Assembly (NCBI RefSeq): GCF_003121705.1
Contig: NZ_PYHR01000002.1
Span: 3,348,001 to 3,412,000 of the forward strand
Direction: 5' to 3'
Source: Serinibacter arcticus
Lineage (GTDB): Bacteria > Actinomycetota > Actinomycetes > Actinomycetales > Beutenbergiaceae
DNA length: 64,000 nt
Shown: piece by piece, positions 1 to 64,000 of the stretch
How the letters are laid out: the number at the start of each line of letters is the position of its first letter
How positions within the stretch are numbered: the first letter of the stretch is position 1
The notes under the pieces: model-generated
What the model saw: only the letters and a program-made list of their open reading frames with translations
Database searches by the model: none
Told to the model about the DNA's origin: nothing
Made by a program: the position numbers and the translations under genes

Positions 1-219
1 CCGAGCGGCAAGGACCTCGACGAGACGCTCGCGCTGCTCGAACCCACCGCGGACCCGAGCGACGCCGAGCCGAGCGACGTAGACGCGAGCGACGCCGAGC
101 CGACCGCGGACGACGCGGACGGACGCGACGCCGTCGTGATGGATGAACCGATCGAGCCGATCGACCCGGCTCCGGGGCCCGACCCGGACGCCGACCAGCA
201 GGAGGAGCAGCGCCCATGA
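1..219 (+). CDS. C-terminal end of an unidentified acidic protein (5' end outside window)
   Basis: Open reading frame 1 runs from the window edge to TGA at 217-219 and gives a 72-residue tail. It is very rich in Asp, Glu, Pro and Ala, with repeated DAEPSD-like units, and has no recognisable domain, so it looks like a disordered tail. The stop overlaps the ATG of the next gene (ATGA at 216-219), which makes it part of the same glnX-pknG operon. I cannot name the protein from this fragment. Confidence 0.6.
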   Translation, partial: PSGKDLDETLALLEPTADPSDAEPSDVDASDAEPTADDADGRDAVVMDEPIEPIDPAPGPDPDADQQEEQRP

Positions 220-1568
220 CTTCCGTCCCGACCGCACCGGGTGGCCGGACCGCGGGCGCGCCGCGCCGTCCCGGCCCGGTCCCGCCCGCCGTCGGCCAGC
301 GCCCCGGCGCCCCGGCGACGCCGCCCGCCGGCGCCCCGGCGAAGACGACCTCGCGCCGCGAGGGGCTGCGCCGCACGCCCGGCCGGCTGCGCGCCCTCAT
401 CGCTCTGAGCATCCTCGTGTCGCTGATCGTCGCGGCGTGCGGCGTCCTGCTCGGCACGCTGACGACGGCGACGACGTCGCGCGTGGTCGAGCGGGTGGAC
501 TCCATTCTCGAGCTGCAGACGGCACGCTCCGACCTCGTCGCCGCCAACGGCACCGCGAGCAACGCGTTCCTCGTCGGCGGGCTCGAGCCCACCCCGCAGC
601 GCGAGGCCTACGTCCTCGAGCTCGCGGACGGCACCTCCCGGATCGCGGCGCTGGCGGACTCCGACGCCGACCCCGAGAACACGCTCGGTCCCGTCGCCGC
701 CTCCCTCACCACCTACTCGGGCCTCATCGAGCAGGCGCGCGCCAACAACCGCCAGGGCTTCCCGGTGGGCGCCGCTTACCTCGACACCGCGTCCGTGCTG
801 CTGGCGCAGGACGTGCTCCCGCCGATCGACGAGGCCATCGTCCGCAACGCCGACGCCGCGGCGCGCGACCTGAACTCCGCCTCGGCGACGTCCAGCCTCC
901 TGTGGATCGTGGTCGCCGGCGTCGTGATCCTCGTGGCGATCCAGGTCTGGCTCGCCCGGCGCATGCGTCGCACCATCAATCCCGCGATGCTCGTCGGCAC
1001 GCTCGTCGTGCTCGTCGCCTGGCTCGCGTGCACGATCGCCGCGTCGGGCAGCAACGACACGCTCCGTGAGACGCGGCAGAACCCGTACGCGGCGACGCTC
1101 GCCACCTCGCAGGCGCTGTCGCTGGCGGGCGAGGCCCGGACCGCGGAGTCCTTCGGGCTCATCCAGCGCGGCTCGGGCGCCGCGTCGGAGGAGACGTTCA
1201 CGGCCCTCGTCGCCGAGGCCGAGGACCAGCTCGACCGCCCGGCCGTCACGGGCACGCTCGTCGCGGACGCGCTCGCCGACTGGGTCGGCGGGCACGAGGC
1301 GATCCGCGCGCTCGACGACGCGGGCGACTGGGACGGGGCGGTCGCCCTCGCGACCGACACCGCCGAGACCGCCCCCACCGCGCAGTACGTGGCCTTCACG
1401 ACGACGGCGAACGCCGAGGTCGAGCGACTCTCGGAGGAGGCCCGCGACGGCTTCCGGTCCGCGGGCTCCGGGGTCACCGTGGCCAGCTGGACGCTCGTCG
1501 CGGCCGGTCTCGCGTGCGCCGTGCTCTCCTGGCGAGGACTCAACAAGCGGCTGGAGGAGTACCGATGA
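216..1568 (+). CDS. glnX: GlnX-like four-helix membrane protein of the PknG sensing system
   Basis: A 450-residue protein with a Pro/Ala-rich cytosolic N-terminus (about 1-57) and hydrophobic segments near residues 58-82, 228-250, 256-278 and 420-440. The two regions between helices 1 and 2 and between helices 3 and 4 (about 145 residues each) would be extracytoplasmic. Identity rests mainly on context: it overlaps a GlnH-type binding lipoprotein and is followed by pknG, the order known for mycobacterial and corynebacterial glnX-glnH-pknG. In that system GlnX is proposed to pass amino-acid binding by GlnH across the membrane to PknG. The start at 216 has GGAGGAG just upstream and overlaps the preceding stop. 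Confidence 0.8.
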   Translation: MTSVPTAPGGRTAGAPRRPGPVPPAVGQRPGAPATPPAGAPAKTTSRREGLRRTPGRLRALIALSILVSLIVAACGVLLGTLTTATTSRVVERVDSILELQTARSDLVAANGTASNAFLVGGLEPTPQREAYVLELADGTSRIAALADSDADPENTLGPVAASLTTYSGLIEQARANNRQGFPVGAAYLDTASVLLAQDVLPPIDEAIVRNADAAARDLNSASATSSLLWIVVAGVVILVAIQVWLARRMRRTINPAMLVGTLVVLVAWLACTIAASGSNDTLRETRQNPYAATLATSQALSLAGEARTAESFGLIQRGSGAASEETFTALVAEAEDQLDRPAVTGTLVADALADWVGGHEAIRALDDAGDWDGAVALATDTAETAPTAQYVAFTTTANAEVERLSEEARDGFRSAGSGVTVASWTLVAAGLACAVLSWRGLNKRLEEYR

Positions 1569-2551
1569 GCGCGTCGTTGCGACGGGGACCCCGCAGGCGG
1601 ACGACGGCGGTGCTGGCCGGCGCGCTGAGCGTGCTCGCGCTCGCCGCGTGCACCGGCCCGACCGGCCTCGACGACCTCGGTCGCCAGCCGGCCGAGACCG
1701 CCACCGAGGACCCGACCACCCCGGCCGTCCCCGGGGCTGCCACCTGCTCCGACGCCACCACGTCGTACACCCCGTCCGCCCTCCCGGAGGCCGGCGCGTT
1801 CGAGCCCGGCAGCACGATGGCGGAGATCTACGACCGCGGCGCGCTGGTGGCCGGCATCTCGGCCGACACCCTGCTCATGGGCTCGCGCAACCCGCTCACG
1901 GGCGAGATCGAGGGCTTCGACGTCGACGTGCTGCGCGACATCTCGACGGCGATCTTCGGCACGCCCGACCGAGTGCAGTTCCGCGTCATCACCTCGGGCG
2001 AGCGGATGGGGGTGCTGGAGAACGAGGAGGTCGACGTCGTCGCCCGCACGTTCTCCATGACCTGCACGCGCTGGGAGACGATCGCCTTCTCGGCCGAGTA
2101 CTACGGCGCGGGCCAGAAGGTGCTCGTCTCCGCCGAGTCCACGGCGACGGGGCTCGACGACCTCGACGGCGAGCGCGTCTGCGCGCCGGCGGGCACCACG
2201 ACCCTCACGCGCCTGGAGACCTACACCGGCATCGAGGTCGTGCCCGCGCGCACCCACACCGCGTGCCTGGCGCTCTTCCAGCAGGCGCAGGTCGACGCGA
2301 TCACCGGCGACGACACGATCCTCGCGGGCTTCGCCGCCCAGGACCCGTACGCCAAGGTGATCGGCGAGGCCATCAGCGAGGAGCCGTACGGCGTCGGCAT
2401 CCCGGCGGGGAACACCGACATGGCGGCGTTCGTCAACGCGGTGCTCGAGCAGCGCGTGGCCGACGGCCGCTGGCAGGCCTCCTACGACCGGTGGCTCGGG
2501 GTGCTGGGCGACGACGTCGCCGCGCCCACGCCGGTCTACGGACGCTCGTAG
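1565..2551 (+). CDS. glnH: GlnH-like amino-acid-binding lipoprotein
   Basis: A 328-residue periplasmic-type solute-binding protein of the SBP_bac_3 (glutamate/aspartate-binding) family. Residues 1-29 form a lipoprotein signal peptide with lipobox LAAC, so the protein should be anchored outside the membrane. The remainder reads as a two-lobed binding protein, with segments such as GFDVDVLRDI and EVDVVARTFSMTC and a C-terminal lobe carrying ITGDDTILAG. No ABC permease or ATPase gene is adjacent, so it is more likely a sensor than a transporter component. The ATG at 1565 overlaps the glnX stop; a start 51 bp upstream would put residues before the signal peptide and is less likely. Confidence 0.85.
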   Translation: MSASLRRGPRRRTTAVLAGALSVLALAACTGPTGLDDLGRQPAETATEDPTTPAVPGAATCSDATTSYTPSALPEAGAFEPGSTMAEIYDRGALVAGISADTLLMGSRNPLTGEIEGFDVDVLRDISTAIFGTPDRVQFRVITSGERMGVLENEEVDVVARTFSMTCTRWETIAFSAEYYGAGQKVLVSAESTATGLDDLDGERVCAPAGTTTLTRLETYTGIEVVPARTHTACLALFQQAQVDAITGDDTILAGFAAQDPYAKVIGEAISEEPYGVGIPAGNTDMAAFVNAVLEQRVADGRWQASYDRWLGVLGDDVAAPTPVYGRS

Positions 2552-3708
2552 TGGTCACGAGCGCACCCACCGCCCCGACGGCCCCGGGCCGGCTGGGGGA
2601 GGCGATCCCGACCGAGGCCCTGCTGAGCTACCAGGCGGATCTCGGCACGTGGCTGGCCGACCGTCGCACCGAGCTCGGCCGGCTCGACGCCGCCGCCCAG
2701 CGTGCAGCGAACGCCCAGACGTTCACGGGCGACGTCGTGCTCGCGATGAGCATGTGGCAGTCGGTGAGCACCGGGGCCGAGCAGCTGCGCGAGCTGTGGG
2801 ACTCGGGCCGGGCCGACGCCGTCGCGCGCGAACGGATGTCGCGGGTGATCTGGGGCCGTCTCGACGGCGTCCAGGTGCCCGGGGGCGGCACGGACCCGAG
2901 CAGTCAGGTCTCGCTGGTCGAGGCCACCCGGCTGTGCGACGCGCTGATCTCGCAGCTGCGGGTCCGGCTCTCGTTCGACCCGCACCAGGCCGACACGGTC
3001 GCTCGCCTGCGCACGATCAGGGCGGGTCTCGTCCGCAGCGGCGACCTGCTGCTGCGGGAGGGGGAGGGCGACTCCGCGGGCGTGGCCGAGCTCGTGGCGC
3101 GGCTCGACCGCGTGACGGCCGACGCGGCTCGCGGCGCCGACGTCTCCGGACCGCTCGCGGAGCTGGAGCTCGCCTCGGCGCGTGCCGAGCGCGACTCGAT
3201 CGTGGCCGCCGCCCGCCGGCACGAGCGCGACCGGGACGCCTCGCGCGCCGAGTCGCTGCTCGAGCGGCTGTCGGCGCGCTCCGACGTGCTCGCCGACCTC
3301 GCCGCGCGCTGCCGGCGTGAGGTGCTGCGCGCCCCGAACCTCGCCGTGCCCGACGTCTCGCGCCTCGGCGACGTACCGCAGGACGCCCAGGCGCTGGCGG
3401 CCTACCTCACGCGGCTCGAGCTGGTCGCGCGGGCGATGGACGCCGTCGAGGACGCCTACTCCACCCCGCTGCGCACGCGCGCGTCGCTGCGGTTCCGTCT
3501 CAGCAGCGCGAGCACCCGGGCCCGCGAGAACGGTCGCGACGCGTCGCCGACCGTGCGTGCGGGCCTCGCCGAGGCGCGCGAGGTCGTCGAGCTGACGCCG
3601 TGCGACGTCGAGCTCGCGGCCGACCTGGTCGACATCTACGAACGCCTGTCGCAGGAGCTGCCCCACCGCAGCCGGCCGGCCGGACGAGCGGAAGGAAGGA
3701 CCCCGTGA
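2551..3708 (+). CDS. Unknown helical protein between glnH and pknG
   Basis: A 385-residue soluble protein with no domain I recognise. It is almost entirely predicted alpha-helix, with long charged stretches rich in Arg, Asp, Glu, Ala and Leu (about 140-310), suggesting helical bundles or coiled coils. There is no signal peptide or transmembrane segment, so it is probably cytosolic. The GTG at 2551 shares its first base with the glnH TAG stop, and the C-terminus overlaps the pknG start, so it is translationally coupled on both sides. Its position suggests an adaptor or regulator within the sensing pathway; that is inference. Confidence 0.75.
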   Translation: MVTSAPTAPTAPGRLGEAIPTEALLSYQADLGTWLADRRTELGRLDAAAQRAANAQTFTGDVVLAMSMWQSVSTGAEQLRELWDSGRADAVARERMSRVIWGRLDGVQVPGGGTDPSSQVSLVEATRLCDALISQLRVRLSFDPHQADTVARLRTIRAGLVRSGDLLLREGEGDSAGVAELVARLDRVTADAARGADVSGPLAELELASARAERDSIVAAARRHERDRDASRAESLLERLSARSDVLADLAARCRREVLRAPNLAVPDVSRLGDVPQDAQALAAYLTRLELVARAMDAVEDAYSTPLRTRASLRFRLSSASTRARENGRDASPTVRAGLAEAREVVELTPCDVELAADLVDIYERLSQELPHRSRPAGRAEGRTP

Positions 3709-6008
3709 GCACCACGAGCGCTTGCACCCAGCCGGGGTGCACCGGTCAGTACGAGGACGGCTACTGCAACGTCTGCGGGTCGCCCGAGGGCGCCGCTCCG
3801 CTGCCCGCGGGGGTCGCGACGGCGCCCGCCCCGGCCGCCGGGGCCGCTCCGCGGTTCGCGGCCGGCACCGGGATCGGCCGCCCCGCCGCCCCCGCGGCCG
3901 GGCAGGCCAACCTCTCGCCCGCCTCGAGCCGCGTCTCCACGCGCACGTCCTCCTCGCGCCTGGAGACGGCTGCGATCGGGTCGGCGCGGGCATCCCGCAC
4001 GAGCCGCCGCACCGGGACGTCCTCCACACGCCTGCGCGGGCACCGCATCGGTGCCGGTCTGACGACCGTCCCGCCGGCCCCGGTGGCCGATCCGCTGCAG
4101 GCGATCATGCCGTCGCCCCAGCTCGCGGAGTCCAAGCGGTTCTGCCCCACGTGCGGCGCCGCCGTCGGCCGCTCGCGCGACGGCGTCGTCGGTCGCACGC
4201 AGGGGTTCTGCCCCAAGTGCGGCAGCCAGTTCGACTTCGACCCGCAGCTCAAGCCGGGCGACGTCGTCGGCGGCCAGTACGAGGTGGTCGGCGCGCTCGC
4301 GCACGGCGGCCTCGGCTGGATCTACCTCGCGCGCGACCAGAACGTCTCCGGTCGCTTCGTGGTGCTGAAGGGCCTGCTGAACTCCGGCGACAAGGACGCC
4401 TACGAGGCGGCCATCGCCGAGCGCGAGTACCTCGCCGAGGTCGAGCACCCGCTCATCGTGGAGATCTACAACTTCGCCATGCACGACGGCGCGGGCTACA
4501 CCGTCATGGAGTACGTCGGCGGCAAGTCGCTCAAGGAGATCCTCACGGATCGACGCGAGGCGAACAACGGCGTCGTCGACCCGCTGCCGGTGGACCAGGC
4601 GCTGGCGTACGTGCTGGAGATCCTCCCGGCCTTCTCCTACCTGCACGACCACAACCTGCTGTACTGCGACTTCAAGCCCGACAACATGATCCAGCAGGGC
4701 GAGAGCCTCAAGCTCATCGACCTCGGCGGCGTGCGACGGGTCGGCGACGACGTCTCGGCGATCTTCGGCACGGTCGGCTACCAGGCGCCCGAGGTCCCCA
4801 CCGACGGCCCGACGGTCGCCTCGGACATCTACACGATCGGTCGCACGCTCGTCACGATGGTGCTGGACTTCCGCGGCAACACCTCCACCTACGTGGCCGC
4901 GCTGCCGCCCGTGTCCGACACCCCGGTCTTCCAGACCTACGACTCCTTCTACCGGCTCGTGGCCAAGGCGTGCGCGCCCGACGCCGCCGACCGGTTCGCC
5001 ACGATCGACGAGCTGCGCAACCAGATCATGGGCGTGCTGCGCGAGGTCGTCGCGACCAACCGCGGTCCCGGCAGCCCGGCGCTGCACTCCTCGGCCTCGG
5101 TGCACTTCGAGGCGCCGATGGCCGACTCCACGGGTGCCCCGCTGAGCTGGGACGAGCTGCCCACCCTCAAGGTCGACCCGGGTGACCCGATGGCCAACTG
5201 GCTGGCCGGTGTCAACGACTCGGTCGGCCGGCTGAACGCGCTCCAGGGCGCGGCGCAGGACACCGTCGAGGTCCGGCTGGCCCGCATCCACGCGGCCATC
5301 GCCGCCGGCAGGTTCGAGCTCGCCCAGGAGGGCGTCACGGCCCTGCTCAACGCCGACCCGTGGGAGTGGCGGGCCGTCTGGCTCGCCGGCCTGCGCGAGA
5401 TGGCGATGGGCGATGTCGTCGCGGCCCGCGCCTCGTTCAACGCGGTCTACGGCCAGGTGCCGGGCGAGCTCGCGCCGAAGCTGGCGCTCGCGACCACGTG
5501 CGAGCTGTCCGGCGAGCTCGACGTCGCCGAGCAGATGTACGTCGTCTGCGCCCGCTCCGACGCCAACTACACGGCCCCCGCCGCGTTCGGCCTGGCGCGC
5601 ATCCGCGCCCACCGCTCCGACGCCGACGGCACGCTGCGGGCGCTCGACCTCGTGGCCCCGACCCGCGCGTCCTACCCCGTGGCGCGCGTGCGCCGGGCCG
5701 GCGTGCTGGTCAACACCTCGACCTCGCTGACCGGCCTGGACGACGCGCTCACCAGCATCAAGGGCGTCCCGGTGGAGCCCGCGCTGAGGTGCGACCTCGA
5801 GATCGCCGTGTTCACCGCCGCCCTGACGCAGGTGCTCAAGGAGGGCAGGCTGACCGGCTACGTCGGGGGAGTGCTCGCCAAGGAGCAGCCGCTCCGGCTC
5901 GCCCTCGAGGCCAGCTACCGCGCCCGCGCCAAGCTCGCCCGCAGCTCCGACGAGCGGATCGACCTCGTCGACCGCGCCAACGCCGTTCGACCGAGGACCA
6001 CGACATGA
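3705..6008 (+). CDS. pknG: Serine/threonine-protein kinase PknG
   Basis: A 767-residue protein, close to the usual ~750 of PknG. The N-terminus has a zinc-ribbon-like tag (CTQPGC followed by YCNVCG, residues 7-27), then a low-complexity linker and a rubredoxin-like knuckle with FCPTCG and FCPKCG (about 145-175). The kinase domain starts near 186 with the glycine loop AHGGLGWIYLARD and the lysine motif VVLKG. The catalytic loop is YCDFKPDN (about 320), the PknG-type variant without HRD, followed by LIDLGG in place of DFG. A TPR-rich tail covers about 520-767. PknG controls glutamate and 2-oxoglutarate metabolism through small FHA proteins in relatives. The GTG start at 3705 is preceded by GGAAGGAAGG. 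Confidence 0.95.
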   Translation: MSTTSACTQPGCTGQYEDGYCNVCGSPEGAAPLPAGVATAPAPAAGAAPRFAAGTGIGRPAAPAAGQANLSPASSRVSTRTSSSRLETAAIGSARASRTSRRTGTSSTRLRGHRIGAGLTTVPPAPVADPLQAIMPSPQLAESKRFCPTCGAAVGRSRDGVVGRTQGFCPKCGSQFDFDPQLKPGDVVGGQYEVVGALAHGGLGWIYLARDQNVSGRFVVLKGLLNSGDKDAYEAAIAEREYLAEVEHPLIVEIYNFAMHDGAGYTVMEYVGGKSLKEILTDRREANNGVVDPLPVDQALAYVLEILPAFSYLHDHNLLYCDFKPDNMIQQGESLKLIDLGGVRRVGDDVSAIFGTVGYQAPEVPTDGPTVASDIYTIGRTLVTMVLDFRGNTSTYVAALPPVSDTPVFQTYDSFYRLVAKACAPDAADRFATIDELRNQIMGVLREVVATNRGPGSPALHSSASVHFEAPMADSTGAPLSWDELPTLKVDPGDPMANWLAGVNDSVGRLNALQGAAQDTVEVRLARIHAAIAAGRFELAQEGVTALLNADPWEWRAVWLAGLREMAMGDVVAARASFNAVYGQVPGELAPKLALATTCELSGELDVAEQMYVVCARSDANYTAPAAFGLARIRAHRSDADGTLRALDLVAPTRASYPVARVRRAGVLVNTSTSLTGLDDALTSIKGVPVEPALRCDLEIAVFTAALTQVLKEGRLTGYVGGVLAKEQPLRLALEASYRARAKLARSSDERIDLVDRANAVRPRTTT

Positions 6009-7582
6009 GCGAGATGACCTGCCCCGCGTGCGGCCAGGCGATGGAGTCCGACGCCCGGTTCTGCGAGAGCTGCGGGATGGCGTTCCAGCCCCTGACCGAG
6101 GCGGGCGGGGTGCCGGGGACGGCGGAGGGTGCGGGCTCGTCCGAGGCTGCGCCCGGGCCGACGCCCGCCGTCGTGCTCGAGTCCGAGGACGTCCCCACCT
6201 CCGTGGTGCCGCCGCGCACCCCCGCGGCGACGCCCGCCGTGATCGAGGAGGTGCCGTCGACCCCGGTGACGGCGTCCACGGCTCCCGCCGCGGCCCCGCC
6301 CGTGACCGAGGTGCCCGGGGCGCCGGCCGCCGCCGAGCCCGCGGCTCCGGCCGGGCCGGCTGCGCCCGCGGTGCCCGCCGTGCCGGCCGCGCCTGCGGCG
6401 CCGCCCGCACCGCTTCCGCCGGTGCCCGTCGCGCCGGCGCCGTACCCGACCGCGCAGCCGGCGCCGACCTCCGCCGTCGTGCCGGACTGGGGTGCGCACA
6501 TGGAGCCGTTCTCGCCGCTCCTGCCGCCCGAGGACGCCGACGACGCGCTGCTCGCGCCCGCCGTCCTCATCACCGACTTCGAGCCCGACGTCGGGGCGGA
6601 CGTCTCGGCGACGCTCGCCGCCGCGGCCCCGGCCTACACCGCCGCGCCGCCCGAGGCCCCGACGGCCCCGATCGGCGTCGAGCGCCCGTGCGCCCGCTGC
6701 GGCGGCACGATCGCCCGCGACGGCTACTGCGAGCTGTGCGGCGAGCCGGCCGCGTCCGAGCGCGACCACTACCGCGAGTCCCCGGCGGCCTGGGTCGGCG
6801 GCGCGTGCGACCGCGGCGTCGTGCACTCCAAGAACGAGGACGCGATGGCGCTGGGCGTGCTCGAGCCCGACGGCGACGTCGCTGTGCTCGTGGTGTGCGA
6901 CGGCGTCTCCACCGCCCCCGACTCCGACGTCGCCTCGCTGGCCGCCGCCCGTGCGGCCGCGACCGTGGTCCTCGACGGCATCCGCAACGCCGACGCCCCG
7001 AGCGCCGAGCAGATCCGCGACCTGTCGGCCCTCCTGGGCCGCGCGGCGATCGCGGGGAACGAGGCGGTCGTCGAGACCACGGGGGAGGACAAGGCCGGGG
7101 CGGACAACCCGCCGTCGTGCACCTTCGTGGCCGCGGCGATCGACGGTCCGCTGGTCGTGACGGCGTGGCTGGGCGACTCGCGCGCCTACTGGCTGCCCGA
7201 CGACGGCGTGGCCCGCCAGCTCTCCGTCGACCACTCGTGGGCGCAGGAGGCGATCGAGCAGGGCATGCCCCGCATCGAGGCCGAGCGCGCGCGCCACGCC
7301 CACGCGATCACGCGCTGGCTCGGCACCGACGCCCCCGACCTCGCGGTCCGCACCGACGCGATGGTGGCCAGCACGCCCGGTTGGGTGATGGTCTGCTCGG
7401 ACGGGCTGTGGAACTACTGCTCGCCCGCGGCCGACCTGGCCGCGCTCGTGCACCGGACGGCGGAGGCCGTCGGCTCCGAGCCGACGACGCTCGCCGCCGA
7501 GCTCGTCACCTGGGCCAACGCCCAGGGCGGCCGGGACAACATCACCGTGGCGCTCGCGCGCCTCGAACCCGAGCAGGTCTGA
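6005..7582 (+). CDS. PP2C-family serine/threonine phosphatase with zinc-ribbon tags
   Basis: A 525-residue protein. Residues 5-25 form a zinc ribbon (CPACG and CESCG), followed by a long Pro/Ala/Val linker (about 35-225). A second tag (CARCGG and YCELCG, about 228-245) precedes a PP2C domain (about 263-525). Phosphatase motifs are HSKNEDA, VCDGVST, WLGDSRAYW, SDGLWNY and GGRDNIT, which carry the Asp residues that bind two metal ions. The ATG overlaps the pknG stop, so it probably reverses PknG phosphorylation or that of partners such as the downstream FHA protein. The second tag resembles the N-terminal tags of PknG and the FHA protein. Confidence 0.93.
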   Translation: MSEMTCPACGQAMESDARFCESCGMAFQPLTEAGGVPGTAEGAGSSEAAPGPTPAVVLESEDVPTSVVPPRTPAATPAVIEEVPSTPVTASTAPAAAPPVTEVPGAPAAAEPAAPAGPAAPAVPAVPAAPAAPPAPLPPVPVAPAPYPTAQPAPTSAVVPDWGAHMEPFSPLLPPEDADDALLAPAVLITDFEPDVGADVSATLAAAAPAYTAAPPEAPTAPIGVERPCARCGGTIARDGYCELCGEPAASERDHYRESPAAWVGGACDRGVVHSKNEDAMALGVLEPDGDVAVLVVCDGVSTAPDSDVASLAAARAAATVVLDGIRNADAPSAEQIRDLSALLGRAAIAGNEAVVETTGEDKAGADNPPSCTFVAAAIDGPLVVTAWLGDSRAYWLPDDGVARQLSVDHSWAQEAIEQGMPRIEAERARHAHAITRWLGTDAPDLAVRTDAMVASTPGWVMVCSDGLWNYCSPAADLAALVHRTAEAVGSEPTTLAAELVTWANAQGGRDNITVALARLEPEQV

Positions 7583-7637
7583 CACCCCGCGCTAGCCTGG
7601 TGTCCGCTCGTTCACTATCGACGTCGGAGGATTTTTC

Positions 7638-8930
7638 GTGGCCACGTTCACAGCAGAGGTGTTCTCGAACGAGTTCCTGCCCGAGGGGGCGACGGATGTG
7701 CACGCCATCGTCTCCGTGAAGGCGAGCGGCGTGGACGCGAACGCGGGCTTCGGTGCCGCGTCCGCGGGCGGCGGGGCCGCCGAGATCATCATCTTCGACT
7801 CCTCCGGCTCGATGACGGGCCGCAACATGGAGTCCGCCAAGCACGCGGCGGCCGTCGCCGTGGACACCATCCCCGACGGCACGTACTTCGCGATCGTGCA
7901 GGGCAGCCACGTCGCCAACCGCGTGTTCCCGTACCCGAACGCGCCGGTCAAGATCGTGCAGATGGAGCCGGGCGCCCGCGCCGAGGCCAAGCGCGCGATC
8001 GCCCGCGTCACGCCGTCGGGCGGTACCGCGATGAGCTCGTGGCTGCTGCTCGCCGACGAGATCTTCGCGACCCTGCCCCCCGGCGTCCGCAAGCACGCCA
8101 TCCTGCTGACCGACGGCAAGAACGAGTCGGAGCCCGCCGGCAACCTCTCGCGCGCCATCCGTCGCGTGCAGGGCAACTTCCAGGTGGACGCGCGCGGCGT
8201 CGGCGACCGCTGGGTGGTCGAGGAGGTCCGCGAGATCTCGACGGCGCTGCTCGGCACCGTCGGCCTGATCGCCGACCCCTCGCAGATCGCCTCCGACTTC
8301 GAGCAGCTCATCAAGGCCTCGGTGGCCCGCGGCATCGCCGACGCGCAGCTGCGCGTGTGGATCCCGCAGGGCGCACAGCTCCTGTTCGTCCGCCAGGTCG
8401 CCCCCACGCTCGAGGACCTCACGCCGCGTCGCATCGACGTCAACCCGCTCACGGGCGGGTTCCCGACCGGTTCGTGGGGCAACGAGGAGCGCGAGTACCA
8501 CGTCGCCGTGCGGGTCGGCTCGAAGCCGGTCGGCGCCGAGCAGCTCGTGGCGCGTGTGCAGTTCACGGTCGACGGCCAGGTGCACGCGTCCGGACTCGTC
8601 AAGGCGCAGTGGTCGGGCGACGCGAACCTCACGGCGCGCATCAGCCCCGAGGTCGCGCACTACACGGGTCAGGCCGAGCTCGCCGCCGTCATCCAGGAGG
8701 GCCTGGCCGCCAAGTCGGCCGGCGACGAGGCGACGGCGACCGTCAAGCTCGGCCGTGCCGTCCAGCTCGCGCAGCAGACCGGCAACGACGAGGCGACGTC
8801 GCGGCTGCGCCGCGTCGTCGAGATCGAGGATCCGGACCGTGGGACGGTCCGTCTCAAGCGGGACACCTCCAAGCTCGACGAGATGGCGCTCGACACCGCC
8901 TCCACGAAGACCACGCGGGTGCGCAAGTGA
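7638..8930 (+). CDS. VWA-domain protein of the PknG/PP2C operon
   Basis: A 430-residue soluble protein with a von Willebrand factor A domain (about 40-230). The metal-ion-dependent adhesion site is visible as FDSSGSM (about 46-52) and LLTDGKN (about 155). The C-terminal part (about 240-370) is probably beta-rich and is followed by a short helical, Arg/Lys-rich tail. GTG at 7638 is preceded by CGGAGGA at suitable spacing. This is the only gap in the operon (55 bp); the segment around 7590-7625 (GCTAGCCTGGTGTCC) may hold an internal promoter. VWA proteins beside kinase, PP2C and FHA genes usually belong to phospho-signalling complexes; the role here is inferred from context. Confidence 0.88.
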   Translation: MATFTAEVFSNEFLPEGATDVHAIVSVKASGVDANAGFGAASAGGGAAEIIIFDSSGSMTGRNMESAKHAAAVAVDTIPDGTYFAIVQGSHVANRVFPYPNAPVKIVQMEPGARAEAKRAIARVTPSGGTAMSSWLLLADEIFATLPPGVRKHAILLTDGKNESEPAGNLSRAIRRVQGNFQVDARGVGDRWVVEEVREISTALLGTVGLIADPSQIASDFEQLIKASVARGIADAQLRVWIPQGAQLLFVRQVAPTLEDLTPRRIDVNPLTGGFPTGSWGNEEREYHVAVRVGSKPVGAEQLVARVQFTVDGQVHASGLVKAQWSGDANLTARISPEVAHYTGQAELAAVIQEGLAAKSAGDEATATVKLGRAVQLAQQTGNDEATSRLRRVVEIEDPDRGTVRLKRDTSKLDEMALDTASTKTTRVRK

Positions 8931-9946
8931 GCGCCGTCTGCCCCGAGGGGCACACGTCCGGGGCGACCGACTACTGCGACGTCTGCGGGACGCCGATGAC
9001 GCCGTCGCCCGCCGCCGGAGCGGCTCCGACGGGCACCGCTGCGAGCGGACCCGCGGCGTCGGCCGGCGCGCAGCCGACCGGGCCGTCGGAGTGCCCGCAC
9101 TGCCACGCGCCGGCCCCGGTCGGTGCGCTGTTCTGCGAGAACTGCGGCTACGACTTCACGACCGGGACGGCGCCGACCTCGTCGGCACGGTTCGCGGCTC
9201 CGGGTGGTGCGGGTGCCGGTGCCGGTGCCGGTGCGCCGGTGGTCCCCGCTCCGCCGCAGGTGTCCTCGCTGGACCTCGACCCGCTGTCGTCCCCGGCCGC
9301 CGTCGCGACCGACCCCGCCACGGGTGAGCCCGCGGAGCAGGGGGGCGAGGGCGAGCCCGGCGAGGGTGAGCCCGCGGCCGGCGAGGGTGAGGCTGCTGCC
9401 GCCGAGGGCGAGGCTGCGCCCGGTGAGGGCGAGCCGGTCGCCGGTGAGTCCGCGAACGCCGAGGGGGAGGCCGGGGCGAGCTCCGCCGTCGACCCCGAGG
9501 CCACGCCGTCGCACGGGCTGCCGACCCCGACCGTGCCGGGACCCGACGAGTGGGTGGCCGAAGTCTGGATCGACCCCGACTGGTACCGCGAGCAGGCGCC
9601 CGAGGACCCGATCCCGTCCGTCGGGATGCCGCTGGTGGTGCCGCTGCGCAGCCGGAGCGTGCTCGTCGGGCGCCCGTCGCGCTCGCGCGGGATCAACCCC
9701 GAGGTCGACTGCGGCGGTGACACCGGCGTCTCGCGGCGCCAGTGCCAGCTGACGACGGACGGCCTGCGGTGGTGGGTCGAGGACCTGCAGTCGGCCAACG
9801 GCACCTACGTGAGCCCGGTCGGCGAGTCGCTCCCGACGTCGCCGATCCCGGTGGGCGCGCGTCAGGAGCTCGAGGAGGGCATGCGCATCTTCGTCGGTGG
9901 CTGGACGCGGATCGTCGTGCGGCGGGGGATCCCCGGCGAGATCTGA
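8927..9946 (+). CDS. FHA-domain protein with N-terminal zinc ribbons
   Basis: A 339-residue protein with three parts. Residues 1-25 hold a zinc-ribbon tag (CPEGH then YCDVCG) and about 55-75 a second one (CPHCH then CENCG). A long acidic linker (about 135-185) consists of irregular EGEP/GEGE repeats. The C-terminal FHA domain (about 243-330) shows the phosphothreonine-binding pattern VGRPSRSRG, then SRRQCQ and the SANGTYV loop. FHA domains bind pThr peptides, so this is a probable PknG substrate or docking partner, analogous to GarA/OdhI though much longer and built differently. GTG at 8927 overlaps the preceding stop. Confidence 0.9.
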   Translation: MSAVCPEGHTSGATDYCDVCGTPMTPSPAAGAAPTGTAASGPAASAGAQPTGPSECPHCHAPAPVGALFCENCGYDFTTGTAPTSSARFAAPGGAGAGAGAGAPVVPAPPQVSSLDLDPLSSPAAVATDPATGEPAEQGGEGEPGEGEPAAGEGEAAAAEGEAAPGEGEPVAGESANAEGEAGASSAVDPEATPSHGLPTPTVPGPDEWVAEVWIDPDWYREQAPEDPIPSVGMPLVVPLRSRSVLVGRPSRSRGINPEVDCGGDTGVSRRQCQLTTDGLRWWVEDLQSANGTYVSPVGESLPTSPIPVGARQELEEGMRIFVGGWTRIVVRRGIPGEI

Positions 9947-10044
9947 CGCGTCAGCGTGCGGCGGTGCCGTTGCCACTCGCGGAGCCTCGGCGGGAGTAGC
10001 CTCTCGGGCACCACCCGCCCGGCAACCGCGAGAAGGACACCACC

Positions 10045-11433
10045 GTGAGCACCCCCAGCGTGAGCAACTCGATCACGATCCGCCTCGAGGTTCCCTCGCA
10101 CGCGGCGACAGTGAGCACCCTGACCTCGGTCGTCGAGCGCGAGGGCGGGGTCGTCACCGCCGTCGACGTCTCCGCCTCGGGGGCCGAGCAGATGCAGATC
10201 GACCTCACCGTCGCCACGGGCGGCGAGGCCGACGCGAAGCGGATCGTCGACGCGCTGCGCGAGCTGCCCGAGGTGACGGTGGGCCCGGTCTCCGACCGCG
10301 TGTTCCTGGCCCACCTCGGCGGCAAGCTGACGATCGAGTCGCGCGTCCCGATCCGGCACCGCGACGACCTGTCGCTCGTCTACACGCCGGGCGTGGCCCG
10401 CGTGAGCAAGCAGGTCGCGGAGCACCCCGAGGACGCCCGCCGCCTGACGATCAAGCGCAACACGATCGCCGTCGTCTCCGACGGTTCGGCCGTGCTCGGG
10501 CTCGGCAACATCGGACCGCTCGGCGCGCTGCCGGTGATGGAGGGCAAGGCCGCGCTGTTCAAGCGCTTCGCCGGGATCGACGCGTTCCCGCTCGTGCTCG
10601 ACACGCAGGACGTCGAGGAGATCATCGCGACCGTGAAGAACGTCGCGCCCGTGTTCGCCGGCATCAACCTCGAGGACATCTCGGCCCCGCGCTGCTTCGA
10701 GATCGAGGCGCGGCTGCGGGCCGAGCTCGACATCCCCGTGTTCCACGACGACCAGCACGGCACCGGGATCGTCGCGACGGCGGCGCTGCTGAACGCGCTC
10801 AAGGTCGTCGGCAAGAAGATCGAGGACGTGCGCGTCGTGCTCTCGGGCGCGGGCGCCGCCGGATCGGCCGTGCTGCGGATGATGCAGGCGGCGGGAGTCA
10901 GGGACGTCACGGTCGTCGACATCGACGGGATCATCCACACCTCCCGCGAGGGCATGCACCCCTCGCTGCAGGAGATCGCCGACAAGACCAACCCGCGCAA
11001 CATGACGGGCAAGCTCTCCGACGCGATCGTCGGGGCCGACGTGTTCGTCGGCGTCTCGGCGCCGAACATCCTCAGCGAGGCCGACGTGCAGGCGATGGCA
11101 CCCGACGCGATCGTGTTCGCGCTGGCCAACCCGGTCTCGGAGATCGACCCCGCGATCGCGGCGCGGCACGCCGCCGTGGTGGCCTCGGGACGCAGCGACT
11201 ACGCCAACCAGATCAACAACGTGCTGGCGTTCCCCGGCGTCTTCCGCGGCCTGCTCGACGCCCGCTCCAACAAGGTGACCGACGAGATGCTGCTCGCGGC
11301 GGCGAGGGCGCTGGCCGCCGTCGTCACGCCGGGCGAGCTCAACCCGACCTACGTCATCCCGAGCGTCTTCCACCCGGAGGTCCACGAGACGGTCGCCGAG
11401 GCGGTCCGCAAGGCCGCGGAGGCCGCCCGCTAG
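10045..11433 (+). CDS. NAD(P)-dependent malic enzyme with N-terminal ACT-like domain
   Basis: A 462-residue protein that should decarboxylate malate to pyruvate. Residues 1-85 look like an ACT-type regulatory domain. The malic domain begins near 113 with YTPGVARV and continues with DGSAVLGLGNIGP and the metal-binding FHDDQHGTG. The C-terminal NAD(P)-binding half has SGAGAAGSAV and FALANPV. The GTG start at 10045 follows GAGAAGG; the 98-bp gap after the FHA gene includes GGGAGTAGCCT, a plausible -10 region, so it probably has its own promoter. Cofactor preference cannot be decided by eye. Confidence 0.92.
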   Translation: MSTPSVSNSITIRLEVPSHAATVSTLTSVVEREGGVVTAVDVSASGAEQMQIDLTVATGGEADAKRIVDALRELPEVTVGPVSDRVFLAHLGGKLTIESRVPIRHRDDLSLVYTPGVARVSKQVAEHPEDARRLTIKRNTIAVVSDGSAVLGLGNIGPLGALPVMEGKAALFKRFAGIDAFPLVLDTQDVEEIIATVKNVAPVFAGINLEDISAPRCFEIEARLRAELDIPVFHDDQHGTGIVATAALLNALKVVGKKIEDVRVVLSGAGAAGSAVLRMMQAAGVRDVTVVDIDGIIHTSREGMHPSLQEIADKTNPRNMTGKLSDAIVGADVFVGVSAPNILSEADVQAMAPDAIVFALANPVSEIDPAIAARHAAVVASGRSDYANQINNVLAFPGVFRGLLDARSNKVTDEMLLAAARALAAVVTPGELNPTYVIPSVFHPEVHETVAEAVRKAAEAAR

Positions 11434-11486
11434 GCGGCCCCGGCCCCCGGCCTCCCGCCGGCCAGCCGGCCCCGGCCTCCGCCCGC

Positions 11487-11543
11487 GTTGCGCGCACGGA
11501 TGGCCGCTTCGGCAGCCTCGAAGCGGCCATCAGCGCGCGGAAC
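11487..11543. repeat. 57-bp palindromic element, copy 1
   Basis: It starts with GTTGCGCGCAC and ends with GCGCGCGGAAC. The two halves form an imperfect inverted repeat (GATGGCCGCTTCG pairs with CGAAGCGGCCATC) around a short loop. The element overlaps the last codons and the TGA stop (minus strand, 11530-11532) of the DUF559-type gene. Copies of exactly the same length lie at 12603-12659 and 12818-12874. Confidence 0.85.
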
Positions 11544-12447
11544 GTCGGGGTACGCCGGCGTCGGACAGCCGGCGGAGCAGCGCGGCCGGGTGCCGGAGGG
11601 TCTCGGCCGTGGCCTCGTGGACGGTCCAGCCCGCCTCGCGGAAGCGCTGGTGGCGCTCGACGTCGATCCGCCACGTCCTGGGGTCGGTGCGGTGGACGTC
11701 GCCGAGGTACTCGATCGAGAGCTTCAGCTCCGGGAAGCTGAGGTCGGGCCGTCCGAGGTACGCGCCGACGTCGTCGAGCATCGGGGCGTTGACCACCGGG
11801 CGGGGGAACCCCGCGTTCTCGATGATGCGCCGCAGGATCGTCTCCGGGACCGAGTCCGTCCCGGGGCAGACGTGGGCCAGCGCCGCCCTGGCGCGGGCGA
11901 TCCCGTGACACGTCGGTGCTCCCTCGACGTGGGCCGCGAGCGACTCGAGGGTGGCGAGCGGATCGACCCGTCGGGTCAGGGCGTCCCCGACCATGACGAG
12001 CTCCTCGACGGTGAGGCTCTTGGCCAGGTGGAGGAACGTCGTCGCCCCGGTCGTGTACCGCAGGGTGCCCACCGTGTGGAACGAGCCGTAGGGCGGGACG
12101 ATCCGGCACTGCACCCCCGGCCTCCGCACCCGTGCCGAGGCGCTCACGACGATCAGCTCCAGATCGTGCGCCGACCGGAACCGAGGCGGCAGATCCACCC
12201 CGAGGAGGCGCAGGGCGGTGAGCCGGCCGAAGACGTGACGCCGGTCCAGCAGCGGGGCGAGCGCGAGTGCCCGGCCCCGGGTGTCGTCCTCCTCGGGTCC
12301 CGGTCCGTCGACACGGGCGCCCACGAACGGGGACGAGAGCGACGGATGGCGCAGGCGTCGTCGGGACGCGCCCGCGGCGACCGCCGACGCCGTCGTGAAG
12401 CCTGCGGCGGCGAGGCCGGGCGGGAGGGGCTGGAGTGGTGTGGGCAC
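11530..12447 (-). CDS. DUF559-type protein (endonuclease-like C-terminal domain)
   Basis: About 305 residues from a GTG at 12447; an in-frame ATG at 12516 would add 23 residues, and neither start has a convincing ribosome site. The C-terminal third matches the actinobacterial DUF559 pattern, a restriction-endonuclease-like fold: LGRPDLSFPELKLSIEYLGD, then HRTDPRTWRIDVER and FREAGWTV. The N-terminal half resembles the conserved region often linked to AbiEi-like proteins. Many such genes are scattered in actinomycete genomes without known function. The 3' end, including the stop codon, is formed by a 57-bp palindromic element, so the natural C-terminus may have been altered by it. Confidence 0.75.
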   Translation of the reverse strand: MPTPLQPLPPGLAAAGFTTASAVAAGASRRRLRHPSLSSPFVGARVDGPGPEEDDTRGRALALAPLLDRRHVFGRLTALRLLGVDLPPRFRSAHDLELIVVSASARVRRPGVQCRIVPPYGSFHTVGTLRYTTGATTFLHLAKSLTVEELVMVGDALTRRVDPLATLESLAAHVEGAPTCHGIARARAALAHVCPGTDSVPETILRRIIENAGFPRPVVNAPMLDDVGAYLGRPDLSFPELKLSIEYLGDVHRTDPRTWRIDVERHQRFREAGWTVHEATAETLRHPAALLRRLSDAGVPRRSAR

Positions 12448-12602
12448 GCCCCAGGAGTACCCGCGCCGCGTCACTCCGTGCGGCCCGCCACGGAGCACCT
12501 GGGGACAGCCGCCCATCCGGCCACCCTGGGGACAGCCCCCGCCGTCGCCGCCGCTGCGGCCGTCGCCGCCGCTGCGGCCGTCGCCGTCGCCGCTGGGCGT
12601 CC

Positions 12603-12659
12603 GTTGCGCGCACTCCTGGTCGGTTCAGCACCGCCGAAGCGGCTATCGGTGCGCGCAAC
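12603..12659. repeat. 57-bp palindromic element, copy 2
   Basis: Starts GTTGCGCGCAC and ends GTGCGCGCAAC, so the outer 11 bp are perfectly inverted. The inner left arm is the most diverged of the three copies; the right arm keeps CGAAGCGGCTATCGGTGCGC. It lies in the 271-bp divergent gap between the DUF559-type gene and rsgA. That gap also holds a CCGCTGCGGCCGTCGCCG tandem near 12547-12590. Confidence 0.85.
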
Positions 12660-12718
12660 GGGGGACGGCCGGGCCCCGGCCGGGGAAATGGGTGGACGGC
12701 GTTCCTAGCGTCGGGGGC

Positions 12719-13885
12719 ATGACTGGCTCCTCCTGGCGGATCTCCCGTGTCGACCGGACGCGGGTCCTCGTCGTCCCCGACCTCGGTGCCGGCGGCGTCC
12801 CCGCCGCCGTCGACCGCGTTGCGCGCACCGGTGGTCGCTTCGGCGACGGTGAAGCGACCATCGGTGCACGCAACGGGCCGGGGGAGGCGGCCCCGGCACC
12901 GGCGGCGGCCACGGCACCGGCGGCCCCCGTCGGTGTCGGGCTGCGGCCCGGCGGCGTGCTGCCCGCCGTCGTCGGCGACGACGTGACCCCCGCCGTCGGC
13001 GACCGCCTCGTCACCGCGCCCGGGCACCGACCCGGCGACCCCGACCGGTTCCTCGTCGCTCCCCGCACCGGCGAGCTCCTGCGCGACACCGTCGACCGCA
13101 CGTCGCGCTCGCAGGTGGTCGCGGCGAACGTCGACGTCGTGCTGGTCGTCGAGCCGCTCGACCCGTCGCCGTCGATCGGACGCGTGGAGCGCCTCGTGAC
13201 CCTCGCCTGGCGGTCGGGGGCGAGCCCCGTCGTCGTCCTCACGAAGACCGACCTCGTCCACGACACCGCCCACTGGCTGGCCGACCTCGCGGCCGCCGCG
13301 CCCGGTGTTCCGGTCCGGGCGGTCTCCGCCACGACGGGCGACGGCGTGGCGGAGCTCCTGCGCCTCGTCGAGCCCGGCGCGACGCTGGTGGCGGTCGGGC
13401 GCTCCGGTGCCGGGAAGTCGACGCTGGTGAACGCGCTCGTCGGCGAGGACGTCATGGCGACGGGGGAGCGGCGCGGCGACGGCAAGGGCCGCCACACGAC
13501 CACGCACCGCGAGCTGGTCGACCTCGCGCTGCCCGACGGCGGACGCGCCTGGCTCATCGACACCCCGGGACTGCGCGCCGTCGGACTCGTCGCGGACGAG
13601 GAGTCCGTCGAGGCGACCTTCGCGGAGGTCGCCGACCTCGCCGCCGGGTGCCGGTTCGGGGACTGCCGGCACGAGCGCGAGCCGGGCTGCGCCGTCGTCG
13701 CCGCCCTCGAGGAGGGGACGCTGTCCGAGCGTCGCTACGCCGCCTACCGCGCCCAGCTCCGCGAGGCGCACCACGCCGCGGTTCGGGCCGACGCCCGACT
13801 GGCCGCCGCCCAGCGCACGGACTGGAAGCGTCGGACGGTCGCCATGCGGGAGCATCATCGCGTCACGGGGAAGGGACGGCGCTGA
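12719..13885 (+). CDS. rsgA: RsgA, ribosome small-subunit maturation GTPase, carrying an in-frame repeat insertion
   Basis: A 388-residue circularly permuted GTPase acting in late 30S assembly. The motif order is typical of RsgA/EngC: G4 TKTD (about 175), then G1 GRSGAGKST (226-234) and G3 DTPG (about 281), followed by a zinc knuckle (CRFGDCRHEREPGC, about 311-324). The N-terminal OB-fold region is abnormal: residues 34-52 are encoded exactly by copy 3 of the 57-bp palindrome and are followed by an Ala/Pro-rich stretch. Because 57 is a multiple of three, the frame is kept. ATG 12719 is chosen because upstream codons lie in repeat sequence. Confidence 0.92.
   Translation: MTGSSWRISRVDRTRVLVVPDLGAGGVPAAVDRVARTGGRFGDGEATIGARNGPGEAAPAPAAATAPAAPVGVGLRPGGVLPAVVGDDVTPAVGDRLVTAPGHRPGDPDRFLVAPRTGELLRDTVDRTSRSQVVAANVDVVLVVEPLDPSPSIGRVERLVTLAWRSGASPVVVLTKTDLVHDTAHWLADLAAAAPGVPVRAVSATTGDGVAELLRLVEPGATLVAVGRSGAGKSTLVNALVGEDVMATGERRGDGKGRHTTTHRELVDLALPDGGRAWLIDTPGLRAVGLVADEESVEATFAEVADLAAGCRFGDCRHEREPGCAVVAALEEGTLSERRYAAYRAQLREAHHAAVRADARLAAAQRTDWKRRTVAMREHHRVTGKGRR
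12818..12874. repeat. 57-bp palindromic element, copy 3, inside rsgA
   Basis: Starts GTTGCGCGCAC and ends GTGCACGCAAC, with inner arms GGTGGTCGCTTC and GAAGCGACCATC. This is the best-paired copy: most arm differences are compensated on the other arm, since GGTCGC pairs with GCGACC here while copy 1 has GGCCGC and GCGGCC. It is in phase with rsgA codons and encodes VARTGGRFGDGEATIGARN. Confidence 0.88.
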
Positions 13886-13898
13886 GGCGCGGGTCCGG

Positions 13899-13974
13899 CG
13901 ATGTCCGACCACGTCTGCGCAAGCGCCATACGGACATCGACGTCTTGACAAACCCACAGAAACGGGAGTAAACA
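13899..13974 (+). promoter_or_regulatory. Promoter/operator region of the fruK operon
   Basis: A 9-bp inverted repeat CGATGTCCG / CGGACATCG (13899-13907 and 13931-13939) sits just after rsgA and could be a terminator or a repressor site. It is followed by a consensus -35 TTGACA (13945-13950) and, 18 bp on, TAAACA (13969-13974) as a weak -10. The segment is markedly AT-richer than its surroundings. I infer that it drives fruK; no regulator gene is nearby. Confidence 0.5.
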
Positions 13975-14011
13975 AAGCAATGTCCACATGATCCCGGCTA
14001 TGGATGAGGCA

Positions 14012-14986
14012 ATGAGCGCAACGGAGCGTCCCCGCACGATCGTCACGGTGACCCTGAACCCCTCGGTCGACCGCACCGTGGAGATCGCGCTCCTCGAGCG
14101 CGGCCGCGTCACCCGGGCGACCGGCAGCGGGATCCACCCCGGCGGCAAGGGCGTCAACGTCACGCGTGCGCTGCTGGCCAACGGCCACGACTCCCTCGCG
14201 CTGCTCCCCGTCGGCGGCGCCGACGGCCGCCGCCTCGTCGAGCTCCTCGAGCACGACGCCGTGGCGCACGTCGCGGTCCCCGTCCAGGGCGAGACGCGCT
14301 CCAACATCACGATCGCCGAGCCCGACGGCACCACGACCAAGCTCAACGCCACCGGCGAGCGACTCCTGCCGGCCGAGCTCGACGCCGTCACGGCCCGCCT
14401 GCTCGAGGTCGCCTCCGCGGGCGACTGGGTCGTGCTGTGCGGCTCGCTCCCGCCGGGTGTCGACGACGACGTCTACGCCCGCGCGACGACCGCGCTGCGC
14501 GCCGCGGGCATGCACGTCGTCGTGGACACCTCCGGCCCGGCCCTCAACGCCGCGCTCCCCGCCGGCCCCGACCTCATCAAGCCGAACGCCGAGGAGCTCG
14601 CCGCCGCCGTCGGCCGCGAGGTCACGACGATCGGCGAGGCCGTCGAGGCCGCCTCCGAGCTGCGCGCCCAGGGGGTCGGCACGGTGGTCATCTCGCTCGG
14701 GGGCGCGGGGGCCGTGCTCGTCGACGGCGAGGGCGTCCTCGCCGGCACCTCCTACGCCCCCGAGGTCCGCTCCTCGGTCGGCGCGGGCGACTGCTTCCTC
14801 GCCGGCTACCTCAGCGCCCGGGACGGCGGCCGCGAGGTCGCGCTCCGCACGGCGCTCGCGTTCGGGGCCGCGGCCGTGCAGCTGCCCGGGTCGCAGGTGC
14901 CCACCCCCGAGGACGTCGACCTGTCCGCCGCCCGGCTCCTCTCGCCCGCGGAGCTCGAGCAGGCGCTCGGCAACCCGGTCGACTGA
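14012..14986 (+). CDS. fruK: 1-phosphofructokinase
   Basis: A 324-residue PfkB-family sugar kinase. It shows the substrate-binding TLNPSVDRT at the start, GGKGVNVTRAL (about 44-54) and the C-terminal signature GAGDCFLAGY (about 257) with the catalytic Asp. It should phosphorylate fructose 1-phosphate, made by the PTS, to fructose 1,6-bisphosphate. ATG 14012 is preferred over ATGs at 13988 and 14000 because GGATGAGG lies just before it. An EIIA gene begins 4 bp after the stop. Tagatose-6-phosphate kinase activity is an alternative within the family, but the PTS neighbours favour FruK. Confidence 0.92.
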   Translation: MSATERPRTIVTVTLNPSVDRTVEIALLERGRVTRATGSGIHPGGKGVNVTRALLANGHDSLALLPVGGADGRRLVELLEHDAVAHVAVPVQGETRSNITIAEPDGTTTKLNATGERLLPAELDAVTARLLEVASAGDWVVLCGSLPPGVDDDVYARATTALRAAGMHVVVDTSGPALNAALPAGPDLIKPNAEELAAAVGREVTTIGEAVEAASELRAQGVGTVVISLGGAGAVLVDGEGVLAGTSYAPEVRSSVGAGDCFLAGYLSARDGGREVALRTALAFGAAAVQLPGSQVPTPEDVDLSAARLLSPAELEQALGNPVD

Positions 14987-14990
14987 CGCC

Positions 14991-15551
14991 GTGGTCGACC
15001 TCGCGAGCCTCCTCACCCCCGGGCGCACCGCGCTCGAGGTCGCCGTCGCGTCCCGCGCGGAGGCGATCGACGCCGTCGGCGCCCTGCTGGTGGCCGACGG
15101 CACCGCCCCGGCGAGCCACGTCGCGGCGATGCACGAGCGCGAGGCGAGGGTCTCCACCTACCTGGGCGCCGGCGTCGCCGTCCCGCACGCCACCCCGATC
15201 GCCGACCCCGCGGCCGCCGACCGCCCGGTCGACGACGGCGGCGCCCCGGGCGCGCTCGCGCTCGCGCGGTTCCCCGACGGCGTGGAGTGGGACGGCGAGA
15301 CGGCGTACGTCGCGATCGCCGTCGTCGCCCGCCCCGCGAACCACACCGCGATCCTGGCCGCGATCGCGAGCCTCCTGCTGGACCCCGAGCGCGCCCGCGC
15401 GCTGGTCGGGGCCGGCACGACGGCGCAGGTCACGGCCGCCCTCACGACCTCATCAACCGTCCCCGGGACCCCGGGCGACGACGGGCAGGAACCGTCCGCG
15501 GCGGCCGGGGGTGATCGCCGCGGTTTGACCGGCCCCGACCGGTCGTCGTAA
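14991..15551 (+). CDS. PTS EIIA component, mannitol/fructose type
   Basis: A 186-residue single-domain EIIA of the PTS_EIIA_2 family, which passes phosphate from HPr to an EIIB. The segment VSTYLGAGVAVPHATP contains the phosphorylated histidine (His66 in PHAT) and matches the MtlF-like pattern. The last ~30 residues are low-complexity. GTG 14991 lies 4 bp after the fruK stop, so the two are cotranscribed. No EIIB or EIIC gene is present here, so the partner permease must be encoded elsewhere. Confidence 0.88.
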   Translation: MVDLASLLTPGRTALEVAVASRAEAIDAVGALLVADGTAPASHVAAMHEREARVSTYLGAGVAVPHATPIADPAAADRPVDDGGAPGALALARFPDGVEWDGETAYVAIAVVARPANHTAILAAIASLLLDPERARALVGAGTTAQVTAALTTSSTVPGTPGDDGQEPSAAAGGDRRGLTGPDRSS

Positions 15552-15655
15552 GAATCAGGTCGTCGGGCGATGATGCTCCTGCAGCGTCGCGTCGACGGCC
15601 GTCCCCCACACCAGGCCCCCCGGGGCAGAACCAGAACTGACGAAGGAGTCTTCAC

Positions 15656-15910
15656 ATGGCAGAGCGCACCGTGGTCGTGGCATCGGCGCAGGGTCTTCAC
15701 GCCCGTCCGGCCAAGATCTTCACCCAGGCCGCCGCCGGCAAGGGCGCGACCATCGCCAAGGACGGCGGCACGCCGATCGACGCGGCCAGCATCCTTCGCG
15801 TCATGGCCCTCGGCGTCAAGAACGGCGAGAGCGTCACGATCACGGCCGACGACGAGGCCGTCGTCGCCGAGCTCGCGCAGCTCCTCGAGACGGACCTGGA
15901 CGCCGAGTGA
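15656..15910 (+). CDS. ptsH: Phosphocarrier protein HPr
   Basis: An 84-residue protein of standard HPr length. The active site GLHARPA places the phosphorylated histidine at position 15 as in other HPr proteins; the regulatory serine region is AASILRVMALG (Ser45). It accepts phosphate from enzyme I and passes it to EIIA proteins. ATG 15656 is preceded by GAAGGAG with good spacing. The 104-bp upstream gap may contain its own promoter. The stop overlaps the ptsI GTG start. Confidence 0.97.
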   Translation: MAERTVVVASAQGLHARPAKIFTQAAAGKGATIAKDGGTPIDAASILRVMALGVKNGESVTITADDEAVVAELAQLLETDLDAE

Positions 15911-17596
15911 CCGTCCTGATCGGTTCCGGCGTCGGCCGCGGTGCCGTCGTCGGCCCGGTCGCGCGCGCCTACCCCGCCCCGCCGACCCCGGTCGACGCGG
16001 CCGGGCCGGACAGCGAGGCCGGGCGGGCCGAGGCCGTCGAGCGGGTCGCGCAGGCGTACACCGCCGTCGCGGCCGCTCTGACGGAGCGAGCCGAGCAGGC
16101 CGCCGGGACGACGATGGGTGAGGTGCTCGAGGCCACGGCCGCGATGGCGACCGACCCCGAGCTGATCGGCGACGTGAAGGCCCGTGTCCTCCAGGGGCAG
16201 GAGCCGTCGTTCGCGGTGGACCACGCCACCAAGGAGTACATCGACCTCTTCACCGCGGCCGGGGCTACCTGGCCGAGCGCGTCACGGACCTGCGCTCGGT
16301 CCGCGACCGGGTGATCTCCCGCCTGACCGGTCTGCCCGAGCCCGGGGTGCCGGCGCTGGCGGAGCCGAGCATCGTCGTCGCCGAGGACCTGTCCCCGGCC
16401 GACACCGCGACGCTCGACCTGGAGAAGGTGCTCGCGATCATCATCGAGCAGGGCGGCCCGACGGGTCACACGGCGATCATCGCCGGGCAGCTCGGCATCC
16501 CGTGCATCGTGCGCGTCCAGGGGCGGCGGACCTCGTGAACGGCCAGATCGTCGGCGTCGACGCCGCGGTCGGGACGGTCACGCTCGATCCGGACGACTCC
16601 GTGCGCGAGAAGGCGCTCGCGCGCACCGAGGCCCTGCGGACGCTGGGCGAGGCACGGGGCGACGGTGCCACGAAGGACGGCCACGCCGTCCAGCTCCTCG
16701 CGAACATCGGCACGGCGGAGGATGCCGAACGGCTCACGGACGCCGCCGTCGAGGGCGTGGGGCTGTTCCGGACCGAGGTGCTGTTCCTCGGCCGGACCAC
16801 GGCGCCGACGCGCGAGGAGCAGGCCGATGCCTACGAGCGGGCGCTGCGGGCGCTCGGCGGCCGCAAGGTCGTCGTCCGCACGCTCGACGCCGGGGCCGAC
16901 AAGCCCCTGGCGTTCGTGACGCGCAACGACGAGGAGAACCCGGCGCTCGGGGTTCGCGGCTACCGCCTCGTGCGGACCGCCCCCGAGCTCATGGCCGATC
17001 AGCTCCACGCGCTCGCCGAGGCGCAGCGCCGGACCGGCATCGAGCCGTGGGTGATGGCCCCGATGATCGCCAGCATGGACGAGGCGGCGGAGTTCGTGGC
17101 GCTCGCCCGCGAGGTGGGGATCGCCAAGGTCGGTGTCATGGTCGAGGTGCCGGCCGCCGCGCTGCGCGCCAAGGACGTGTTCTCGGTGGCGGACTTCGTC
17201 TCCATCGGCACGAACGACCTCGCGCAGTACACGATGGCGGCCGACCGGCTGCTGGGCGGGCTCGTGGACCTCCTCGACCCGTGGCAGCCGGCGGTTCTCG
17301 AGCTCGTGGCCGCGGTGTCGTGGGCCTCGGGCGAGGCGTCCAAGCCGGCCGGGGTGTGCGGCGAGTCCGCGTCCGACCCGCTGATGGCGCTCGTCCTGGC
17401 CGGGCTCGGCATCTCCTCGCTGTCCATGTCGCCTGCAGCCGTGCCGGGGGTGCGCTTCGCGCTCTCGCGGCACACGCTCGCCGAGTGCGAGGCCATCGCG
17501 GGCGCGGCCCGCGGCGGCCGGACGGCGGCGGCGTCGCGCCAGGCCGCGCTCGACCTGTGCGACCCGCAGGTGCGCGAGGTGCTCGCGCTCGGCTGA
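15907..17596 (+). pseudogene. ptsI: Enzyme I of the PTS, interrupted by two single-base deletions
   Basis: Read as given, the frame breaks twice. From GTG 15907 the N-terminal part is intact to about 16262; it continues in another frame with the swivelling phosphohistidine domain (GGPTGHTAIIA, His near 16460); from about 16524 a third frame carries the PEP-binding barrel (VGLFRTEVLF, SIGTNDLAQYT, GVCGESASDP). Both breaks fall in G runs (16261-16264 and 16520-16523) and each is repaired by one extra G, giving AAGGYLAERV and RVQGAADLVN. The repaired protein has 563 residues, normal for enzyme I (~570). All catalytic motifs are intact, so sequencing error is likely; the gene is marked broken because it does not read through. 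Confidence 0.9.
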
Positions 17597-17640
17597 GCGC
17601 GATCGGCTGAGCACGATCGGCTGGCAGCACGACGAGCAGC

Positions 17641-17685
17641 ACGACGGCGCCGGTCGGGGACACGTTCCCCGACCGGCGCCGTCGT
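17641..17685 (+). terminator. Hairpin terminator after ptsI
   Basis: Perfect 20-bp arms (17641-17660 and 17666-17685) around a 5-nt loop CACGT, 45 bp after the ptsI stop. There is no strong T tract, as is common in high-GC actinomycetes. Confidence 0.7.
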
Positions 17686-17756
17686 CGTCGCGGCCGCACG
17701 CCCGTATCCACATCTCCGACGCACGTCGCCGCACGTCCGCGCGCGAGAATGGACCC

Positions 17757-18176
17757 ATGGCACGACGACGCATCGATCCCCTCGACGGCCAGGTCGCCGT
17801 CGAGCAGTGGTTGCGCGAGCGCGAGGCGACGGCGCGGTCCACCCTGCTGACCGCCGTCCGGTTCTCGCTGGAGGAGCTCGAGGCGCTGCACCCCGGGCAC
17901 TCGGTCGAGGTCAGGGTCCCGCCGGCCGGCGCCGTCCAGGCCATCGGCGGGCCGCGGCACACGCGGGGCACGCCTCCGAACGTCGTCGAGTGCCGACCCC
18001 ACACCTGGCTCGCGCTCGCGACGGGGGAGACCGGCTGGCTCGACGTGCTGCACCGTCCGATCGACGAGGGCGGCGTCCAGGCCTCCGGGACGCGGTCCGA
18101 CCTCACCGAGTTCCTGCCCTACCTGCGGGGGCGGCGGGGCACACCGGGTGAGGGTGCGCGGGCCTCCGGAAGGTAG
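17757..18176 (+). CDS. Bacterial sterol-carrier-like (SCP) family protein
   Basis: A 139-residue cytosolic protein of the small actinobacterial SCP-like family. The diagnostic block is VEVRVPPAGAVQ followed by GPRHTRGTPPNVVE, then TWLALATGE and ASGTRSDL. The family is related to SCP-2 lipid-binding folds but no substrate is known. ATG 17757 starts the conserved region. The 3' end is 9 bp from the next gene. In many actinomycetes this gene lies near purF/purM, which here are about 8-10 kb away. Confidence 0.85.
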   Translation: MARRRIDPLDGQVAVEQWLREREATARSTLLTAVRFSLEELEALHPGHSVEVRVPPAGAVQAIGGPRHTRGTPPNVVECRPHTWLALATGETGWLDVLHRPIDEGGVQASGTRSDLTEFLPYLRGRRGTPGEGARASGR

Positions 18177-18185
18177 GTTGCTGGG

Positions 18186-18650
18186 GTGAACCAGCAGGAA
18201 CGCGTGCCCGGGGACGAGGTCGCACCCGAGGCTGCGCCCGACGTCCCGACCGAGCCCGATGCCACCCCAGAGCCCGATGCGGCCAGCGAGCCCGGCCCCG
18301 AGCCCGACGCGGCGCCGAGGCCCGACGTCGTCGCGGAGGACGCCGCCGTCGCCGGCCTCGCCGACGCCACGCGGGTCCGCCGCGCCCCGCGCTTCGGGTC
18401 GTTCATCTTCGCCGCGATCATCCTGTCGGTCTTCCTCGCGGGCCTGTTCAGCTTCGTGCGCGACTCGACGCTGTCGCCCGCGGTCGTCGCAGCCCGAGCG
18501 CTCGACTCGTGGGGCATCTTCTGGCTCCTGCTGATCGCGATCAGCGCGTTCCTCGTGCTGTTCAGCTTCGGCCTCGCGGTCTGGCTGGACCGGCGCAGCG
18601 TGCGCAAGCAGCAGCGTGCCGCCGAGCGGACGGGGTCCCGCCGTGGGTAG
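18186..18650 (+). CDS. Small membrane protein with acidic N-terminus, unknown function
   Basis: A 154-residue protein. The first ~65 residues are Pro/Glu/Asp/Ala-rich and likely disordered. Two hydrophobic helices follow (about 72-93 and 111-134) and then a basic C-terminus, so both ends are probably cytosolic. I do not recognise the family. GTG 18186 is chosen because the acidic region has no earlier in-frame start after the previous gene. Its last codons overlap the start of the RNB nuclease gene, implying coupling. Confidence 0.7.
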   Translation: MNQQERVPGDEVAPEAAPDVPTEPDATPEPDAASEPGPEPDAAPRPDVVAEDAAVAGLADATRVRRAPRFGSFIFAAIILSVFLAGLFSFVRDSTLSPAVVAARALDSWGIFWLLLIAISAFLVLFSFGLAVWLDRRSVRKQQRAAERTGSRRG

Positions 18651-20118
18651 GCGCGCGGTCCGCGCCGGCTCCGCGGCCGAGGCCGTCGCCGAGGGCCTCG
18701 CGACGCTGCGCACCGAGCTGGAGATCCCGACGTCGTACTCCGCCGAGGCGCTCGCGGAGGCCGAGGAGTCCGCCGCGCGCGGTCCCGTCGACGCCACACC
18801 CCGCCACGACGCCCGCGCGCTCGAGCTCGTCACCCTCGACCCGCCCGGTTCGATGGACCTCGACCAGGCCTTCCACCTCGCCTGCGTCGGCTCCGGCTAC
18901 ATCGTCCACTACGCGATCGCCGACGTCGCGGCGTTCGTCACCCCCGGTGGCGCCCTCGACGCCGAGACGCACGCCCGCGCCCTGACCTACTACGGCCCCG
19001 ACGGCCGCTACGGCCTCCACCCCCCGGTGCTGTCGGAGGGGGCCGGCAGCCTGCTGCCCGACGTCGACCGCCCCGCCGCGCTGTGGCGCATCGGTCTCGA
19101 CGCCGACGGCGCGATCACCGACATCGACGTCCGGCGGTCCTGGGTGCGCTCGCGCGCCAAGCTCACGTACGCCGGTGTCCAGGCCGACCTCGACGCCGGG
19201 ACGGCGGACGAGATGCTGCACCTGCTGCCCGTCGTCGGCCAGCTGCGCGCCGACGCCCAGATCGAGCGCGGCGGGGCGACCCTCGACGTGCCCGACCAGG
19301 AGGTGCACTCCTCCGACGACGGCACCTACACGCTCGCGTACCGCGCCGGCCTGCCCAGCGAGGAGCACAACTCCCAGCTCTCGCTCCTGACCGGCATCGC
19401 GGCCGCGCGCCTGCACCGCGAGGCGGGCGCCGGGATCTGGCGCACGCTCGCGCCGGCGCGGGACAGCGACGTCGCCCGGTTGCGCCGCGTCGCCCACGGC
19501 CTCGGTCTCAGCTGGCCGCGCCGGATGTCCTACGGGATGTTCGCCGCCGACCTCGACTCGACGCAGCCGACGCACGCCGCGTTCGCCACGGAGGCCACCC
19601 GGCTGTTCCGCGGCGCCGGGTACGTCCCGTTCGGCACGACGGCGAGCCCGGCCGTCCCCACCGGTGCCACGCACAGCGCGATCGCCGCGGAGTACGCCCA
19701 CGTCACGGCCCCGCTGCGCCGTCTCGTCGACCGGTACGCCACCGAGGTCGCGCTCGCGCACGTCGCGGGCACGGCCGTGCCCGAGTGGGTGCTCGCCGCC
19801 CTCGACGACCTGCCCGCCACGATGGCGGCCGGCTCGCAGCGGGCGAACGCGTACGAGAAGGGGAGCGTCGACCTCATCGAGGCCGTGCTGCTCGCGGGAC
19901 GCGTGGGCGACGTGCTCGACGCCGTCGTCGTGGAGTCCTCGCCCTCCCGCGAGGCGGGCGGCGAGGGCCAGGCGCGGGCGACCGTGCTGGTCACCGAGCC
20001 GGCCGTGCGCTCCCGCATCGTCGGACCCGCGGAGGCGCTCGCGCTCGGGTCCAGCACCCGGGTGCGCGTGGTCGCGGCCGATCCCGGGGCGCGGACGGTG
20101 ACGCTCGCCGTCGCGTGA
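18643..20118 (+). CDS. RNB-domain 3'-5' exoribonuclease (RNase II/R family)
   Basis: A 491-residue nuclease from GTG 18643, which overlaps the upstream stop. The RNB active site is clear: DPPGSMDLDQAF (from about 66) with the Asp residues that bind Mg, then HYAIADVAAFV. Further conserved blocks are SEEHNSQLSLL and the C-terminal TAPLRRLVDRY (about 356). It is shorter than E. coli RNase R and seems to lack N-terminal cold-shock domains, as in the compact actinobacterial RNB proteins. It probably degrades RNA in the cytosol. Confidence 0.9.
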   Translation: MGRRAVRAGSAAEAVAEGLATLRTELEIPTSYSAEALAEAEESAARGPVDATPRHDARALELVTLDPPGSMDLDQAFHLACVGSGYIVHYAIADVAAFVTPGGALDAETHARALTYYGPDGRYGLHPPVLSEGAGSLLPDVDRPAALWRIGLDADGAITDIDVRRSWVRSRAKLTYAGVQADLDAGTADEMLHLLPVVGQLRADAQIERGGATLDVPDQEVHSSDDGTYTLAYRAGLPSEEHNSQLSLLTGIAAARLHREAGAGIWRTLAPARDSDVARLRRVAHGLGLSWPRRMSYGMFAADLDSTQPTHAAFATEATRLFRGAGYVPFGTTASPAVPTGATHSAIAAEYAHVTAPLRRLVDRYATEVALAHVAGTAVPEWVLAALDDLPATMAAGSQRANAYEKGSVDLIEAVLLAGRVGDVLDAVVVESSPSREAGGEGQARATVLVTEPAVRSRIVGPAEALALGSSTRVRVVAADPGARTVTLAVA

Positions 20119-20206
20119 CGGCGTGACGGCCTGACGTTGTGACGGCCTGACGGCCCGACGAATATTCGCTCACGCCCGCGCGCCCCGCGGGTCTACCGTC
20201 GCCGCC

Positions 20207-21310
20207 ATGACCACCACCACCACGGCCGCCACGGAGCTCCGCCCGCTCCACGTCCCGGAGAGCGCCGACGACGAGGACGCCGCCGACTTCCGCGCCATGG
20301 TCGACGTGCGCAACGCCACCTACCGCCTGGTCTCCGGCCACGACGACCACCGCATCTCCGCGGCCGAGCTGCTGCCGCACTACCGCCCCGACCCGCACGA
20401 GACCCGGTTGATGTGGCTCGTGCTGCACGAGGGCCGACCGGTCGGCCGGGTCGGCGTCGACCTGCCGCACGAGGGCGCCGCCGTCGTCGCCCACTTCCTG
20501 CTCGAGCTGCACCCGGACGTCTGGGGCCGCGGCATCGGGACCGAGGCGATGGCCCTGGTCGAGCGCACCGCGCGCGAGCACGGCCGCACCGTGCTGCAGA
20601 CCTTCACCGAGCACCCCGAAGCTCCAGGCCCCCGGCTCGTCCCGCCCACCGGGTTCGGCAGCATCCCCGCCGAGAGCCGCAACGCGCGGTTCCTGGTGCG
20701 CTCGGGCTTCACGCTCGAGCAGATCGAGCGCAACAGCACGTTCGACCTCACCGGCGCCCTCGACGGCGTGGAGCGGCTGCTCGCCGAGGCCAGGGCGGCG
20801 TCGGGCGACTACCGCGTCGTGAGCTGGTTCGCGCCGGTGCCTGCCGAGCACGTCGAGGGCTACGCGTGGCTGAAGTCCCGGATGGCCACGGACGCCCCGG
20901 CGGCCGACCTGGAGGTCTACGAGGAGACGTGGGACGCCGAACGCGTCGCTGCGCACGACGCCCGCTACGTCGAGGCCGGCCGCACCATGCACGTCGTCGC
21001 GGCGCAGCACGTCGCCACGGGTGAGCTGTGCGCGTTCAACGAGCTGGTCATCGGCGTCGATCCGAGCGAGGCGAGCCACCAGGAGGACACGCTCGTGCTG
21101 CGCGAGCACCGCGGTCATCGGCTGGGCCTGCTCGTGAAGTGCGAGAACCTGCTGCGCTGGCGCGAGATCGCGCCGTCCTCGCCCCGCGTGATGACGTACA
21201 ACGCCGAGGAGAACCGCCCGATGCTCTCGATCAACGAGGCGATCGGTTTCACCGCGATCGCGTACGAGGGCGCCTGGAAGAAGGTGCTCCCCCCGCTCCC
21301 GAACCCCTGA
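20207..21310 (+). CDS. GNAT-family acetyltransferase with two GNAT-like halves
   Basis: A 367-residue protein. The N-terminal half (about 30-190) is a full GNAT domain with the acetyl-CoA loop region LHPDVWGRGIGTEAM. The C-terminal half (about 200-360) is a second GNAT-like domain with LVLREHRGHRLGLLVKCENL and an ending INEAIGFTAIAYEGAWKK. Such fused GNATs resemble mycothiol synthase or Eis-like proteins in layout, but the substrate is unknown. ATG 20207 follows an 88-bp gap containing short GTGACGGCC tandem units and GAATATTCG. Confidence 0.88.
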   Translation: MTTTTTAATELRPLHVPESADDEDAADFRAMVDVRNATYRLVSGHDDHRISAAELLPHYRPDPHETRLMWLVLHEGRPVGRVGVDLPHEGAAVVAHFLLELHPDVWGRGIGTEAMALVERTAREHGRTVLQTFTEHPEAPGPRLVPPTGFGSIPAESRNARFLVRSGFTLEQIERNSTFDLTGALDGVERLLAEARAASGDYRVVSWFAPVPAEHVEGYAWLKSRMATDAPAADLEVYEETWDAERVAAHDARYVEAGRTMHVVAAQHVATGELCAFNELVIGVDPSEASHQEDTLVLREHRGHRLGLLVKCENLLRWREIAPSSPRVMTYNAEENRPMLSINEAIGFTAIAYEGAWKKVLPPLPNP

Positions 21311-21339
21311 CGCCCCGCCGTCGTGGATAGTCTGCCTCG

Positions 21340-22353
21340 ATGGAGCAGCCCTGGCGCGACGTCCTCGAGGAGGCGCGGCGCTACCCGTCGCCGCACAACT
21401 CCCAGCCCATCAAGGTGCGCGTCACGGGGGAGCGCACGGCCGACGTCTTCTACGACCTGGACCTCGGCCTGCCCGCCGAGTCGTTCGGGATCCCGTTCGC
21501 CCACGTCTGCGCCGGCGCGTTCCTGCACTCGCTCGCGGTCGTGGCCGCCGGCCACGGCTGGTCGGTGGAGGAGGACCTGCGGCTGACCCCGATGGACTTC
21601 GACGGCGAGGACCGGCAGCACCTCGTCGGCTCGGTCCGGCTCGTGCCCCGGGAGAGCGACGGCGAGGCGCGCGCCGACCACGAGGCGTACCTCCGCCGTC
21701 GCACGTCTCGCCGTCCCTACGACGGCCGCGTGGTGCCCGCGGACGTGCTCGACGGCGTCGCGAGCCTCGCGCGCGAGGCCGGCCACGAGCTGGGGGTGAC
21801 GGCCGACCCCGAGGACGTGCGCGACCTCGTGCGGATCAACCAGGCCACGCTGTTCGACGACCTGCGCAACGACGCCGTGCACACCGAGATCCTGCACTGG
21901 CTGCGGTTCTCGAAGGACGAGGCCGCCGAGAAGGCCGACGGGCTGTCCGCCGAGACGATGCTCATGCCCGGCGGGGTGCTGCGGTTCGCGATGAGCCACC
22001 GCGGGCTGTGGGAGGCACCGGTGATCGGCCGCCTGATCAAGTTCGTCTACCTGCGCACGATGCGCGGCGTGCCGCAGCTCGCCTGGCTCACCGGGCCGTT
22101 CGCGGACGAGCGCGACCACCTCGAGGCCGGCCGGACGTTCATGCGCGCGTGGCTGCACCTCGAGCGGAACGGTGTGGTGCTGCACCCCCTCGGCACCGTC
22201 ATCACCAACCCGCGCTCGCACGCGGCGCTCGTGGAGCGGCTCGGGATCGACGAGACGGACGGGCGGATGACGTGGATGCTGGTCAGGCTCGGGTACTCCG
22301 AGCGGCCGCCCCTGGCGCACCGTCGCGACGTCGACAGCCTGGTGCTGCCGTGA
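21340..22353 (+). CDS. Nitroreductase-fold protein (Acg-like)
   Basis: A 337-residue protein of the nitroreductase-like superfamily. The N-terminus has the FMN-phosphate region RRYPSPHNSQPIKVRV, and RRRTSRRPYDGR (about 125) is typical of the long actinobacterial Acg/Rv2032-like group. C-terminal helices include HLEAGRTFMRAWLHLERNGV. FMN-dependent oxidoreductase activity is likely, though Acg-type members may have lost it. It lies 61 bp before a PaaK-like gene in the same direction. Confidence 0.82.
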   Translation: MEQPWRDVLEEARRYPSPHNSQPIKVRVTGERTADVFYDLDLGLPAESFGIPFAHVCAGAFLHSLAVVAAGHGWSVEEDLRLTPMDFDGEDRQHLVGSVRLVPRESDGEARADHEAYLRRRTSRRPYDGRVVPADVLDGVASLAREAGHELGVTADPEDVRDLVRINQATLFDDLRNDAVHTEILHWLRFSKDEAAEKADGLSAETMLMPGGVLRFAMSHRGLWEAPVIGRLIKFVYLRTMRGVPQLAWLTGPFADERDHLEAGRTFMRAWLHLERNGVVLHPLGTVITNPRSHAALVERLGIDETDGRMTWMLVRLGYSERPPLAHRRDVDSLVLP

Positions 22354-22414
22354 TCGGCTCGAACCGTGGTGCCAGCGTTGCCCGTCACACCCGCCCCGTC
22401 GAAGGAGACACCCC

Positions 22415-23989
22415 GTGAAGCGGATCCTGCTCTTCGCCTTCATCGCCGTCCAGGACGCCGTCGTGTGGGCGCTCGCGCGCCGCGTCAGCACGCACAAGAT
22501 CCTGCTCGCCCCCGGCATCGAACCGCTCCGCTGGCGGCTCGGTCGGTGGCGCGCCGCGCGGACGTTCCAGCTCGCCGCGCGACGGGTGCCGGCCTACCGG
22601 GCGTTCCTCGCCGAGCACGGGGTGGGCGGCGTGCTCGACCTGACCGACGGCGTTGCGAAGGCCCTCGAGCGCGTGCCGGAGATGGACAAGGCGAGCTACA
22701 TCAAGCGCTGGTCGGTGCCGCAGCGCTCGCTCGGCGGGCGGCTGCCGCGACGCGGCGTCGTCGTCGACGAGTCCTCGGGCAGCTCCGGCATCCCGACGAG
22801 CTGGGTCCGCGGACCGGACGAGCGTCTCGCCACCCGGATGCTGCTGCAGGTCGGCTTCTCGCGCACCGCGAAGGACCTGACCAAGCAGCCGTTCGTGCTG
22901 AACGCGTTCTCGCTCGGGGCGTGGGCCACCGGGATGAACGTCACGTCGTCGCTGACGGAGATCACGATGATCAAGTCGGTCGGCCCCGACCGCGAGAAGA
23001 TCATCGCCACGATCACCGAGTTCGGGCCCGGCTTCACCTACATCATCATGGGCTACCCCCCGTTCCTGAAGGCGCTGTTCGACGACGACCGCATCGACTG
23101 GGCGAGCTACGACGTCGTCGCCGCCTTCGGTGGTGAGGGGATCAGCGAGGGGATGCGCGGGCGGATCCTCGAGCACACGCACCGCGTCTTCGGGTCCTAC
23201 GGCGCCTCGGACCTCGAGATCAACATCGCGCTCGAGACCGACTTCACGATCGCGCTGCGGCAGGCGGTCGACGCCGACCCCGCCCTCGCGGCCGCGCTCA
23301 CCAAGAAGGGTGAGTACGGCACGCTGCCGATGATCTTCCAGTTCAACCCCTACGACTACCTCATCGAGACCAACGAGCTCGGCGAGCTGCTGGTGACGAT
23401 CACGCGCAAGCAGAACATCAACCCGCGCATCCGCTACAACATCCACGACCGCGGTCACGTGATGCGGCTGCGCGACCTTCGCCCGATCCTGCGGAGGACG
23501 GGCCACACCGACGTCGAGCGCGAGCGGTTCCTCGACCTGCCGCTGCTGTTCCTGTACGGGCGCTCCGACATGTCGATCGACTACAACGGGGCGGTGCTCG
23601 CGCCCGACACGCTGCGCGACGTCATCAACGCCGACGCCTCGCTCGCGGACGCCGTCGAGTCGCACCGGCTCATCGCGTTCGAGGACGCCGCCGGCGACCG
23701 GCAGCTCCACCTCGCGCTCCAGCTGGTCGCGGGGGCCGACGCCGGGGTGGAGCAGCTGGCCGCGTGGCGCGGGTCGATCCCCGATTCCCTGCGGGAGCTG
23801 AACGGCGACTTCCGCAACGCGATCCGCACGGCGCCGGCCCACACCTGGCCGACGATCGCGTTCTACGCCCACCGCACGGGGCCGTTCGTGGGCGACGGCG
23901 CGAAGCTCAAGAACGAGTACGTCTGGCAGCTGACGTCGGGGGAGCGGGACGCCCTCGAGCTCGACCTGGGTCACGTCGTCGAACCCTGA
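22415..23989 (+). CDS. PaaK-like adenylate-forming enzyme (phenylacetate-CoA ligase family)
   Basis: A 524-residue protein of the PaaK/CapK branch of the ANL superfamily. The phosphate-binding loop is DESSGSSGIPTSW (about 117-129), with FGGEGIS (about 242) and the adenine-binding FGSYGASDLEIN (about 260). LPLLFLYGRSD (about 370) is the hinge region with the conserved Asp. A hydrophobic N-terminal stretch (3-20) may touch the membrane. The substrate is unknown; pairing with the upstream nitroreductase suggests a common pathway. ATG 22415 follows GAAGGAG. Confidence 0.85.
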   Translation: MKRILLFAFIAVQDAVVWALARRVSTHKILLAPGIEPLRWRLGRWRAARTFQLAARRVPAYRAFLAEHGVGGVLDLTDGVAKALERVPEMDKASYIKRWSVPQRSLGGRLPRRGVVVDESSGSSGIPTSWVRGPDERLATRMLLQVGFSRTAKDLTKQPFVLNAFSLGAWATGMNVTSSLTEITMIKSVGPDREKIIATITEFGPGFTYIIMGYPPFLKALFDDDRIDWASYDVVAAFGGEGISEGMRGRILEHTHRVFGSYGASDLEINIALETDFTIALRQAVDADPALAAALTKKGEYGTLPMIFQFNPYDYLIETNELGELLVTITRKQNINPRIRYNIHDRGHVMRLRDLRPILRRTGHTDVERERFLDLPLLFLYGRSDMSIDYNGAVLAPDTLRDVINADASLADAVESHRLIAFEDAAGDRQLHLALQLVAGADAGVEQLAAWRGSIPDSLRELNGDFRNAIRTAPAHTWPTIAFYAHRTGPFVGDGAKLKNEYVWQLTSGERDALELDLGHVVEP

Positions 23990-23997
23990 CCCACCCC

Positions 23998-24056
23998 ACC
24001 GGCGAGGGGCTTCTGTACCGCCGGCGAGGGGGTTGCGCACCGCCGGCGAGGGGTTT
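23998..24056 (+). repeat. 22-bp tandem array, left side of serine hydrolase gene (3 units)
   Basis: Three units with core CCGGCGAGGGG, each preceded by ACC or ACCG. The GGCGAGGGG block starts at 24001, 24023 and 24045, an exact 22-bp period. It fills the 75-bp gap between two convergent genes and ends 9 bp before the hydrolase stop. The same unit, in reverse orientation, forms a five-unit array at 25402-25508. Confidence 0.9.
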
Positions 24057-24064
24057 GTGGCCGC

Positions 24065-25282
24065 TCAGACCCCGCAGGTCGAACCGAGCGCGACCGCCAC
24101 GAGCTGGTTGACCGGCGGGAAGACCGGGTCGGTGGCCGGGTCGAAGGTGCCACCCGTGTACGCCACGGTGACCACGCGTTCGCCGTCGGGGCTCCCCAGG
24201 GTGAGGCTGTTGTAGCCGAACCCGTTGCCGCGCTGTCCGTAGACCAGCGCCGGCGCGCCGCCGGGCGACGCGCTCGGGCACGCGTCGCCGCCCGCGAGCA
24301 CGCCGAAGCCGTAGCCGTCGTCGCCGACGTCGTGCATCTGCTCCACCGTCGCCGGCTCGAGCAGCTCCCCACGGCCCAGCGCGGCGATCATCGCGCCGAC
24401 GTCCCCGACGGTCGACACGAGCGCGGCGCCGTCCGACCAGAACCACGGCGGACCACCGGTGGTCTCGACGGGCTCGCCGTCGACGGCGAGGTAGCCGCGC
24501 AGCGCGTCGTCGGGCAGCGTCTCGTCGGTCGGGTAGCTCGTCGAGGTCATGCCGACGGGCTCGATCACCCGCTCGGCGAGCAGCTCGCGCATCGGCTGGC
24601 CCGTGACGGACTCGGCCAGGAGCCCGAGCACCGTGTAACCCACGTGCGAGTAGTGGAAGCCGCTGCCGGGCTCGGCCACCCACGGCTGCTGCTGCGAGAG
24701 CTCGACGAGATCCTGCGCGGTGCGCGGCTCACCGAGTCCGGTGAGGGCGGTGGTGACGTCGGGCGCGAGGACCTCGGTGTAGTTCGGCATGCCGCTGGAG
24801 TGCTCGAGCAGCTGTCGGACCGTCACGTCCGCAGGCGCTGCACGGAGCAGTCCGGGCAGGACCTCCTGGACGGTCGTGTCGAGCTCAAGCGAGCCCGCCT
24901 CGACGAGCTGGAGCACGACGACGGCCACCGCGGTCTTGCTGATGCTCGCGATCCGGACGGCGTCGTCCGGGCTCGCCTCGCGACCGGAGGTCAGATCGGC
25001 GGTGCCGCGGGCGGCGGAGGTGACGTCGTCGCCGTCGCGCACCTCGATCTGGACGGCGACGGCGCCCGCCTCGATCACGGCGTCGAGCGCCGCCTCGACC
25101 TCGGGCGCGAGCCCGGAGCCGGTCGGGGCGGAGGTCTCGCCGGGGGAGGACGACGACGCGGACGGCTCCTCCGCCGTCGGGGTCGCGTCGCCGGGCTCGC
25201 TGCCGGCAGCGCATCCGGCCAGCAGCGCGCCGGTCGTCAGGAGTGCCGCGAGGCGGCGGGTGCGGACGGGGGTCGTGGACAT
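24065..25282 (-). CDS. Serine hydrolase lipoprotein (beta-lactamase/DD-peptidase fold)
   Basis: A 405-residue protein. Residues 1-24 are a lipoprotein signal ending LAGC, followed by a Ser/Thr/Pro-rich spacer (about 25-60). The beta-lactamase-type domain has SISK (Ser113, Lys116) as the SxxK catalytic pair, a YSHVGY segment at the second motif and LLEHSSGMPNY typical of class C-like hydrolases. It should act outside the membrane on peptidoglycan-like or ester substrates; true antibiotic resistance is not implied. ATG 25282 has GGAGGG at correct spacing. It lies downstream of purF on the same strand, with the five-unit repeat array between. Confidence 0.88.
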   Translation of the reverse strand: MSTTPVRTRRLAALLTTGALLAGCAAGSEPGDATPTAEEPSASSSSPGETSAPTGSGLAPEVEAALDAVIEAGAVAVQIEVRDGDDVTSAARGTADLTSGREASPDDAVRIASISKTAVAVVVLQLVEAGSLELDTTVQEVLPGLLRAAPADVTVRQLLEHSSGMPNYTEVLAPDVTTALTGLGEPRTAQDLVELSQQQPWVAEPGSGFHYSHVGYTVLGLLAESVTGQPMRELLAERVIEPVGMTSTSYPTDETLPDDALRGYLAVDGEPVETTGGPPWFWSDGAALVSTVGDVGAMIAALGRGELLEPATVEQMHDVGDDGYGFGVLAGGDACPSASPGGAPALVYGQRGNGFGYNSLTLGSPDGERVVTVAYTGGTFDPATDPVFPPVNQLVAVALGSTCGV

Positions 25283-25401
25283 CGTCGGGCTCCCTCCGAC
25301 GGGAGCGCCTCTCCCGTCGCCGTCCACGGTAGGACGGCGGGCAGACCGAGACCTCCGGCGGGTGGGGGACCCGACGCTCAGCCGTGTGGGGGAGTGCGCA
25401 A

Positions 25402-25508
25402 GGCCCTCGCCGGTGGTGCGGAAACCCCTCGCCGGTGGTGCTGAACCCCCTCGCCGGTGGTGCTGAACCCCCTCGCCGGTGGTGCTGAACCCCCTCGCCG
25501 GAGGGGGC
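25402..25508 (-). repeat. 22-bp tandem array, right side of serine hydrolase gene (5 units)
   Basis: The core CCCTCGCC starts at 25404, 25426, 25448, 25470 and 25492, an exact 22-bp period. Each unit reads CCCTCGCCGGTGGTGC plus six bases, usually TGAACC. The last unit turns into a small hairpin (CCCCCTC GCCG GAGGGGG, 25490-25507) right after the purF stop. Orientation is opposite to the array at 23998-24056. Confidence 0.92.
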
Positions 25509-25512
25509 GGCG

Positions 25513-26973
25513 TCAGGAGCTGATCGTCTTCTCGACCCACTCCAGGTAGTCGTCGTCGACGCGTCCGGCGATGTAGCGGCCGTCGAAGCAGCTCATCTCC
25601 AGGTCGGTCACCTCGGTCTGACCCGCGAGGATCGCCGCCTTCATGTCCTCGACCTCCTGGTAGACCAGGTAGTCGGCACCGAGCGCCGTGTTCGCCTCCG
25701 GGATCGACCGGCCGTGCGCGATGAGCTCGCTGCGGCTGGGCATGTTGATCCCGTAGACGTGCGGGTAGCGGACCGGGGGAGCGGCGGACGCGAACGTCAC
25801 GCGCGCGGCGCCGGCCTGCCGGGCCATCTCGATGATCTGGCGCGACGTCGTGCCGCGCACGATCGAGTCGTCGACGATGAGGATCGACTTGCCCTTGAAC
25901 TCCGAGCCCATCGCGTTGAGCTTCTGGCGCACGGACCGCTTGCGCTCCTGCTGCCCGGGCATGATGAACGTCCGGCCCACGTAGCGGTTCTTGTAGAACC
26001 CCTCGCGGTACTCCAGGCCGAGCCGGCGGGCCACCTGCATCGCGGCGGGGCGGGCCGAGTCCGGGATGGGCATCACGACGTCGATCGCCCCGCTGGGCGT
26101 GTACCGCGCCACCGTGGTGGCCAGGTGGTCACCGAGGCGCAGGCGGGCGTCGTAGACGGAGATGCCGTTCATCGTGGAGTCGGGCCGCGCGAGGTAGACG
26201 TACTCGAACGCGCACGGGATGAGCCGGGGGTTCGGGTGGCACTGGCGCGAGGTCATCTCGCCGCCCATCGTGATGAAGACCGCCTCGCCGGGGGCGACCT
26301 CGCGGAACACCTCGTAGCCGTGCGACTCGGGCACGAGCGACTCCGAGGCGACGATCCAGTCGTCGCCGGTCAGCGTCGTCTCACGACGGCCGAGCGTCAG
26401 CGGACGGATGCCGTGCGGGTCGCGGAAGGCCAGGAGCCCGTAGCCGGCGATCATCGCGATGACCGCGTACGAGCCCTCGATGCGCTCGTGCACGCGCTCG
26501 ACGGCCGTGAAGATCTGGTCGGTGTCGAGCTGGTTGCCGCTCATCACCTGCTGCAGCTCCGTGGCCAGCACGTTGAGCAGCAGCTCGGTGTCGGAGTGCG
26601 TGTTCATGTGGCGGCGGTCGACGCCGAACAGGTCGTCGCGCAGCTCACGCGTGTTCGTGAGGTTGCCGTTGTGGACCAGCATGATCCCGTAGGGCGCGTT
26701 CACGTAGAACGGCTGCGACTCCTCCTCGCTGGAGGCCTTGCCCTGCGTCGCGTACCGCACGTGGCCGAGGCCCATCGTGCCGAGCAGGCGGCGCATGTCG
26801 CGGGTGCGGTAGGCCTCGCGGACCTGCCCCTTGGCCTTGACCTGGTGGAAGACGCTGCCCTCCGCCGTCGCGATGCCGGTGGAGTCCTGGCCGCGGTGCT
26901 GCAGCAGGGACAGGCTGTCGTAGATGAGTTGGGAGACCGGCTCGTTCGAGACGGCTCCCACGATGCCGCACAT
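25513..26973 (-). CDS. purF: Amidophosphoribosyltransferase
   Basis: A 486-residue enzyme making 5-phosphoribosylamine from PRPP and glutamine, the first step of purine synthesis. It starts MCGIVGA, so Cys2 becomes the N-terminal nucleophile of the glutaminase domain after Met removal; this fixes the start at 26973 rather than an upstream ATG. The phosphoribosyltransferase half has the PRPP loop ILIVDDSIVRGTTS. A small HTH gene lies 141 bp upstream on the same strand, and purM is divergent beyond it. Confidence 0.97.
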   Translation of the reverse strand: MCGIVGAVSNEPVSQLIYDSLSLLQHRGQDSTGIATAEGSVFHQVKAKGQVREAYRTRDMRRLLGTMGLGHVRYATQGKASSEEESQPFYVNAPYGIMLVHNGNLTNTRELRDDLFGVDRRHMNTHSDTELLLNVLATELQQVMSGNQLDTDQIFTAVERVHERIEGSYAVIAMIAGYGLLAFRDPHGIRPLTLGRRETTLTGDDWIVASESLVPESHGYEVFREVAPGEAVFITMGGEMTSRQCHPNPRLIPCAFEYVYLARPDSTMNGISVYDARLRLGDHLATTVARYTPSGAIDVVMPIPDSARPAAMQVARRLGLEYREGFYKNRYVGRTFIMPGQQERKRSVRQKLNAMGSEFKGKSILIVDDSIVRGTTSRQIIEMARQAGAARVTFASAAPPVRYPHVYGINMPSRSELIAHGRSIPEANTALGADYLVYQEVEDMKAAILAGQTEVTDLEMSCFDGRYIAGRVDDDYLEWVEKTISS

Positions 26974-27114
26974 GGAAGCGCTGCTCCAGGGGGTGGGGGA
27001 TCGTGTCGAGCGATTCTCCCACGCCGCGTGACGCGGTGCCGACCGGGTCCGTGACGCGGTCACCGGTGAGGATCGCTCGGCGGTTCACGGCGTGCACGCT
27101 CGGGCCGCGCAGGC

Positions 27115-27324
27115 TCAGGTGCGACGGCCGAACTTCTTGTGCGCGGCCTGGCGGCTGATCCCGAGCATCGACGAGATTGCCGCCCACGAGTAGCCCTGGG
27201 CGCGGGCGCGCCGGACGGCGACCTCCTCGCGACGTTCGAGTGCGGCGCGTTCGGCGGTGATCGCGCGCAGCTCGCCCATCGGGCCGGGCTCCGGTTCGAG
27301 GGCGTCGACGGCGGTGCGGGTCAC
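27115..27324 (-). CDS. Small helix-turn-helix protein upstream of purF
   Basis: A 69-residue protein that is mostly one HTH: helices around 17-40 (rich in Glu, Arg and Ala), then YSWAAISSMLGISRQAAHKKF (about 45-65), a clear recognition-helix pattern, ending in Arg/Arg/Thr. It should bind DNA as a dimer. GTG 27324 is preceded by GAGGAGG. Its upstream region holds five copies of a GRTTGAC heptamer (27352-27407), which makes autoregulation likely. It may also be cotranscribed with purF. I know such small homeodomain-like proteins near purF in actinomycetes only as hypothetical proteins. Confidence 0.78.
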   Translation of the reverse strand: MTRTAVDALEPEPGPMGELRAITAERAALERREEVAVRRARAQGYSWAAISSMLGISRQAAHKKFGRRT

Positions 27325-27351
27325 GGGGGCCTCCTCGGATGCGTGAGCGCA

Positions 27352-27407
27352 GGTTGACAGTCAATCAAGGTTGACGCCCTGGGTTGCGCTTGTCAACCAG
27401 GATTGAC
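27352..27407 (-). promoter_or_regulatory. Heptamer operator array GRTTGAC between the HTH gene and purM
   Basis: GGTTGAC at 27352-27358, its inverse GTCAATC at 27360-27366 (1-bp gap, forming a near-palindrome), GGTTGAC at 27369-27375, inverse GTCAACC at 27392-27398 and GATTGAC at 27401-27407. On the minus strand the same bases supply TTGACA-like -35 sequences for the HTH gene. The array is probably a repressor or activator site controlling the HTH gene and perhaps purM. Confidence 0.65.
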
Positions 27408-27550
27408 GGCGGCGTCGTCGGAGCGTGGCGACCCCGGGCTTCGGGCGCGCGACGCCGCGGGGGCGCGCCCGAACCGCAGGCTCGGCCCGCTGCCCCCACC
27501 GGTGCGTGGACGCCCGGGCCGTCCGCGCGCCGTCGCGGTAGGTTGGCGGG

Positions 27551-28651
27551 GTGAGCGATCTCTACAGCCAGGCCGGAGTCGACGTCGAGGCGGGGGACCG
27601 CGCCGTCGAGCTGATGAAGGCGGCGGTGGCCCGCACGCAGGGCGCGCAGGTGCTCGGAGGCGTCGGCGGGTTCGCCGGCCTCTGGGACGCCTCGGACCTC
27701 CTGACCTACCGCAAGCCCCTGCTGGCCACCTCGACCGACGGCGTCGGCACGAAGGTCGCGCTCGCGCAGCGGCTCGACAAGCACGACACCATCGGCATCG
27801 ACCTCGTCGGCATGGTCGTCGACGACATCGTCGTCACCGGTGCGACGCCGCTGTTCATGACCGACTACATCGCGTGCGGCCGCGTCGTCCCCGAGCGGAT
27901 CGCGGCCATCGTGGCCGGCATCGCGCGCGGTTGCGAGGAGACCGGCACGGCGCTGGTCGGCGGCGAGACCGCCGAGCACCCCGGCCTGCTCGACCCCGAC
28001 GAGTACGACGTCGCGGGCGCCGCCACCGGCGTCGTCGAGGCCGACCGCGTGCTCGGTCCCGACCGGGTGCGCGACGGCGACGTCCTCCTCGCGCTCGCCT
28101 CCTCCGGCCTGCACGCCAACGGCTACTCGCTCGTGCGCCACGTCCTCGCCACCACCCGCTGGGACCTCGGCGAGCACCACGCCGACCTCGGCCGGACCCT
28201 CGGCGAGGAGCTGCTCGAGCCGACCCGGCTGTACACGCGGCCCTGCCTCGACCTCACCGACAACGTCACCGTCCACGCCTACACGCACGTCACCGGCGGC
28301 GGCCTCGCCTCGAACCTCGCGCGCGTCCTGCCCCCGGGCCTGGTGGCCGACGTCGCCCGCGAGTCCTGGGTGGTCCCGCCCGTCTTCCAGCTGCTCGCCC
28401 GCGGCGCCGGCAGCGACATGGCGGCGCTCGAGGGCACGCTGAACCTCGGCGTCGGGATGGTTGCGGTGCTCCCGGCCTCGGAGGTGCAGGCGGCGACGGC
28501 GCGGCTCGCCCTCGCGGGTGTCGCGGCCTGGGAGCTGGGCACGGTCCGGGTGGAGACGCCCGACGACGTCACGCACCACGCGCTCGTCAGCGGCACCAAG
28601 GGCGTCCGCGGCGGTGCCGTGCTGATGCACGGGGAGTACCGCACGTCCTGA
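27551..28651 (+). CDS. purM: Phosphoribosylformylglycinamidine cyclo-ligase (AIR synthetase)
   Basis: A 366-residue purine-pathway enzyme forming aminoimidazole ribotide from FGAM with ATP. Conserved blocks are STDGVGTKVALA (about 72), GIDLVGMVVDD, GGETAEHPG and TGGGLASNL. Start is GTG 27551, with TAGGTTGGCGGGG just upstream (possible -10 and weak ribosome site). It is divergent from the HTH-purF pair, so the operator array between them may coordinate purine genes. Confidence 0.96.
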   Translation: MSDLYSQAGVDVEAGDRAVELMKAAVARTQGAQVLGGVGGFAGLWDASDLLTYRKPLLATSTDGVGTKVALAQRLDKHDTIGIDLVGMVVDDIVVTGATPLFMTDYIACGRVVPERIAAIVAGIARGCEETGTALVGGETAEHPGLLDPDEYDVAGAATGVVEADRVLGPDRVRDGDVLLALASSGLHANGYSLVRHVLATTRWDLGEHHADLGRTLGEELLEPTRLYTRPCLDLTDNVTVHAYTHVTGGGLASNLARVLPPGLVADVARESWVVPPVFQLLARGAGSDMAALEGTLNLGVGMVAVLPASEVQAATARLALAGVAAWELGTVRVETPDDVTHHALVSGTKGVRGGAVLMHGEYRTS

Positions 28652-28952
28652 CGGCCGGGCGGCGGGCCGGACCGCCGTCGTCCGCCCATCCGCCACTACC
28701 GGCCCCCACTCGCAGCCACGCCCACCCCTCACGGGTGCTGCGGTGGTTGCGGATGGGTCCTACCCATCCGCAACCACCGCAGCAGCGGTGTGTGGATGGG
28801 TGGGCGGTTCCGGGGGCCTCGACCGGTCGGGTCCGTGCCCGGGTACCGGGTACGACGACACCGCCGGTCACGGACGTGAACGGCGGGTGCGTCGTGCCTG
28901 CCTCAGGTCGAGGTGGGGCGAGCGTACTGCTCGGTCGTGAGACCGAGGAGGG
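28652..28952. other. 301-bp convergent gap after purM with a long perfect hairpin
   Basis: It separates purM from the convergent DUF3073 gene. It holds the 49-nt palindrome at 28736-28784 plus partial CGCCCACCC/GGGTGGGCGG flanks that could extend the pairing. GGTACCGGGTACGACG near 28844 forms a weaker pairing. I see no gene in it. Confidence 0.7.
28736..28784. terminator. Perfect 23-bp-arm hairpin between purM and the DUF3073 gene
   Basis: Arms 28736-28758 and 28762-28784 are exact reverse complements around a 3-nt loop CCT. It starts with TGCTGCGGTGG and lies between convergent genes, so it probably works as a bidirectional terminator. No T tract is present. Confidence 0.75.
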
Positions 28953-29147
28953 TCAACGACCCGGAGCGGGTTCCCACTCGTCGTCGTCGCCCTCGTCGTC
29001 GTCGGTGTCGACGGCGCTGGTCCCGAGCAGGGGGCCCGGTCCGTGGACGAGCTCCTTCTCGAGGGCTCGGTAATCGGTCTCCGGGCTGTAGTACTTCAGC
29101 TGCCGGGCGACCTTGGTCTGCTTCGCCTTTTGACGGCCGCGTCCCAT
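28953..29147 (-). CDS. DUF3073 family small basic/acidic protein
   Basis: A 64-residue protein. The N-terminal half (MGRGRQKAKQTKVARQLKYY, residues 1-20) is the hallmark of actinobacterial DUF3073; the C-terminal half is very acidic (DDDEGDDDEW). ATG 29147 is preferred over an in-frame ATG 18 bp upstream because the family starts with MGRGRQKAK and AAGGGGG lies at suitable distance. Function is unknown; it is conserved across actinomycetes, often near purM/purF, as here. Confidence 0.88.
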   Translation of the reverse strand: MGRGRQKAKQTKVARQLKYYSPETDYRALEKELVHGPGPLLGTSAVDTDDDEGDDDEWEPAPGR

Positions 29148-29305
29148 GGACTCGACCCCCTTCACCTGGGTGCCGGGTCGACATCGTCGTGACGTAGTCG
29201 AACCGGTGAGTGTATGTATGCCGGGGTCGACTTTACATGCCGCGCGGGGCCTTCACCAACGAGGCCACCCCGCGACGGCCCCGATGGTGCTCGCTGGGCG
29301 AGACG

Positions 29306-29716
29306 CTACTTCTTGCGGGCCGAGATGGCGATGATCGCGGCGAGCGCCGCGACGGCGCCTCCGACGATCGCGAGGGCGCGCGGTTCGCGCTTCTTCACGT
29401 CGTCCACGAACGCGGCCGCGACCTCCTGGACCTCGCCCGCCTTCACCTTCGCGACCTCGGTCACCTCGCCGGCGACGTCGGTCGCGCGCTGCTTGGCGGC
29501 CTCGACGTGCGCCCGGGGGTCGACGCGGTCGGCCAGCTCGTCGACCGTGCGACCGAGCTCGGCGCGACGGCGCTCGTTGTCGGCCTGGATCTCGGCGACG
29601 GAGCGCTTGCGCGGGGAGTCCTCGGACTCCTCCACGGGGATGGTCGGGCCGGCGGGCGGCTCGTACCCGGCGTCGTGCACGACGGCGTCGGTGCTGGGGC
29701 GCGGCGTCTCGCTCAT
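29306..29716 (-). CDS. DUF3618-like protein with C-terminal membrane anchor
   Basis: A 136-residue protein. The middle part SVAEIQADNERRRAELGRTV, then ELADRVDPR (about 39-67), is the DUF3618 signature. A charged helical stretch follows, then one C-terminal transmembrane helix (about 113-131) and a basic ARKK end. Its ATG overlaps the stop of the upstream holin-like gene (ATGA at 29713-29716). The pair is common in actinomycetes and thought to be envelope-associated; exact function is unknown. Confidence 0.82.
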   Translation of the reverse strand: MSETPRPSTDAVVHDAGYEPPAGPTIPVEESEDSPRKRSVAEIQADNERRRAELGRTVDELADRVDPRAHVEAAKQRATDVAGEVTEVAKVKAGEVQEVAAAFVDDVKKREPRALAIVGGAVAALAAIIAISARKK

Positions 29717-30111
29717 GAGGTGAATCCGTCCTTCACGATCTCGATGTCCTGCTTGAGGTGCGTCACGGGGTCGGGCTTGACCTCTTTCGCCTTGTCCAGC
29801 GACTTCTTGCCGACGAACGCCAGCAGCCCGGCGAGCAGCAGCAGCGCGACGCCGACGATGACGGCGGCGAGCCAGGGAGCCACCACGTTCGCCAGTCCGA
29901 GGACCGCGGCGGAGATGAGGACGCCGAGCGCGAAGAAGGCGAACAGGCCGGCCCCGACGAACAGGCCGATGCCCATCCCCATGGACTTGCCCTTCTCGGC
30001 CACCTGGGCCTTGAGCAGCTCGACCTCGCCCTTGACCAGCTCGGTGAGCTGCTGCGTCAGGCTGGCGATGAGCTCGCCGAGGGTGGGCTGCAGCGGGGAG
30101 CCGCTCGCCAT
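29713..30111 (-). CDS. Phage-holin-family (DUF1469-like) membrane protein
   Basis: A 132-residue protein. Residues 10-40 form an amphipathic helix (LGELIASLTQQLTELVKGEV, residues 11-30). Two hydrophobic helices follow (about 46-70 and 78-100), then a cytosolic basic tail. This matches the actinobacterial holin superfamily III / DUF1469 proteins, which are chromosomal and not evidence of prophage. ATG 30111 is preceded by AGGAGG. It forms an operon with the DUF3618 gene. Confidence 0.82.
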   Translation of the reverse strand: MASGSPLQPTLGELIASLTQQLTELVKGEVELLKAQVAEKGKSMGMGIGLFVGAGLFAFFALGVLISAAVLGLANVVAPWLAAVIVGVALLLLAGLLAFVGKKSLDKAKEVKPDPVTHLKQDIEIVKDGFTS

Positions 30112-30259
30112 GGTTCCTCCTGTGGTCGTGGGACACGGGGACACGCCGGACGGGCCGGCGCGTCGTGCTTCCTCCCATTGTTCCCCCTCGGGGGCCGATC
30201 CGCTGCAGACGGATCGGCCGCCCGCCGCCGTGTCGGTGGGAGGTGGCACACTCGGCGCC

Positions 30260-31234
30260 ATGCCGGCACTGCTGCTCCTGGACGCCGCGTCCATGTACTT
30301 CCGTTCCTTCTACGGGGTCAAGGGCGACGTCTCCGCGCCCGACGGCTCACCCGTCGGGGCCGTCCGCGGCTTCCTGGACGCCGTCGCCACGCTCGTCGGC
30401 AACCGGACGCCGTCGCACGTCGTCGCCTGCTGGGACGACGACTGGCGCCCCGCGTTCCGGGTCGCGGCGATCCCGTCGTACAAGGCGCACCGCGTCGCGT
30501 CCGGCGCCCCCGGCGCGGCGGGCGCGGAGGAGGTCCCCGACGCGCTCGTGCCGCAGGTGGGCGTCATCGCGGAGGTGCTGGCCGCCGTCGGGATCGCCCG
30601 CGTGGGCGCACCCGGCTGCGAGGCCGACGACGTCATCGGCACGCTCGCCACGCGCGCGGTGGCCGGCGAGATCGCCGGGATCGACGCCGTCGAGATCGTC
30701 ACGGGGGACCGCGACCTGTTCCAGCTCGTCGACGAGCCGGCCACGACGCCGGGCGGTGTGCCCGTCCGGGTCCTCTACACGGGGCGCGGCATGCGCAACC
30801 TCGAGACCCTCGACACCGCGCGGCTGACGGAGAAGTACTCCGTCGCGGACGGGCAGGCCTACGCCGACATGGCCGCGCTGCGCGGCGACCCCTCCGACGG
30901 GCTGCCCGGCGTGGCCGGGGTGGGGGAGAAGACGGCCGCCGGACTGCTTCACACCTACGGTTCGCTCGCGGCCGTCGTCGCCGCGGCCCAGGATCCGCAG
31001 GAGCGCCGGCTCTCGCCGTCGGTCCGGGGCAAGATCCTCGCGGCGCTGGACTACCTCGCCGTGGCGCCCACCGTGGTCCACGTGCTGCGCGACGCCGAGC
31101 TCCCTGCGCACGACCCGGTGCTGCCGGCCGAGCCGCGCGACCCCGAGACGCTCGAGGCGCTGGCGGAGCGGTGGGGGCTCGGCTCGTCCGTCGACCGCCT
31201 CGTGGCGGCGCTGGCCGCGGCCGGCCGAGGGTAG
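30260..31234 (+). CDS. 5'-3' exonuclease (FEN-like, Pol I N-domain family)
   Basis: A 324-residue nuclease. Metal-binding acidic motifs are LLLDAASMYFRSFYG at the N-terminus, CWDDDWRP, CEADDVIG and VTGDRDLFQL. The helix-hairpin-helix region is LPGVAGVGEKTAAGLL (about 219-234). It probably removes RNA primers or flaps and is separate from polymerase I, as in other actinomycetes. ATG 30260 begins the conserved region. It is 9 bp before mvk. Confidence 0.92.
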   Translation: MPALLLLDAASMYFRSFYGVKGDVSAPDGSPVGAVRGFLDAVATLVGNRTPSHVVACWDDDWRPAFRVAAIPSYKAHRVASGAPGAAGAEEVPDALVPQVGVIAEVLAAVGIARVGAPGCEADDVIGTLATRAVAGEIAGIDAVEIVTGDRDLFQLVDEPATTPGGVPVRVLYTGRGMRNLETLDTARLTEKYSVADGQAYADMAALRGDPSDGLPGVAGVGEKTAAGLLHTYGSLAAVVAAAQDPQERRLSPSVRGKILAALDYLAVAPTVVHVLRDAELPAHDPVLPAEPRDPETLEALAERWGLGSSVDRLVAALAAAGRG

Positions 31235-31243
31235 CGTTGCGAC

Positions 31244-32184
<941 letters not shown>

Positions 32185-32188
<4 letters not shown>

Positions 32189-33219
32189 CCACCGCCACCG
32201 CCACCGCCACCGCGCACGCCAACATCGCCCTGGTGAAGTACTGGGGCAAGCGCGACGCCGAGCGGATGCTGCCCGCGACGTCGTCCTTGTCCCTCACGCT
32301 CGACGCGTTCCTCACGACGACGACCGTGACGCTGGCGGAGGGAGGGACCGCGCCCGGCTCGGAGCACACCGCGACGCTCGACGGCGGCGCGCTCACGGGC
32401 GGTCAGCTCGCCAAGGTGCAGCGCTTCCTCGACCTCGTGCGCGGCCTCGACGGTGTCGAGCCCTCGCTCGCCGCCCGTCCGGCGCACGTGACCTCGCTCA
32501 ACACCGTGCCGACCGGCGCCGGGCTGGCCAGCTCCGCGTCCGGCTTCGCCGCCCTCGCGGGCGCCGCCGCCGCGGCCTACGGGCTCGACCTCGCCCCGCG
32601 CGACCTCTCGCGCCTGGCCCGCCGCGGCTCCGGCTCGGCGTCGCGCTCGATCTTCGGCGACTTCGTCGTCTGGCACGCCGGAGACCTGGCCGACCCCGAG
32701 CGCGGCGATCTCACCTCCTACGCCGAGCCCGTCCCGGCCGCGGCCGACCTCGACGTGGCGATGGCCGTCGTCGTGCTGAACGCCGGCCCGAAGAGCATCG
32801 GCAGCCGCGAGGCGATGGCGCGCACGGTCGCCACGTCGCCGTACTTCCCCGCCTGGGTCGAGCACACCGAGGCCGACGTGGCCGAGGCGGAGGCGGCGAT
32901 CGCCGCCGGCGACCTGGAGCGGCTCGGCGATCTCGCCGAGGCCAGCGCCATGCGGATGCACGCGACGATGCTCGCCGCGCGCCCCGCCGTCCGCTACCTC
33001 GCGCCCGCCTCGCTCGAGGTGCTCGACGCCGTCGCCGCCCTCCGCGCCGCCGGAACCGGGGCCTGGGCGACCATGGACGCCGGGCCGAACGTCAAGGTGC
33101 TGTGCGCCCGCGCCGACCTGGAGACGGTGACGGCGGTGCTGGCCGACGGCGGCCGTCGCCGCGTGCTGCCGGCGCTGCCTGGACCCGGGATGGTCGTCGA
33201 GCGGCAGGCTCGTCCGTGA
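32185..33219 (+). CDS. mvaD: Diphosphomevalonate decarboxylase
   Basis: A 344-residue GHMP-family enzyme converting mevalonate diphosphate to isopentenyl diphosphate. Signature blocks are ANIALVKYWGKRD (about 12-24), TGAGLASSASGFAAL (about 111) and GSGSASRSIFGDFV, with the C-terminal AWATMDAGPNVKVL. The GTG at 32185 overlaps the mvk stop (GTGA). A 10-bp gap leads to pmk. Confidence 0.96.
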
Positions 33220-33229
33220 GGCCGCGCCC

Positions 33230-34297
33230 GTGAGGCCGCCGCCGTTCGCGCCGAACCCCGCGTGGGACGGCGTGGGCACGACCGCGCTCGCACCCGGCAA
33301 GCTCTTCGTGGCGGGCGAGTACGGCGTCGTGGAGGCCGGCCAGCCGGCGGTGCTGATCGCCGTCGACCGCCGCCTCTCGGTGACGCTGCGCGACGCCGAC
33401 GCCCCGCAGGAGCTCCCCGGCCACGGCTGGTCCTACCTCGCGGCGACGCGCGACGTGCTGACCGAGCTCGCGCGTGAGCGCGGTCTGCGGGAGCGCCCGT
33501 TCCGCGTCCGGACGCTCAGCGACCTCGAGGACGCCGACCTCGACGGCCACGGCCCCCGCAAGTACGGCCTCGGCTCGTCCGCCGCGGTGACGGCGGGCGC
33601 CGTCGTCGCGCTCGAGAGCTGGTACGGCCTGGCGCTGACCCCCGACGAGCGGCTCAAGGCCGCGCTGCTCGCCACCTGGCGGGTCAACGCCCGCGCGTCC
33701 GGCGCGGACGTCGCGACGGCACTGATCGGGGGCTGGGTCGACGTCGGCAGCCCGGACCGCGATGCCGTCGGCGCGCTGCTCGACGGCGCTCGCGGGTCGG
33801 TCGCCGCCGTCCTCGCGCAGCCGTGGCCGGGCCTGCACGCCGCCGCGCTGCCGACGCCGAGCTTCCGCGTGCTGGTGGGCTGGTCGGGGCGTCCGGCGTC
33901 CACGACGTCGCTCGTCGCGGCGGTGCGCGGGCAGGGCGGGTTGCCGCCGTGGTTCGTCGAGCGCTCGAGCGCGTGCGTCGCGGCCCTGCGCGCCGCCGTC
34001 GTGGCGGACGACGCCGCGGCCGCGAGCGACGCCGTCGCCGCCACGCGCGCGAACCTGCTCGAGCTGAGCGCCGCCGTCGGCGTCCCGCTGGAGACGCCCG
34101 CGCTCGCGACGCTGGTGGAGGTGGCGCGTGAGCACGGACTGGTGGCCAAGTCCTCGGGCGCCGGGGGTGGCGACTGCGGCATCGCGCTCGCCCCGGCGGG
34201 AACCGACGAGGCTGCCCTGCACGCGGCGTGGGAGCGCGCCGGGGTGCAGCCGCTGCCGGTCGAGCTGGGCCCGGGCGCCGCGATCGCGCCGCGGTGA
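33230..34297 (+). CDS. Phosphomevalonate kinase
   Basis: A 355-residue GHMP kinase phosphorylating 5-phosphomevalonate. Motifs are ALAPGKLFVAGEYGVVE (about 20-36), KYGLGSSAAVTAGAV (about 109-123) and the C-terminal KSSGAGGGDCGIAL. It sits between mvaD and fni, the usual order in actinomycete mevalonate operons. GTG 33230 is the first usable start after the mvaD stop, because the earlier GTG at 33216 runs into a stop. Confidence 0.95.
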   Translation: MRPPPFAPNPAWDGVGTTALAPGKLFVAGEYGVVEAGQPAVLIAVDRRLSVTLRDADAPQELPGHGWSYLAATRDVLTELARERGLRERPFRVRTLSDLEDADLDGHGPRKYGLGSSAAVTAGAVVALESWYGLALTPDERLKAALLATWRVNARASGADVATALIGGWVDVGSPDRDAVGALLDGARGSVAAVLAQPWPGLHAAALPTPSFRVLVGWSGRPASTTSLVAAVRGQGGLPPWFVERSSACVAALRAAVVADDAAAASDAVAATRANLLELSAAVGVPLETPALATLVEVAREHGLVAKSSGAGGGDCGIALAPAGTDEAALHAAWERAGVQPLPVELGPGAAIAPR

Positions 34298-34323
34298 CGG
34301 ACAATCGAGGGGTGGAGAACCCG

Positions 34324-35451
34324 ATGACGACGACCGACCCGGCCAGCGACTCGACGGCGCAGCGCAAGGACGACCACATCCGGCTGGCGATGGAGCAGCA
34401 CTCCGGGGAGACGGTGCGCGACTACGACCACGTCCGCTTCGTCCACCACGCCCTCGCGGGCGGCTCGCGCGACACCGTCGACGTGTCCTCGCCCGCCTTC
34501 GGCTGGAGCGCGCCGTTCTACGTCAGCGGCATGACGGGCGGCACGGCCAAGGCTGCCGAGATCAACCGCGGCCTCGGGATCGTGGCGCGCGAGACCGGCA
34601 TCCCGGTGGCGTGCGGCTCGATGGGGATCGTGCTGCGTCAGCCCGAGGTCGCGCCCACGTTCACGGTGCTGCGGGAGGCCAACCCGGACGGGTTCGTCAT
34701 GGCCAACACCAACGCCAACGTCAGCGGCGCGGACGCGGCCCGGATCGTCGAGATCATGGGCGCCGACGCGCTGCAGGTGCACGTGAACGCCGCGCAGGAG
34801 ACCGCGATGCCCGAGGGCGACCGCGACTTCTCCCGCTGGGAGGGCAACATCGCGGCGATCATCGACGCCGTCGGCGTCCCCGTGATCGTCAAGGAGGTCG
34901 GGGCCGGTCTCTCGCGCGGCACGGTCGCGGCGCTGCGCGACATCGGTGTCGGCGGCGTCGACCTGGCCGGTCGTGGCGGTACGGACTTCGGGGCGATCGA
35001 GTCGGCCCGCCGCACCGACTCCGGCCGCCACTACCTCGCCGGCTGGGGACAGTCCTCGGTCGCGTCGCTGCTGGAGACAGCGGGGCTCGACGGCGTGGGC
35101 TCGCTCGGACCGGTCGGCGACGGCGGCGCCCCCCGCGCCGCGCTGCTCGCCTCCGGCGGCGTGCGGCACCCGCTCGACGTCGTGCGGGCGCTCGCGCTCG
35201 GCGCCGACGCCGTGGGCGTGGCCGGGACGTTCCTCAAGGTGCTGACGACGGACGGCGAGGACGCGCTGATCGCCCTCGTGCGGGAGTGGCTGACGGAGAT
35301 CGCCGACCTGATGGCGCTGCTGGGCACGCGCGACGTCGCGGGCCTGCGGACCACCGACGTGCTCGTCACGGGACCGCTGCGCGAGTACGCGGAGCTGCGC
35401 GGGTTCGACGTCACGGCGTACGCCCGTCGCGGGCCCTGGTCGCGCGTCTGA
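34324..35451 (+). CDS. fni: Type 2 isopentenyl-diphosphate delta-isomerase
   Basis: A 375-residue FMN- and NAD(P)H-dependent isomerase of IPP and DMAPP. Conserved blocks are QRKDDHIRLA, the FMN-binding SGMTGGTAKAAEINRGL, GSMGIVLRQPE, QVHVNAAQE, VIVKEVGAGLS and DLAGRGGTDFGAIE. ATG 34324 has GGTGGAG about 7 bp upstream; a GTG at 34294 overlapping the pmk stop is an alternative that adds ten residues. It is the last gene of the operon; HMG-CoA synthase and reductase genes do not follow. Confidence 0.95.
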   Translation: MTTTDPASDSTAQRKDDHIRLAMEQHSGETVRDYDHVRFVHHALAGGSRDTVDVSSPAFGWSAPFYVSGMTGGTAKAAEINRGLGIVARETGIPVACGSMGIVLRQPEVAPTFTVLREANPDGFVMANTNANVSGADAARIVEIMGADALQVHVNAAQETAMPEGDRDFSRWEGNIAAIIDAVGVPVIVKEVGAGLSRGTVAALRDIGVGGVDLAGRGGTDFGAIESARRTDSGRHYLAGWGQSSVASLLETAGLDGVGSLGPVGDGGAPRAALLASGGVRHPLDVVRALALGADAVGVAGTFLKVLTTDGEDALIALVREWLTEIADLMALLGTRDVAGLRTTDVLVTGPLREYAELRGFDVTAYARRGPWSRV

Positions 35452-35464
35452 CGGCTGCCCGACG

Positions 35465-35481
35465 CCGGCCGCCTCGGCCGG
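35465..35481. terminator. Short hairpin between convergent fni and asparaginase genes
   Basis: CCGGCCG, loop CCT, CGGCCGG: a perfect 7-bp stem in a 47-bp gap between convergent stops. Weak by itself, but correctly placed for a shared terminator. Confidence 0.5.
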
Positions 35482-35498
35482 ACCGCGCCGGGCGACGC

Positions 35499-36530
35499 TC
35501 ACACGACGGCGCGGAGCCGCCCGACCACCTCGTCTCCGCCCCGGACCTGGGTCGGCAGCGTCGTCAGCGCCGCGACGGCGTCGGGGTCCAGCGACCCGGC
35601 CGCCACCAGCAGCGCGAGGGCGACGACGCTCGTGGCGCGCGGCCCGCCGTCGAGAATCTTGAGCGCGACGACGTGACCGTCCGGCGCCGCCATCACCATG
35701 ACGCCCTCGGCACCACCCTTGGCGAACGTCCCGAGCGAGGCGATGACCTCGGTGTTCTCGCGGCCGGGACCGTCGATGGCCCACGGGTCGGCGTGCACGG
35801 CGGCGACGACGGCGGCCGCGCCCCGCTCGTGGGCGTCGGTCGCGTCGGCGGAGGCGGTGGTCGCCCAGCGCACGGTGCGGGCGAGCGCGGTGAGCGAGAG
35901 GGCGTGGACAGGAGCCCCGCACCCGTCGATCGCGGTGGCCGCGACATGCTCGCCACCGACCCGCTCGACCGTGGCGACGACGTCGCGCTGCAGCGGGTGG
36001 CCCGGGTCGAGGTAGTCGTGGGTGGACCAGCCCTGGGCGAGGCAGGCCAGGAGCATCGCGGCGTGCTTCCCGGAGCAGTTCATGCGGATCCGCGCGGGGT
36101 CCGCTCCGGCGATCGTCAGCGCGGTGCGGGTGGCGGTGTCGGAGGGGTGAGCGACCGGGCACCGCAGGTCCTGCGCCGTCAGGCCGCCGCTCGCGAGCAT
36201 CGCCTCCACGACGGCGACGTGGCGGTCGGTGCCGGAGTGCGAGGCGGTCGCGAGCGCGGCGTGGACGCCGGGCAGGGCGGCGCCGAGCGCGTGCGTCGTC
36301 GCGGCCTGCACCGGCTTGAGGCAGGAGCGCGGCAGGATCGGCGTCGCCACGTCCCCGAGGGCGCGCACCACGGCGCCGTCGGGCCCGAGCACGATCGCCG
36401 AGCCCAGGTGGCGGGTCTCGACGAACCCCGAGCGCTCGAGCACGGCGAGCTCGACGGCGTCGCGGGCGACGAAGGTCTCGCCGGTGGGGGAGGTGGGGGC
36501 GTGGGTGGGGTCAGCGGTCACGGGTTCCAT
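35499..36530 (-). CDS. L-asparaginase, Rhizobium etli AII (class 3) type
   Basis: A 343-residue enzyme hydrolysing asparagine to aspartate and ammonia. It belongs to the ReAII family, not the classic type I/II enzymes. The catalytic pieces are RSCLKP (Ser69, Lys72), TASHSGTD, NCSGKHA (Cys152, Lys155) and IDGCGAP (Cys204), matching the Ser/Lys and zinc-binding Cys/Lys/Cys set. No signal peptide is seen, so it is cytosolic. ATG 36530 opens a short variable N-terminus. It is convergent with fni and upstream of nothing on its strand in this stretch. Confidence 0.92.
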   Translation of the reverse strand: MEPVTADPTHAPTSPTGETFVARDAVELAVLERSGFVETRHLGSAIVLGPDGAVVRALGDVATPILPRSCLKPVQAATTHALGAALPGVHAALATASHSGTDRHVAVVEAMLASGGLTAQDLRCPVAHPSDTATRTALTIAGADPARIRMNCSGKHAAMLLACLAQGWSTHDYLDPGHPLQRDVVATVERVGGEHVAATAIDGCGAPVHALSLTALARTVRWATTASADATDAHERGAAAVVAAVHADPWAIDGPGRENTEVIASLGTFAKGGAEGVMVMAAPDGHVVALKILDGGPRATSVVALALLVAAGSLDPDAVAALTTLPTQVRGGDEVVGRLRAVV

Positions 36531-36591
36531 CCCACCACGCGCTCGGGGTCACGGTCGGCCTCGCGGTGCCGCGCGACAGGGACTCGACGCG

Positions 36592-37668
36592 TCAGCGCCC
36601 CAGCGCCCGGGCGGCCAGCTCGACGTCCTCAGCGTCGTTGAACACGTGGAACGCCACGCGGGCGCGACCCGCGCGGCCCGAGGCCGTGAGGCCGGCCGCG
36701 CTCAGACGGGCGAGGTCGGCGCCGTCGGGATCGGCCCACGTGACGATCGCGCTCGCACGCGTCTCCTCGCCCAGCCCGAGCCGTGCGCGGAACGCCGCGG
36801 CGAGCCCGGTCGCGTGGGCGTGGAGGGCCGCGGGGTCGAGCGAGGCGAACAGCTCCAGGGAGGCCTCGGCGGCCAGGAAGGACTGCCACGCGGGGGAGAC
36901 GTCGAACCGGCTCGCGTCGCTGGCGAGCTCGACCTCGTGGCCGTAGCAGGAGGACCACGGGTCGGCGCCCGCGTACCACCCGGCGTGCAGCGGGCGGACG
37001 GCGTCGGCGAAGGACTCGGCGAGCGTGAGGAACGCCGCCCCGCGCGGCGCGCACAGCCACTTGTAGGAGTGGCAGGCGAGCGCGTCGAACCGGCTCGCGT
37101 CGACGGGGAGCCAGCCGACGGCCTGGGTGGCGTCGCAGTAGGTGCGCGCGCCGTGCGCCGCGGCGGCCGCGAGGATCGCGTCGGTGTCGGCGACCGCCCC
37201 CGTGGCGGACTGGACGTTCGAGAACGCGACCAGCGCCGTGCCGGGGCCGATCGCGTCGGCGAGCCGGGCCAGCGGGACGGCGCGCACCCGCAGCCCGCGG
37301 CCGGCGTGCACGAAGGGGAGCGCCACGGAGGAGAAGTCGCCCTCGGGGACGAGGACCTCGCCGCCGTCGGGCACCGCGGTGGCCACGAGCGCACCCAGCA
37401 CCGAGACCTGCGATCCGACGGCGACGCGTGTCCGGTCCACGTTCACCAGGGAGGCGAACAGCTCGCGGCTGCGCTCGACGGCGGCGCTGTAGCGGACGGG
37501 GTCCGGCCGGCCCGCGGAGACGGCGTCGACGTCGGCGCGTAGCGCGTCCCGCGCAGCCCGCGGCGGCAGGCCCAGCGTGCACGCCGAGAGGTAGCCGCGA
37601 CCGCCGACGAAGGCGTCGCGCACGGCAGCGATCGGGCTGGTCGCGGGGGCGATGTCGATGACGCTCAT
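36592..37668 (-). CDS. Class V aminotransferase-fold PLP enzyme
   Basis: A 358-residue cytosolic enzyme of the cysteine-desulfurase/kynureninase-like fold. The PLP-binding Asp is in YCDATQAVGW (Asp179) and the Schiff-base lysine in SYKWLCAPRG (Lys203), with SNVQSATGAV before. No conserved active-site Cys loop of a desulfurase is evident, so the substrate is unknown. ATG 37668 is chosen over ATG 37680, which would add only four residues. It is divergent from a LysR gene 82 bp away and probably its target. Confidence 0.85.
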   Translation of the reverse strand: MSVIDIAPATSPIAAVRDAFVGGRGYLSACTLGLPPRAARDALRADVDAVSAGRPDPVRYSAAVERSRELFASLVNVDRTRVAVGSQVSVLGALVATAVPDGGEVLVPEGDFSSVALPFVHAGRGLRVRAVPLARLADAIGPGTALVAFSNVQSATGAVADTDAILAAAAAHGARTYCDATQAVGWLPVDASRFDALACHSYKWLCAPRGAAFLTLAESFADAVRPLHAGWYAGADPWSSCYGHEVELASDASRFDVSPAWQSFLAAEASLELFASLDPAALHAHATGLAAAFRARLGLGEETRASAIVTWADPDGADLARLSAAGLTASGRAGRARVAFHVFNDAEDVELAARALGR

Positions 37669-37750
37669 GACGTCCACCATCCCGGGTGGCGATCGATTGG
37701 TCTACGCCCGGTTCGCCATGGAACACATGCATGCTGCTTATGATCTTGTC
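37669..37750. promoter_or_regulatory. Divergent promoter region of class V aminotransferase and LysR genes
   Basis: An 82-bp region, AT-rich in its right half. It contains GATCGATTGG near 37691, ATGCAT near 37728 and an ATGA-N5-TCAT inverted repeat at 37740-37752 that touches the LysR start codon. The layout is typical of LysR control with autoregulation; the exact box cannot be fixed from one sequence. Confidence 0.5.
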
Positions 37751-38698
37751 ATGACCGATCACGAGCTCGACGAGGGCGTGCTGGACGCCGGTGCCCTCCG
37801 ACTCGTCCGCGCGATCGCCGAGACCGGCGGGATCACCGCGGCCGCGACGGCGCTCGGCTACAGCCAGCCTGCGGTGAGCCAGCAGCTGCGTCGGCTCGAG
37901 ACCCGACTCGGCGTGGCGCTCGTGGAGCGCGTGGGCCGCGGCGTGCGTCTCACCGAGGCCGGAGCGGTCCTGGCGAGGCACGCCGTCGGCGTCGCGACGG
38001 CGATCGAGGCCGCCGCGGGCGAGCTCGCCGAGCTGCGTGGGCTGCGGTCCGGACGGGTGCGGCTCGTCGGGTTCCCGTCCGCCTCGCCGACCGTCATCCC
38101 GCGAGTCCTGGCCGACCTCGCCGCACGTCACCCCGGCGTCACCGTGACCTACGTCGAGGCCGAACCGCCCGAGGCGGTGCAGGCCGTCCGCGAGGACCGG
38201 GCCGACATCGCGCTGACGTTCAGCTACCCGGGCGATCCCGGTGATCCGCACGGTCGCAGTGCGCACGGCCTCGCGGTGGGGGAGGTCGGGACGGACCGGC
38301 TGCTCGCCGTCGTCCCCGCCGCGCACCCGCTGGCGGGCCGGCGCGAGGTGCGCCTGGCGCAGCTCGCGCACGAGAGCTGGATCGCCGGCTGCCCCCGGTG
38401 CCGGGGTCACCTGCTCGAGGCGTGCGGGCGAGCGGGGTTCGCGCCACGCATCGCGTTCGAGACCGACAACGTCGTGGCCGTGGAGGCGCTCGTGGCGCGG
38501 GGGATCGGTGTCGCGACCCTGCCGCGGATGGCCGTCGAGGCGTTCCCGATGCTTCCCGGCGTCGCGACGGTCGAGCTCGGCGTGGACGAGGCGCGCACGC
38601 TGCACGTCGTCACGGCGCACGAGGCTGACCGGGTGCCGGCGGTGCGGGCGGCGCTGGACGCCGTGAGCCGGGCGGTGACCGACGCGGGACGCGGGTGA
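37751..38698 (+). CDS. LysR-family transcriptional regulator
   Basis: A 315-residue regulator. The N-terminal winged HTH (about 11-70) contains GGITAAATALGYSQPAVSQQ followed by LRRLETRLG; the effector domain starts near 95 with SGRVRLVGFPSA. A CPRC pair (about 217-220) in the effector domain is unusual and could bind metal or be redox-active. ATG 37751 begins just before the HTH. It is transcribed away from the aminotransferase gene, which it probably controls. Confidence 0.9.
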   Translation: MTDHELDEGVLDAGALRLVRAIAETGGITAAATALGYSQPAVSQQLRRLETRLGVALVERVGRGVRLTEAGAVLARHAVGVATAIEAAAGELAELRGLRSGRVRLVGFPSASPTVIPRVLADLAARHPGVTVTYVEAEPPEAVQAVREDRADIALTFSYPGDPGDPHGRSAHGLAVGEVGTDRLLAVVPAAHPLAGRREVRLAQLAHESWIAGCPRCRGHLLEACGRAGFAPRIAFETDNVVAVEALVARGIGVATLPRMAVEAFPMLPGVATVELGVDEARTLHVVTAHEADRVPAVRAALDAVSRAVTDAGRG

Positions 38699-38763
38699 GG
38701 CGTTCGGCCCGGGCGCGGCTCCGGGGCGTGGCACCGCGATGGGCTCGAGCGCCAGGAACGACG

Positions 38764-38793
38764 AAGCCCCGCACCGGATCTCCGGGCGGGGCT
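38764..38793 (-). terminator. Hairpin downstream of the tRNA cluster
   Basis: On the minus strand, after tRNA-Phe, an AGCCCCGCxCCGG-type arm pairs with CCGGxGCGGGGCT around GAGATC or similar; an 8-bp GC-rich stem plus an inner stem with one bulge. It is placed to end the tRNA transcript and lies also after the LysR gene. Confidence 0.55.
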
Positions 38794-38811
38794 CGTGCTG
38801 GGGTCCTGCAC

Positions 38812-38887
38812 TGGTGGCTCCGACGGGCGTCGATCCCGTGACCTCACGATTTTCAGTCGTGCGCTCTACCAACTGAGCTACAGAGCC
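38812..38887 (-). tRNA. tRNA-Phe (anticodon GAA)
   Basis: The minus strand folds as a full cloverleaf: 5' GGCTCTG pairs with 3' CGGAGCC, a GTAGCTCAG D-arm start, anticodon stem CACGA/TCGTG with loop CTGAAAA (GAA), and a GGGATCGACGCCC T-arm. The CCA end is encoded (38812-38814). Confidence 0.96.
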
Positions 38888-38897
38888 TTGGTGAAAG

Positions 38898-38929
38898 ATC
38901 GGCCGGCCACCTGGGTGACCGGCCGATCA
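38898..38929 (-). other. Hairpin between tRNA-Asp and tRNA-Phe
   Basis: GATCGGCCGG and CCGGCCGATC form a perfect 10-bp stem with a 12-nt loop in the 47-bp spacer. It may guide processing of a joint tRNA precursor or end tRNA-Asp transcription. Confidence 0.5.
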
Positions 38930-38934
38930 TTCTG

Positions 38935-39008
38935 CGACCCCGACGGGACTTGAACCCGCGACCTCCGCCGTGACAGGGCGGCGCGCTAACCAACTGCGCT
39001 ACGGGGCC
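38935..39008 (-). tRNA. tRNA-Asp (anticodon GTC)
   Basis: The minus strand gives 5' GGCCCCGTAGCGCAG, anticodon loop CTGTCAC (GTC) and T-arm GCGGGTTCAAGTCCCGT. The acceptor stem has one G-T pair and the discriminator base is G, as expected for Asp. CCA is not encoded, unlike the neighbouring tRNA-Phe. Confidence 0.95.
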
Positions 39009-39065
39009 TCGTGTGGAACTTTGCAAACGAGACCGTACCACTTCATTTTCACTCGCACGAACTCG

Positions 39066-39138
39066 TACCCCCAACGGGATTCGAACCCGTGCTGCCGCCG
39101 TGAAAGGGCGGAGTCCTAGGCCGCTAGACGATGGGGGC
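39066..39138 (-). tRNA. tRNA-Glu (anticodon TTC)
   Basis: The minus strand gives 5' GCCCCCATCGTCTAG, anticodon loop CTTTCAC (TTC) and T-arm ACGGGTTCGAATCCCGT, with acceptor GCCCCCA/TGGGGGT and discriminator A. CCA is not encoded. It is first in the tRNA-Glu, Asp, Phe order on this strand. Confidence 0.95.
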
Positions 39139-39244
39139 CCGTGATGCAGAGCGCCCGTGACACCGGAGTGCCCCAGAACCGTGAATGAGCATACGTGACG
39201 ATTCCCGTATCCCCCAAATCGGCGCGACGACTAGGTTTGCTCCC

Positions 39245-39832
39245 ATGGACACGAGCGAGAAGGACTTCCTGAACCGCTACCTCCGCAAGGCCCGTCGCGA
39301 GCTCCTCGACACGCTCGACGGCCTGACCGAGGCGCAGGTCCGGCGCCCGATGACGGGTACCGGCACCAACCTCCTCGGGCTCGTCAAGCACGTGGCCACC
39401 GTCGAGATCGGGTACTTCGGCGGGGTCTTCGGGCGACCCGAGCCCGACTTGCCCTGGGCGGCCGACGACGCCGACGTCAACGCCGACATGTGGGCGACGG
39501 CCGAGGAGTCGCGCGAGCAGATCCTCGCGCTGCAGGAGGAGTCCGTCCGGATCGCCGAGGCGACGATCGCCGAGCTCGACCTCGACGCCGTCGGGCACGT
39601 GCCGTGGTGGGGCGAGCGCGGCGCGGTGACGCTGCGGCAGATCCTCGTGCACGTCGGGTTCGAGGTCTCACGTCACGCCGGCCACGCCGACATCGTGCGC
39701 GAGCTCCTGGACGAGCGCGCCGGCCACGGCGACGGCAACCTCGCCGAGCTGGACACGGTTCAGTGGTCCGCCTACCGGGCTCGGCTGGCCGAGGTCGCGA
39801 GCAGCTTCGACCCGATCGGCGAGGGCGCCTGA
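39245..39832 (+). CDS. DinB-like (DUF664) family protein
   Basis: A 195-residue protein of the DinB/YfiT four-helix-bundle superfamily, DUF664 branch. Diagnostic parts are DFLNRYLRKARRELLDTLDG at the start, NLLGLVKHVATVEIGYFG (a metal-ligand His in LVKHVA) and the C-terminal FEVSRHAGHADIVRELLDER with two further His residues. Some members are mycothiol-dependent enzymes. ATG 39245 is preferred to an upstream in-frame ATG (39185) because the fold begins there. The stop overlaps the next start. Confidence 0.85.
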   Translation: MDTSEKDFLNRYLRKARRELLDTLDGLTEAQVRRPMTGTGTNLLGLVKHVATVEIGYFGGVFGRPEPDLPWAADDADVNADMWATAEESREQILALQEESVRIAEATIAELDLDAVGHVPWWGERGAVTLRQILVHVGFEVSRHAGHADIVRELLDERAGHGDGNLAELDTVQWSAYRARLAEVASSFDPIGEGA

Positions 39833-40191
39833 TGGCGGTCGAGATGACCCTCGAGGACTTCGAGGTCTGCGTCTCCGAGGGCCTGGACCTCGTCCCGCCC
39901 GAGCTCGCCCAGGTGATGGACAACGTCGTCGTGCTGGTGGAGGACCTGCCGCCGCCGGAGGAGCCGCAGGACCTGCTCGGCCTGTACGACGGAACCCCCC
40001 TCACCGAGCGCGACGGCTGGTGGGCGAGCGGCTCCCTCCCCGACCGCATCACGATCTTCAGGCTCCCCACCCTCGCGGTGTGCGAGGACGCCGAGCACGT
40101 GGCCGAGGAGGTGGCGGTCACGGTGGTGCACGAGATCGCCCACCACTTCGGGATCGACGACGACCGGCTGCACGAGCTCGGCTGGGACTGA
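39832..40191 (+). CDS. Small zincin-like metallopeptidase family protein
   Basis: A 119-residue protein with the zinc motif VVHEIAHHFGIDDDRLHELGW at its C-terminus (shown in part: HEIAHHFGI), the pattern of the short actinobacterial metallopeptidase family (DUF1025/MtfA-unrelated zincins). The N-terminal part LVPPELAQVMDNVVVLVED and YDGTPLTERDG fits the same family. No signal peptide, so cytosolic. ATG 39832 overlaps the upstream TGA. Substrate is unknown. Confidence 0.88.
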   Translation: MAVEMTLEDFEVCVSEGLDLVPPELAQVMDNVVVLVEDLPPPEEPQDLLGLYDGTPLTERDGWWASGSLPDRITIFRLPTLAVCEDAEHVAEEVAVTVVHEIAHHFGIDDDRLHELGWD

Positions 40192-40504
40192 CGATGCGGT
40201 CCTCCGAGGGTCCGATCGGTACCGAATTGGTCCGGATCCGTCCGCCGGGGGCCGAATCGCGGCGCTCGGCAGCGGAGGGCGTTCCGCGGCCTGGGTAGTG
40301 TCGGACGCCGTGGGTGACGCGACACCCCGGACCCTCGAGGTCCCTCCGATCCCCCGCACTGGCAGTGCCTGCACCACCGCCAGTGCGGGGCCCTCGCCCC
40401 TCCGGGGGCGGCCTCGAACCGTCTCCGCGACGACGCGAAGGTACGGTGGCCGAGCGGCCCGGGGCCGCCCCGGGAACCCGGGTCCGCCGAGCGAGGGGCA
40501 GCAG
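40192..40504 (+). other. 313-bp leader/intergenic region before the amidase gene
   Basis: No convincing gene is seen here. TAGTGT near 40286 could be a -10 element, leaving a leader of about 200 nt. The leader contains GGACCCTCGAGGTCC (40329-40343) and a perfect 12-bp-stem hairpin (40352-40363 with 40379-40390, 15-nt loop). Several GC-rich pairings follow, ending in GAGGGG as ribosome site at 40493. An upstream GTG at 40298 stays in frame with the amidase but would place 69 extra residues before the signal peptide, so I do not use it. Confidence 0.55.
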
Positions 40505-41386
40505 GTGCCGACGAGATCACCGCTGCGCGGCGGGCGGCGCCGTGCGAGCGCGACGGCGGTGCTCGGCCTGGCCGTGGCGCTCACGACGGTCGTGGGCTGC
40601 ACCCCGCCGCAGGGGTCGCCGGCCGCGTCCGAGTCGCCGTCGGCCGCCGTCGAGATGTCGACTCCCGACGCGACACCCACGCCGACCCCGGCGGCCGAGC
40701 CCACCGCCACCCCGACGCCGGACGCGCTGCCGCTCAGCGGCGTCGTCGTCGTGGTCGACCCGGGCCACCAGCTCGGGAACCGCAACTTCCCCCGCGAGAT
40801 CACCACCGCCGTCGACGCGGGGAACGGCGCGACGAAGGACTGCAACACCACCGGCACGGCCACGGATGACGACGTCCCCGAGGCGACGGTCACGTGGGAG
40901 GTCTCGGAGATCGTGGTCGCCCGCCTGCGCGAGCGCGGGGCGGAGGTGGTCCTCACGCGCGAGTCGAACTCGGACGAGGAGTGGGGTCCGTGCATCGACG
41001 TGCGGGGGAGCCTGGCGAACGACCGGGCCGACCTGCTGCTGAGCATCCACGCCGACGGCGCGCCCGCCCAGGCGCACGGCTTCCACGTGCTGCTGCCGGA
41101 GGAGGGGTCGGACCACTACGACGAGTCGTTGCGGCTGGGGCAGGGCGTGCTCGCCGCGCTCGACGGTGCGGGGATCGACCGGGCGACCTACGTGGCCGGG
41201 GCGATGCGGGCGAGCGACGACTACGCGACGCTCAACCACTCGGCGAAGCCGGCGGTGATCGTCGAGCTCGGGAACATGCGGCACGACGGCGATGCCGAGC
41301 TCCTGACCGGGCCCGACGGCCAGGTCGCGTACGCGGAGGCGCTCGCGGTCGCCGTCGAGACGTTCGTCGCCGGCGCGACGGGCTAG
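40505..41386 (+). CDS. N-acetylmuramoyl-L-alanine amidase lipoprotein
   Basis: A 293-residue cell-wall hydrolase of the Amidase_3 type, cutting the bond between muramic acid and the stem peptide. The signal peptide ends in the lipobox VVGC (Cys32), followed by a Ser/Pro/Thr spacer (about 33-75). The domain has VVVDPGHQLG (zinc His88), the glutamate region EVSEIVVARLRERG, LLLSIHADGAPA and catalytic VIVELGNMRHDGD. GTG 40505 is preferred because GAGGGG precedes it and it starts a proper signal peptide. It should act outside the membrane. Confidence 0.92.
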   Translation: MPTRSPLRGGRRRASATAVLGLAVALTTVVGCTPPQGSPAASESPSAAVEMSTPDATPTPTPAAEPTATPTPDALPLSGVVVVVDPGHQLGNRNFPREITTAVDAGNGATKDCNTTGTATDDDVPEATVTWEVSEIVVARLRERGAEVVLTRESNSDEEWGPCIDVRGSLANDRADLLLSIHADGAPAQAHGFHVLLPEEGSDHYDESLRLGQGVLAALDGAGIDRATYVAGAMRASDDYATLNHSAKPAVIVELGNMRHDGDAELLTGPDGQVAYAEALAVAVETFVAGATG

Positions 41387-41418
41387 GCACGATCGACCCT
41401 CGGCGCTATCATCGCCGT

Positions 41419-41781
41419 ATGACGATGACTCGTGACGGTGCCGACGGCGCGTGCGCCCCCGCCCACGACCGGCACGACCACGCCGCCGTCGCGGCCGTGT
41501 TCCGGGCCCTGGCCGACCCCGCCCGCCTGACGATCGTGCACGCGCTGGAGGACGGCGAGCTGCGGGTGACCGACCTCGTGACCCGCGTCGGGCTCGCGCA
41601 GTCGACGACGTCGGCCCACCTCGGCGTGCTCCGCGAGGCCGGGCTGGTGGCCCCGCGGGCCGAGGGCCGCGCGACGTACTACCGCCTGACGACGACGGCG
41701 CTGCTCGCCCTCGTCCAGCGGGCGGAGGAGCTGCTCGACGACGGGCTGCACGCCGTCGTGCACGCGCACGGGGAGGCGTGA
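41419..41781 (+). CDS. ArsR/SmtB-family metal-responsive repressor
   Basis: A 120-residue winged-helix repressor. The core FRALADPARLTIVHAL, RVGLAQSTTSAHLGVLREAG and ATYYRLT is standard ArsR. An N-terminal CAPAHDRHDH segment and a C-terminal HAVVHAHGEA tail are rich in Cys/His and are likely metal ligands. It is followed after 2 bp by a cation efflux gene, so it probably senses Zn, Co, Cd or similar and represses that efflux pump. The region before the start (CTATCATCGCCG) may contain its operator. Confidence 0.92.
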   Translation: MTMTRDGADGACAPAHDRHDHAAVAAVFRALADPARLTIVHALEDGELRVTDLVTRVGLAQSTTSAHLGVLREAGLVAPRAEGRATYYRLTTTALLALVQRAEELLDDGLHAVVHAHGEA

Positions 41782-41783
41782 GG

Positions 41784-42701
41784 ATGGGCCACCAGCACGG
41801 GCACGTCACCGCCGGGCAGCGGCACCGCGGGCGCCTCGTCGCGGCGCTCGCGATCACGGTCACCGTGCTCGTCGTGGAGGCCGTCGCCGCGGTCCTCACC
41901 GGATCGCTCGCGCTGCTCGCGGACGCCGGTCACATGCTGTCGGACGCCGCCGGGCTCTCGATCGCGCTCGTCGCGACCTGGCTGGCGGCGCGACCCGCGA
42001 CCGACCGCTGGACCTTCGGCTGGCAGCGGGCCGAGGTCCTCGCGGCGCTGGTCAACGGCGTGGTGCTCTCCGTCGTCGGCACGCTGGTGATCGTCGAGGG
42101 TGTGCGACGGCTGGGGGAGTCCGCCGAGGTGGAGGCCCCGCTGATGCTCGTGGTCGGCGTCGTCGGGCTGCTGGCCAACCTCGTCGCGCTGCGGCTGCTG
42201 TCCGGCGGCAAGGACGAGAGCCTCAACATCCGTGGCGCCTACCTCGAGGTGCTGGGCGACCTGCTCGGGTCGGCCGCGGTCATCGTGGCGGCGCTGGTGA
42301 TCGCGCTGACCGGCTGGCAGCGGGCGGACGCGGTCGCGTCGCTGGCGATCGGGGTGCTGATCCTGCCGCGGGCGTTCTCGCTGCTGCGCGACGTCGGCCG
42401 GGTGCTGCTCGAGGGCGCACCGCCCGAGGTGTCCGTGGAGCAGGTGCGCGCGCACCTCGCGGAGGTGCCCGGCGTCGTCGCCGTCCACGACCTTCACGCC
42501 TGGACGATCACGTCCGGGGTGCCGGTGCTGACGGCGCACGTGGTGGTGGCCGACGACGTCGCGACCTCGCAGGGTTACTGCGCCGTGCTCGATCGCGTGC
42601 AGGAGTGCCTGCACGGGCACTTCGACGTCGAGCACTCCACGCTGCAGATCGAACCGGTCTCGCACAGCCGGGAGCACCCGGAGCCGGCGGCGCACGCCTA
42701 G
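41784..42701 (+). CDS. Cation diffusion facilitator (CzcD/ZitB-like) efflux protein
   Basis: A 305-residue membrane transporter with six helices. The helix-2 metal site is ADAGHMLSDAAG (His/Asp pair), and the helix-5 site is YLEVLGDLLGS, with Glu where many relatives have His. A cytosolic C-terminal domain (about 210-290) carries VHDLHAWTITSG. His-rich ends (MGHQHGH at the start, SHSREH near the end) fit metal handling. Together with ArsR it forms a metal-resistance pair. ATG 41784 has GGGGAGG at 7-bp spacing. Confidence 0.93.
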   Translation: MGHQHGHVTAGQRHRGRLVAALAITVTVLVVEAVAAVLTGSLALLADAGHMLSDAAGLSIALVATWLAARPATDRWTFGWQRAEVLAALVNGVVLSVVGTLVIVEGVRRLGESAEVEAPLMLVVGVVGLLANLVALRLLSGGKDESLNIRGAYLEVLGDLLGSAAVIVAALVIALTGWQRADAVASLAIGVLILPRAFSLLRDVGRVLLEGAPPEVSVEQVRAHLAEVPGVVAVHDLHAWTITSGVPVLTAHVVVADDVATSQGYCAVLDRVQECLHGHFDVEHSTLQIEPVSHSREHPEPAAHA

Positions 42702-42707
42702 GGGCGG

Positions 42708-42838
42708 CAACCACCCCCTGGTGCGACGACAACCATCCCCTGGAACGGCAGCAACCACCCCCTGGTGCGACGAGAAGGACCCCCTGGAGGTCGTGACAAC
42801 CTCCAGGGGGTCCTTGCTGCCCCTCGCGGGGGTGGTTC
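42708..42838. repeat. 22-bp-period array with perfect hairpin between efflux gene and galE
   Basis: Forward units start at 42708, 42730, 42752 and 42774, an exact 22-bp period. The first three read CAACCAYCCCCTGG plus eight bases; the fourth (GAAGGACCCCCTGGAGG) forms a perfect 17-bp stem (42775-42791 with 42799-42815, 7-nt loop). The stem's right arm begins two inverted units that run on to about 42838. It fills the gap between convergent genes, so it may be a bidirectional terminator as well as a repeat array. Confidence 0.85.
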
Positions 42839-42846
42839 CTGTCGCG

Positions 42847-43806
42847 TCAGGCCTGCGGGCGGGCCTCCCAGGCCGACGTCACCATCTCCTGCACGCTGTG
42901 GCGCATCGCCCACGAGATGTCGCGGGCCGCGAGCGTCCCGTCGGCGACGATGCGGTCGGGGTCGCCCGCGCGACGCGGCCCGATCTCGGGGGTGAAGTCG
43001 CGGCCCGTGGCGACGGCGAACGCGTCCATGATCTGGCGGACCGACAGCCCGTCACCGCTGCCGAGGTTGTAGACGCGCTCGAGCGAGGTGCCGGCCTCGA
43101 GGGCCTGCGCGGCCGCGACGTGCGAGGTGGCGAGGTCGACGACGTGCACGTAGTCGCGCACGTTCGTGCCGTCCGGAGTGTTGTAGTCGTCCCCGTTGAT
43201 GCGCGGGGTCCGGCCCTCGGTCAGTGCCTGCACGACCAGCGGGAAGAGGTTGTGCGGGGAGGTGTCCGCCAGCTGCGTCGTGCCCGAGCCCACCACGTTG
43301 AAGTAGCGCAGCGAGGTGTGACGGAGGTCGTGCGCGCGACCGGCGTCGGCGATCAACCACTCGCCGATGAGCTTCGACTCGCCGTACGGCGACTCGGGGG
43401 CGGTCGGCGTCGACTCGGTCACGAGGTCGACGCGCGGGGTGCCGTAGGTGGCGGCCGAGGAGGAGAAGACCAGGTTGCGCACGCCGACCTCGACCATCGC
43501 CTCGAGGAGGTCCACGGTCGCGGTGACGTTCTGCGTGTAGGTGTGCAGCGGCCGCTTCACCGAGACGCCCGCGTACTTGAAGCCGGCCAGGTGCACGACG
43601 CCGGTCACCTCGTGCTCGCGGAGCGCGGCCACGACGGCGGCGCGGTCCAGCAGCGTCGCCTCGACGAACGGCACGTCGTCGGGCACGTACTCGCGGTGTC
43701 CGCTCGAGAGGTCGTCGAGCACGACGGCGAAGATGCCCGCCTCCCCGAACGCCCGCACCACGTGGGATCCGATGTATCCCGCACCGCCGGTGACCAACCA
43801 CGTCAT
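42847..43806 (-). CDS. galE: UDP-glucose 4-epimerase
   Basis: A 319-residue SDR-type epimerase interconverting UDP-glucose and UDP-galactose. The NAD motif is TGGAGYIGSHVV near the N-terminus; the catalytic set is SSSAATYG and YGESK; the substrate region RYFNVVGS follows. ATG 43806 has AAGGAG at good spacing. The AT-rich region just upstream (43849-43880) contains its promoter. It is convergent with the efflux gene and downstream of a LacI gene on the same strand. Confidence 0.95.
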   Translation of the reverse strand: MTWLVTGGAGYIGSHVVRAFGEAGIFAVVLDDLSSGHREYVPDDVPFVEATLLDRAAVVAALREHEVTGVVHLAGFKYAGVSVKRPLHTYTQNVTATVDLLEAMVEVGVRNLVFSSSAATYGTPRVDLVTESTPTAPESPYGESKLIGEWLIADAGRAHDLRHTSLRYFNVVGSGTTQLADTSPHNLFPLVVQALTEGRTPRINGDDYNTPDGTNVRDYVHVVDLATSHVAAAQALEAGTSLERVYNLGSGDGLSVRQIMDAFAVATGRDFTPEIGPRRAGDPDRIVADGTLAARDISWAMRHSVQEMVTSAWEARPQA

Positions 43807-43848
43807 TGCTTCGACTCCTTGGTGCCCGTCAGGGCGTGAGGTTGCTGA

Positions 43849-43895
43849 TTCGATTCGACCATAATCTACCATATTCGAACACCAGCGCGCTGGTG
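43849..43895 (-). promoter_or_regulatory. galE promoter/operator and lacI 3' palindrome
   Basis: A locally AT-rich stretch with TTCGA/TCGAA inverted ends (43854-43858, 43874-43879) around the minus-strand TAGATTAT, a good -10 for galE. Adjacent is the perfect 16-bp palindrome CACCAGCGCGCTGGTG (43880-43895), just after the lacI stop; it could be an operator or a small terminator. Confidence 0.55.
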
Positions 43896-43897
43896 GG

Positions 43898-44881
43898 TCA
43901 GGTGGTGTCGCCCGGGACGAGGCGCGCGAGAGGGCCGCTCGGGGCGGGAGCGGCGTCGTCGCCGACGAGTGTCCGGACCGAGAGCGTCATCAGTGCGCGG
44001 ATGTCGTAGACCACGCTCGTCAGCCGCGGCGACCACAGACGTCCGAGCGGTGAGGCGTCGAGGCCGACCACGGCGACCTGCTCGGGCACGGCGAGGTCCA
44101 GCTCCCGCGCCGCCGCCAGCACGGCGAGGGCGACGTCGTCGTTGTAGCAGGCCAGGCCGACGGGCCCCTCGCCGACGACGGACGCGAGGGCGCGCACCGC
44201 GCCGTCGAGCTCGAGCGGGACGGCGATCGATCGCGGGGTCGTCAGGTCGAGCCGGCGGCAGGCGGCGTGGACGTCGTCGTACCGGCGGGGTCCCCACGGG
44301 TCCGCGCGGCTGTCGGACAGCGCCGCGTAGGCGATGCGTCGGGGGCCGCGGGCGGTGAGGGCGGCGACCTGGAGATCGGCGATGCCGTCGCGTCCGATGC
44401 GCTCCGCCGTCGCCGTCGCGATCTGCGCCGCCGGGGGGACGACGGTGACGCCGCCCGCCTCGAGGCGGGCGGCGTCCGTGGGGGTGAGGTAGCCGAGGTT
44501 GACCACGGCCCACGGGCGCATCGTGAGGATGGCCGCGGCCGTGTCCTCGTGCGTGCGTCCGGCGAACCGCACCACGACGTTGGCGCCGTGCTCCTCCATC
44601 TCGACGGCGACCTGGTCGACGGCGTCCTGGAGGTTCGGGCCGAACGTCGTGGCCGGCGCCAGGACGACGATCGTGTCGTCCCGGCCGCGCACCAGCGTCC
44701 GTCCGGCGCGGGAGGGGCGGTAGGCCAGGGCCTCGGCCGCCTCGCGCACGCGTTCCCGCGTCTCGGGCAGGAAGCGGTCGCCCCGACCGTTGAGGATCTG
44801 GCTCACCGTGGCCCGCGAGAGGCCGACGTGCTCGGCGACGTCGGCGCTCGTCGGCGGGCGGACGCGAGGCGCGGGCGGCAT
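43898..44881 (-). CDS. LacI-family transcriptional regulator
   Basis: A 327-residue sugar-responsive repressor. The N-terminal HTH contains TSADVAEHVGLSRATVSQIL followed by NGRGDRFLPETRERV, and the periplasmic-binding-like effector domain covers about 65-327 (LACYNDDVALAVL, VAVVGLDASPLG). It is divergent from the secreted glycosidase gene, and two inverted copies of a TATCACGTGTTAA-type site lie between them, so it most likely represses that gene and itself. ATG 44881 opens a short tail before the HTH. Confidence 0.92.
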   Translation of the reverse strand: MPPAPRVRPPTSADVAEHVGLSRATVSQILNGRGDRFLPETRERVREAAEALAYRPSRAGRTLVRGRDDTIVVLAPATTFGPNLQDAVDQVAVEMEEHGANVVVRFAGRTHEDTAAAILTMRPWAVVNLGYLTPTDAARLEAGGVTVVPPAAQIATATAERIGRDGIADLQVAALTARGPRRIAYAALSDSRADPWGPRRYDDVHAACRRLDLTTPRSIAVPLELDGAVRALASVVGEGPVGLACYNDDVALAVLAAARELDLAVPEQVAVVGLDASPLGRLWSPRLTSVVYDIRALMTLSVRTLVGDDAAPAPSGPLARLVPGDTT

Positions 44882-44968
44882 TCCCCGATGCTCTCACGGG
44901 GCTCCGGGCCGCCGCGGGACTTCGGGCGGGGAGGCGTCGCCGTCGCCCGCCGGCCGGCGCCCCGGAAG

Positions 44969-45033
44969 TATCACGTGTTAACGATCACTTGACGGCGAGG
45001 CGGGCGACTGCCAGTCTGCGGTTACACGTGATA
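44969..45033. promoter_or_regulatory. Two LacI-type operators around the glycosidase promoter
   Basis: Site 1 TATCACGTGTTAA (44969-44981) and site 2 TTACACGTGATA (45022-45033, the same motif inverted) share the palindromic core TATCACGTG[T]TAA. A -35-like TTGACG (44989-44994) lies between them, so both sites flank the probable promoter. This is a typical arrangement for repression by the divergent LacI protein. Confidence 0.75.
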
Positions 45034-45072
45034 CCAGTCGATCACGCACCCATCAAGGACGAGGGAGTTCGG

Positions 45073-48000
45073 ATGTCCCGACGACCGGCTCGACGCAGAG
45101 CCCACGCACCCCAGGCACCACACGAGTCACAGGCACAGCTCCCCCCGCACGGCCCCGGCCCCGGCCGCGGCCGTCGCGTCTCGGCCGCGCTCGTCGCGGC
45201 CGCGCTCGGCGCCGTCGCCCTCTCGGGCGCGACGACGACGTTCCAGTCGGCGGCGGCCGCGCCCCAGGAGGCCTCGCCCCAGGAGATCGCCCCCCAGGAG
45301 GCGACGCCGGCAGCGGCGCCGGCCGCCGCGGCCGCCGACGACGGCCCCGCCCCCACGTTCGAGGCCGACTACCTCGACGGCGTCAGCGGGAGTGTCCCCA
45401 CGACCTCCGTCAGCCTGGCGGGCACGTGGGACTTCGAGGTCGTCACCGAGACCGAGTGCGCGAGCATCTACCCGTACCCGATCGGTCCGCAGCGCTGCAC
45501 GACCACCGAGTCCGACCTGGAGACCACCATCCAGGTGCCGGGCGGCGGCTGGCACAAGCAGGGCTTCACCTCGGTCTCCCAGGCGATCTACAGCCGCGAG
45601 ATCACGGTCCCCGACATCGGGTCGCCGCAGGTGACCACGATCGCGCTCGGCGCCGTCAACCACCAGGCGACGCTGTCGGTCGACGGCGAGGTCGTCGCCA
45701 CGAACATGACCGCGTTCACGGACTCCGTGTTCGACATCAGCGCGTTCGTCACCCCTGGCTCGACGCACACCGTCGCGATCGACGTGAAGGGCCGCAACGC
45801 CCTGGTCGACGAGGGCGGCTACTACACGGTGCCCGAGGCGGCGTCGTGGTCGAAGAACGTGCCGCAGGGCATCTTCCGCTCGGCGACGCTCGAGGTCGTC
45901 CCCGCCCTCAACATCGCCGACACCTTCGTCACGACGTCGGTGGCCGACGGCACCGTCACGATCGACGCGTGGCTGCACAACGGTGGCGACGCCGTCGCGA
46001 CGGGTGAGCTCACCGGCGTCATCGGCAGCGCCTCCGACAGTGACTTCGACTACCCGGCCGTCCCGGCGCAGGCCGTCTCCGTGCCGGCCGGCGAGACCGT
46101 CAAGGTCACCGTCGGACCGCTCGCGTGGAAGGAGGGCAGCGACTCCTACTGGTGGCCCAACGTCCCGTACGTGGAGGGCTACCGCGCCGAGCTGCACGAG
46201 CTGGACCTCTCCCTCGAGGGCGAGGCGGCGACGTCGTCGTCGCACGTCCGGTTCGGCTTCCGGGAGATCGAGCAGGTCGGCGACGGCTACGAGCTCAACG
46301 GCGCTCCGGTGAACTTCCGCGGCGACAGCCCGCAGGGCGCCAACTACGACAGCATCGACTTCCACGGTCGCGGCGACGCCTTCCACACCTACCCGGGCTT
46401 CCTCGAGCCCAGCGCGGACAACGCCGGCTGGCCCCAGGTCGTCGACAACTACCAGCGCCTGAACTACAACAGCATCCGGATCCACCAGGAGCCGGCGTCG
46501 CCGTACATGCTCGACGTCGCCGACGAGATGGGCCTGATGATCATGAGCGAGACCGCGATCCGCGGCTCCAACGGTCGTCAGAACCTGACCACCGGGTTCG
46601 ACAACATGGTCAGCCACGTCGGTGACCTGGTGCGTCGCGACCGCAACCACGCGTCCGTGCTGCGCTGGAGCCAGGCCAACGAGCCGACCACGGGCTTCCA
46701 GTCGCCGTTCCCGGCGCCCGGCTACACGCTCGAGTTCGACCGCGCGCTCTACTGGGCCGTGATGGCCGAGGACACCACGCGCCCGATCAGCAGCGACGGC
46801 AACTCCGAGGACCTCGGCTACGACAACTACACGACCTGGTGCCACTACGTCGGGGAGGACTCCGACAAGTACACCGACGACGTCTGCGAGGGGTTCCCGG
46901 CACCGGGCAAGCCCCACGGCTCGGGCGAGCACATCTGGTACAAGGACAACACCCACCAGGGCTTCATGTGGTTCGCCACGAGCACCGAGCGCATGCGCAC
47001 CAAGGGTGCGGCCGACATCCGGCCCTACAGCCTGCTGTCCGCCTGGGGCTCCTTCGTGCCCGGGGTCAGCACCACCGACGTGATCCTCGAGCAGGTGCCG
47101 GGCGCTACCGGCGACTCGCACCCGCTGTACGGCGAGGACAACCTCGCCGACCCGTGGTCGCAGACGCAGATCGCCCGGATCCAGAAGGCGTTCTCGCCGC
47201 TCCTGGTCTCCGACGACGGCTACTGGGAGGCCAACAAGAAGTCGAACGCGGCGGGGGAGTGGCCGGCCCGTCCGGTCACGCTCGCTCCCGGCACCGAGGT
47301 GACGCGCACGTTCAACGTCTTCAACGACACGCTCGACAGCACCGAGGTCACGGTCGACTGGTCGGTCCACCGGGGCGCGGCCGACGGCCCGACCGTCGCC
47401 GAGGGCGTGCTCGAGCTGGAGATCGGTATCGGGGAGGACGTCCAGGAGGACATCACCTTCACGACGCCGGCCGGGCAGGAGGACCTGGTCCTCGTCGTCG
47501 CGTCCTCCACGCCCGAGCACGGTGAGGTCTTCGTCGACGACGGCACGCGCTTCGTCGTCGGTTTCGCTGACGTCGCGGCCGACAACCTCTTCTTCGAAGA
47601 GATCGCCTGGGCGCGCCAGGCCGGGATCACCACGGGCTGGACGGAGCCGGACGGCTCGACGACGTTCCGTCCCCTGGAGAAGATCAACCGCGACGCGATG
47701 GCGGCGTTCCTCTACCGCCTCGCCGACCCGGAGGGCTTCGTCGCCCCGGCGGTCTCGCCGTTCACCGACGTGCCGACGAGCAACCAGTTCTACACGGAGA
47801 TCGCGTGGCTGGAGCAGGAGGGCATCACCACCGGGTGGACGGAGGCCGACGGGACGCGGACGTTCCGGCCGCTGGAGCAGATCAACCGCGACGCCGTCGC
47901 CGCCTTCCTCTACCGGCTGGCGGACTCGCCGGCCCACGAGGCACCGGCCGTCTCGCCGTTCACCGACGTGACCCCGCAGACGCAGTACTACGCGGAGATC

Positions 48001-48129
48001 ACGTGGCTGGCCGAGACGGGCGTCGCCCGGGGGTGGGAGGGCAACGACGGGACGTTCCAGTTCGAGCCGCTGCTGCCGATCGCGCGGGACGCGATGGCCG
48101 CGTTCCTCTACCGGTTCGACCAGCTGTAG
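45073..48129 (+). CDS. Secreted GH2-type glycosidase with three C-terminal SLH-like repeats
   Basis: A 1018-residue exported enzyme. The N-terminus is basic for about 36 residues, then hydrophobic (about 37-55), with likely cleavage after an Ala-rich stretch. A GH2 sugar-binding/jelly-roll part (about 100-270) leads to an Ig-like domain and a TIM barrel (about 395-700). LRWSQANEPTTG holds the probable acid/base Glu537; GSGEHIW (Glu619) is a candidate nucleophile, not certain. Residues about 832-1017 are three ~60-residue repeats (FADV or FTDV ... W ... INRDAMAAFLYR), as in actinobacterial SLH-like cell-wall domains. Beta-galactosidase or a related activity is likely. ATG 45073 follows GAGGGAG. 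Confidence 0.88.
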   Translation: MSRRPARRRAHAPQAPHESQAQLPPHGPGPGRGRRVSAALVAAALGAVALSGATTTFQSAAAAPQEASPQEIAPQEATPAAAPAAAAADDGPAPTFEADYLDGVSGSVPTTSVSLAGTWDFEVVTETECASIYPYPIGPQRCTTTESDLETTIQVPGGGWHKQGFTSVSQAIYSREITVPDIGSPQVTTIALGAVNHQATLSVDGEVVATNMTAFTDSVFDISAFVTPGSTHTVAIDVKGRNALVDEGGYYTVPEAASWSKNVPQGIFRSATLEVVPALNIADTFVTTSVADGTVTIDAWLHNGGDAVATGELTGVIGSASDSDFDYPAVPAQAVSVPAGETVKVTVGPLAWKEGSDSYWWPNVPYVEGYRAELHELDLSLEGEAATSSSHVRFGFREIEQVGDGYELNGAPVNFRGDSPQGANYDSIDFHGRGDAFHTYPGFLEPSADNAGWPQVVDNYQRLNYNSIRIHQEPASPYMLDVADEMGLMIMSETAIRGSNGRQNLTTGFDNMVSHVGDLVRRDRNHASVLRWSQANEPTTGFQSPFPAPGYTLEFDRALYWAVMAEDTTRPISSDGNSEDLGYDNYTTWCHYVGEDSDKYTDDVCEGFPAPGKPHGSGEHIWYKDNTHQGFMWFATSTERMRTKGAADIRPYSLLSAWGSFVPGVSTTDVILEQVPGATGDSHPLYGEDNLADPWSQTQIARIQKAFSPLLVSDDGYWEANKKSNAAGEWPARPVTLAPGTEVTRTFNVFNDTLDSTEVTVDWSVHRGAADGPTVAEGVLELEIGIGEDVQEDITFTTPAGQEDLVLVVASSTPEHGEVFVDDGTRFVVGFADVAADNLFFEEIAWARQAGITTGWTEPDGSTTFRPLEKINRDAMAAFLYRLADPEGFVAPAVSPFTDVPTSNQFYTEIAWLEQEGITTGWTEADGTRTFRPLEQINRDAVAAFLYRLADSPAHEAPAVSPFTDVTPQTQYYAEITWLAETGVARGWEGNDGTFQFEPLLPIARDAMAAFLYRFDQL

Positions 48130-48154
48130 GTCGATCCCGCAGAGGTTGACCGAT

Positions 48155-48199
48155 CGACGACGACCCCGTCCGGCACGCGCCGGGCGGGGTCGTCCGTCG
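48155..48199 (+). terminator. Hairpin terminator after the glycosidase gene
   Basis: CGACGACGACCCCGTCCGGC pairs with GCCGGGCGGGGTCGTCCGTCG around ACGC, with a few mismatches; it begins 26 bp after the stop. Confidence 0.65.
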
Positions 48200-48471
48200 T
48201 CGTCCGCCGGCCGAGGTCGGTCGGCCGCCGCAGCCCCCGGGCCGGGGTGGCGTGCGTCACGTCGCGGACTCCGACGAGCGGCGATGTGCAAAGATGCTGG
48301 TGACGGCGCGCCCATCCGGTGCGCCGTGCCGCGAGATCTTCCGCGCTCCACGGGTCCACGTCAGCGAACAGCGACACCCGCTCCGAGCAGCGATCGCATC
48401 CTTCCGCGGCCCCGGCCGCGAGACGCGGGCGCACAGCGCCCCGATTCGCAGAATCACAGAACTGGACCCAC
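48200..48471 (+). other. Leader region before the DEAD-box helicase gene
   Basis: A 272-bp stretch without a supported gene, after the glycosidase terminator. It may contain a promoter and a long 5' leader, as seen for cold-induced helicase mRNAs. GCGGCCCCGGCCGC near 48405 forms a short stem. An in-frame ATG at 48319 would extend the helicase by 51 unconserved residues and is not used. Confidence 0.45.
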
Positions 48472-50178
48472 GTGTCTTCACCTACCTCCGCTGCGCCCAC
48501 CTTCGCCGACCTCGGCGTTCCGCAGCAGATCGTCGCCGCCCTCGAGGCCCGCGACATCACCTCCCCGTTCCCGATCCAGGTCGCGACGCTGCCCGACTCG
48601 ATGCAGGGCCGCGACGTCCTCGGCCGCGGCCGCACCGGCTCGGGCAAGACGCTCGCGTTCGCGCTGCCGCTCGTGACGCGCATCGCCAAGGGTCGCCACG
48701 CCGCGCCGAGCCACCCGCGCGCGCTGGTGCTGGCCCCCACCCGCGAGCTCGCCAACCAGATCACCGACACGCTGCAGCCCCTGGCCAAGGCCATGGGCCT
48801 GAGCGTCTCGACGATCTTCGGCGGCGTCGCCCAGGGCAAGCAGGTCTCCGCGCTGCGCGGCGGCGTCGACATCCTCGTCGCCTGCCCCGGCCGCCTCGAG
48901 GACCTCATGGGCCAGAAGCACGTCTTCCTCGACGCCGTCGAGATCACCGTGCTGGACGAGGCCGACCACATGGCCGACCTCGGCTTCCTCCCCGGCGTTA
49001 AGCGGATCATGGGCGCGACGCCCGAGGTCGGCCAGCGCCTGCTGTTCTCGGCCACGCTGGACAACGGCGTCGACGTCATCGTCAAGCGCTTCCTCAGCAA
49101 GCCGATCACGCACTCGGTGGACCCCGCCAGCTCGCCCGTCGCGGCGCTGACCCACCACCTGTTCGAGGTCGGCAACGCCGAGGAGAAGAAGGACGTCGTC
49201 GAGACGCTCGCCTCCGGCCGCGGTCGCCGCCTCCTCTTCATGCGCACCAAGCACCAGGCCCGCCAGATGGCCCGCCGCCTCACGTCCGTCGGCATCCCCG
49301 CCACGGACCTGCACGGCAACCTGAGCCAGGGCGCGCGCGAGCGCAACCTCGCCGCGTTCCACTCCGGCGACGTCCGCGTCATGGTCGCCACCGACATCGC
49401 CGCGCGTGGCATCCACGTCGACGACGTCGACCTCGTCGTCCACGTCGACCCGCCGGCCGAGCACAAGGCGTACCTGCACCGCTCGGGCCGTACCGCCCGC
49501 GCCGGCGCCGGCGGCGACGTCGTCACCCTGGTCCTCCCGGAGCAGCGCGGTGACGTCAAGCAGCTGACGCGCGCCGCCAAGATCACCGCGACGCCGCAGC
49601 GCGTCCGCGCCAACGACGCCGCCGTGCTCGCCCTCGTGGGCGAGATGGCGGACCGCGTCGACCCGAGCGCGATGCCCGCGGGCGCCGCGACCAAGCCCGA
49701 GCCGCAGCCGGTCCGCCGCAAGAGCGGCCCGGGCGCCGGTGCCGTGGCGGGTCAGGGCGGTGGCCGCCGCGGTGGCCGCAGTGCCGCTCGCCCGGCGACG
49801 GCGAACGCCAGTGGTTCGGGCGGTTCCGGCGGTTCCGGCGGTTCCGGCCGTCAGGGCGAGCGCTCCGCTCGTCCGGCCGGCGCCGGCGCTCCGGCGGGCA
49901 ACGGTTCCGGCGGCGGGCGCGGCCGTGGCCGCGGTCAGGGCCAGTTCCCGGCGTCCGAGCCCCGCACCGCGGGTGCCGGCGCGCCGCAGCACGGTCGTCG
50001 CGGTCAGCGTTCCGCGGCCAAGGGCCCCAAGGGTGAGTCGCGCGGCGAGGGCGTGCGCGGCGCAGGCCAGGGCGGCGCCGGTGGGCGCGGCAAGGGCGGC
50101 AGCCGCGGTCGCGCGCCCGTCACGTACAGCACGAGCTCGGGTGGCGGCGCCGGCTTCGTCCAGATGACGCAGCGCTGA
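48472..50178 (+). CDS. DEAD-box ATP-dependent RNA helicase with RGG-rich tail
   Basis: A 568-residue helicase that unwinds RNA, probably in ribosome assembly or cold response. Motifs in order: PFPIQVATLP (Q motif), GRTGSGKT (Walker A), PTRELANQ, VLDEADHMADLGF, FSATL, then in lobe 2 TDIAARGIHVDDV and HRSGRTARAG. The last ~180 residues are Gly/Arg/Ser-rich with GGSGGSGGSG-like and GRGRGRGQ stretches, which bind RNA non-specifically. GTG 48472 is chosen because homology starts at TFADLGVP; upstream codons look like leader. Confidence 0.93.
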   Translation: MSSPTSAAPTFADLGVPQQIVAALEARDITSPFPIQVATLPDSMQGRDVLGRGRTGSGKTLAFALPLVTRIAKGRHAAPSHPRALVLAPTRELANQITDTLQPLAKAMGLSVSTIFGGVAQGKQVSALRGGVDILVACPGRLEDLMGQKHVFLDAVEITVLDEADHMADLGFLPGVKRIMGATPEVGQRLLFSATLDNGVDVIVKRFLSKPITHSVDPASSPVAALTHHLFEVGNAEEKKDVVETLASGRGRRLLFMRTKHQARQMARRLTSVGIPATDLHGNLSQGARERNLAAFHSGDVRVMVATDIAARGIHVDDVDLVVHVDPPAEHKAYLHRSGRTARAGAGGDVVTLVLPEQRGDVKQLTRAAKITATPQRVRANDAAVLALVGEMADRVDPSAMPAGAATKPEPQPVRRKSGPGAGAVAGQGGGRRGGRSAARPATANASGSGGSGGSGGSGRQGERSARPAGAGAPAGNGSGGGRGRGRGQGQFPASEPRTAGAGAPQHGRRGQRSAAKGPKGESRGEGVRGAGQGGAGGRGKGGSRGRAPVTYSTSSGGGAGFVQMTQR

Positions 50179-50198
50179 CACCAGCTCCACGCAGCACC

Positions 50199-50240
50199 AC
50201 GCCGGCGGCGGCGGACCCCAGGGTCCGCCGCCGCCGGCGT
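50199..50240 (+). terminator. Perfect 20-bp-arm hairpin after the helicase gene
   Basis: Arms 50199-50218 and 50221-50240 are exact reverse complements with a 2-nt loop CA; GC-only apart from the ends. It starts 21 bp after the stop. Confidence 0.8.
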
Positions 50241-50289
50241 CGTTCGTGGGGCGGGCCTGCTCGTGGGTCGTGCGCGGGGCGTTGGCCGC

Positions 50290-50394
50290 GCCCTTGTGGT
50301 TGTTGCCCGACGGCGAGGGTGCCCTTGTGGTCGTGATCTGGTGCCCGCGGCGACCACAAGGGCGCGGTGGAGTGCGCGCGGCGACCGCAAGGGC
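50290..50394. repeat. Mirror-symmetric 31-bp-period repeat array
   Basis: GCCCTTGTGG occurs at 50290-50299 and 50321-50330; its inverse CCACAAGGGC is at 50354-50363 and the one-base variant CCGCAAGGGC at 50385-50394. Each pair has a 31-bp period and the two pairs face each other, so nested hairpins are possible. Confidence 0.8.
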
Positions 50395-50484
50395 GCGCCC
50401 GCGCCGCACCCCCCGCCCCCCCCGGACCGCCCGATCGTCGGACCGGAGGTTCACCCCGGCGCGAGAGTCGGGCAGGGTGGGGGG

Positions 50485-51629
50485 ATGGCTGACCACGTCT
50501 CGCGAGGACCGACCATCGCCGCATCGATCGAGGCACGGCTGGAGCGTCGCGCCACGACGGTGCTGGCGAGGCGGGGCTGGCGACCCACGCCGCTGGTGTT
50601 CGACTCCTACGGCCGTGCCGCCGTCGACGGCGAGCCCGGCTGGGTCCGACTCCTGTGCCGCGTCCTGGTCATGCCGCCGACCGAGCGCCGCAGCGCCGAG
50701 GGCCGCTCGCGCGGCTGGCGCCGCTACCTGTCGGTCTCCGCTCCTGACCTGCCCGTCCACGTCCACCTCGGCGACACGGTCCACAAGGTGCGCACCGAGC
50801 CCGGCGGCTACATCGACGTCAGGCTCCCCGCGAACCTCCCGCCCGGCCGGCACGAGGTGTTCGTCGACGTCCCCGGCGGTGCCGAGGCGGGGCGGGGACG
50901 CATCGACGTCATCGACCCGGCCATCGCGCACGGGGTCGTCAGCGACATCGACGACACGGCGATGGTCACGCTGCTGCCGTCCCCGGTCCAGGCGTTCTGG
51001 AACACCTTCGTCATGCACGAGGGGCAGCGCCGTCCCGTGCCCGGGATGGCGGCGTTCCTCGAGCGCGAGAGCCGCGGGTTCATCGTCTACCTCTCCACCG
51101 GCGCGTGGAACTACGCCCCGGTCATCCGCGAGTTCCTCCGGCGCCACGGCTACCCCTCGGGCGCGCTTCTCATGACGGACTGGGGACCCTCCGCCCAGCG
51201 CTGGTTCCGCTCCGGCGTCGAGCACAAGCGCACCCAGCTGCGGCGGCTGCGCGAGGAGTTCCCCGAGCTGCGGTGGACGCTCGTGGGCGACGACGGCCAG
51301 CACGACCCCGCCATCTACGCGGACTTCGCGGCCGCGTTCCCCGACGCCGTCGACACGATCGCGATCCGGATGCTCACGCCCGCCGAGCACCTCGTCACGG
51401 GGGCGTGCCCATCCCGCCCGACCAGCTCGCCGCGATGCTGCCGGTGCCCGTCCTCGAGGGGCACGACCCGGTGACGGTCCCGCCGGTCGTGCGGCAGCTG
51501 CGCGGGGGCGACGGCAACGCGCTCGTCGTCGCGACGCTCACCGAGACCACCGACCCCTGGCACGCGCCCGGCGGCCGGCGCGCCACCCCGGCGGAGGCGG
51601 CCGCGGCGTCGAACGACGGCGAGGGCTGA
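50485..51629 (+). pseudogene. App1-type (DUF2183) phosphatase, frameshifted in a G run near its 3' end
   Basis: The protein resembles actinobacterial App1 domain proteins, possible phosphatidate phosphatases. The N-terminal half has LPVHVHLGDTVHKVRTE; the DxD-type catalytic motif is SDIDDTAMVT (about 152), with VYLSTGAWNYAP and LVGDDGQHDP after it. At 51399-51403 the run of five G shifts the frame, giving an early stop at 51474. Adding one G continues the protein as HLVTGGVPIPPDQLAAMLPV to TGA at 51627-51629, 381 residues in total, with a sensible tail. Sequencing error is therefore likely. ATG 50485 follows GGTGGGGGG. Confidence 0.85.
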
Positions 51630-51638
51630 GCCCCGCCC

Positions 51639-52862
51639 GTGGTCGCGCCACTCACGTCGCGTGCGCTGGGCCGCGCCACGCTCGCGCGTCAGCACCTGCT
51701 GGAGCGGACGCCGGTCGCCGTCGCCGACGTCCCCGCCTTCGTCGACGCGCTCGGCGGGCTCCAGGCGCAGCACCCGCAGAGCTTCTACACGGGACTGCTG
51801 TCGCGCATCGACGGTTTCACGCGGGCGGACGCGGCGGCGGTCGGTGAGCTGGTGGAGACCGGCGCCCTGGTGCGGCTCGCCGTCATGCGCTCGACGATCC
51901 ACCTGTGCTCACCCAGGGTCGCCGGGGCGTGGCGCCGGGCGTCGCAGCCGGTCCTGGACATGGAGATGCGCCAGGTCGTGCGGTTCCGGGCGCTCGCGGC
52001 GGTGGACGTCGTCGCCGTCGCGCGGCGGGCGGCCGAGCTCCTGGCCGAGGGCGAGCTGACGACGGCGCAGCTCGGCGCCGCGCTCGCGCTCGAGTTCGAG
52101 GCCCCCGCCGACGCGCTGGGCTATGCCGCCCGCAACGCGCTCACCCTCGTGCAGGCACCGCCGCGCGGGGTCTTCGAGCGGGCCGGGGCGACGCGGTACC
52201 GACAGCTGCCGGGCTCCGGCGTCGACGAGCCGTTCGGCCCCGACCTCGAGGACCTGCCCCGGCGATGGTTCGCCGAGCGCCCGCGCGGCTCCCGCCCGCT
52301 GGCCGCCGTCGTCGACCAGCCGGGAGTGCGCGCCCTGATCCGCACCGCCCTGGCGGCCTACGGGCCGATGAGTGTCCGAGACCTGCAGCGCTTCACCGCG
52401 CTGACCCGGCTCGCGGAGATCACCGACGACATGCCCGGGCTCGTGCGGCTGCGGGCCGCGGACGGCCGCGACCTGCTCGACGTCGACGGCGAGGCCGCGG
52501 CGCTGCCCGACGAGGACACCCCGGCGCCCGCTCGCCTGCTCTACGACTACGACGCCGTGCTGCTCGCGCACGACGACCGCACGCGCGTGATCGACCCGGC
52601 CGTCAGCGCCCGCTGGCCGGTCGTCACGAACGGCGTGCAGCACCCCGCCGTCCTGCTCGACGGCCTGACCGCCGGGTACTGGGCGCTGCGGCGCGAGGGG
52701 CGCGGCGGGCCGGGCGACCCCGCGCGCCTGGTCGTGACGCTGCTGCGCCGGACCCGGACAGGGGAGCGGCCCGCGTTGCGCCGCGAGGCGGACCGCGTGC
52801 TCGCGTTCCTCGCGCCGGGCGACGGCGAGCGGGAGGTCCGACTCGACGTCGCCGTCGACTGA
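51639..52862 (+). CDS. Winged-helix DNA-binding protein (HTH_42, AlkZ-like)
   Basis: A 407-residue protein of the HTH_42/AlkZ (DUF1006) family. The N-terminal part LARQHLLERTP and GGLQAQHPQSFYTGLLSRI (shown in part) contains the QAQ pattern that corresponds to the QxQ catalytic motif of AlkZ-type DNA glycosylases. The middle has TTAQLGAAL winged-helix sequence, and the C-terminus LLYDYDAVLLAHDDR and VTNGVQHPAVLLDG. It may repair interstrand crosslinks or be a regulator. GTG 51639 is 9 bp after the previous stop. Confidence 0.85.
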   Translation: MVAPLTSRALGRATLARQHLLERTPVAVADVPAFVDALGGLQAQHPQSFYTGLLSRIDGFTRADAAAVGELVETGALVRLAVMRSTIHLCSPRVAGAWRRASQPVLDMEMRQVVRFRALAAVDVVAVARRAAELLAEGELTTAQLGAALALEFEAPADALGYAARNALTLVQAPPRGVFERAGATRYRQLPGSGVDEPFGPDLEDLPRRWFAERPRGSRPLAAVVDQPGVRALIRTALAAYGPMSVRDLQRFTALTRLAEITDDMPGLVRLRAADGRDLLDVDGEAAALPDEDTPAPARLLYDYDAVLLAHDDRTRVIDPAVSARWPVVTNGVQHPAVLLDGLTAGYWALRREGRGGPGDPARLVVTLLRRTRTGERPALRREADRVLAFLAPGDGEREVRLDVAVD

Positions 52863-53086
52863 CGGCCGCAACCGATCCAGCGGCACCCCGAACCGTCGCA
52901 GCGGCGATCCACCGCCGATCGGGGCCGCCCGGCGGCATCGCCGCAGGTCAGAGGGTCGCGACGGCGACGCCGGCGCCCGCGTTGCCGCTCCGGCGGATCC
53001 AGGTGCCGCTGGAGCGGTCGGGCGGTCGGGCGGTCGGGCGGTCGGCCGGCCCGCCCGTCGGCCGGCCCGCCCGTCGGCCGCCGTCG
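52863..53086. repeat. Repeat-rich gap between convergent AlkZ-like and dehydrogenase genes
   Basis: Near 52870 and 52891 two AACCG...CAGCGGC units are spaced 21 bp apart. At 52985-53020 CCGCTCCGGCGG and CCGCTGGAGCGG form an imperfect hairpin. From about 53018 a GCGGTCGGGCG unit repeats four times and is followed by two GGCCGGCCCGCCCGTC units that can pair with it. The end serves probably as a bidirectional terminator. No gene is seen. Confidence 0.65.
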
Positions 53087-54028
53087 TCAGCGCGCGATCG
53101 CGTTGCGCAGCGGTTCGCCCGCGAGCAGCGCCGCGACGTTCGCCTCGACCAGCTCGTCCGCCCCGAGCGGGCGCCCGCCCGCGGAGTGCGGCGTCACGAT
53201 GAGGTTCGGCGCCTCCCAGAGCGGGTCGTCGGACGGCAGCGGCTCCGGCGTCGTGACGTCGAGCGCGGCGCCCGCGATCACGCCGTCCCACAGCGCGGTG
53301 CGCAGCGCGTCCTGGTCCACGGTCGCGCCGCGGCCGACGTTGACCAGCCAGGCCCTCCGCGGCAGGAGCGCGAGCGTCGCGGCGTCGATGACGCCCGTCG
53401 TCGCCGTCGTGGCCGGGAGGATGTTGACCAGGACGTCGGCGTCGCCGAGCACCTGGGGCAGGTCGTCCGTCGTGACGACGGGGAACCCGGCCCGCTCGCC
53501 CGCGCTCTGCGCGATCCCGACGACGTCGGCGCCCATCGCCCGCAGGTAGCCCGCGAGGCGCTGACCGATCCCGCCGAACCCCCAGATGACGACGCGCGCG
53601 CCGCCCACCAGCGTGAACCGCGTGCTGTTGTCGAGCGGCTGCCCGAGCGTCAGCTCCGTGGCCCACCGGCGCTCGCGCTGCGCGTCGAGAGCGACGTCGA
53701 GCCGTCGGGCGGCCGCGAGGATCAGCCCGAGCGCGTGCTCGGCGACGGGGCCGTCGTGCAGCCCGTTGCCCGAGGTGATGACGGCCCCGGGCCGGAACCC
53801 CGCGGCCTCGACCGCGTCGGTGCCGGCGGAGAGCGTCTGCACCCAGCGCACCGCCGTGAGGTCCTGCGCGGCGCGGCCGAGGAAGCGGGAGGACAGGCTC
53901 CAGAGCACGATCGCGTCGGCGTCGTGGTGCTCGGGGGGAAGGGGATCGCGCCCGGAGTAGTGGACGACGTCGACCTCGTCGGGGAGGTCGGGGTGGAGGG
54001 GGAAGGAGTCGGGCAGCAGGAGCTTCAC
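53087..54028 (-). CDS. D-isomer-specific 2-hydroxyacid dehydrogenase
   Basis: A 313-residue NAD(P)-dependent oxidoreductase. The nucleotide-binding motif is VVIWGFGGIGQRLAGYLR (about 145-162). Catalytic residues lie in VNVGRGATVDQDAL (Arg), DVTTPEPLPSDDPLW (Glu) and TPHSAGG (His). HDGPVAEHALGLIL near 100 is also conserved. GTG 54028 directly follows ATGGAGGG, an unusually close ribosome site, but no better start exists. Substrate is unknown; glyoxylate/hydroxypyruvate reductases and phosphoglycerate dehydrogenase relatives share the fold. Confidence 0.9.
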   Translation of the reverse strand: MKLLLPDSFPLHPDLPDEVDVVHYSGRDPLPPEHHDADAIVLWSLSSRFLGRAAQDLTAVRWVQTLSAGTDAVEAAGFRPGAVITSGNGLHDGPVAEHALGLILAAARRLDVALDAQRERRWATELTLGQPLDNSTRFTLVGGARVVIWGFGGIGQRLAGYLRAMGADVVGIAQSAGERAGFPVVTTDDLPQVLGDADVLVNILPATTATTGVIDAATLALLPRRAWLVNVGRGATVDQDALRTALWDGVIAGAALDVTTPEPLPSDDPLWEAPNLIVTPHSAGGRPLGADELVEANVAALLAGEPLRNAIAR

Positions 54029-54045
54029 CCCTCCATCCTGCCTCG

Positions 54046-54621
54046 CTAGCCCAGGTGGAGCTCCAGGAAGCCCTCGGCGTTCTGCGGACCGAGCGCCGCG
54101 GTGACCTCGTCCCGGATCTCGGCGAGCACGTCGTCGCGCACGTTGAAGTCGGCGTCCTGGACGTCCATGTCGTGCGCCAGCTCGATCCTCATCACGGCGA
54201 CGACGGCGCGCAGGTAGTCCTCGAGGCTGTCCGCCAGCGGGAGGACCACGCGCCCGACGCTGCCGCGGACCGCGCACGCGGTCGTCGCGGTGTCCACGAC
54301 GACGGCCTCCTCGCCCCGCGTGGCGACGACCACCCACGTCGTGGGCCAGTCCGTGCTGCGCTGCGGCACGCCGTTCACCGCGATCACCGCGCGGTCCTCC
54401 TGGAACGTGTGCAGGTCGTCCCGACCGGCGAGCGACAGTGCGAGGACGCCGCCGATCACGGGGTGCTCGCGCAGCTCGAGGCTGTCCAGGTAGACCTCCA
54501 GCGCGCCGGAGCTGGCGACCTCGGAGTCGGGCGGCACCTCGCGCAGGGAGAGGTGACCGAGGTCGTGGCCCTCCCGCCCGAAGATCCCGGCGAGCGCGGT
54601 GACGGCGTCGGAGAGCGACAT
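54046..54621 (-). CDS. SUKH/SMI1-like protein of unknown function
   Basis: A 191-residue soluble protein. The pattern VIGGVLALSLAGRDDLHTF, WVVVATRGEEAVVVDTATTA and LPLADSLEDYLRAVVAV resembles the SUKH (SMI1/KNR4) fold, where members are often immunity proteins or binding scaffolds, but I am not sure. ATG 54621 starts MSLSDAVTALAGIFGREG; an earlier in-frame ATG (54696) would add a Pro/Arg-rich extension. It is upstream of the dehydrogenase on the same strand with a 17-bp gap and divergent from msrB. Confidence 0.65.
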   Translation of the reverse strand: MSLSDAVTALAGIFGREGHDLGHLSLREVPPDSEVASSGALEVYLDSLELREHPVIGGVLALSLAGRDDLHTFQEDRAVIAVNGVPQRSTDWPTTWVVVATRGEEAVVVDTATTACAVRGSVGRVVLPLADSLEDYLRAVVAVMRIELAHDMDVQDADFNVRDDVLAEIRDEVTAALGPQNAEGFLELHLG

Positions 54622-54754
54622 GGCGCCATCCTGCCAGCGCGGGGCTGGCCCCGACCGGAACCTCGCCGGGGCTTCGCCCGAGATCGGTGGGAACACCGGC
54701 GGCCGGGACGTGGTTGCCTTGAGGCAGCACCCGGCGAGAAGAGAGGTTCGCGAG

Positions 54755-55156
54755 ATGAGCTACAAGGTCTGGAAGAGCGACGACGAGTGGCGCAGCCTGC
54801 TCGACCCCACCGAGTACGCGATCCTGCGCGAGGCGGCGACCGAGCGCGCCTGGACGGGCGAGCTGCTCGACGAGAAGCGCAGCGGCACGTACTCGTGCCG
54901 GGCGTGCAGCGCGGAGCTGTTCACGGCGGAGACGAAGTTCGACAGCCACTGCGGCTGGCCGAGCTTCTACGCGCCGAAGGACGGCGACGCGGTCGAGCTG
55001 ATCGAGGACCGCAGCCACGGCATGGTCCGCACGGAGGTGCGCTGCGCGAACTGCGGGTCGCACCTGGGGCACATCTTCGACGATGCGCCCCAGACCCCGA
55101 CGGGCGACCGGTTCTGCATGAACTCGGTGTCGCTGACGTTCGACGCCGCGGAGTAG
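54755..55156 (+). CDS. msrB: Peptide-methionine (R)-S-oxide reductase
   Basis: A 133-residue enzyme repairing methionine-R-sulfoxide in proteins. The structural zinc is held by CRAC (Cys48, Cys51) and CANC (Cys97, Cys100). The catalytic cysteine is in DRFCMNSVSL (Cys121), with HCGWPSFY (Cys66) as a possible resolving position. ATG 54755 follows GAGAGG. A strong hairpin begins 8 bp after the stop. Confidence 0.97.
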   Translation: MSYKVWKSDDEWRSLLDPTEYAILREAATERAWTGELLDEKRSGTYSCRACSAELFTAETKFDSHCGWPSFYAPKDGDAVELIEDRSHGMVRTEVRCANCGSHLGHIFDDAPQTPTGDRFCMNSVSLTFDAAE

Positions 55157-55164
55157 GACGACGA

Positions 55165-55200
55165 CGGGCGCGGTACCCGGGTTGCCGGGTACCGCGCCCG
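55165..55200. terminator. Perfect 16-bp-arm hairpin after msrB
   Basis: CGGGCGCGGTACCCGG and its exact reverse complement are separated by GTTG, between convergent msrB and the GlsB-type gene. Confidence 0.8.
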
Positions 55201-55237
55201 CGGTACGTCTGTGGTCACCCAACGGTGACCGGTACGA

Positions 55238-55510
55238 CTAGCGTCGCGCCGAGCCCTTGCGGCCCGCGAGCGCGCCGTAGATCACGAGAACGAGCAGCGA
55301 GCCGCCGATGGCGAGGAGCCACGTCTGCAGGCTCCAGAACTCCTCCAGCGGGGCGTCGAACAGCACGCTCCCGAGGAATCCGCCCAGGAGGGCACCGACG
55401 ACACCGATCACCAGGGTGGCGAGGATGCCACCCGGTGCGCGGTCCTTGAGGACGGCCTTGGCGATGGCGCCAGCGATCAGTCCGAGGACGATCCAACCGA
55501 GAATGCCCAT
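55238..55510 (-). CDS. GlsB/YeaQ/YmgE-family stress-associated membrane protein
   Basis: A 90-residue protein with three hydrophobic helices (about 3-20, 29-50, 60-82). The start MGILGWIVLGLIAGAIAK and the block GGILATLVIGVVGALLGGFL are typical of the transglycosylase-associated (GlsB/YeaQ) family. ATG 55510 has AGAAGGAG at good spacing. Members respond to envelope stress; function is not known in detail. Confidence 0.92.
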   Translation of the reverse strand: MGILGWIVLGLIAGAIAKAVLKDRAPGGILATLVIGVVGALLGGFLGSVLFDAPLEEFWSLQTWLLAIGGSLLVLVIYGALAGRKGSARR

Positions 55511-55654
55511 GGTGTTCTCCTTCTATCTCACGGTGACCTGGATCAGCAGGTCGTTCTTTCAACGGTTGCACGCCGTGCGACGTGGTGGCAAGGATGGTGA
55601 TTCGACCTTGAACGATCGTCGGTCGCCGACAAGAGCCTGATGGGGGTCCCTTGG

Positions 55655-58405
55655 TCAACCCGTGGTAGGCGCGATCGCGACGAGCAGCCGCCGCGCCTCC
55701 GCTGCCGCACGGGATCGTCCGCCGGCGAGCCCGCGCAGCCCCTGCGGCAGCTCGGGCCCCGCGTGCTCGGGGACACCGTGCTCGACCACGAGCGAGGTCG
55801 TCAGCGCGAGCAGGTCGGGCAGACCTCGGGCCGCCGTCGTCACGAGCGGCGGCAGTGCCGTGACGAGCGTCACCAGCACCTCGCGCGCCCCGCCTCCTGC
55901 CGCGATCGTGCGGAGCGGGTCGACCACGCGGGTCAGGACTGCGCCGTGCGCGACGGCGTCGACGAGCCGCAGCGCCGTCCACGCACCCCACGGCTGACCG
56001 GTCGCCGCCAGGTGGAGCGCGACGTCGACCGCCGTCGTCCGCGCGCGGGCCCCGCCGGTGAGGAGCTGCGCGAGCACCGCGCCGGTCGCGACGCCGACCC
56101 GCCCGTCGACCGAGGTCAGGGCGGCCGGCGAGGGAAGCCCGGCGCCGTCGCCGTGGAAGGACAGGGCCGGGAGCATCCAGGCGGCCTGCACCTCGGGGTG
56201 GTGCGGCAGCGGTACCAGGTCCAGCCAGCCGATCGCCCCGCTCGGCCGCTCGCTGCCGTCGACGTGACGCTGCACGACACCGGTGACGGGGACCGCGAGC
56301 AGGGACGCCGTCAGCGGTCCGGGGGGAGCGGCGCGCGCCGTCACGGTCGGGGCCAGCCACGAGGCGGGACGGCCGCCGTGGGGCCCCGTCGGTTCCGCGT
56401 CGAACCGGCTCACCGTGACGCCGGGGTCGGGCAGCCCGCCGTGCTCGAGCCAGCGGGCGAGAGCCGTGCCGGCGGGGGTGGCGAGGGCGTGGGCGACGCG
56501 CGCCAGGTCGAGTCGGGTGGCCCCGTCGAGCGGGATCGTCGTGCGCAGCAGCGCCTGCTCGAGGTCGATCGGCCACGGCTCCCACCGGCCGTGGGCGGCC
56601 AGGGTGAGGCGTTCGAGCAGGATGTCGACGGCGAGGCTCCCGTCCGTGTGCGTCGGCGTCGCCACGAGCATCGGCACGGGGCGCTCGCGCAGGTGACGCG
56701 CGGCCTCGGCCAGCCGCGCGAGGTGGGGGAGCGGCGAGAGGAGCGAGCCGTCGGGAGCGTTCCAGTCGGGTTCGCCGTCCGTCCCGACGGCACCGGTCAG
56801 CCGCGAGAAGAACGAGCGCACGGAGCCGCGCAGGCCGACGAGCGGCTCGTCGCGGATCTCGCGCAGCAGGCGTCGCGCGATGGCGGGGCCGTGCGGGCCG
56901 CCGTGCCAGCCGCCCACCTCGAGGTCGGCCACGCCGTCGCGCAGCGCGGTCGGATCGGTCGCCCGGAGGTGCACGAGCGCGGCGAACGCCGACTCCCACG
57001 CGACCAGGTCGCCGCCGAGCACACCGCGCAGGAGGCGCGCGACGTCGCGAGGCTCGGCGTCGACGACCGGCCAGGGCCGGCGCACCGGCGGCGGCGGGCG
57101 GTCGAAGGTGGCCACCGCCGGCAGCGCCGGCACCGCCGGCACCGCCGGCACCTCCGCGGCCGGCGCCCCCGTTCCCGGCGACGGGTCCCCGAACACCTCG
57201 CCCACCCGTTCCCGCAGTGCGGGGTCGATCACGACGGCGGCGCGCGCCAGGTCCTCCCGGGCGCGCGGCGTCAGCCGCGGCAGCAGCCGGGCGACCAGGT
57301 CGAGCGCGCGCTCGGCGACGTCGTGGGCGGGATGGTCGAACCCTGCGGCGGCCGTCCGCGCCACCGCTTCGGCGTTGATGCCTGCGTCGAGCTCCGCGTC
57401 GAGGCCTGAGCGCCCGGCCACGGCCTCCAGCAGCCCGAGGGAGTCCCGAGCGGTGCCCTTCGCGGGCAGCCGGAGCACCGTCGCGGACGCCTGGACGACG
57501 GCGTCGTCGGGGATGAGCTCGTAGCCGTGCAGGCGCCGGACCACGTCGAACGCGTAGGAGACGACGGGCCCGACGTCCGACCCCGTCAGCTCCACGAGCG
57601 CGCGGCCGTGCGGCTGCCACTCCGCCAGGGTCGTGCCGAGACGGTCGAGCAGGAGCGTGTACGGCCGCAGCTCGGCGGCGCTGCCGCCTCGTCCCAGCCG
57701 TGCGACGGCGCTCGCGACCAGCGCCGAGCGGTCCATGAGCCCCCGCCGAGAGATCTCCGCGATCCCCGACGGCAGGAGCGAGGTGCCGCGATGATCGACC
57801 TGGACCTGGGCGCCCAGCGCGCGCTCGGCGCCGTCGGCGACGATCCCGGGCAGGAGCTGGACGGCGAACGGGTCGGCCAGCAGGGCGTCCGCGGCGGCCG
57901 CGGGGGTCCGGTCCGGCCGGCGGTGCAGCTGCGCCGTCGCCCCGTCCAGCCACCCGACCACGGCGCCCGCCGGCACCGGGTCCGGCAGCGGGGTGCCCGT
58001 GGCGGCGAGCAGGGCGCTCGCGAGAGGGTAGAGGTCGGCGTCGGCGGGGGTGAGCGTGGCGAGCAGACGGAGTCCGAGCTCCCCCTGCCACCGGACCTCG
58101 CGGGTGAGGGCCACCCTCACGAGGGCGTCGAAAGGGAGGTCACGAGACGATCCGACGAGGGCGCGACGCGTCAGCGTCGCGGTGACACGGGCAGCCGTCG
58201 GCTGGGTCGCGACGGCGGTCAGCAGGACGCCGTGCACCTCGGCCCGGGCGGAGCGGCCCCAGGCGGTCCGGCCCCGGCTGCGGATCAGCTCGCCCAGCTC
58301 ACGGGCCACGTCCGTGCGCTCCAGGGTCGGGTCGGCGAGCACGCGCTCGAGGGCGTCGAGGTCGCCGCGCCGAAGGTCGCGGTGGACGGCGTTCCACCCG
58401 GTCAC
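55655..58405 (-). CDS. Large DUF6493-like protein
   Basis: A 916-residue protein of repeat-like alpha-helical character. The beginning TGWNAVHRDLRRGDLDALER and the C-terminal block IGWLDLVPLPHHPEVQAAW resemble actinobacterial DUF6493 proteins. Those are often encoded beside SWIM zinc-finger, MoxR-type ATPase and VWA genes, none of which is adjacent here. A Val/Pro/Ala tandem (about 415-435) links the two halves. GTG 58405 starts the conserved part, though without a clear ribosome site; upstream frame is unlikely coding. It follows the isochorismatase gene by 19 bp. Confidence 0.75.
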   Translation of the reverse strand: MTGWNAVHRDLRRGDLDALERVLADPTLERTDVARELGELIRSRGRTAWGRSARAEVHGVLLTAVATQPTAARVTATLTRRALVGSSRDLPFDALVRVALTREVRWQGELGLRLLATLTPADADLYPLASALLAATGTPLPDPVPAGAVVGWLDGATAQLHRRPDRTPAAAADALLADPFAVQLLPGIVADGAERALGAQVQVDHRGTSLLPSGIAEISRRGLMDRSALVASAVARLGRGGSAAELRPYTLLLDRLGTTLAEWQPHGRALVELTGSDVGPVVSYAFDVVRRLHGYELIPDDAVVQASATVLRLPAKGTARDSLGLLEAVAGRSGLDAELDAGINAEAVARTAAAGFDHPAHDVAERALDLVARLLPRLTPRAREDLARAAVVIDPALRERVGEVFGDPSPGTGAPAAEVPAVPAVPALPAVATFDRPPPPVRRPWPVVDAEPRDVARLLRGVLGGDLVAWESAFAALVHLRATDPTALRDGVADLEVGGWHGGPHGPAIARRLLREIRDEPLVGLRGSVRSFFSRLTGAVGTDGEPDWNAPDGSLLSPLPHLARLAEAARHLRERPVPMLVATPTHTDGSLAVDILLERLTLAAHGRWEPWPIDLEQALLRTTIPLDGATRLDLARVAHALATPAGTALARWLEHGGLPDPGVTVSRFDAEPTGPHGGRPASWLAPTVTARAAPPGPLTASLLAVPVTGVVQRHVDGSERPSGAIGWLDLVPLPHHPEVQAAWMLPALSFHGDGAGLPSPAALTSVDGRVGVATGAVLAQLLTGGARARTTAVDVALHLAATGQPWGAWTALRLVDAVAHGAVLTRVVDPLRTIAAGGGAREVLVTLVTALPPLVTTAARGLPDLLALTTSLVVEHGVPEHAGPELPQGLRGLAGGRSRAAAEARRLLVAIAPTTG

Positions 58406-58424
58406 GGGGCTCGTCGGACGCGGG

Positions 58425-58979
58425 TCACGCCGGGAACGACACGTCGGCGGCGTCGAGCACCTGGGCGGTGCGGCCAGGCGCCGCCTGGAAGCTCCAGTAC
58501 AGGTTGGTGTGCGCCACGACGTCAGGCACGGACGGGGCTCCCCACTCGCTCTTGTCCCCGGCGGTGTGCGCGTCCCCGACGAGCGTGACGTCGTAGCCGC
58601 GCGTGAACGCGCCGTGGATCGTGGAGCGGATGCACGCGTCCGACTCGGCGCCCGCGACGACGAGGTGCCCGACACCGGCCGACGCCAGCTCGCCCTCGAG
58701 CGTCGTGTCCTCGAAGGAGTCGCCGTACCGCTTCGCCACGAGGGGTTCGGAGTCGAGCCGGCTCAGCTCCGGGACGTACTGCCACGCGGGGCTCCCCGCC
58801 TCGAGCTCGTCGTCGGAGTGCTGCACCCACACGACGGGGGTGCCGGCCGCGCGCGCCCGCTCGACGAGGGTGGCGATGCGGGAGACGACGGCGTCCCGCT
58901 CGTGGGCCCCGTCGACGACGCCCTGCTGGACGTCGACGACGAGGAGGGCGGTGCGGGGTCGGTCGGTGAGCGTGGTCAC
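58425..58979 (-). CDS. Isochorismatase-family hydrolase
   Basis: A 184-residue cysteine hydrolase. The catalytic triad is visible as VVDVQQG (Asp16), VAKRYGDSFEDT (Lys83) and ESDACIRST (Cys116). Substrates in this family include nicotinamide, ureas and isochorismate; which one is unknown. GTG 58979 is preceded by GAGGAG at 5 bp. It is divergent from the AEC transporter gene. Confidence 0.92.
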   Translation of the reverse strand: MTTLTDRPRTALLVVDVQQGVVDGAHERDAVVSRIATLVERARAAGTPVVWVQHSDDELEAGSPAWQYVPELSRLDSEPLVAKRYGDSFEDTTLEGELASAGVGHLVVAGAESDACIRSTIHGAFTRGYDVTLVGDAHTAGDKSEWGAPSVPDVVAHTNLYWSFQAAPGRTAQVLDAADVSFPA

Positions 58980-59097
58980 GGTGGCTCCTCGGGATGACGT
59001 CGTGGTCGGGCCCGGACGGGTCGGCGCCAGCGTACGACCGTGGACCGACATCCGGTCGGAGACGGTCGCGAACGACGACCGGGTCTAGGTTCGAGGG

Positions 59098-60018
59098 GTG
59101 ACGGGAGTCCTGGCCGGTTTCGCGCTCATCGGCGCGATCATCGCCGTCGGGTACCTCCTCGGCCGCACCGGGGTGCTCGGCGAGGGCGCGGGGACCGTGC
59201 TGTCGCGGCTCGCCTTCTTCGTCGGCGCGCCCGCCCTCCTGTACGTCACGCTCGCGGGTGCCGAGGTCGGCACCCTCGTGGACGCCCGCTCCCTCGTCTC
59301 CTACGGCACGTCGGTCGCGATGATCCTCGTCTACGTGCTCGTGGCACGGTTCCTCATGCGCCGCCCCGCGGGGGAGACGGTCATCGGCGGGCTCAGCGCC
59401 GGGTACGTCAACGCCGGCAACCTCGGGATCCCGATCGCGGTGTACGCCCTCGGCGGCGCCGAGGCGGCCGCGCCGACGATGATCTTCCAGCTCGTGATCC
59501 TCGCCCCGGCCTCGTTCGTCGTGCTCGACCTGCTCGAGCGCCGCGGTCAGGGCAGGCGGCTGCGCAACGCGCTGGCGCCGTTGGTGAACCCGCTGCTGCT
59601 CGCGTCGGCGGCCGGGGTCGTCAGCGCCGTCGTGCAGTGGCAGCCGCCCGAGATCGTGCTCGCCCCGATCCAGACCCTGGGCGGGCTCGCCGTACCCGCG
59701 ATGCTGCTGGCGTTCGGCATCTCGCTGCGCGGCTCGCCGCTGCCGGGGCGTTCGCCGGTGCGCGCCCAGCTGGCGCTCGTCGTCGTGCTCAAGTCCGTCG
59801 TCCAGCCGGCGCTCGCGTGGGGGGTGGGGGCCGCCGTCGGGCTCGAGGGCCCGGCGCTGCTGGCCGCCGTCGTCATCGCGGCGCTCCCGACGGCGCAGAA
59901 CGTCTTCACCTACGCCGTGCGCTACGACCGCGGCGTCGTGCTCGCGCGCGAGTCGGTGCTGGTCACGACGCTCCTGTCGGTGCCCGTGGTGCTGCTGGCC
60001 GCCGCGATCCTCGCCTGA
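59098..60018 (+). CDS. AEC-family (auxin efflux carrier-like) transporter
   Basis: A 306-residue integral membrane protein with about ten hydrophobic segments. LSAGYVNAGNLGIPIAVYAL (about 99-118) is the conserved half-repeat motif of the AEC family, with its counterpart AALPTAQNVFTYAVRYD in the second half. Such proteins export or import organic acids. GTG 59098 follows TTCGAGGG. It is divergent from the isochorismatase gene. Confidence 0.92.
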   Translation: MTGVLAGFALIGAIIAVGYLLGRTGVLGEGAGTVLSRLAFFVGAPALLYVTLAGAEVGTLVDARSLVSYGTSVAMILVYVLVARFLMRRPAGETVIGGLSAGYVNAGNLGIPIAVYALGGAEAAAPTMIFQLVILAPASFVVLDLLERRGQGRRLRNALAPLVNPLLLASAAGVVSAVVQWQPPEIVLAPIQTLGGLAVPAMLLAFGISLRGSPLPGRSPVRAQLALVVVLKSVVQPALAWGVGAAVGLEGPALLAAVVIAALPTAQNVFTYAVRYDRGVVLARESVLVTTLLSVPVVLLAAAILA

Positions 60019-60125
60019 GGGCGCCTCGCGCGACGGCCGACGCGATCCTGGCTTTCCTCCCGCCGTCGTGCCTACGGTGGTTGAGCAGTCAACAACCTGC
60101 GAACGCCACGACGAGGAGGACTCCG

Positions 60126-60962
60126 ATGGAGATCACCGCCCACCACGGCCTGTTCAAGGACACCAACCTGCACGTCGACGACACCGGCGGCCCCGGCCGT
60201 CCGGTCGTGCTCATCCACGGCTGGCCCCTGTCGGGCGAGTCCTGGAGCGAGCAGATCCCCGCGCTCCAGGCCGCCGGGTACCGGGTCGTCAGCTACGACC
60301 GTCGCGGTTTCGGCCGCAGCGACAAGCCGCTCACCGGCTACACCTACGACACGTTCGCCGACGACCTCGCGTCCGTCCTCGACGGGCTCGACCTCACCGA
60401 CGTCACGCTCGTCGGCTTCTCGATGGGTGGGGGCGAGGTCGTGCGGTTCGCGGCCAAGCACGGGACCGAGCGCCTGCGGAGCACGGTCCTCGCCGCCGCC
60501 GTTCCGCCGTACCTGGCGAAGACCGGTGACAACCCCGATGGTCCGCTCACGGCCGAGCTGGCCGCCGAGATGGAGAAGGGCCTGCGCAGCGACCGCGACG
60601 CGTTCTTCGAGCAGTTCACGACGGACTTCTTCTCGGTGGACGGCGAGCTCAAGGTGAGCGAGGAGCAGCGCCGCGAGGCGGTGGCGCTGGCCCAGCAGTC
60701 CGACCAGCGCGCGGCCCTGCACGCGATGGAGGCCTTCGCGACGACGGACTTCCGCGAGGACCTCGCCGCGCTCACCGCGGTGCCCACCCTGGTGATCCAC
60801 GGCGACGGCGACGGAACCGTGCCGTTCGAGGGCTCCGGCGCCCGGACGCACGCCGCGCTCCCGGGCAGCGACCTGCACGTCGTCGCCGGCGGCCCGCACG
60901 GGATCAACGTCAGCCACGCGGAGGAGTTCAACCGGGTGCTGCTGGAGTTCCTCGCCCGCTGA
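60126..60962 (+). CDS. Alpha/beta hydrolase (non-heme chloroperoxidase/arylesterase group)
   Basis: A 278-residue enzyme. VVLIHGWPLSGESW marks the oxyanion region, and GFSMGGGEVVR contains the nucleophile Ser99. The acid and histidine are in HGDGDGTVPFE (about 229) and GGPHGINVSH (about 258). YDRRGFGRSDKP is typical of the chloroperoxidase-like group, which act mainly as esterases or perhydrolases. ATG 60126 has GAGGAGG upstream. AACAACCTG/TTGAGCAGTCAA near 60080 may contain its promoter. Confidence 0.93.
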   Translation: MEITAHHGLFKDTNLHVDDTGGPGRPVVLIHGWPLSGESWSEQIPALQAAGYRVVSYDRRGFGRSDKPLTGYTYDTFADDLASVLDGLDLTDVTLVGFSMGGGEVVRFAAKHGTERLRSTVLAAAVPPYLAKTGDNPDGPLTAELAAEMEKGLRSDRDAFFEQFTTDFFSVDGELKVSEEQRREAVALAQQSDQRAALHAMEAFATTDFREDLAALTAVPTLVIHGDGDGTVPFEGSGARTHAALPGSDLHVVAGGPHGINVSHAEEFNRVLLEFLAR

Positions 60963-60981
60963 TCAGGGTCGAGGCCGAGGA

Positions 60982-61019
60982 CGACGACGGCGGTGGCCTG
61001 CGGGCCGCCGCCGTCGTCG
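60982..61019 (+). terminator. 17-bp hairpin after the alpha/beta hydrolase gene
   Basis: CGACGACGGCGGTGGCC pairs with GGCCGCCGCCGTCGTCG with one G-T pair around TGCG, starting 20 bp after the stop. Confidence 0.7.
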
Positions 61020-61107
61020 CGTCCCGGCTGTCGCACCCCGGCTCGGCGTGCTTCCGCCGTCGCACCCCACCGCCCACGGCGCGTCCCGCCGTCGCTATGG
61101 TCGCCGG

Positions 61108-61761
61108 ATGACCTCCAAGCGCGTCGGTGCCCTGCTCTGGATCCTCACGCTCGCGTACTGGCCGCTGCAGGTGCTCGTGGCCGGGCGCTGGCCCGAGCCG
61201 TACAGCTGGTCGGCGAACTACATCAGCGACCTGGGAGCCACGCTCTGCGGCACGGTCACCGACGACGGCCCGGCGCGCGCGGTCTGCTCGCCCGAGCACG
61301 AGTGGTGGAACATCGGGCTCGCGTTCGTCGGCGTGCTCACGGCGCTCGGCGCCGTCCTGCTGTCTCGCGGGCGCCGGACGGCCGAGCGGGTCGGCCTGCT
61401 GCTCGTGATGGCGGGCGGGCTGGCCGTCGTCGTGACCGCGGTCGTACCGTTCGACGTCGACACGGACGTCCACGACCTCGCCGCGCTCGCGCAGTTCGTG
61501 CTCCAGATCCTCGGCATGGTCGTGCTCGCGTTCACGCTCAGGACGCGCGGCCGGGTGGCTTTCGCCGTCGTGACTCTCGTGATGGTCCTCGTCGCGGGGG
61601 CAGGGTTCGCGGCCTTCCTGAGCGAGGGGCACCTCGGGTTCGGCGTCGGGATCGTCGAGCGGGTCGCGTTCGACACCCTGACGCTCTGGACGGTCGTCGC
61701 GGGGCTCTTCCTCGTCGGCGGCCGGGAGTCCGGCGTCCGCGTCCGCGGGTCGCGCCGGTAG
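61108..61761 (+). CDS. DUF998-family membrane protein
   Basis: A 217-residue protein with about six hydrophobic helices. The N-terminal block WSANYISDLGATLCG followed after a loop by EWWNIGLAFVG is typical of DUF998 proteins. Function is unknown. ATG 61108 lies after CTATGGTCGCCGG, a likely -10 region close to the start, so the mRNA may be nearly leaderless. The gene is convergent with the pirin gene. Confidence 0.85.
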   Translation: MTSKRVGALLWILTLAYWPLQVLVAGRWPEPYSWSANYISDLGATLCGTVTDDGPARAVCSPEHEWWNIGLAFVGVLTALGAVLLSRGRRTAERVGLLLVMAGGLAVVVTAVVPFDVDTDVHDLAALAQFVLQILGMVVLAFTLRTRGRVAFAVVTLVMVLVAGAGFAAFLSEGHLGFGVGIVERVAFDTLTLWTVVAGLFLVGGRESGVRVRGSRR

Positions 61762-61776
61762 GCGGTCGGTGGTCGT

Positions 61777-61885
61777 CCTCGCTCTCTGCGGACGGATCGA
61801 TCCACACGGCGGGCCGCCATGCCCTGACCTGCGGTGATGCGCGACGGCGGATCGGCTCGCCCGATTCTGTCCGCAGAGAGCGAGG
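61777..61885. repeat. 17-bp perfect inverted repeat, arms 75 bp apart, between convergent genes
   Basis: CCTCGCTCTCTGCGGAC at 61777-61793 and its exact inverse at 61869-61885. The 75-bp interior is not coding and has only partial self-pairing. The arms are spaced too far for a simple terminator. No target-site duplication or transposase is visible. Confidence 0.8.
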
Positions 61886-61927
61886 GCCAGGGGCCCGTTC
61901 GGCCGCACAGGGCCGCACCGGCATTCG

Positions 61928-62911
61928 TCAGCGATGGCGACGACGCGGGGTGAGTCGCACGTTCGGCAGCGGGGGAGCGGGGATGAGCTCCTCGCCGTGG
62001 CCGACCACGTGACCGAAGCGCTCCTCGCGGCGCTCGCGGTCGGACCAGTCGGCGCGCGCGGCGACGACCTCCTCGTGCGTGCGACCGACGAAGTTCCACC
62101 ACATCAGCAGATCCTCGCGCAGCGGCTCGCCGCCGATGAGGAGGAGGCGGGTGGCGCCGTGCCGGCCGGTCGTGGGCGCCTGGAGCGCCTCGAGCCGGAG
62201 CGAGGTCCGCCCGGTGCCGAGGTACAGCAGCGGCCCCTCGCCGAGGTCCTCGCCGGCGACGCGAGCGGCGCCGTCGATGAGCTGGACCGCGTGCTCGAAG
62301 TCGGCGCGGAGCGGGATCTCGACGTCGGCCCCCGCGTCGAGCTCGATCTGGGCTCCGAGGATCGGCGAGTGGACGGTCGCGGGCGAGGCCCCGCCGTCGT
62401 GCTCCCCGAGGAACACCGTCACGCGGATGCCGGGTCGCTCGAGGACGGGCAGGTCGGCCACGTGCTCGAAGGCGCGAGGAACGCGCCGCGCCTCCTCCGG
62501 CAGCGCCACCCAGAGCTGCAGGCCGCGCGCGCCGACGTCGTCGACCATGAACTCGGAGTGGGCGACGCCGTCGCCGCTCGTCATGAGGTTGAGCTCGCCG
62601 GCGCGGAGCAGCTGCTCGGAGCCGAGCGAGTCGCGGTGGAGCATCTGCCCGGACAGCGGCCACGTCACGGTCTGGAGCCCGATGTGTGGGTGCGGCAGCA
62701 CGTTCATCGGTGTCTCGCCGGGCACGAACGCGTCCAGGAAGCACCACGCCCCGACGGTGGACAGCGCGCGGTGCGGCAGCGTCCGGGAGACGACGGCGGA
62801 ACGGACACCACCGAGCGGGACGTCGCGCGCCTCGTACCGCTCCAGCACGGGGGCGTTCGCGGCGTCGGCCGGGCAGGACTGCTCGGCGGGACGGGCCTCG
62901 AGATCGGTCAT
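61928..62911 (-). CDS. Pirin-family protein
   Basis: A 327-residue bicupin. The pirin motif PHPHIGLQTVTW (about 72) and SGDGVAHSEF provide the metal-binding His/His/His/Glu set of the N-terminal cupin; the C-terminal cupin has PLLYLGTGRTSLRL. Pirins include quercetin dioxygenases and regulators. ATG 62911 precedes the conserved part; 31 residues upstream in frame look like noise. Confidence 0.93.
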   Translation of the reverse strand: MTDLEARPAEQSCPADAANAPVLERYEARDVPLGGVRSAVVSRTLPHRALSTVGAWCFLDAFVPGETPMNVLPHPHIGLQTVTWPLSGQMLHRDSLGSEQLLRAGELNLMTSGDGVAHSEFMVDDVGARGLQLWVALPEEARRVPRAFEHVADLPVLERPGIRVTVFLGEHDGGASPATVHSPILGAQIELDAGADVEIPLRADFEHAVQLIDGAARVAGEDLGEGPLLYLGTGRTSLRLEALQAPTTGRHGATRLLLIGGEPLREDLLMWWNFVGRTHEEVVAARADWSDRERREERFGHVVGHGEELIPAPPLPNVRLTPRRRHR

Positions 62912-63223
62912 GGGGCCATCCTTCCCCCTCGGCGCTCGTCGCGCCCCGCTCCGTGCACGACCTCGGGCACGGCAGCGCGGTGCGCGAAGAAGATCGACGG
63001 GCACGAGGAGGTGTTCACGAATGTCAAAGAATGCACAACGGACTGCGAGAGCGGAGAAATTCGCCTCTTACCGGCATAAAGCACGGCCGAAAGATCCCGC
63101 AATTCTTAGGTAATGCGAAAAGTCAAAGGCGCCGCTAACGTTTCGCCCACGTGCGGTGCGGCCACGTGGCCACCGCCGGCTCGACCGAGCCGGCGCATGC
63201 GGAACTCCTCCCCAAGGTGCGAC
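62912..63223 (+). other. 312-bp AT-enriched region before the choice-of-anchor G gene
   Basis: Clearly lower in GC than the rest of the window, especially 63005-63125. It contains GTGTTCACGAATGTC, CTTAGGTAATGCG and TTACCGGCATAAAG, where promoter elements for the downstream gene are likely. AAGGTG at 63214-63219 is the ribosome site. No gene is supported. Confidence 0.5.
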
Positions 63224-64000
63224 ATGCGACTTCGATCTTCTGGGCGACACGCGGAGCGGCGATCCGCCCGGCGACGCCAGCTCCGTTCTCTCTCTGCGGC
63301 CGTCGTAACGACGGCCCTCGTCCTCGCCGGGGGCTCCTCGGCGATCGCCGGGCCCGCCGACTCCTCCCGAGCCTCGGCCCAGTTCCTCTCCGGCGGCATC
63401 CTGACCGGCATCGATCTCGACGACGTCGTCGGGCTCGGCGGTTCGGCCGCCGTGAACAACGGCCAGTCCTTCGATGTCGTCGACGCGGCTGACCTCGACC
63501 TCACCGCCCTGAACCTGCTCGGTGTCTCGCTGCCGGGAGGCCTCGACCTGCCTCTGGGTGACGTGCTCCAGCTGGGCGCCGTCAACCAGTACGCCGAGGC
63601 GTCTGACCTCGGGGTCTCGCGCGCCGCGTCCGGTGCCGTCAGCGACGACGGCGCCGTGTCGGTCAGCGGAGGCGACGGGTTCCCGGCGTCGGCCGGCCTG
63701 CGCCTGCAGCCGTTGCTCGGCCCGCTCAGCTCGACGATCGGCGACCTGCAGCTCGACCTCGAGGCCGTCACCGGCGTCGCCTCCCTCGACGCCTCCCAGG
63801 TCGGCGACCCGGCGGAGGAGTGCACCGACCTCTCCGACCCGACGCACTGCCTGGACTACTCGATCGCCGGCGGTGAGCTCCGGGTCGACCTGCCCGCCAT
63901 CACCACTCTGACCGCGACGCTCACGGGTCCGGGCGGAGTCGCCTCGACCGTGGACGGCACGGTCGACGAGCTCGTCGGTCCGAACGGGTTGATCGCCGGC
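63224..64000 (+). CDS. Secreted choice-of-anchor G family protein (3' end outside window)
   Basis: An open frame of 259 codons running off the window. The start has about 20 basic residues, then a hydrophobic core (LSAAVVTTALVLAG, about 23-36) and an export signal ending SSAIAG. The mature part contains ASAQFLSGGILTGIDLDDVV, NQYAEASDLGVSRAASGAVS and LRLQPLLGPLSS, the pattern of actinobacterial choice-of-anchor G proteins, which are surface proteins with a variable C-terminal anchor. ATG 63224 is chosen over 63197 because AAGGTG precedes it. An isolated Cys pair (ECTDLSDPTHC) could form a disulfide. Confidence 0.82.
   Translation, partial: MRLRSSGRHAERRSARRRQLRSLSAAVVTTALVLAGGSSAIAGPADSSRASAQFLSGGILTGIDLDDVVGLGGSAAVNNGQSFDVVDAADLDLTALNLLGVSLPGGLDLPLGDVLQLGAVNQYAEASDLGVSRAASGAVSDDGAVSVSGGDGFPASAGLRLQPLLGPLSSTIGDLQLDLEAVTGVASLDASQVGDPAEECTDLSDPTHCLDYSIAGGELRVDLPAITTLTATLTGPGGVASTVDGTVDELVGPNGLIAG

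Follow-up and report, generated by a model that had tools for sequence, protein, structure and literature searches.

Rickettsia palindromic elements are palindromic repeats that are able to sit in frame in genes. In a REPtron, the gene of an HUH enzyme (RAYT or TnpA-REP) is bracketed by its own REP palindromes, hairpins of 20-40 bp which are dispersed, mostly extragenic and near 3′ ends, several classes being possible in one genome (PMC3733652, PMC8266576). Among the EDxHD homing endonucleases, I-Bth0305I has been described as a dimer whose target measures nearly 60 bp (PMC3943268), and AbiEi of the type IV toxin-antitoxin system AbiE is described as binding inverted repeats and repressing itself (PMC7319586).

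The window, i.e., the whole stretch of 64,000 nucleotides that was analysed, contains a gene, P0002, located between two copies of a 57-bp palindrome which we call family A (Table 1). As in a REPtron, an enzyme gene is bracketed by palindromes which are dispersed, mostly extragenic, near gene 3′ ends and present in several classes in the genome. Unlike the HUH enzyme, the P0002 protein resembles in its predicted structure a double-strand nuclease of the Vsr/EDxHD type, and unlike the REP hairpins, family A consists of two half-sites in 57 bp, lacks the GTAG/CGTC tag and gives no support for selection on pairing. With I-Bth0305I the protein shares the predicted C-terminal fold, and the length of the target described for the I-Bth0305I dimer is similar to that of the palindrome; unlike in the EDxHD homing endonucleases, no intron or intein was seen at P0002, an AbiEi-like domain stands in front of the nuclease domain and the gene lies between two whole, uninterrupted sites which belong to a dispersed repeat. 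As in AbiE systems, an AbiEi fold is predicted (residues 68-217) and an inverted repeat lies upstream of the gene, whereas the AbiEi part of P0002 is joined to a nuclease domain in one protein, an AbiEii toxin gene was not seen alongside at the window locus, and the repeat also occurs after the gene and scattered elsewhere. Finally, one copy is in frame inside rsgA, as would be expected of a Rickettsia palindromic element; in contrast to these elements only 1 of 25 copies lies wholly in a gene, and the family is linked to a nuclease gene.

We lean towards the reading that the nuclease and the 57-bp palindrome on either side of its gene belong together as enzyme and cognate DNA site, the two constituting a selfish, REPtron-like unit. 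Binding, cutting and spreading of the palindrome by the nuclease is what we infer. In the open-access PMC literature, to which our search was largely confined, we found no report linking DUF559/Vsr-type nucleases to palindromic repeats.

Table 1. Positions of the palindromes and genes in the window
Feature	Position	Strand	Remarks
Family A palindrome, copy 1	11487..11543		3′ end of nuclease gene P0002; carries the P0002 stop codon
Nuclease gene P0002	11530..12516	-	328 aa from the longest ATG start (start uncertain); between family A copies 1 and 2
Family A palindrome, copy 2	12603..12659		Upstream of P0002; intergenic, between P0002 and the divergent rsgA
rsgA (P0001)	12719..13885	+	Hosts copy 3
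Family A palindrome, copy 3	12818..12874		In frame within rsgA; translated as VARTGGRFGDGEATIGARN
Family B half-sites (GCGCCCTTGTGGTCG type)	50286..50367		Genome 3398286-3398367; second nuclease-linked family

Dispersal and structure of the 57-bp palindrome

The preliminary description had reported three copies of 57 bp within 1.4 kb, one forming the end of a gene, one intergenic and one inside rsgA. The copies, their lengths and their gene contexts were borne out, and a scan of the whole window with both 11-bp ends (at most four mismatches in total, spacing 20-59) returned these three only. The layout consists of an 11-bp outer arm GTTGCGCGCAC, three free bases, an inner arm TGGCCGCTTC (TGGYCGCTTC, a 7-10-bp inner arm), a free 9-bp centre and then the inverse of these parts. 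Inspection by eye also showed short GCCGTCGCCGCCGCTGCGG-rich repeats in tandem just upstream of copy 2 (window positions 12540-12595).

A search of the complete genome, which had been proposed as a check, took the family far beyond the three local copies: with a sequence-only model made from 13 family A copies we found 25 full copies and one half copy (at 3023898) in the 4.06-Mb window genome (G000), which belongs to the genus Serinibacter. All 25 copies are ungapped and exactly 57 bp long, and the conserved unit extends to 59 bp with the kept ends C-GTTG and CAAC-G, the preceding C and the following G being present in 24/25 copies each. According to genes called by our own codon model, 13 copies lie in tandem spacers, 8 in convergent and 3 in divergent spacers and 1 inside a gene, so that 24 of 25 are not wholly inside a gene; a gene 3′ end adjoins 21 of the 25. 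Relative to spacer length, convergent spacers are over-used (8/24, p 0.005) and divergent spacers are under-used (p 0.014). The suggestion that a length divisible by three lets the element enter genes carries little weight with a single copy of 25 in a gene, and an advantage of in-frame insertion is not supported. All copies are found within one 1.88-Mb arc comprising 47% of the chromosome (genome 1607808-3492511); random placement on a circle, with 15 clusters taken as independent, gave such an arc in 8 of 20,000 trials.

The flanks of nine copies at 3.24-3.51 Mb could be aligned to two sister species, G001 and G002 (S. arcticus K3-2). Four sites (3492511, 3275557, 3319683 and 3320719) were read letter by letter, a set which leaves out 3339103 and 3340445, and family A is absent from all four in both sister species (for 3275557 in G001 the left side only was read). 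The family A model gave no match at E<=0.01 in all of G001, and the rsgA translation of S. arcticus is devoid of the 19-residue stretch matching copy 3. At the position of P0002 both relatives carry other palindromes. As the family is absent from both sister species at four sites, it has probably spread in the lineage of the window genome, gain in this lineage being a simpler reading of the aligned sequences than loss in both relatives. Between the nuclease gene and pfkB, where the two other Serinibacter genomes have rsgA, G001 apparently lacks it (contig C1, 205527-205850).

The three window copies had been described to fold as a hairpin. Their RNA folds on the plus strand are indeed better than those of dinucleotide shuffles (z -6.2, -5.3 and -9.0; 0/200 shuffles match each), the folds on the minus strand being weaker (z -6.4, -2.6 and -7.7; 0, 4 and 0 of 200 shuffles). 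The additional claim that changes in one arm are matched in the other, suggesting selection on pairing, did not survive the comparison of all 25 copies (24 distinct), since compensations are fewer than in shuffles. Paired cells amount to 87.0% vs 88.5% in shuffles, with 500/500 shuffles at least as high, and one column pair (18/40) is changed on both sides vs 4.2 expected; at this pair 6 of the 24 distinct copies have both-sided changes vs 4 broken and 4 wobble pairs. The result was unchanged with 24 copies, leaving out the copy at 2146005. As left and right halves change independently of each other, the data lend no support to selection on hairpin pairing and agree better with double-stranded half-sites. 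Half-sites occur also as direct repeats, both in S. arcticus and in family B. Judged from these sequences, recognition as double-stranded half-sites appears to be the simpler reading.

The preliminary description had taken the palindrome for a REP/MITE-like mobile element. The dispersal, with 25 copies, 21 of them at gene 3′ ends, and empty sites in relatives agrees with that picture; the pairing selection and the proposed cause, a REP-associated tyrosine transposase, do not. A classical REP/MITE whose RAYT has been lost or missed, the bracketing of the nuclease gene being secondary, would account for the dispersed copies and for a location bias like that described for REPs (PMC3733652). Against this stands that the Y1 transposase profile PF01797 has no match at E<=0.01 in the window genome (the control of the search was positive in 6/14 genomes) and that within 6 bp of the family A ends the tag GTAG was found in 0/25 and CGTC in 2/25 copies. 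Adding the unsupported pairing selection and the fact that 35 of 42 nuclease loci lie between matched palindromes (see below), we rejected a RAYT origin of family A and regard this explanation as highly improbable.

The nuclease gene between two copies

The P0002 protein was modeled from an 18-row alignment with a mean pLDDT of 83. In this predicted model, residues about 68-217 resemble the AbiEi antitoxin 6y8q (Z 11.7, rmsd 3.3, 129 aligned), and residues about 222-323 resemble both the homing endonuclease I-Bth0305I 3r3p (Z 10.7, rmsd 2.9, 93 aligned) and Vsr 1cw0 (Z 10.2, rmsd 2.4, 95 aligned). These Z scores come from a second comparison carried out after Foldseek, which with this model returned no PDB match at E<=0.001 and listed 3r3p with probability 1.00 but E 0.044. 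A sequence profile search agrees weakly (3r3p, E 0.0086). Among the members of the alignment, 8/18 match Pfam MTES_1575 and 8/18 DUF559; E225, D258, E269 and R288 belong to the nine columns invariant in the 18 rows, and the histidine after GD varies. P0002 is hence probably a DNA-cutting protein composed, according to the model, of an AbiEi-like domain and a domain like the Vsr/EDxHD homing endonucleases. A two-domain dimer on a 57-bp palindrome with two half-sites would fit, by analogy, both the AbiEi and the I-Bth0305I precedents.

In Pfam nothing reaches the cut-off for P0002 itself (PF18741, E 0.036), and we therefore gathered its relatives by homology and alignment. NCBIfam gave a single weak and unrelated match. 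DUF559 (PF04480) could not simply stand in for the nuclease, since it finds one gene only in the genome, other than P0002. A profile of the nuclease family matches 169/198 genomes of the order at E<=1e-10. A search with P0002 at E 1e-5 hit 4 of 72,556 plasmid records and 1 of 50,697 phage records and thus gave no hint of a vehicle for horizontal transfer; of the plasmid relatives, two are named 'hypothetical protein' and 'DUF559 domain-containing protein'. P0002 is flanked by rsgA and by a gene that we took, on inspection by eye, for malic enzyme; at the window locus neither an AbiEii toxin gene nor a methylase was seen beside it.

The predicted AbiEi-like fold and the self-repression of AbiEi through inverted repeats described in PMC7319586 would also be in line with the upstream palindrome being an operator and the downstream one a terminator of a self-regulated gene of the AbiEi type, the scattered copies having arisen by ordinary duplication and serving as terminators at gene ends without being spread by the nuclease. 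The strong RNA hairpins of the window copies, the 21 of 25 copies beside a gene 3′ end and the over-use of convergent spacers speak for this. Terminators, however, require neither a common sequence nor a fixed length nor independent variation of the half-sites, whereas a length of 57 bp and two conserved arms are common to all 25 copies. Moreover one family stands on both sides of the gene, the element is missing at the orthologous gene ends that were read, and 57 bp at 25 places requires a mover. We consider the operator and terminator explanation unlikely.

Somewhat less probable still, in our view, is a defence device, with the nuclease directed against incoming DNA and the chromosomal palindromes serving as decoys, as sites of silencing or as self-marks. 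One PADLOC AbiEi model matches 8/18 homologs, and Vsr-like nucleases are listed among predicted defence proteins (PMC3710099), yet P0002 has no methylase or AbiEii partner in view, the scattered palindromes would be targets of the cell's own nuclease and the palindrome families differ between sister species.

Matching palindromes around related nuclease genes

The flanks of homologous nuclease genes were tested for palindromes without assuming a core. At 16 of the first 20 loci a palindrome on one side is matched across the gene. To count as bracketed, a locus needed a palindrome score >=11 and a match >=13 to the opposite flank; this criterion was fixed after these 20 loci had been examined and before 22 new loci were scored. 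The new loci stem from 22 additional genomes of the order and are the best matches among 198 genomes, not a random sample; of these 19/22 are bracketed, and most have a palindrome sequence of their own. Eight (L128-L135) of the 30 loci fetched repeated earlier ones and were excluded from this prospective count. For comparison, 5/163 control genes are bracketed, a rate which is raised because many control genes come from loci fetched for holding elements, true A or C elements flanking three of the five; with shuffled flanks the count is 1/210. The difference between the new loci and the control genes has a Fisher p of 1.6e-18, and it persists with a stricter flank match (14/22 vs 2/163 at >=15, 9/22 vs 2/163 at >=20). 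Altogether matched palindromes are present at 35 of 42 nuclease loci. The association of nuclease and palindrome is strong and specific to these genes. The bracketing across related genomes suggests that these are selfish genes of a type so far unrecognised, which would maintain their own DNA sites and spread them.

Four of the first 20 and three of the 22 new loci fail the criterion. Among them is the S. arcticus ortholog of P0002 (L110), which has family C half-sites visible on both flanks. Complete palindromes on both sides of the nuclease gene are found at L108, L115 and L124. The homologs of S. arcticus and of G043, G074 and G114, which belong to a second family of the order, are bracketed in the same layout with other outer arms.

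The window genome contains 10 homologs of P0002 at E<=1e-5, 6 of which are bracketed, with different palindrome sequences; L177, L179, L181 and L187 are not bracketed by the criterion. Three dispersed families are involved, A, B and H, each around a nuclease gene of its own. Family B, of which 15 dyads with CGACCGCGCCC arms were read, surrounds the homolog at 1711066-1711785 (L186), and family H (GAGACCGATGCGT), of which three more scattered copies exist, the homolog at 1393258-1393950. In S. arcticus 6/7 homologs pass the criterion, two of them just at the cut-off. The three Serinibacter orthologs of P0002 have three different palindromes in a layout common to all; the ortholog of G001 contains one in-frame stop, and its own palindrome has two further copies within the 400 kb fetched.

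We looked for a palindrome core common to the order. Families with this layout have in common the core TGGYCGC-N15-GCGRCCA, which is found 29 times in G000 (families A and B) vs 4 times for the reversed control, 11 vs 1 times in G074, 7 vs 0 in G114 and 6 vs 2 in G043, the outer arms being common within each genome; as the reversed control reaches 10 in G030, counts of 5-7 alone prove no family. Of 119 genomes, GYGCACNNNTGGYCGC is clearly in excess in G000 (32 vs 3 reversed) and G002 (21 vs 6) only, and we rejected a common core on this ground. GTCGCTTC-N9-GAAGCGAC is present in 3/297 genomes, and no palindrome is hence universal. When palindrome and protein distances were compared for 42 of 50 loci, the Mantel Pearson correlation was 0.147 (15/5000 permutations as high) and the Spearman correlation -0.011 (2826/5000 as high). 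The correspondence is weak, palindrome similarity tracking protein similarity only among close proteins, and counts against the pairing of enzyme and site. Related nucleases with different palindromes suggest that site and enzyme drift together.

Possible mode of action and pairs around single genes

Each site would consist of two inverted half-sites around the free 9-bp centre, and a dimer of the AbiEi-Vsr protein would contact one half-site per subunit. The AbiEi-like part may read the DNA and probably represses its own promoter via the upstream palindrome copy, while the Vsr/EDxHD domain would cut within or near the palindrome centre. Breaks at the sites would be repaired from other copies, whereby the family would be homogenised and spread in trans might be aided; solitary palindromes would then be scattered non-autonomous members. 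Recombination between the two bracketing sites would leave a solo site, and a cut solo site repaired from a full unit could insert the nuclease gene. If central cuts were joined in an error-prone manner, the length would hardly have stayed at an unbroken 57 bp around a random centre. Against the reading as a selfish unit speaks that the nuclease gene sits between two whole sites and does not split one, as a classical homing gene does.

We give an even chance to the broader proposal that actinobacterial genomes harbor several independent populations of palindromes of ~57 bp, each kept and spread by its own homing-type AbiEi-Vsr nuclease which reads double-stranded half-sites, as a convergent counterpart of the REPtron built on an unrelated enzyme, with the specificities of enzyme and site changing together between sister species. 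If this is true, very common nuclease genes would gain a role as keepers of scattered DNA palindromes, and REP-style genome parasitism would have arisen at least twice, from enzymes that are unrelated. Specificity could be learned from dozens of natural pairs of an enzyme and its ~57-bp target, and a class of intergenic palindromes which can be mistaken for terminators would be explained.

Five family A pairs, the one around P0002 among them, each enclose exactly one called gene, as if the elements could define movable one-gene units. One of these pairs of copies (L067, 3319683-3320719) flanks a gene of 289 aa; the unit of two copies and gene is wholly missing in G001, and S. arcticus has at this place a palindrome from another of its own families. 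At L068 (genome 3339165-3341840) two neighbouring genes have similar N-termini (EEWLDLDD), and one of them is bracketed by family A copies, an arrangement that resembles a tandem duplication.
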